A DNA stretch of 20,476 nucleotides, taken from the IMG/VR virus record IMGVR_UViG_3300027734_002867, positions 1 through 20,476 of that record, one strand, 5' to 3'. The notes below the pieces were generated by a model, which saw only the letters and a program-made list of their open reading frames with translations, was not told where the DNA came from and made no database searches. Origin of the DNA: a virus. This document shows positions 1 to 20,476 of this stretch, piece by piece. The position numbers and the translations under genes were made by a program. Each line of letters starts with the position of its first letter. The stretch's first letter is position 1.

Positions 1-1614
1 GAAGTCCCAGAAATTTTTCCGATTGTTTCGTCCCTTACGTCATGGATGACCGACCAGCGACCTACCTTTGATGTGGCTCCCGCAGCGGAACCGCATTCAC
101 CGTTTGCAGAGTTTTACGACCAACTCGCCCACGATTTGAAACTGGTGTTGCAAACCAACTGGCAAGTCGAAAAATTTGATCTCGAAATTGAGAAACTTAT
201 TTGGGACGGCTGGCTTTACGGCATCGGTATCCTGAAATCGTCTTGGGATCAGAACCGTGTCGGCGGACTTGGCAATGCCATGATTTCCCGTATCGACCCG
301 TTTACGTTTTACCCTGACCCGCAAGCCCGCAACATGGATGACGCCAACTATTTTGTTGAAGTGAAAACGTTGCCGGCTCAGGAAGTTGAACGACGTTTTC
401 CGGGGGCATTGAAACGTATCGGTGACGACGCTTATCAGGATTACACGGAAGAATCACCGACTGTTATCAGTGAAACAACTGGGGCAGCGACGCAACCTAA
501 AGCAAACCCTGGAGCCATTTCGCCGGCCACTGCACCCCGTTACGGACTACCCGGTCAAACCGACCGTATGACCGTCAACGACACCCGTGGCATTACTTTG
601 TTTGAGGCATGGCTACGCACCCCCGTCCACACAGACGCCTTCCCTAGCCTCCCTGAAGACGAATCAGCTCTTTCCGGTCCGTCAGACAAAGAACGTATTT
701 ACGATGGCTGGCGATGTGTAGTTATTGCCGGTAACTGTGTGTTAATGGACGAACCCGCAGATGAACTGTGGAACCACGGACAGCACCCATACGACCGGTA
801 TGTACCGATTGATACCGGAGAGTTCTTTAGTTACTCAATGGTGGAGATGCTGTCACCCACACAGCTGTCCATTAATCGCCTTTTGGCGGCGATGGAACAT
901 AACATTTGGCTTACCGGTAACCCAGTGTTTTTGGAAGACAACCGTGCCGGCATTCAACGCACCAAAATCACTAACAAACCCGGTCAGCGTATTAGTATCA
1001 ACGCAGGTGGACGGGCCGAATGGTTGAATCCGCCGCCGTTCCACGAACAATTCGCTATGTCACTAATCGGATTTTATATTGGTGAAATGGAACGCATTTC
1101 CGGTCTGTCAGGCATTGTCCGTGGAGCCACCCCCACCGGACGCAACTCACAAGGCGTGCTGGATTCGGTGCAAGAAGCAGCGTTTGTGCGGATCAGGCAG
1201 GCATTACGCAACCTTGAAGTTGCTTTGCGTGGCTCAGGCGAAAAAGTTGCTTCTCTGGTATGCGAATTTTATGACAAACCACGTTTGGTGGCGATGATTG
1301 GGCCGTCCGGTGAGAAAACTGCCCTCGCCCTTCACCACATGCACTTTTACACGCCCAGCCTCGAAGGTCGTGTCCCCATGCGTTTCCAACTTCTCGTATC
1401 AGCTGGTTCACAAACCTCCACATCACGTTCCGCACGGGTTGGAGAAGCCGACGCCCTGTTCGCTATGGGTGCATTGGACACTGAAGCCGTCTTGGAAGCA
1501 CATGACTGGCCAAACCGCAACATGATTACCCAGCGAATCAGGGAAATGCAGGCAGCTAACGGCACGTTAGGGCAACCCCCTGGCGCACGTCAACGTACAC
1601 AACGGAAATCCTGA
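1..1614 (+). CDS. Portal protein (5'-truncated by window edge)
   Basis: Forms the dodecameric ring at one capsid vertex through which DNA is packaged and ejected. The frame is open from base 1 with no stop, so the first visible ATG (46) is probably internal. The 15 codons before it read EVPEIFPIVSSLTSW, which continues the typical portal N-terminal helix leading into the RPTFDV segment. About 537 residues are visible. Portal-like features are an early alpha/beta region with WDGWLYGIGILKSSWD, the RIDPFTFYPDP stretch (a placement common in portals), a long central helical region around IGEMERISGLSGIVRG, and a charged, Gln/Arg-rich C-terminus. The stop overlaps the next start (TGATG at 1612-1616), implying translational coupling. 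The scaffold-like and capsid genes downstream support the call. The large terminase is expected upstream, outside the window. Confidence 0.85.
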   Translation, partial: EVPEIFPIVSSLTSWMTDQRPTFDVAPAAEPHSPFAEFYDQLAHDLKLVLQTNWQVEKFDLEIEKLIWDGWLYGIGILKSSWDQNRVGGLGNAMISRIDPFTFYPDPQARNMDDANYFVEVKTLPAQEVERRFPGALKRIGDDAYQDYTEESPTVISETTGAATQPKANPGAISPATAPRYGLPGQTDRMTVNDTRGITLFEAWLRTPVHTDAFPSLPEDESALSGPSDKERIYDGWRCVVIAGNCVLMDEPADELWNHGQHPYDRYVPIDTGEFFSYSMVEMLSPTQLSINRLLAAMEHNIWLTGNPVFLEDNRAGIQRTKITNKPGQRISINAGGRAEWLNPPPFHEQFAMSLIGFYIGEMERISGLSGIVRGATPTGRNSQGVLDSVQEAAFVRIRQALRNLEVALRGSGEKVASLVCEFYDKPRLVAMIGPSGEKTALALHHMHFYTPSLEGRVPMRFQLLVSAGSQTSTSRSARVGEADALFAMGALDTEAVLEAHDWPNRNMITQRIREMQAANGTLGQPPGARQRTQRKS

Positions 1615-2429
1615 TGCCAAACTTTAATGACTCCATGAAAGCCAAAGTCGCGCCGGCAGCCATTAACACTGGTTTGGATAGACCGGCAGGCACAGGGTCA
1701 ACAAACGATTTGCTTTATGCTAAATGGGGTGGCAGTACAGGCAGCATTAATGACGCTGGCAACACTTATTTTAACACGGTTAGTGGTCCGGCGTTTCGCT
1801 CGGCGTCAACGGTAACAACACAGACAACTTCGCTTACTGGCACAATTCCTTCTGGTGTCGTTGCTGGTGACATTCTCATCGCACACGTTCGCATCAAATT
1901 TGAACCAAAAGTTGGCACACAAGGTGATATAACTTACGCAGGCTGGACAATGCGTGGTTCCGAGAACGATTACTACGGCGGTTATTGGACTGCCACTTAT
2001 TCAAGAACCGCCACCGGTTCAGATTCTTCATTGACTTGGACTGGGGGAACAAACTGGCATGGAGCCCAAATGTCGATTGTGGCCCTTTCCGGTGCGACTG
2101 CATTGCAGATTTACTATGTGCCAACTGGCATAGCGTCAGACACTTTGTCGGGTCTTGTTGGTGCTTCGATTACCGCCGCCACTTCACCAACGCTTCTTCT
2201 TGGATTTTGGAGCAACACATGTGCCGCTATTTCTGGTTTAGGAACCTTGACACCACCGGCCTCAATGACTGAACGAGTGAACTCCGGGTTTTTAATGATC
2301 GCTAGTGCTGAACGCAATAACGCCATGATTGCTACACAAACTTTGACGGCTCCTGGTGCAACCGGAACTAGAACCGCAACTGTTTCCAATAGTGCTGCCA
2401 ACTTTGTTCAAATGATCGTGGTCAGATAA
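1614..2429 (+). CDS. Beta-rich structural-type protein, possible virion surface or decoration protein
   Basis: 271 residues with no enzymatic motif that I recognise. The N-terminal ~55 residues are low in hydrophobics (PAGTGSTNDLLYAKWGG region). From about residue 60 the protein is Thr/Ser/Gly-rich with alternating beta-strand patterns. It contains a segment of the type TIPSGVVAGDILIAHV, then YAGWTMRGSE and WTATYSRTATGSDSSLTWT. This 'P-x-G-V-x-A-G-D-I-L' plus 'GW' pattern recurs in beta-sandwich modules of phage and secreted proteins. A role on the virion surface or in adsorption is inference. The gene starts inside the portal stop codon (TGATG) without a strong Shine-Dalgarno and ends overlapping the next start (TAATG), so three genes are coupled. 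It is unusual to find such a gene between portal and scaffold. Confidence 0.6.
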   Translation: MPNFNDSMKAKVAPAAINTGLDRPAGTGSTNDLLYAKWGGSTGSINDAGNTYFNTVSGPAFRSASTVTTQTTSLTGTIPSGVVAGDILIAHVRIKFEPKVGTQGDITYAGWTMRGSENDYYGGYWTATYSRTATGSDSSLTWTGGTNWHGAQMSIVALSGATALQIYYVPTGIASDTLSGLVGASITAATSPTLLLGFWSNTCAAISGLGTLTPPASMTERVNSGFLMIASAERNNAMIATQTLTAPGATGTRTATVSNSAANFVQMIVVR

Positions 2430-2980
2430 TGAGATACATAGTTTCAGGACTTCACCGGACAGGCACTTCGGCACTTGTAAGGGCAGTATCAGAAGCGTCA
2501 ACACTTGCCCTCCATGCTGACGCTTCTGTGGAAAGTGTCATTAAGTCACGGGAAATTGACCCGGCGTACAATCCAAATCCGGCAGGGTACTTTTCTCACG
2601 GCACCATGTTTACTCAGATAGCTGATTGGATTGCTGATACACCCGACAATTCAGTAATGAAAGCGGCACCGGAAGCGTTTCTAAACGGGGCCGGCACTGA
2701 ACCTTTAAAGGTTATTCTCACCAGCCGTCCGCAATCCGAAATTGAATTGTCTTTTATGAAAGCTTTCGGTATGGATGTGCCGGAATTCCGGTACACAGCC
2801 CGCATTAACGCCGAAAACATCCTTAAAACAGCCGAAAACGTTGATTTAACTATCATCGATTTTGCTGATTTGATCGCTGACCCGACCGCTGTTTTCACTG
2901 ATTTGGCAGCGAATAAGTGGCCTATCGACATTGATAAAGCCGCATCCACCATTGACCCGACCCTGTATCGCAACAAGTAA
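2429..2980 (+). CDS. Sulfotransferase-like P-loop protein
   Basis: 183 residues. The N-terminus IVSGLHRTGTSALV (residues 4-17) matches the 5'-phosphosulfate-binding loop of the sulfotransferase superfamily, usually GxxRSGTS, here with T11 in place of Ser. The rest follows the family order: NPAGYF near residues 50-55 (family NPxGYxE), KAAPEAF near 78-84, and KVILTSRPQSEIELS near 94-108, where SR and the later Ser correspond to the 3'-phosphate-binding segment. DFADLIADP near 144-152 is next, and the protein ends in a DPTLYR motif. Family members transfer sulfate from PAPS to sugars, proteins or small molecules; the acceptor cannot be read here. The length is at the short end for the family, and no clear catalytic His is obvious. 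The start overlaps the upstream stop (TAATG). An unrelated P-loop kinase is less likely because the classical GxxxxGK[ST] lysine is missing. Confidence 0.7.
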   Translation: MRYIVSGLHRTGTSALVRAVSEASTLALHADASVESVIKSREIDPAYNPNPAGYFSHGTMFTQIADWIADTPDNSVMKAAPEAFLNGAGTEPLKVILTSRPQSEIELSFMKAFGMDVPEFRYTARINAENILKTAENVDLTIIDFADLIADPTAVFTDLAANKWPIDIDKAASTIDPTLYRNK

Positions 2981-2989
2981 GGAAACCTG

Positions 2990-3202
2990 ATGCCTGATCT
3001 TGGATCATCTAACACCCCTGTCCCCATGCCCCGTGATTATGTGGGCGGACCAGACCAGTTTGCTGTTGTCCGTGTCATTGACGGTCACAAAACGTTTGCT
3101 GTAGGCGAAGAAGGACGTAACTGTTATTACCCTAACGGTGACCCTGATGCGTCATCGGAAACCGGTGAAGTGTCTTACGACTTTTCACCTGAGGAATACT
3201 AA
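2990..3202 (+). CDS. Small hypothetical protein, 70 aa
   Basis: No family recognised. It is Pro/Gly-rich at the N-terminus (NTPVPMPRDYVGG) and acidic at the C-terminus (SYDFSPEEY), with a central strand-like stretch FAVVRVIDGHKTFAV. A good ribosome-binding site (AAGGA at 2979-2983) lies 6 nt before the ATG and overlaps the end of the sulfotransferase-like gene. Placement just before the scaffold and capsid genes suggests a head-associated accessory protein, which is inference only. Confidence 0.6.
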   Translation: MPDLGSSNTPVPMPRDYVGGPDQFAVVRVIDGHKTFAVGEEGRNCYYPNGDPDASSETGEVSYDFSPEEY

Positions 3203-3272
3203 TACATTCCACTGCATTAAACATTAAATGCCGTACACTTGTGTTCGGTCCCTCACACTTTGGAGATTAACT

Positions 3273-3419
3273 ATGCCCAACGAGGCGAAGATTCAGAGCA
3301 ACACCGGAAATGCACAGATCAAGAAGGTTGGCCACACGGCTACTACGCTTTTTGGTTCGAACCCTGACGCTAAGGGTCCGACGAACAGCAAAACCCCCCG
3401 TGACCTTTCCGCTAAGTGA
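3273..3419 (+). CDS. Small basic hypothetical protein, 48 aa
   Basis: The frame is open from an ATG at 3228, but I chose the ATG at 3273. A GGAG sits 7 nt before it, and the upstream residues (MPYTCVRSLTLWRLT) do not look protein-like. The product begins MPNEAKIQSN and is rich in Lys, Thr, Asn and Gly with no hydrophobic core, so it may be disordered or DNA/capsid-associated. No family recognised. It sits in a run of three small genes just before the scaffold-like gene. Confidence 0.5.
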   Translation: MPNEAKIQSNTGNAQIKKVGHTATTLFGSNPDAKGPTNSKTPRDLSAK

Positions 3420-3420
3420 T

Positions 3421-3439
3421 CTGACCATTTAAGGATCAG
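3421..3439 (+). promoter_or_regulatory. Small hairpin holding the ribosome-binding site of the 123-aa gene
   Basis: CTGACC (3421-3426) can pair with GGATCAG (3433-3439) with one bulged A, leaving a 6-nt loop. The AAGGA ribosome-binding site (3431-3435) lies partly in the loop and partly in the 3' arm, three bases before a GTG start. This could damp translation of the 123-aa protein. The stem is short and the role is inference. Confidence 0.25.
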
Positions 3440-3441
3440 TT

Positions 3442-3813
3442 GTGCCTACCACCCGTACAGATAATACGTTTCAGGAAGCTCTTATGAAAATGCTCCGCAG
3501 CCTTGCGGACATGAAGGTGCTTCCCGATGCCGATTTGGAATGGGTGCTGGGGATTGAAATGGAAGTTGTTCAAAAACTGCGTGAGCCTATTGATCTTATG
3601 CAGCAGCAAGGAACAACTGGTGTGCCTGGAATGCCCCCAATGTCCGGCCCTATGGGTCCAATGGATCAGGGTATGGGTGGCGGTATGCCTCCTATGCCTA
3701 TGGGTCCACCTCCGGGTGGTCCGATGATGGGTGGCGGCGGCGTTCCAGGCATCCGCAATGAAGCACCAATGCCAAATCCCGACGAACTTCGTCGGCTTCT
3801 AACACAGGGGTAA
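3442..3813 (+). CDS. Gly/Met/Pro-rich small protein, 123 aa
   Basis: It starts with GTG; AAGGA at 3431-3435 lies 6 nt upstream. Residues 1-52 are predicted helical (QEALMKMLRSLADMKVLPD, then a second helix ending in LMQQQG). Residues ~55-105 are a low-complexity Met/Pro/Gly tract (GMPPMSGPMGPMDQGMGGGM), followed by a short C-terminal helix DELRRLLTQG. Helix, flexible Met/Pro/Gly linker and helix is an architecture seen in phage head-assembly accessory proteins next to scaffolds, but no specific family is recognised. The next gene follows after 8 nt. Confidence 0.6.
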   Translation: MPTTRTDNTFQEALMKMLRSLADMKVLPDADLEWVLGIEMEVVQKLREPIDLMQQQGTTGVPGMPPMSGPMGPMDQGMGGGMPPMPMGPPPGGPMMGGGGVPGIRNEAPMPNPDELRRLLTQG

Positions 3814-3821
3814 ATTAAAAC

Positions 3822-4952
3822 ATGAGTATTGAGGACGCTTTCGCTCCCGGCGACGCATACGACGATAATCAGTCACTAACAAACCGTGAAGGTTTGGATG
3901 CTGCAACAGGCACAGCCGCTGACGGTGTAGACACCGCACCGGGTATGACTGTAGCGGATATGGCTTCTGAACTCGCAGAGTTTTTCACTGAACGAGATCA
4001 GGGTTACGAAACACCGGTTATTGAAGAAATCGAAGCCGACCGTGACGTGGACGCTGAAGTTGATTTGCGTCCCGACAACGATCAAACCGTTTTTGACCCG
4101 GACGAGCAGCCACTTCCTGTTCAGGAACCGGACACTTATTCCATTAATGGCCGAGACATCAGTCGTGACGAAGCGAACCAGCTTTTAGCTCTTTACGACT
4201 GGGCTGCGACCCTGCCCCCAGAGTCTGCACAAGCAATCAACGATGTGCTTTCTGGTCAGTATTATCTTGCACCGGTTGACAGTACCCCATCCGCGCCGGC
4301 CCCCACCGCGGCGAGCGGCAGCGGCCCATCCCCGGCCACCTTTACCCCTGGGGTGGCTGGGGTAGGGCAGACTTCTGTTCCTGCTATTGACCCTAACCGG
4401 TTTGTTGACCCGGAACTTGCCCAGTATGTGCAGCAGGTCACTGACCAGCAGAACGCCCTTATCGCTCAGCAGCAGCAGCAGCTCGCTGATTATCAGGCGC
4501 AGCAGGCGCAACTTGCTTCGTATCAGGCGCAGCAGGAACAAGACCGTCTGATGCAGCAAGTTCAGGTCGGTCAGAACACGTTTTCTGAAACACATCCTGA
4601 CTTCACCCCCCAAGACATTGATGCTCTTGTTAATCAGGTCGCTTCCCTCCAAATTGTTCCTTCACTAATGAAGAAGCATGCAGGGAACGCAGCGGCAGCA
4701 ATGTCTGAAGCAATGGAAACGGCACTGTGGGCTACCCCGCAGTTCCGTGACCGTGCCATTCAAGCACAAATCGATCAGTTCGCACAGACCACTGAGCAGA
4801 CCGCACAGAAGAAGCGGAAAGCTAGTGCTTTGTCAGGTTCAAGCGGATCAGTTGCCCGCACCGCCCCCGACGCCCGTCCTATGACGAAGGCTGAGCGTGA
4901 GCAGGCAATGATTCGTGAAGTCGCCAACGCTATGAACGGTGCTGAAGGCTAA
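3822..4952 (+). CDS. Putative capsid assembly scaffolding protein
   Basis: 376 residues, very acidic in the first third (EEIEADRDVDAEVDL, RPDNDQTVFDPDEQ). A Pro/Ala/Ser/Thr linker follows (about residues 155-185), then a Gln-rich coiled coil (QQVTDQQNALIAQQQQQL, about 200-245). The second half is helical, with a basic end (QTAQKKRKAS near 328-337) and a short C-terminal helix MTKAEREQAMIREVANAMNG. An acidic, largely helical protein with a basic C-terminus directly upstream of the major capsid gene is the classic scaffold pattern. The coiled coil contains two 10-residue repeats (ADYQAQQAQL, ASYQAQQEQD). The ATG is preceded by AGGGG at 11 nt. A helical minor head protein is the alternative. Confidence 0.65.
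   Translation: MSIEDAFAPGDAYDDNQSLTNREGLDAATGTAADGVDTAPGMTVADMASELAEFFTERDQGYETPVIEEIEADRDVDAEVDLRPDNDQTVFDPDEQPLPVQEPDTYSINGRDISRDEANQLLALYDWAATLPPESAQAINDVLSGQYYLAPVDSTPSAPAPTAASGSGPSPATFTPGVAGVGQTSVPAIDPNRFVDPELAQYVQQVTDQQNALIAQQQQQLADYQAQQAQLASYQAQQEQDRLMQQVQVGQNTFSETHPDFTPQDIDALVNQVASLQIVPSLMKKHAGNAAAAMSEAMETALWATPQFRDRAIQAQIDQFAQTTEQTAQKKRKASALSGSSGSVARTAPDARPMTKAEREQAMIREVANAMNGAEG
4491..4536 (+). repeat. 30-bp-period direct repeat in the scaffold coiled coil
   Basis: TATCAGGCGCAGCAGG occurs at 4491-4506 and again at 4521-4536, in frame, and encodes YQAQQ within a 10-residue repeat. A CAG/AGC-rich run lies just before it. It probably arose by slippage or local duplication and lengthens the coiled coil. 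Confidence 0.8.
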
Positions 4953-4973
4953 TGCTTTCAGTTTCCTTCATTC

Positions 4974-5038
4974 GTGGTGAACGGCACCCACATCGGGGGC
5001 CATCCTTAACCCCAACCCCTTCGGGTACCACCCCGATG
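4974..5038 (+). promoter_or_regulatory. Structured leader upstream of the major capsid gene
   Basis: The 102-nt gap before the capsid gene is the second longest on this strand and contains strong complementarity. CATCGGGG (4991-4998) pairs perfectly with CCCCGATG (5031-5038). The 32-nt loop contains a further small stem, ACCC (5015-5018) with GGGT (5023-5026). A preceding stem can form between GTGGTG (4974-4979) and CACCCAC (4985-4991, one bulge). No U-run follows, so it is not a standard terminator. It ends two bases before the GGAGG of the capsid gene. A role in mRNA processing, stability or high-level capsid translation is inference. Confidence 0.45.
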
Positions 5039-5054
5039 AAGGAGGCATGACACG

Positions 5055-6029
5055 ATGGCAACTCCCATCGGCAGCAACGTCGTCACCGCCATCTCCCGGC
5101 ATTACATTATGCCTGAGATCGTTGATAACATTTACAACAGCAACCCGATCTTCTTCCGTCTGAACAAGGCAAACAAGCGGATCGTGCGTGGTGGAACTCA
5201 AATCGAAGTTCCTCTCATGTACTCGCGTTTCGGTACCGGCGGAGCCTACTCTGGCTTTGACCTCCTGAACGTGGCCCCGTCCGACACCATCAAGAATGGT
5301 TCGTGGGACTGGAAGCAGCAGTATGTGAACGTCACCGTTGACGGTCTTACCCTCATCAAGACTGACAACCCGCAGGCTGTCGCAAACTTCATTCAACTCT
5401 ATTTCGCTCAGGCTGAAATGGAAATGGCTGAAAACCTTGCGACCGGTCTCTGGTCTGACGGCACAACCAACACGAAGGACATTGACGGCCTTAAGGGTTC
5501 AGTTGATGATGGTACGGTTCTTGCCACCTATGGTGGTCTGTCCCGTTCCGCTAACACTTGGTGGAAGTCACAGGTCGATTCAACGACTTCGACTCTTACC
5601 CTTGCAGCCCTTCAGTCCATGTTTGGTTCGGTTTCCCGTGCAGGTCGTCACCCGTCGATCATCTGCTCACGTCAGGAACAGTACAACCGTTTCTGGAACC
5701 TCAACGTTGTTACCCAGCAGTTCCCGACCCAGCCTTCAGGTATGGACGAGCAGCTTGCGGCAGCCGGTTTCACAAACCAGTTGTTTAACGGTATCCCGTG
5801 GGTTGTTGATTCACATTGCTTTGACGGTCCTAACTCGTCGAACTCGGCTATTGTTATGCTCAACGAAGATTTCCTGTACTGGGCTGTTTCTCCTCGCGCA
5901 GATTTTTACCTTGAGCCTTTCCAGTCGCCAGTTAATCAGGACGCTATGGTCGCCAAGATGCTTTGGGCCGGCAACCTTATTAACACGAACGTGTCCCGTC
6001 ACGGCAAGCTCACGAACATCTCGGCGTAA
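5055..6029 (+). CDS. Major capsid protein, HK97-fold type
   Basis: 324 residues forming the icosahedral shell. Typical capsid features are a short N-terminal region, NPIFFRLNKANK (29-40), a GGTQIEVPL strand followed by YSRFGTGGAYSGFDLLN (E-loop-like), and SWDWKQQYVNVTVDGLTL (83-100). Next come a helix of the AEMEMAENLATGLW type (spine-helix-like), a VDDG loop, IICSRQEQYNRFWNL, and a C-terminal beta segment NEDFLYWAVSPRADFYLEPF. GGAGG at 5041-5045 lies 9 nt before the ATG. An earlier ATG at 5047 is out of frame. Length, position after a scaffold-like gene and the small decoration-like genes downstream all agree. The C/T-ending codon choice is consistent with high expression. Confidence 0.88.
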   Translation: MATPIGSNVVTAISRHYIMPEIVDNIYNSNPIFFRLNKANKRIVRGGTQIEVPLMYSRFGTGGAYSGFDLLNVAPSDTIKNGSWDWKQQYVNVTVDGLTLIKTDNPQAVANFIQLYFAQAEMEMAENLATGLWSDGTTNTKDIDGLKGSVDDGTVLATYGGLSRSANTWWKSQVDSTTSTLTLAALQSMFGSVSRAGRHPSIICSRQEQYNRFWNLNVVTQQFPTQPSGMDEQLAAAGFTNQLFNGIPWVVDSHCFDGPNSSNSAIVMLNEDFLYWAVSPRADFYLEPFQSPVNQDAMVAKMLWAGNLINTNVSRHGKLTNISA

Positions 6030-6042
6030 GGGAGGCTGACTA

Positions 6043-6366
6043 ATGGCAGCCACAGTTACGTCCGTTTTTTCGGGCAGCATTCTTGGAGCAAAGCAACGTG
6101 TTTCGGTTACGACCATTACCGGTGATTCATCGTACGCCACTGGCGGCTATGCGATCACCGCTAACCAGGTCGGTTTTAGCCGAATTACCGCTGTTCTTGC
6201 TGTAGGCGCAAACACCGGTTACGTCCCCAGTTGGGATCAAACCAACCTGAAGCTGAAGGTTTTCTACGCCGACAACAATGCCGCCGCAGATTCAGCCCTC
6301 ATCGAAGTCCCGGCAGCAACGGACCTCTCGGCAGTTTCATTCACTGTACTTGCATTCGGAATTTAG
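6043..6366 (+). CDS. Small capsid-associated or structural protein, 107 aa
   Basis: Compact beta-rich protein with the pattern SSYATGGYAIT (about 29-39), a central ITAVLAVGANTGY, a strand LKLKVFY, and a C-terminal DLSAVSFTVLAFGI. Small proteins ending in 'DLSxxxFxVLAxG' and carrying a 'YxTGG' motif are common directly after capsid genes in metagenomic short-tailed phages, where they are annotated as structural. A decoration or cement role is inference. A GGGAGG ribosome-binding site lies in the 13-nt gap after the capsid gene. Confidence 0.7.
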   Translation: MAATVTSVFSGSILGAKQRVSVTTITGDSSYATGGYAITANQVGFSRITAVLAVGANTGYVPSWDQTNLKLKVFYADNNAAADSALIEVPAATDLSAVSFTVLAFGI

Positions 6367-6379
6367 GAGATAAACCGAA

Positions 6380-6808
6380 ATGGCAGAACGTCAACTCAAT
6401 AACCCCTCGGGTGCTTTCGGGTATTCGGGTCTTAACGCAACGGGTTTCCGTACGGAAATTCCAATGCCTACCGCAGCAGCCATCACCGGTGTGAAGGTTG
6501 TTTCAATTAATGGTTCTGGTCAGGTTCTGACTGCAACCACCAGCGTCGCCCCGGCTCTTGCTTTCGGTGTTAGCACCGGTTCAGCAGTGTCCGGCGGTGT
6601 CGTCCCTGTTGTGACTTATGGCATCATTGAGAGTGTTCCTTCTGATGGAACGATCGCTGTTGGTGCTGTCCTGAAGCGTTCCGGCACCACTGCCGGTTCG
6701 GTGATCGATGCTACTTCTTCGGCTGCGCCGGGTGAAGTTATTGGTATCGCTCTCACCGCCGCTTCGGGTACAAGCACTTGCACGGTGCTTGTCGGTCATC
6801 GAGGCTGA
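6380..6808 (+). CDS. Capsid decoration-like protein (DUF2190-like), 142 aa
   Basis: Rich in Ala, Gly, Ser, Thr and Val, with repeated beta strands. The end GEVIGIALTAASGTSTCTVLVG resembles small trimeric capsid decoration proteins, which finish in a 'GxxxGxAL..AASG...VxV' pattern. The middle portion (ALAFGVSTGSAVSGG, VPVVTYGIIESVPSDGTIAVG) has the same fold signature, in which a per-sample value is reset and normalised. It probably binds the outer capsid lattice. GGAG lies 10 nt before the ATG, 13 nt after the preceding gene. The stop codon lies inside a perfect 18-bp tandem repeat. Confidence 0.65.
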   Translation: MAERQLNNPSGAFGYSGLNATGFRTEIPMPTAAAITGVKVVSINGSGQVLTATTSVAPALAFGVSTGSAVSGGVVPVVTYGIIESVPSDGTIAVGAVLKRSGTTAGSVIDATSSAAPGEVIGIALTAASGTSTCTVLVGHRG

Positions 6809-6839
6809 TACACGCAGTAAAGCTGATACACGCAGTAAA
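6804..6839 (+). repeat. Perfect 18-bp tandem duplication over a stop codon
   Basis: GCTGATACACGCAGTAAA occurs twice back to back (6804-6821 and 6822-6839). The unit length is six codons. The decoration gene's TGA is in copy 1, and each copy carries an in-frame TGA and TAA, so the duplication creates a string of stops. It may be a slippage product. Confidence 0.95.
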
Positions 6840-6885
6840 GTAGTAAACCCGCTGTCGCTCACCGCACCCATTTAGGAGTTTTACA

Positions 6886-7497
6886 ATGCAACAAATTCTT
6901 CGTTTGAAGAACGTTGGAACCGACCGTTTCAGCGACATGTACGACAATCAGAAGTACACGATTGAGCCTTCCGGCGAGACTCTTGCCCCGTATGAGGCTG
7001 TTTGTTTGTGGCTCGGTGACCCTGAGTCCCGTGATTATGATGCGCGTCGCCGTGACCGCACTGACGAGTATGAGCGTCTTTCTACTCGTCTTGGTGTTTA
7101 CCATGACCAGCATTTGTTTGAAGCTGCCCGTCCGAAGCTTGAGGTTTGGACTCTTGACGGTCAGCGCATCACGACTGTTACGGAAGACCCGACTGGTTCG
7201 GGTATGACCATTAATGTGTCGGCTGATTCGACGACTGAAGCGATTCTGCGTGACCAGTTGGATTCGATGAAACAGCAGATGGACGCTATTACGGTAGCCC
7301 TTGAGTCATCCCCTGATTCACAGAAGCTCGTATTGGACGCTGTAAGCCCCGAAGACGCTTCTGTAGCCGTTGACCCTAAAGCACCCCTTGATTCCCCAAT
7401 CATTCCCGTAGACGACTCTGAGGCACCTTCTGAAGACGGTCCCCCGGCAGACGCCCCTTCAAAGGTGAAGGTCGGAACCCGTGCCAGGGCCAAGTGA
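6886..7497 (+). CDS. Hypothetical head-tail region protein with acidic C-terminal tail, 203 aa
   Basis: No family recognised with certainty. Residues 1-60 look folded: LRLKNVGTDRFSDMYDNQKY, then a loop and AVCLWLGDPESRDYDARRRD. A central segment follows, then a short coiled coil (REEL-like ILRDQLDSMKQQMDAITVAL, about 119-138). From about 140 the chain is low-complexity, acidic and Pro-rich (DSEAPSEDGPPADAPS) and ends in a basic KVKVGTRARAK. Position after the capsid and decoration genes and before tail genes suggests a head-completion or accessory structural role, by inference. AGGAG lies 7 nt upstream of the ATG. The 3' end overlaps the next gene by 17 nt. Confidence 0.6.
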   Translation: MQQILRLKNVGTDRFSDMYDNQKYTIEPSGETLAPYEAVCLWLGDPESRDYDARRRDRTDEYERLSTRLGVYHDQHLFEAARPKLEVWTLDGQRITTVTEDPTGSGMTINVSADSTTEAILRDQLDSMKQQMDAITVALESSPDSQKLVLDAVSPEDASVAVDPKAPLDSPIIPVDDSEAPSEDGPPADAPSKVKVGTRARAK

Positions 7498-7774
7498 CAT
7501 CCTAGAACGCCTAACAGCATTAAACGAAGAACTCACCTCAGCGTATTTGGAGTTGGCGGAACTCCAATGCGCTGAACGTGAAGGCAAACTCGAAACATGG
7601 GTGCAACTCAACTCGCAAGGCGGCGAAACAATCGCCTCCACAGACCGAAAAACCGATCATGCAGTGTTGCCACTCTCGCAAGACATTTACAAACTTAAGG
7701 CAGAAATTCAGGCATGGCAGGAAGAACGCGACCATCTACGCTTCCTTGTTGACATGACATTGAAGCACAACTAA
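7481..7774 (+). CDS. Small coiled-coil protein, 97 aa
   Basis: Starts with GTG inside the last codons of the upstream gene (17-nt overlap), so it is probably translationally coupled. It is almost entirely helical, with heptad-like stretches DILERLTALNEELTSAYLEL (6-25) and LSQDIYKLKAEIQAWQEERD (64-83). No Cys pair or signal peptide is present. Codons here end mostly in A/C, unlike the T/G-ending codons of the upstream gene's first half. The role is unknown; the position suggests a connector or tail-assembly helper. Confidence 0.65.
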   Translation: MPGPSDILERLTALNEELTSAYLELAELQCAEREGKLETWVQLNSQGGETIASTDRKTDHAVLPLSQDIYKLKAEIQAWQEERDHLRFLVDMTLKHN

Positions 7775-7786
7775 TAGGAGACACAG

Positions 7787-9592
7787 ATGGCAGCAGGCCA
7801 GGGAGTAGAGGAATACATTGAGATCAGTGATTTCACTCCTGGTTTGCAGTCCGACTATCTGTCCTACGCCACCACAGCAGGCCCATCCAATCAGGACGGG
7901 TACTGTCAGGTAACCGAAACATACGGATGTTTTGGCGGCAAATTCGGTGGTTTGCATCCTGCGCCACGACTTGTCGCAACTAAAACTCAAGCTCTGTTTG
8001 ACTCGACCACAGCGAACTATCCGACAGCCGGCGAGAAACGACATCAAATCGTAGCCACCTATCTGATGTCCCCAGTATGGCCGGCATCAGGTACGTTGAC
8101 CGTCAAAGGCGATGTCAACACGTTCAACTACACTGGCGAACCAGACCAACTATTTGTTGCGTTTAACTGGTATTACTCTGATTCTGCTGTAGCTGGAACT
8201 TGGAACCGTAAATACCGCCTGGAATCGTACCGTCCATTTAGGGCTGCAAACGACCAAATCACTATTGACACATTAGCTAACAGTGTCACATCAGCTCAGG
8301 TTGCGTTTCCGTCAACTCAACGCCGATACGGATTTGCGTCCATTGACGGCACTAGAAGCAACATTACGTCAGCAACCATACCAGGATCAGCGCACATTGT
8401 TTATTCAATGGCAGATTGGACTTTGAACAAAGTCAACGGAGCATGGCCAAACCCAACAAACCTGTACAGCAACACAGCAACCCGTTCGTTAACCACAGGA
8501 ACCCAATACAATCAAGCTGTTGTTTCCCATCAGGGCCGTGTCGTTTTTATTGAAAATCAGAACAACGCTAACTGGGCTGCCGGCGGAGAACCCAATGTTC
8601 TTGGTCAGCCTTTCGGGGTAAGCGGTGTGGTTCCCGCAGGGGAATCTATCGGCTGGTCCGACCCCAACGCGTTTATTGCCACCAACGTCACGTTTAATGC
8701 TTCACTGTTTGTTGAGGAAAACCCGACCGGGTTTGGTACATGGCAGTCAATGAACGCTAACGAACTGTTTTTGGTTAAGAACCGTGGCGGTGGTGTTGTG
8801 GTTCGTGGCGATGTTGCTCGCCCCACAGTCGTCCGTTTGCCGGGTTTGCCGTCAGTTTACGATGCCACTAATAAGGGTGCGTTGACCGATAAAGGGTATG
8901 TGTACGGTACCCGTAACGGTGTTTACCGTTGGAACGGTGCCGACACAGCCGACGATCTTTCCCCTCAAATGGGTGGCTCCAATGGTGGATGGTTTTGGAA
9001 AACCGACGACGACGAAACCGATTTGTTGTGGCCTGGTGCGTTGCACGGCACATTCTCCTACGCCCCACCGCTAGTTGTTGCCCCCAACAACTTTATGTAC
9101 AACACGGAAACAAACTCGTGGTGGAGAATTCACCCAACCCCGACACAGAACGAAACGACCGGCAAGATTTTTGCTCACTGGCAAACATCCACGTCAGGGC
9201 GTTTTTATGGTATCCCCGCATACATTTCGGATACTCAAACAACAGTGTGGTCAAGGTTTGATCCAAACTTGGGTGCCACCAAATATGTTTGGCGTTCCCA
9301 GCCTCTTGCGCGCAGCCGCAACCGTACGCTCAACATGCGGGAAATTAACCTTGTAGCTCAGGGAACCGGTGTTGTTATTGTTGACATTATCGGTGTTGAC
9401 GGTGCAGTTACCTCCCAAACCTTTAATATTGCCAGCGTAGACCGCCCTGTCATGCAGTTTATTCCCATCAAAATTCAAGCTCAAGACGTTGAAATCCGTA
9501 TCACGTCTGACAGTAACAATGCCAGCACTAACGCCCCTGTGGTGCATCGTATCGCTATCGGATACAACACTGCATCGTCTGTGTCACACTAG
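7787..9592 (+). CDS. Large beta-rich tail protein, likely tail nozzle or hub
   Basis: 601 residues, nearly all beta-strand. It begins with an ISDFTPGLQSDY motif (13-24); short-tailed phage nozzle proteins often open with a similar 'DFxPGL...' phrase. Later blocks resemble beta-propeller blades: GVYRWNGADTADDLSPQMGG (about 377-396) and MYNTETNSWWRIHPTP (about 438-453). The C-terminal ~120 residues form a separate beta domain with LNMREINLVAQGTGVVIVDI. In short-tailed phages the tubular tail is built from an adaptor ring plus a nozzle of this size, and the adaptor is found close downstream. The GGAGA ribosome-binding site is good. A tail fibre or stabilisation protein is the alternative. No enzymatic motif seen. 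Confidence 0.6.
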   Translation: MAAGQGVEEYIEISDFTPGLQSDYLSYATTAGPSNQDGYCQVTETYGCFGGKFGGLHPAPRLVATKTQALFDSTTANYPTAGEKRHQIVATYLMSPVWPASGTLTVKGDVNTFNYTGEPDQLFVAFNWYYSDSAVAGTWNRKYRLESYRPFRAANDQITIDTLANSVTSAQVAFPSTQRRYGFASIDGTRSNITSATIPGSAHIVYSMADWTLNKVNGAWPNPTNLYSNTATRSLTTGTQYNQAVVSHQGRVVFIENQNNANWAAGGEPNVLGQPFGVSGVVPAGESIGWSDPNAFIATNVTFNASLFVEENPTGFGTWQSMNANELFLVKNRGGGVVVRGDVARPTVVRLPGLPSVYDATNKGALTDKGYVYGTRNGVYRWNGADTADDLSPQMGGSNGGWFWKTDDDETDLLWPGALHGTFSYAPPLVVAPNNFMYNTETNSWWRIHPTPTQNETTGKIFAHWQTSTSGRFYGIPAYISDTQTTVWSRFDPNLGATKYVWRSQPLARSRNRTLNMREINLVAQGTGVVIVDIIGVDGAVTSQTFNIASVDRPVMQFIPIKIQAQDVEIRITSDSNNASTNAPVVHRIAIGYNTASSVSH

Positions 9593-9603
9593 AGGGTTGG
9601 ATT

Positions 9604-10164
9604 ATGCCGTTACCGGAAAACTCTCGCCTCACGTTTTACAAATTCATGCCGGAAACCCCATCGGATCATTTCGCTAACCTGCGAGAAACAGACCGCTGGG
9701 CTTCGCAGCTCCCCACGTTTGGTCAGCAACTCAAAAAGGTTGCCAGTACCGGCACATGGTCCACGACCTCAACTTCTTACACTTATTTTGGTGGCGCAGG
9801 GTTTGTAAGGATTTCAGGGTTCAAAAAATACAATTCTTGGACTAATCTGTACATTACCGCTATGGCTTCCGGGAACTTTTCTTCTGGCGCAGGGCATGTG
9901 GCGACATTGGGTGTCCGTTTAAATGGGGTTTCGTCTGGTTTGGATTCCCCTGCGGAGCAGTTTATTGCGGTTTGCCATTTCACTAACTCTAACGATCATA
10001 AGCAGTTTGGTGGCGAACTTCTGTTAAGTGACGGCAACAGCCCGCAGAATGGCAGGATCGCTGATACTTACACGGTTGATCTGATGATTAAGGTTTCGTC
10101 GGGTACTTTCCAAGCTGACGCTAATGATCATGTTTCTTTGAGTATTATTGAGTGTATTCCGTGA
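9604..10164 (+). CDS. Beta-rich tail-associated protein, 186 aa
   Basis: The first ~40 residues are helical or polar (ENSRLTFYKFMPETPSDHFA, LRETDRWASQLPTFGQ) and could be an attachment segment. From ~45 onward the chain is jelly-roll-like with many aromatic and Gly residues (STSYTYFGGAGFVRISGF, HVATLGVRLNGVSSGL, FIAVCHFTNSNDHKQFGG), ending DHVSLSIIECIP. This resembles C-terminal beta modules of tail fibres or small receptor-binding proteins. The specific role is inference. Codon choice shifts from C/A-ending to T/G-ending at about 9780 inside this gene. Confidence 0.55.
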   Translation: MPLPENSRLTFYKFMPETPSDHFANLRETDRWASQLPTFGQQLKKVASTGTWSTTSTSYTYFGGAGFVRISGFKKYNSWTNLYITAMASGNFSSGAGHVATLGVRLNGVSSGLDSPAEQFIAVCHFTNSNDHKQFGGELLLSDGNSPQNGRIADTYTVDLMIKVSSGTFQADANDHVSLSIIECIP

Positions 10165-10184
10165 GCCAGAGAGAAGGTGTTTAG

Positions 10185-10895
10185 ATGGCTACAACTTTGG
10201 CTACAGCTTTGACGGCTATCCGTGTTCTCCTTGATGAGACTACTGCGTCGGAAACTACTGGTGCTTGGCCCAGTCCGCAGTTGCGGCGTTGGGTTAATGA
10301 GGCGTGTAAGGACATTGCGCGTCGTACGGAGTCTTTGCAGACGAAGACTACGATTTCGGCTACGGCTGGTACGCAGGAATACACACTCCCCGCAGCTATG
10401 ACACGGGTCACACGGGTTGAGTGGAAGCCGACCGGCTCCGACCAACTCTACCCCCTCGAATACGCTGACTTCAACAACATGGACTCAGTATGGTGGACAC
10501 AACAAGCCATCACCCAGCAAACCCCACGCATGTACACCATGTGGGGATACCCGCCAAGCCTCAAAATTGTTATCTACCCGAAACCACCATCAGCCGGCAC
10601 ATTCAACGTCTACTACTACGCACTCCCCACCGCCCTCGCCACCGACGGCACCCAAGACTCATCCAGTCTCCCAATCCCAGAAGGCTGGGAAGACTGCGTG
10701 TACGCGTACGTCGAGTACATGGCGTTGCGTAAAGACCGTGACCAGCGTTGGCAAGAAGCCCGCCAAATCTACGAAGACCTCGTAAACGAAATGATTGACT
10801 TGACAATGCGTTGGACCGACCAGTCCGGCGGACCATTCCAACCAAGCAGCCCAATGGTTCCATCATGGCTTTACAATGACGGAGGTTCTTGGTAA
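10185..10895 (+). CDS. Head-to-tail adaptor (phage adaptor family-like)
   Basis: 236 residues. The N-terminal helices (ALTAIRVLLDE, then W-P-SPQLRRWVNEACKDIARRTE, about 28-50) have the 'W.s...l..wiNeA...i..r' pattern of short-tailed phage adaptors. A beta section follows: QEYTLPAAMTRVTRVEW, where 'Y-LP' is conserved, a MWGYPPSLKIVIYPKP strand, and FNVYYYALPT. The C-terminal helices (WEDCVYAYVEYMALRKDRDQ, RQIYEDLVNEMIDLT) are typical, ending in a flexible tail. Such proteins bind the portal ring and start the tail tube. The ribosome-binding site is AGAAGG. Codons 1-65 end mostly in T/G and codons from 66 (base 10380) end mostly in C/A, a sharp internal switch. The stop overlaps the next ATG (TAATG). 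Confidence 0.7.
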   Translation: MATTLATALTAIRVLLDETTASETTGAWPSPQLRRWVNEACKDIARRTESLQTKTTISATAGTQEYTLPAAMTRVTRVEWKPTGSDQLYPLEYADFNNMDSVWWTQQAITQQTPRMYTMWGYPPSLKIVIYPKPPSAGTFNVYYYALPTALATDGTQDSSSLPIPEGWEDCVYAYVEYMALRKDRDQRWQEARQIYEDLVNEMIDLTMRWTDQSGGPFQPSSPMVPSWLYNDGGSW

Positions 10896-11794
10896 TGGCA
10901 ATCTACGCAGGAGCCCAACCGCAGTCATACCCAATCGGCAAACAGCCAACATACGGTGGCCCCACATTCTCAGGTGGAAACGGCACAATAGGAACGTCAT
11001 ACACCGATCAGCAAAGCGGACCGACCGCACCAAACTTGACATTTGGTGACACCGCCACAAACAACTACCAGACAAGTGGTTTAGGTAAATTCAACGCTTA
11101 CAGAGGCCTTTACGAACAAAACACTATGCCTCAAATAACGGCATTACTTAACAGCAGACAAAACCTTATTGACCGTCAAGGCAACATTGATACCAACTAC
11201 GGTATGCAACGTGATTACCTAAACCAGGGTTACGGCAACCAGATGGGTCAGTTGCGTGTCAACGCCGACACCAACATGTACGATCAAAACGTTGTTAATC
11301 AACTAATGGGTCAAAACGCTGCAAGTTACCAAAATCTTTTAAGCCAGTTCGGGCTGCAAGAAGCCGATGCTCGCAATAAATCCGAAGTGCAACGCCGTGC
11401 CGCAACATACGATGCCGTTGCTCGTGGTGCTTACGGTGGTGCCGGAACCGGCCAAGACTTCACAGACATTTCGTCCGCACTCGCTAATCAGCTTGGAATG
11501 TACGGGGCGAAACGTGAAGAAGCCGGCATTGCGAATAAAACTGAAACCATTAACTTGGAGAAGCGTCGCAATGACCTAACGCAGCAAGGCAAAATTTACG
11601 GTTTGCAAGGCGAACAGTTTGGTATCGCATTGCAGCAAGGACTCGCAAAACTTAACCTTGACAACATTCTTTCGGTCGGCAACATCATGGATCAAATCAA
11701 CTCTAAAGACCAGGCAACCGCAGCATTAATGTCCAGCATTGTTGAAAGAGCATTGTCCGCATCTAGCGTTTACCCCAACGAAGTAGTTTTGTAA
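10895..11794 (+). CDS. Internal virion / ejection-type protein 1, 299 aa
   Basis: I chose the ATG at 10895, which overlaps the adaptor stop and has GGAGG 9 nt upstream, over an in-frame TTG at 10889. Residues 1-60 are Pro/Gly/Asn-rich and disordered-looking (KQPTYGGPTFSGG). The remainder is helical with many Gln/Asn and few Cys or Trp: LYEQNTMPQITALLNSRQNL, DYLNQGYGNQMGQLRVNAD, a Gly break ARGAYGGAGTGQDFTD, then long helices to the end. Proteins of this type, in a row of three after the tail genes, are typical of internal proteins ejected into the host envelope by short-tailed phages. No enzymatic motif. The ejection role is inferred from composition and order. Confidence 0.55.
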   Translation: MAIYAGAQPQSYPIGKQPTYGGPTFSGGNGTIGTSYTDQQSGPTAPNLTFGDTATNNYQTSGLGKFNAYRGLYEQNTMPQITALLNSRQNLIDRQGNIDTNYGMQRDYLNQGYGNQMGQLRVNADTNMYDQNVVNQLMGQNAASYQNLLSQFGLQEADARNKSEVQRRAATYDAVARGAYGGAGTGQDFTDISSALANQLGMYGAKREEAGIANKTETINLEKRRNDLTQQGKIYGLQGEQFGIALQQGLAKLNLDNILSVGNIMDQINSKDQATAALMSSIVERALSASSVYPNEVVL

Positions 11795-11805
11795 AGGAAA
11801 ATCTC

Positions 11806-13380
11806 ATGGCAAATAATTCTAATGACATTTTTATGAAAACATTAGGCATTGGTGGTCCTTTTGCTATTGGCGGAGGCATCGCTGCTTTAGGTAAAAACGT
11901 TGGTGCGCGCAATGCCAGGATTGCCGCTCAAAAAGCAATTGCCAATGGGATTACTAACCCAGCTAATTTTCCAAAAGCTTTGCCATACGGACCATTAGGT
12001 GCAACTCAAGGTATTAACATGTCTGGTGGAATTCCTTATGGTGCAGTTAGCTCTGCAAAGTTTGGAGTTCAAAACTTCAACATGCTTGGATCGCCAACAG
12101 GAACTGTTTTTACCGGTGTGGGCCGTCCGTCATTGGGTGTAACTCCTGGCATGGAATTGGCTGCATTTCAAAACCCGGCTGCAAATCTGGCAGGCCGTTA
12201 TCCCGGCTATTACGGTTCTTCTGCACCTGTCGTGGGTGGCAGTGGTTTGCCTGCCGGTTTGGAAACTAGCAGTTTTGTAACCCGTTATCCAGGTTCAGCA
12301 GGTGCATCTCCACTTGGTGTGGGTGACACTGTTAGTGTCGCCGGACGTGGCGGAATTCCCGCTATGCCTGCCGGTGTCACTGGTGGCGGTGTTCCTGGTG
12401 GCGGTGTAAACGCAGCGGGAGCATCACCTTATGGCAGAATCGCAAGTCAAGTGGGTTCCGCAGGAGAATCAGCCGCTGCTTCCGAAGGAGCAGGTTTGCT
12501 TGCCCGCCTCGGATACGCCCCATCTGGGGTAGGTCGCATGGGTGCGTTTGTTCGCCCCGGTCTAACCGGTCTCGGTGCAGCAGGCATTCTTAGTGCCGGT
12601 TTAGCTGGCGGAACACTTGCCGGTGCCGGTCTCGGTGCATTAAATCTTGGTGGCAAAGAATCTGCTGTTGACCGTTTCGTTACTGGTGCAGGGTTTGGCG
12701 CACCGGTTGGTGCTGCTATCGGCAATGTCATCCCAATTCCTGTTGTGGGTGCCGGTATCGGCGCACTTGCCGGTGGTGCTATTGGTGGTGTCGGAAATGT
12801 TGTTAGAGGCATTTTTGAAGATAGCGACAAAGCCGACATGAATCGATCAAACCAGAAACGTATGAACAGAATTGATTCGTTGTTTGAAACAGCAGGTTTG
12901 ACACCAAACCAGATGGCACAATACCGCGCCCAGTTTGATACCGGAATGCTTAATTTGGGTGACAATCCAAAACCTTCTGATGTCGCTGCACTTCTTACTC
13001 AACTTGAAACTCAAGTTCAAAAAACTGCTGGAACTAATGCCGGTAAACTTACGGGCAAGGACATGGTGGCTTTGCAGGCTGCTATCGGCCAGTACATGCA
13101 GCCCCTTGTTCAGCAGCAGCAGCAGTCAGGTCAACTTGCAGCCAACATGTACAATCAAATGGCCGGCAACATGAACAATTCTGCTTTAGCAGATCAAATG
13201 CGAGCGCAGGCCGCTAATGCTCAAGCTCAATCTGACCGTATGACAGCCGCCTACATGGGTCAGGCACAGTCAATTCCGGCATTGTATGGTTTGCAGCAAC
13301 TTGGACAACTTGCCAATCAGCAGCAATCCACAAAGTCTGCCACTCTTGCAGAACAACTTGTCGCCAATGGCGCAGGTTAA
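11806..13380 (+). CDS. Internal virion / ejection-type protein 2 with glycine-zipper membrane region, 524 aa
   Basis: Residues ~1-245 are Gly/Ala/Pro-rich and low in charge. Residues ~248-338 form glycine-zipper stretches (TGLGAAGILSAGLAGGTLAG, VGAGIGALAGGAIGGVGNVV) with GxxxG spacing, a pattern of membrane-inserting channel or pore proteins. A charged linker follows (FEDSDKADMNRSNQKRMNRI), then a helical Gln/Met/Ala-rich C-terminus (QYMQPLVQQQQQSGQLAANM). This combination in a tail/ejection gene block suggests a protein that inserts in the host membrane to form the DNA conduit, by analogy with known ejection proteins; sequence identity to them was not tested. AAAGGA precedes the ATG. Confidence 0.55.
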   Translation: MANNSNDIFMKTLGIGGPFAIGGGIAALGKNVGARNARIAAQKAIANGITNPANFPKALPYGPLGATQGINMSGGIPYGAVSSAKFGVQNFNMLGSPTGTVFTGVGRPSLGVTPGMELAAFQNPAANLAGRYPGYYGSSAPVVGGSGLPAGLETSSFVTRYPGSAGASPLGVGDTVSVAGRGGIPAMPAGVTGGGVPGGGVNAAGASPYGRIASQVGSAGESAAASEGAGLLARLGYAPSGVGRMGAFVRPGLTGLGAAGILSAGLAGGTLAGAGLGALNLGGKESAVDRFVTGAGFGAPVGAAIGNVIPIPVVGAGIGALAGGAIGGVGNVVRGIFEDSDKADMNRSNQKRMNRIDSLFETAGLTPNQMAQYRAQFDTGMLNLGDNPKPSDVAALLTQLETQVQKTAGTNAGKLTGKDMVALQAAIGQYMQPLVQQQQQSGQLAANMYNQMAGNMNNSALADQMRAQAANAQAQSDRMTAAYMGQAQSIPALYGLQQLGQLANQQQSTKSATLAEQLVANGAG

Positions 13381-13396
13381 GTAATACAATTAGTCC

Positions 13397-16300
13397 ATGT
13401 CGTATATTGAGCCGCTTAACATAGTCGAGCCGTTCTCTCCTGAACTCCTGATCCCAGATCAGGCGTTTAGTAGCCCCGACATGGGTGGGTACAATCAAGT
13501 ATCTGCGGCGGAAGCACCGATCATCAGTAACTTTCCTGCTGTCAGCCATTCGCTGTTAAAAAAGTATCAGGACATTGGGCCTACGCTCGCCCAAAACGTT
13601 GACCCAGCCATTTCGAACGCTATCGCCAACATTGACATTCAGCGTGTCAATAAAGGCCAGTCGCCGCTGACAACTAAGCAAACAGCACTCGCTATTTTGG
13701 CGGCACAGAAAAACGCTCCGGCGACTAAACCGCCCGGCCCGAACCTTCTCAACGTTCCCGGTAACGCTCTCACCGATTTACGTCACTTGCTGCAATCCAT
13801 TCCGCAGCTCCCAATGGCGTTAGTAAAAGAAGTTACGTCGCTTCCTAACATTCCTGGTGCCATTTCCGAAAACATGGCTAAGGGTATGAACCCTATTTCG
13901 GCTACGTTGCAGGCTCCGGGCATTCGTATGGTTCCTGGCGCGTACACGGTATCTAACGTGTTGCAAGGCCCTGAAGGTTTGAAGACCCTTGCGGAACATC
14001 CATTGTTCACTACTTTGGATGTGTTGCCATATGCGAAGCAACTTGCTGGCCTGACCCCGGCAGGTAAAATTGCTGCCGCTGCGGAACCCGGCACGTTCCC
14101 GAAGATAAACCCGGTTCGTGCCGCTTTGAGTCGCAGAGTTGCTACTCCTGAAGAACTTTTGGCAACCGGTGAAACATTATTGCCAAATCGCATTGGCAAA
14201 GTCACTAATGCTTTTATGACTGAAAATCCGGTCGGTAAATACATTAACGAAATGTTTGGTCAGGAAGCACGCAAAGCTTCCAGCATGGTTTCTGGCAGCA
14301 CAATGCAACGCATTGAACAAATAAACCCTGAAGCTCCGATGCCTAAAAACATTAGTGCTGAAGATGCGGTTATTGTTCAAGCAAAACGTGACGCTAACAA
14401 TGTGTTTGACCAGTTTGAGATACCGCAGGAACGTCGCCTGCAAATTACTCAGGAAATGCAAACACCAAGTTCAGCTAATTGGATGGATAATCTTTCTGAT
14501 CCTGAACGTGCCGCCATTAATGAATACCAGCGTATTCAAAAGAAATTCACCGATTACAACCTTGACAAAGGCAACCTTACTCGTTTTGGTGGTGAAATTT
14601 ACGGTGGAGAAACAGGCCAAGCAATTGCGTCTACGCAACGCAGATACGCTCAAAGTGTTGAAAAGGTTCGTCCATATTTAGCGCAACTTGAACCACTTGT
14701 CGGCAATAGCCCTCGTGTCCAGCAATTTGTTACTGAACTGCAAGCAGCGTTTGATGGAACCGGAACGTTTAAGCAAGCTAACAAAACGTTTAATGGAATC
14801 AATCGTGGTAAAACCCGCTTAGGTACATCCAGTCAAGTCGGTGCCACTGTTGCACCTTCAGCAGATACAACTTTGGCTCGAATCGGAAACCTTCGCAATG
14901 ATCTCAGAAAACTTGTTAAACACGAAAACCAGTTAGCTAATTTAGATAACAACCTTCCTGCACGTTTCGGACCGCTTGTTGACAAAGAAGTCAATGCACG
15001 GGTTCTTCAAGAATACAAGATTCGTGGAGCAGACCCCGATGTGGTTGCTCAACATCTCATCGACCGCAATTACGGTGCCATTGAAGGTTGGGACCCGAAA
15101 CTTATGCGAGACACTACTCGCGAAGTTACTGCCAACTGGAAATCTTTTCGCGATCAGGGCCTTGACCCAATTTACGTTCATCGTATTTCACCATCACAAG
15201 AATTTTCTTTAATTCAACCTGGTGCTTCACCATACGAAACTGGTTTGCGTCAAACAAAAGAACGCACAGCGTATGCTGCACCTTACATTGCTGATGCTCA
15301 AATAGGTTTGAATGCTCAGGGAATGGAAATTCTTAACCAGCAAGCCAACCTTGAATTAGCAAATGCTATTAAACAAGTTCGTGGTCGCTCAGAGCAATCT
15401 GTTAAAAACCAATATTTCACTCAGGCCCGTGAAGAAATTGCTCGCAAATACAAAAACCTTGACCCTGAATCACAGGCATTTGGTAACGAAGTTAATCGTT
15501 TAGCAAGTCAGCTTATAAAACGAAATTACGAAATTTTTGAACCTTCTCAGGGCGCAGCATGGTCTCGTGGTATTTCAACCGGTTTGCCGGGGGAACGAAC
15601 CATGATCCCTAGAGCTTTTGCGGACACATTGCGACGCATGGAAAGCGATGGATTAACTAAACTTCCTGCCACTTACGACAAGTCAATGAAAGTGTTCCGT
15701 ACTTCTGTGCTTGCACTTTCTCCTCGCTGGCATGTTTACAACATCATTGGTGGTGCTGTCATGTTGATGGGTCAAACTGATCCGTTGACTGTGTGGAAGT
15801 ATTTGGGTGAGGCACGCAACATTGTTAAGGGTGGTTTTGAGGCGTTGCCGCAGGAACTTCGTGTCGGCATGTCTAGTGCGGAACGTTTGGAAGGTGCGTT
15901 ACAGTATCAGGCTGGCGGTGCGTTTGGCAAAATGCTTAGTGACGCCACTGCCGGAAAACCCAGTTTGGGTAACACTCTTGAAACTTTGAAAAGTCCAGCC
16001 CAAAAAGTTGGTGGAGTATTCAATAAGATTGTTCAAGGTTCGTTTAAATTCAACGCATTGTTTGATGACATGTACCGCACTATGTCGTATTTGTATGGGT
16101 ATGACAAATCTTTGACTAAGGGTTTAACAACTGATGTTGCCCGTCGTACCGGCATTGATTTAGCAAAACGAACGATGCAATCGTGGGATGCACTCACGCC
16201 GCTGGAACGGTCTGTTGCCCGTAACGTCATGCCGTTTTATTCGTTTATGCAGCACATCACACGGTATGTCATTAACTATCCGATGGACCATCCGATCCGT

Positions 16301-17029
16301 GCGTCTATTATGGCAAACTTTGCTAAAAACGAGATCGAGGACAACCAAACCGGTTTGCCTGACATTATTAATGCGATGATTCCGTTTGGTGGTAAAGATA
16401 AAGAAGGCAACCAAAAGTACATTTCGACTCGTGGTATCAACCCGTTTAACGATGTTGCTAGTTTCTTTACGTTGCAAGGGTTGGCTGGCAACGTCAACCC
16501 AATCCTTTCCACTGTCCTTGAACAGTTGGGTGTTGATACGCAGACCGGTCAACCGATGCTTGCTAAGAACATGACGTTTGACCCTGAAACCGGTCGTTTG
16601 TCGTCTAATGCTCCGAACCCGTTGTCGGGCATTATTGGCAATTTGATTCCGCAGTCTCAGCTAATCATGCAATTAATGGGTAATTCCGCAGAGTTCAATG
16701 CTTTGCTTCGCAACAATCCTGAAGCAGCCCAACGGATGCTTGTTTCGCAGGCCGGTCTGCCGAACCTTATCCGTAGTTACAACATTCCTGAGCAGCAAAT
16801 CAAGTCTGAGGTTGTTCGTCAGGACGCTCAGGACAAGGCTTGGGCTGCGTTCTTGAAGACCGGCAATGAGGATGAAGCGTCACGTTACCCGGCGTTGCGT
16901 CCCCTTATTGCTCAGGTCAAAGCGTTAAAGGCTTCGGGTGCTTTGTCGCAGTTCCAACCGAAGCAAACATCACCGGACACTGGCGCATTGTTTTCTAGTG
17001 CCGGCAAAACCGCTTTAGGAATAGGTTAA
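13397..17029 (+). CDS. Large internal virion / ejection-type protein 3, 1210 aa
   Basis: The largest gene in the window. The N-terminus (1-~120) is helical with loops. Two patches stand out in the second half: VLALSPRWHVYNIIGGAVML (about 772-791), and SVARNVMPFYSFMQHITRYV (about 937-956) followed by NYPMDHPIR. A 'lxPrWhxxNxxGg' box followed by a 'nvxPFYxfxxxxxxxxxxxP' box is a recurrent C-terminal pair in very large phage internal proteins. No lytic transglycosylase, polymerase or P-loop motif was found. Gene order after two other internal-type proteins supports an ejected protein. The ATG is the first start after an in-frame TAG at 13391 and has no Shine-Dalgarno at normal spacing. Codon choice becomes T/G-ending near 15750, close to the first motif. 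Confidence 0.6.
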   Translation: MSYIEPLNIVEPFSPELLIPDQAFSSPDMGGYNQVSAAEAPIISNFPAVSHSLLKKYQDIGPTLAQNVDPAISNAIANIDIQRVNKGQSPLTTKQTALAILAAQKNAPATKPPGPNLLNVPGNALTDLRHLLQSIPQLPMALVKEVTSLPNIPGAISENMAKGMNPISATLQAPGIRMVPGAYTVSNVLQGPEGLKTLAEHPLFTTLDVLPYAKQLAGLTPAGKIAAAAEPGTFPKINPVRAALSRRVATPEELLATGETLLPNRIGKVTNAFMTENPVGKYINEMFGQEARKASSMVSGSTMQRIEQINPEAPMPKNISAEDAVIVQAKRDANNVFDQFEIPQERRLQITQEMQTPSSANWMDNLSDPERAAINEYQRIQKKFTDYNLDKGNLTRFGGEIYGGETGQAIASTQRRYAQSVEKVRPYLAQLEPLVGNSPRVQQFVTELQAAFDGTGTFKQANKTFNGINRGKTRLGTSSQVGATVAPSADTTLARIGNLRNDLRKLVKHENQLANLDNNLPARFGPLVDKEVNARVLQEYKIRGADPDVVAQHLIDRNYGAIEGWDPKLMRDTTREVTANWKSFRDQGLDPIYVHRISPSQEFSLIQPGASPYETGLRQTKERTAYAAPYIADAQIGLNAQGMEILNQQANLELANAIKQVRGRSEQSVKNQYFTQAREEIARKYKNLDPESQAFGNEVNRLASQLIKRNYEIFEPSQGAAWSRGISTGLPGERTMIPRAFADTLRRMESDGLTKLPATYDKSMKVFRTSVLALSPRWHVYNIIGGAVMLMGQTDPLTVWKYLGEARNIVKGGFEALPQELRVGMSSAERLEGALQYQAGGAFGKMLSDATAGKPSLGNTLETLKSPAQKVGGVFNKIVQGSFKFNALFDDMYRTMSYLYGYDKSLTKGLTTDVARRTGIDLAKRTMQSWDALTPLERSVARNVMPFYSFMQHITRYVINYPMDHPIRASIMANFAKNEIEDNQTGLPDIINAMIPFGGKDKEGNQKYISTRGINPFNDVASFFTLQGLAGNVNPILSTVLEQLGVDTQTGQPMLAKNMTFDPETGRLSSNAPNPLSGIIGNLIPQSQLIMQLMGNSAEFNALLRNNPEAAQRMLVSQAGLPNLIRSYNIPEQQIKSEVVRQDAQDKAWAAFLKTGNEDEASRYPALRPLIAQVKALKASGALSQFQPKQTSPDTGALFSSAGKTALGIG

Positions 17030-17038
17030 GGGGATTAC

Positions 17039-17302
17039 ATGCCTGTTGTTGGTAGATCACGTCCATATGCACGTCACACAAAACTTGGGAAACTGATGTG
17101 GGACCGTGGGTTAACTGCTACGGAAACGTCGTTTAGGTCTGGTGTTTATCATCGGACGTTAACTGAGCTGCTTGCCGGTCGAGCCAAGCCGTCTGCGAAA
17201 CAGTTGCATGGTTTGTGTAAAGCGTTAGAGGTCGAACCAGGCGACATTCTTGAAGCTGCATATCCGTTCCTGGCACCTGCAAAGGAAATGTCTAATGGAT
17301 GA
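17039..17302 (+). CDS. XRE/Cro-type helix-turn-helix DNA-binding protein, 87 aa
   Basis: Residues 15-70 fit the Cro/C1-type HTH: KLGKLMWDRGLTATETSFRS (helices 1 and 2), GVYHRTLTELLAGRAKPSAK (turn, recognition helix and the 'GRxKPS' box) and LHGLCKALEVEPGDILEA (helices 4 and 5). The basic N-terminus (RSRPYARHTK) could add DNA contacts. The family binds operator DNA as repressor or activator, but no effector domain is present here. AAGGGGA lies in the 9-nt gap after the 1210-aa gene. It overlaps the next small ORF by 8 nt. It is a regulator placed between virion and lysis genes, co-directional with both. The function as a DNA-binding protein is well supported; its target is unknown. Confidence 0.75.
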   Translation: MPVVGRSRPYARHTKLGKLMWDRGLTATETSFRSGVYHRTLTELLAGRAKPSAKQLHGLCKALEVEPGDILEAAYPFLAPAKEMSNG

Positions 17303-17387
17303 TGAGAACATTCCGAACCCTGACGCTGAGGGTCGTATCCCATATTTCACTGCCCCTGCCGGTGAAGAACACCCGGAGGAACAATGA
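17295..17387 (+). CDS. Small acidic ORF, 30 aa
   Basis: MDDENIPNPD...PEEQ, strongly acidic, no family recognised. Evidence that it is translated: AAAGGA at 17280-17285 lies 9 nt before the ATG, it overlaps the HTH gene by 8 nt, and it overlaps the lysin start by ATGA (17384-17387). Its last codons contain the GGAGG that serves the lysin. It may act as a coupling leader for lysin translation rather than as a functional protein. Confidence 0.45.
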   Translation: MDDENIPNPDAEGRIPYFTAPAGEEHPEEQ

Positions 17388-18016
17388 CTACCGCCCAGCA
17401 GGTATTGGACTTTGAAGGCGCGCGTCTAGGTCAAGGCGGCGACGAAACGTGGGGCTGGTATCCGTTAAGTCAAGGGACGGCGTGGTGTTGTGCTTTTCAA
17501 AGCATGTCTCTCACATCATGTGGTATTCCCACCCATTACTCATGGGTTTCTGCGTTGTTTGACGATTACCGCAGCCAAAACCGCAACTCGTATGACATTC
17601 GTACCGCACAACCCGGTGACCTTGTTGCGTTTGAATGGGGATCAACTCCCAATGGTTACGACCATGTTGCCATGATTATTGCACTCACTGAGACTGGTGC
17701 ATGGACCCGTAACGGCAATGTGAACGGTTCCAAAGTTGCTGACCTGTGGTTTCCGTTTGACGGAGGCGGCATGGCCGAAATTGCTAGACCCCCTTACACC
17801 AACCCCCCTGAACCGGAGGAAGAAATGAAAAGTGTCCTGTTAGTTGATCGTCGTAAAAATCCTTCACCTGTTTACCATGCTTTTGGCAACACGAAAGTGT
17901 GGCTGTCAAAGCAGGAACAGGTGGACCTTGTACGTTTTTTTGGTGCGGAAACTGTTGATCCGGCACCTGCCGCTTGGCTTGATGCTTTAGCGACTTTGCC
18001 TCGCAACGATGTGTAA
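17384..18016 (+). CDS. CHAP-type peptidoglycan hydrolase (endolysin)
   Basis: 210 residues. The N-terminal CHAP domain (about 1-135) has the catalytic Cys in AWCCAFQS (C35 in the W-C-x-x-F pattern). PGDLVAFEWG (78-86) and GYDHVAMI, with the catalytic His at 94, follow. The usual third polar residue probably lies near TRNGNVNG (109-115). CHAP enzymes cleave amide or endopeptide bonds in peptidoglycan. A Pro/Glu linker (PPYTNPPEPEEE, 136-147) leads to a ~63-residue C-terminal domain starting MKSVLLVDRRKNPS, presumably for wall binding. No signal peptide, so release needs a holin. The start overlaps the 30-aa ORF (ATGA). An internal start at 17825 has its own ribosome-binding site (separate entry). 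Confidence 0.85.
   Translation: MTTAQQVLDFEGARLGQGGDETWGWYPLSQGTAWCCAFQSMSLTSCGIPTHYSWVSALFDDYRSQNRNSYDIRTAQPGDLVAFEWGSTPNGYDHVAMIIALTETGAWTRNGNVNGSKVADLWFPFDGGGMAEIARPPYTNPPEPEEEMKSVLLVDRRKNPSPVYHAFGNTKVWLSKQEQVDLVRFFGAETVDPAPAAWLDALATLPRNDV
17825..18016 (+). CDS. Possible second product of the lysin gene from an internal start (C-terminal domain, 63 aa)
   Basis: GGAGGA at 17815-17820 sits 4 nt before an in-frame ATG (17825-17827), exactly at the junction between the Pro/Glu linker and the C-terminal domain. Translation from it would give a free 63-residue domain beginning MKSVLLVDRR. Some known endolysins of Gram-positive phages (for example enterococcal Lys170 and the clostridial CD27L/CTP1L) make a separate C-terminal subunit from an in-gene start, which joins the full-length enzyme. 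The Glu-rich linker could produce the GGAGG by chance, so this is a candidate only. Confidence 0.4.
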   Translation: MKSVLLVDRRKNPSPVYHAFGNTKVWLSKQEQVDLVRFFGAETVDPAPAAWLDALATLPRNDV

Positions 18017-18034
18017 ATAGTTTGGCCGGGTAAA

Positions 18035-18078
18035 CGTAAACACCCCCACACGGGACAGGAACCGGTGGGGGTGTTACG
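18035..18078 (+). terminator. Strong hairpin between lysin and holin genes
   Basis: AACACCCCCAC (18039-18049) pairs perfectly with GTGGGGGTGTT (18065-18075). The outer CGT (18035-18037) and ACG (18076-18078) extend it by three pairs with one bulged A. The loop can form a small inner CGG/CCG stem. The hairpin is very stable but has no U-run, as in many actinobacterial-type terminators. It may terminate late transcription, attenuate it before the holin genes, or protect the mRNA end. Confidence 0.6.
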
Positions 18079-18144
18079 GGATGGAAGGTGAAGTTGGCGG
18101 GCTTCGACCGTTACTGTACATCAATTTAAGGAGGACAGCAACCC

Positions 18145-18348
18145 ATGTTTGCTGCCGAAATTCCAAGTGAAATTATCGGGGGCATTGTCGGGTTGTTGAC
18201 CGTCACTTTTATTGGCTTGTCGTCGTGGGCTTTGCACATGCTGGTTAAACTATCCAGTGTCGTGTCGGCTCTTGAGGCTCGCCTTGAGGAACGATCCGAA
18301 GACCATGAACGTCGCTTACGCGCCCTAGAAGAAGGCAGAGTCCTATGA
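18145..18348 (+). CDS. Holin-like membrane protein with coiled coil, 67 aa
   Basis: One strong membrane segment (IIGGIVGLLTVTFIGLSSWA, about residues 10-29), then a cytoplasmic coiled coil rich in Glu and Arg (LEARLEERSEDHERRLRALE, 43-62). Small size, one membrane helix and a charged helical tail next to an endolysin are typical of single-pass holins or lysis helpers. AAGGAGG lies 10 nt before the ATG. The 3' end overlaps the next start by ATGA. The presence of a second membrane protein downstream suggests a holin pair or a holin plus regulator. Confidence 0.65.
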   Translation: MFAAEIPSEIIGGIVGLLTVTFIGLSSWALHMLVKLSSVVSALEARLEERSEDHERRLRALEEGRVL

Positions 18349-18683
18349 CCGATTATTCTAATTCCCCTTACAAGTTTGAGCAGCCTGCCGGCGAACCCCC
18401 TGTTTACGGGCCGTTCCTTCCCATCCCAACCCCAGATTTGGTTCCCGTCCAGGACTGGAAGACTATTGGCCTGTCAGTGGTGCGTACATTCGTCCCTGCC
18501 ATCGTCGGAGCCGTAATCACGGTACTCACCAAGATCGGTGCTGACGTGTCCTCACAGTCCCTTGAGCTGCTTATCGGCTCAATCGTCACCACCGCCTATT
18601 ACACGATGGTTCGTGTCCTTGAAACCAAAGTCACCCCCCGGTTTGGTTGGCTGCTAGGCGCACCCCGGACACCCACCTATTAA
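18345..18683 (+). CDS. Holin-like membrane protein of actinophage type, 112 aa
   Basis: The polar N-terminal third is Pro-rich (NSPYKFEQPAGEPPVYGPF). It is followed by a first membrane helix with VVRTFVPAIVGAVITVLTKI (about 45-64) and a second hydrophobic helix LLIGSIVTTAYYTMVRVLE (about 75-93). The end RFGWLLGAPRTPTY matches the 'GWLLG...P.Y' ending I associate with holin-like proteins of actinobacterial phages; 'R..VPa.VG' is likewise part of that pattern. This protein is the main reason for suspecting an actinobacterial host. It is coupled to the upstream gene by an ATGA overlap. Confidence 0.65.
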   Translation: MTDYSNSPYKFEQPAGEPPVYGPFLPIPTPDLVPVQDWKTIGLSVVRTFVPAIVGAVITVLTKIGADVSSQSLELLIGSIVTTAYYTMVRVLETKVTPRFGWLLGAPRTPTY

Positions 18684-18690
18684 TGACCGT

Positions 18691-18710
18691 CCTGGGACAT
18701 TAATCCCAGG
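18691..18710 (+). terminator. 7-bp perfect hairpin after the holin genes
   Basis: CCTGGGA (18691-18697) and TCCCAGG (18704-18710) flank a 6-nt loop, CATTAA. No U-run follows. It lies in the 59-nt gap between the holin and phosphoesterase genes and may terminate or attenuate transcription, or be a protein-binding site. The hexamer ATTAAT occurs three times within about 65 bp here (18680, 18699, 18739). Confidence 0.4.
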
Positions 18711-18742
18711 TACACTAACCCTCAAATAGACAGGGGTCATTA

Positions 18743-19540
18743 ATGATGCGAACACATCTTGTCATCCCAGACACACAAGCAAAAGACGGTGTACCCAACG
18801 ACCATCTTGGATGGATCGGGGAGTACATACTGGACCGCCGGCCTGACTGCATAATCCATCTCGGTGATCATGCAGACATGCCGGCGTTATCCAGCTGGGA
18901 CAAAAACAAACGGTCCTTTGAAGGGCGCAGATACAAAACCGATATCGAAGCAGCCAACAAAGCCTTCGACATTCTCTGCGAACCCTTAGAAACATTTAAC
19001 CGTACACATAAACGCAACCGGTACGAACCGGAACTGCATCTCCTGTACGGCAACCATGAGCATCGCATCACCCGTGCCACCGAAGACGACGCCGCCCTTG
19101 ACGGAACGATCAGTCTCGACGACCTCAACTATGAGGAACACGGCTGGACCACCCACGAGTTCCTGAAACCTTTGGAACTGGACGGTGTGTGGTACGCCCA
19201 TTACTGGTCCAACCCAATGTCAGGTCGCCCATACTCAGGTGCCGCCATCAACCGACTTAAAACCATCGGACATTCCTTCACGATGGGGCATCAACAAACC
19301 TTAGATTACGCCACCCGATTCCTACCCAACGGGCAGCAACAGTGCGGACTCATAGCAGGCGCAGCATACCTCCACGACGAAGATTACAAATCGTACCAGG
19401 GCAACCATCATTGGCGGGGAATCATCGTCAAACATGAGGTCGAAAACGGACGTTACGACCCCATGTTCGTGTCACTCGATTACCTGTGCCGCAAATACGA
19501 AGGTGTGCCGCTCAAAAAGTTTAAAGCTCGTCGCTTTTAA
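18743..19540 (+). CDS. Calcineurin-like metallophosphoesterase
   Basis: 265 residues with the metallophosphoesterase signature: an N-terminal strand ending in PDTQ (residues 9-12, usual D-x-H), GDHAD (41-45), the GNHEHR box (103-108), a His in YAHYW (153) and a final GHQQ (182-185; usual G-H-x-H). The metal ligands D10, D42, N104, H153 and H183 can be assigned from the family, with Q12 replacing His. The enzyme hydrolyses phosphoesters; the substrate is unknown. The start could be either of two adjacent ATGs (18743 or 18746). AGGGG lies 6 nt upstream of the first. Its 3' end overlaps the convergent minus-strand gene by 20 nt. C/A-ending codons dominate, unlike the T/G-rich parts of the late genes. 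Confidence 0.8.
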   Translation: MMRTHLVIPDTQAKDGVPNDHLGWIGEYILDRRPDCIIHLGDHADMPALSSWDKNKRSFEGRRYKTDIEAANKAFDILCEPLETFNRTHKRNRYEPELHLLYGNHEHRITRATEDDAALDGTISLDDLNYEEHGWTTHEFLKPLELDGVWYAHYWSNPMSGRPYSGAAINRLKTIGHSFTMGHQQTLDYATRFLPNGQQQCGLIAGAAYLHDEDYKSYQGNHHWRGIIVKHEVENGRYDPMFVSLDYLCRKYEGVPLKKFKARRF

Positions 19541-19892
19541 GTTTCTGCAACGCCAACTCATGCACAGTCTTAGCTTCCTGACTGGTGCGATAGCCGTTCT
19601 GATAGGTCGCAGCAATCGCCGCTTGCGTCAAATCCTCAACCTCATAGCCATCCAAAGACTTGATGATCTCATCAAGCAGCATCCCAGCGGACTTGGTGAT
19701 CTCTAAAATCCCTTCGTTAATGTCCTGCATGCCAGCGCAGGCACCAACAAACATGGGCCAATTCGAATGCTCTAACGCATCGGTAGCGACCTCAATAAGA
19801 TAAGTGGTTCTGCGTAGCAGCTCATCAGACACCACTTTAAATGACACCATCATTTCAGTGTATTCAAGCTCATCTTCAAACGAATTTTCCAT
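19521..19892 (-). CDS. Helical hypothetical protein, 123 aa
   Basis: I chose the ATG at 19892 (MENSFEDELEYTE) because AGGAG lies 7 nt upstream. The frame stays open 10 codons further upstream, but those overlap the next gene more. The protein is mostly amphipathic helix: VSDELLRRTTYLIEVATDAL, DINEGILEITKSAGMLLDEI, DLTQAAIAATYQNGYRTS and AKTVHELALQKLK. It is acidic overall, with no membrane segment and no recognised family. It is last in a minus-strand operon, overlaps the upstream gene by 17 nt, and overlaps the convergent phosphoesterase gene by 20 nt. Confidence 0.65.
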   Translation of the reverse strand: MENSFEDELEYTEMMVSFKVVSDELLRRTTYLIEVATDALEHSNWPMFVGACAGMQDINEGILEITKSAGMLLDEIIKSLDGYEVEDLTQAAIAATYQNGYRTSQEAKTVHELALQKLKSDEL

Positions 19893-20055
19893 TGTCTTCT
19901 CCTGTCTCAAGTTTACCTTCATAACCTAGCGCAAGTGTCATCCACGTTTCCCGGCTGCCAACATTATGGCTGCATTTGTGGCATAACACTTCCCGAACCC
20001 TAATGGGGCTGACATACCTGCTGTCACATTTCTCGCAAATCCATGACTGGCGCAT
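19876..20055 (-). CDS. Zinc-ribbon-type small protein, 59 aa
   Basis: MRQSWICEKCDSRYVSP, with C7-x2-C10 and C25-x2-C28 (CHKC), a standard two-knuckle zinc ribbon followed by a polar C-terminal half (TWMTLALGYEGKLETGEDNG). I preferred the ATG at 20055, which has GGGGG about 5 nt upstream, over an in-frame TTG four codons earlier. Such mini zinc ribbons in phages often bind nucleic acid or host proteins, but the target cannot be read. It overlaps the genes on both sides. Confidence 0.65.
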   Translation of the reverse strand: MRQSWICEKCDSRYVSPIRVREVLCHKCSHNVGSRETWMTLALGYEGKLETGEDNGKFV

Positions 20056-20188
20056 CTTCACCCCCAATGAAAGGTTTCAACGCCTCGTCAACCTCATAGA
20101 TTTTACTTTCGTGAACAAACACAAGTCCCGACATGAGCAGTTCAGCAAGTTTGCGGCACTGCGGACATTCATCGGTAGTCATATTCAT
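20024..20188 (-). CDS. Small CxxC-containing protein, 54 aa
   Basis: MNMTTDECPQCRKLAELLMS, with a single CPQC (C8, C11) at the N-terminus and no second Cys pair. A hydrophobic helix (LAELLMSGLVFVHES) and an acidic end follow (GGEDAPVMDLREM). A single knuckle may bind zinc as a dimer or act as a redox pair. The frame is open upstream to 20266, but that part lies entirely inside the 58-aa gene, so I start at 20188 (or 20182). No strong ribosome-binding site; it is probably coupled to the upstream gene, whose stop lies 14 to 20 nt inside it. Confidence 0.5.
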   Translation of the reverse strand: MNMTTDECPQCRKLAELLMSGLVFVHESKIYEVDEALKPFIGGEDAPVMDLREM

Positions 20189-20345
20189 CGTCTTCGTTAA
20201 TGTAAAAATCTGATTCCTCAAAATCACATTCGTCGTTATTACATGACTCATCCCATTCTTTGCCACGGCGATCAGATTTCACAATCGACGTGACCGTGTA
20301 TTCGCCACATTTGGGACACAACTGTTCTTCAAACGTGCGTTTCAT
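20169..20345 (-). CDS. Small zinc-finger-like protein, 58 aa
   Basis: Reads MKRTFEEQLCPKCGEYTVTS and ends in a very acidic tail (CDFEESDFYINEDDEYDYR). Four Cys at 10, 13, 35 and 40 (CPKC ... CNNDEC) suit a zinc ribbon with a slightly long second knuckle. AAAGG lies 7 nt before the ATG. It overlaps the upstream membrane gene by 17 nt. The acidic C-terminus could mimic DNA or contact a host protein, but this is speculation. Being under 60 codons, it is easily missed by default gene-calling. Confidence 0.6.
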   Translation of the reverse strand: MKRTFEEQLCPKCGEYTVTSIVKSDRRGKEWDESCNNDECDFEESDFYINEDDEYDYR

Positions 20346-20475
20346 CACTAAACCTTTCTGAACGCCACTTCAAAGCGTTCGCCAAATTAACTGTCCACCA
20401 CAAACCACACATCGCAATGAACCCTGGTTTGTCGTAAACGATACTGTACACAAACCACGGAATCGAGTGGGCCAG
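20329..20475 (-). CDS. Membrane protein, C-terminal part only (cut by window edge)
   Basis: 48 visible codons, open to the window edge, reading LAHSIPWFVYSIVYDKPGFI then AMCGLWWTVNLANALKWR and ending DETHV. It has one or two hydrophobic segments with many aromatics and a basic-then-acidic tail, consistent with a small integral membrane protein. The other two minus-strand frames here look less protein-like. The stop overlaps the next start by 17 nt. No family recognised. Confidence 0.5.
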   Translation of the reverse strand: MAHSIPWFVYSIVYDKPGFIAMCGLWWTVNLANALKWRSERFSDETHV

Positions 20476-20476
20476 C

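Follow-up and report, generated by a model that had tools for sequence, protein, structure and literature searches.

The DNA analyzed here – 20,476 nucleotides from a viral contig, referred to throughout as the window – carries two overlapping open reading frames on the forward strand, the second of which (2429..2980) very probably encodes a PAPS-dependent sulfotransferase-fold protein of 183 aa, as judged from ORF calling, profiles and fold. Its ATG start codon lies inside a TAATG overlap with the upstream 271-aa ORF at 1614-2429. A first-pass annotation had proposed the downstream reading frame, its coupling to the upstream gene through TAATG, and four motifs within it; the ORF proved to be real, the TAATG is present, and all of the motifs were found, with GLHRTGTS at residues 7-14, NPAGYF at 50-55, VILTSRPQSEIELS at 95-108 and DPTLYR at 176-181. 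These are not chance occurrences: purifying selection acts on the gene, and the eight positions that stay invariant across 29 divergent homologues include the P-loop residues, K78 and the R100...S108 pair. The same annotation had placed the gene between portal and scaffold. Upstream of these two ORFs there is indeed a gene for a P22-type portal (PF16510, E 2e-19; phrog_156, E 1e-34), but the scaffold at 3822 is assigned by its position, profile searches giving no significant match for it. This putative scaffold is separated from the sulfotransferase gene by three small ORFs (2990-3202, 3273-3419 and 3442-3813), and the major capsid protein gene is further downstream at 5055 (phrog_9953, E 4e-56). 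Scans for promoters, terminators, tRNAs and Rfam families found nothing.

On its own, the window protein passes no Pfam or NCBIfam cut-off; Sulfotransfer_4 is a sub-threshold Pfam match (E 0.24; 11.7 bits versus a gathering score of 22.8), Sulfotransfer_3 is absent from its Pfam matches, and direct searches in NCBIfam, PHROGs, PDB and INPHARED gave no match. An initial scan of genome contigs found no relative. Scans of IMG/VR yielded close relatives in the first round (60-74% identical), then relatives at 36-39% identity on contigs of up to 97 kb, and then distant members with a canonical GxPRSGTS-type loop; two bacterial MAG proteins were the last relatives added. The family alignment thus comprises 29 sequences drawn from phage contigs and two bacterial MAGs. 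In both MAG proteins the sulfotransferase domain is fused behind other regions, named here by eye: alkaline-phosphatase-like and TPR regions in a Chitinophagales MAG (L063:4111-6579) and a thioredoxin in a Kuenenia MAG (L064:5608-6552). A 128-kb phage contig has two tandem genes with the sulfotransferase domain (L056:5947-8024).

Eight residues are invariant in the 29-sequence alignment – G7, R10, G12, T13, N50, K78, R100 and S108 – and R181 is nearly so. The first four lie in the predicted 5′-PSB (PAPS phosphosulfate-binding) loop GLHRTGTS (2447..2470, +), which has the form GxxRxGTS/T and lacks a Walker lysine, and N50 (2576..2578, +) is part of an NPNPxGYF or NPxGYYE motif. R100 and S108 form the predicted 3′-PB motif R100-(7)-S108 (2726..2752, +), with Arg and Ser eight residues apart following the central strand (residues 93-99 in the model), in a region that aligns with STF1 and SULT1A1. 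The invariant set includes both the 5′-phosphosulfate loop and the 3′-phosphate-binding Arg...Ser of sulfotransferases. K78 (2660..2662, +) may correspond to the lysine that is conserved in sulfotransferases, and it and the C-terminal R181 of DPTLYR (2969..2971, +) may both act in cofactor binding. With regard to catalysis, K78 is invariant, no His or Glu is, and the SULT-type Lys-x-His is not conserved; H57 of the near family adjoins a column occupied by Glu in the majority of distant members.

Profile comparisons connect the window protein to known sulfotransferases through the distant members of the family. A profile built from distant members only (L034 excluded) matches the window protein at E 9e-29, with the database size fixed at one million, and matched none of 2000 shuffles; a profile-profile comparison of near and far members gives E 4.5e-38. 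Because the window protein is matched by a profile of distant members alone, the family link is not circular. Three distant members (L061 from a phage, and L063 and L064) pass the Sulfotransfer_3 (PF13469) cut-off, L063 also passes that of Sulfotransfer_1 over most of its length, and 16 of the 29 members match Sulfotransfer_3 with E values no higher than 0.1. The family profile, searched against PDB sequences, matches Mycobacterium tuberculosis STF1 at E 1.2e-5, followed by weaker matches that are almost all to sulfotransferases; with the bacterial members removed the order is similar and the matches weaker (STF1 E 0.009), and the near-family profile gives only chance matches. Searching INPHARED by tblastn with the L034, L058, L061 and L064 homologues returned nothing.

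Structure prediction leads to the same family. AlphaFold run with eight close sequences gave a pLDDT of 62.8, an unfolded middle and weak fold matches, and with the 29-sequence alignment a pLDDT of 96.8 and a pTM of 0.92. The best nine PDB fold matches are all structures of glycopeptide sulfotransferases (Teg14, StaL and Teg12; probability 0.95-1.00), with STF1, TPST2 and SULTs among the next and kinases lower in the list. The PDB TM-scores are only about 0.5, because the window protein is compact and much shorter than the known enzymes; the best match in a viral library, A0A6J7WIG0 (183 aa, 67% identical), has a TM-score of 0.97. Motifs, profile and fold together back the proposal that the protein belongs to the PAPS-dependent sulfotransferase superfamily, and neither of the outcomes named beforehand as speaking against it – a different P-loop family, or a fold not of the PAPS type – emerged from the profile searches and structure prediction. 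Neither the sequence nor the model has a signal or membrane segment.

The partner gene (1614..2429, +) encodes a putative virion adhesin composed of an N-terminal anchor (residues ~1-58; 1614..1787, +) and a C-terminal beta domain (residues 59-271; 1788..2426, +), the latter always adjoining the sulfotransferase gene in nearer relatives. In all 23 contigs with nearer relatives of the sulfotransferase (at least about 36% identical), a beta-domain gene is located directly upstream and the stop and start codons overlap; one of these contigs is cut inside the sulfotransferase gene, a few are near-duplicates, and one (L001) has the same sequence as the window in this region. The pair occurs on several phage backbones, including the window type with its P22-like portal, tape-measure-bearing phages in which it is often downstream of a metallophosphoesterase gene, a 97-kb type in which collagen-repeat proteins lie ahead of the capsid gene, and L048, where it sits between portal and scaffold/capsid. 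What precedes the beta domain on its N-terminal side varies with phage type, and includes LamG-like (L040) and fibronectin-like (L048) regions, named by eye. Distant relatives of the beta domain that lack the sulfotransferase are found inside other proteins (L096-L098), and the distant sulfotransferases that lack this beta domain (L034, L052, L055-L062) are mostly still among phage structural genes. In L052 and L057-L060 a large conserved gene (with KTFDLGGGK or similar) follows or overlaps the sulfotransferase gene and is a possible virion partner.

Two other window genes resemble genes of phages with otherwise different genomes. A metallophosphoesterase gene at 18743-19540 (phrog_221, E 4e-55), 16 kb from the pair, is 66-70% identical to the gene upstream of the pair in many otherwise unrelated phages. 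A 210-aa gene at 17384-18016, probably functioning in lysis, is 49-63% identical to genes in L006, L007, L009, L012 and L015, and its likeness to these unrelated contigs suggests a second piece common to two phage types.

Comparison with the closest relatives of the window (L065-L067; capsid 90% and portal 83% identical) shows what has been exchanged. Their slot between portal and scaffold holds one gene, encoding 342-344 aa, of which the first ~58 residues match the 271-aa protein at 61-64% identity; the remainder is a glycine-rich domain, and there is no sulfotransferase. Phage adhesins are known to have such glycine-rich tips. DNA similarity to these relatives ends at 1712-1717, inside the anchor, and resumes at 2978-2982, at the sulfotransferase stop codon, so that 1712..2982 has no DNA similarity to them. 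Together with the conserved anchor, these borders define the exchanged unit as the tip domain plus the sulfotransferase gene. The pair at 1614-2980 had been described in the first-pass annotation as looking like an insertion, to be compared with related phages as a unit of presence or absence. The slot is indeed variable, and beta domain and sulfotransferase are swapped; however, the anchor of ~58 aa stays in place, and being common to the relatives it rules out insertion of the whole pair with a complete 271-aa gene. More distant relatives have other long proteins in the slot, mostly fibre-like ones, or unrelated proteins. In one phage group (L068-L076) the slot is a hot spot, filled by proteins of 880 and 447 aa, a hydrolase-like gene and further genes.

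The two parts of the exchanged unit often evolve at different rates. The sulfotransferase is under purifying selection, with dN/dS of 0.10-0.31 between relatives, whereas the beta domain is often the much faster-diverging part; between L006 and L013 its dN is 0.587 versus 0.035 in the sulfotransferase, and between L019 and L020 the dN/dS values are 0.72 and 0.20, respectively. In a few pairs (e.g. L012 and L013) both genes diverge alike. Such fast divergence would be expected if the beta domain faces a receptor. Its alignment has no invariant tyrosine, the best column reaching 13 of 20, and sulfation of tyrosine at a fixed beta-domain site is thus unsupported.

Searches of Pfam, PHROGs and PDB with the beta domain gave no significant match, so we infer its place in the virion from its neighbours. 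A tblastn search of INPHARED with the beta protein found nothing. The 271-aa protein is most likely a virion-displayed adhesin with a phage-type-specific anchor and an exchangeable tip, and the swapping of beta domain and sulfotransferase together suggests that they form one functional unit. There is about an even chance, in our estimate, that this unit pairs an exchangeable adhesin tip with its own dedicated sulfotransferase, acting either on the tip or on a sugar that the tip recognizes. Coupled translation late in infection would yield the tip protein and the sulfotransferase together, and the latter, as a small cytoplasmic PAPS-dependent enzyme, would take sulfate from host PAPS. The acceptor could be a side chain of the tip domain, or a glycan attached to it, modified before assembly, or, less directly, the sugar recognized by the tip. 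A protein acceptor would fit best because a cytoplasmic enzyme is coupled to one structural gene, and we slightly favor the adhesin itself as the substrate. More tentatively, the pair may represent a widespread two-gene cassette in which a receptor-facing tip is swapped along with a dedicated sulfotransferase that sulfates it, giving a virion adhesin that is post-translationally sulfated in bacteria.

The main rival explanation, possible though less probable, is that sulfate is transferred by the enzyme to a glycan of the host surface, or to the cytoplasmic precursor of that glycan, which alters the receptor late in infection, such that progeny avoid debris or the cell resists superinfection, with enzyme and tip dealing with one sugar. 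This would account for the joint exchange and for a conserved enzyme next to a variable tip; enzymes with the nearest solved folds have glycopeptides and small molecules as substrates, and there is a precedent in bacterial sulfotransferases that modify LPS (PMC12445080). However, with no signal or membrane segment in the enzyme the acceptor must be cytoplasmic, and tight translational coupling with one structural gene better suits a protein partner.

It is unlikely that the protein has kept the sulfotransferase fold but now serves the tip as a chaperone for folding or assembly, positioned as tail fibre assembly (Tfa) genes are. Gene order and exchange as a unit match fibre/chaperone pairs, and a catalytic base is not identified among the conserved residues, there being no invariant His or Glu, but a chaperone would have no need of the cofactor-motif residues that are invariant in 29 divergent proteins, and distant members of the family have other partners. 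Still less credible is a metabolic gene of bacterial origin, acting on a small molecule and riding as a passenger in a variable slot; bacterial MAGs do contain related domains, in fusions with alkaline-phosphatase-like/TPR and thioredoxin regions, but against this reading all 23 nearer relatives, on unrelated phage backbones, carry the same beta domain immediately upstream. Membership in another P-loop family such as nucleotide or sugar kinases can be dismissed on motif and fold, since GLHRTGTS lacks the Walker A lysine of GxxxxGK[ST] and, despite the kinases lower in the fold list, the nine best PDB folds and nearly all profile matches are sulfotransferases.

The pairing of an adhesin tip with a sulfotransferase – the latter catalytically active, as we infer – can be compared with several known systems. 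In fibre and Tfa cassettes an accessory gene follows a fibre-type gene and travels with the C-terminal portion of the latter, and the window pair is similar both in the position of the sulfotransferase behind a presumptive fibre-type gene and in its exchange with the C-terminal part of that gene. To our knowledge Tfa proteins do not have the sulfotransferase fold, and the window protein has no Tfa match in Pfam or PHROGs. StaL, Teg12 and Teg14, the best fold matches, are 10-15% identical to the window protein, about 45-100 residues longer, and act on glycopeptide antibiotics; STF1 (2zq5), the best PDB sequence-profile match, is aligned across both PAPS motifs but is a 384-residue chain of about twice the length. 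Relative to Sulfotransfer_3, whose cut-off it does not itself pass, the window protein is likewise shorter.

The sulfotransferase family name is not new among phages, and a sulfotransferase is not by itself an unusual gene for a phage. A0A6J7WIG0, from an uncultured Caudovirales phage (BFVD/UniProt), is already annotated as 'Sulfotransferase family protein', although with the family name only. A Sulfotransfer_3 gene has been published in OM43 phages and Synechococcus phage S-SRM01, with its function stated as unclear and, in the parts of that report consulted, no paired adhesin domain reported (PMC10580990). Among titles and abstracts found for phage sulfotransferases in the open-access literature, none describes a tip-plus-sulfotransferase cassette. 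In the present comparison one sulfotransferase lineage is linked, through gene coupling and the mapped borders of recombination, with an exchangeable domain of virion type, so that an open-ended annotation becomes a statement on substrate and stage that can be tested. Should the tip prove to be sulfated, sulfation would join the modifications of phage particles, such as glycosylation, that are already proposed or known.
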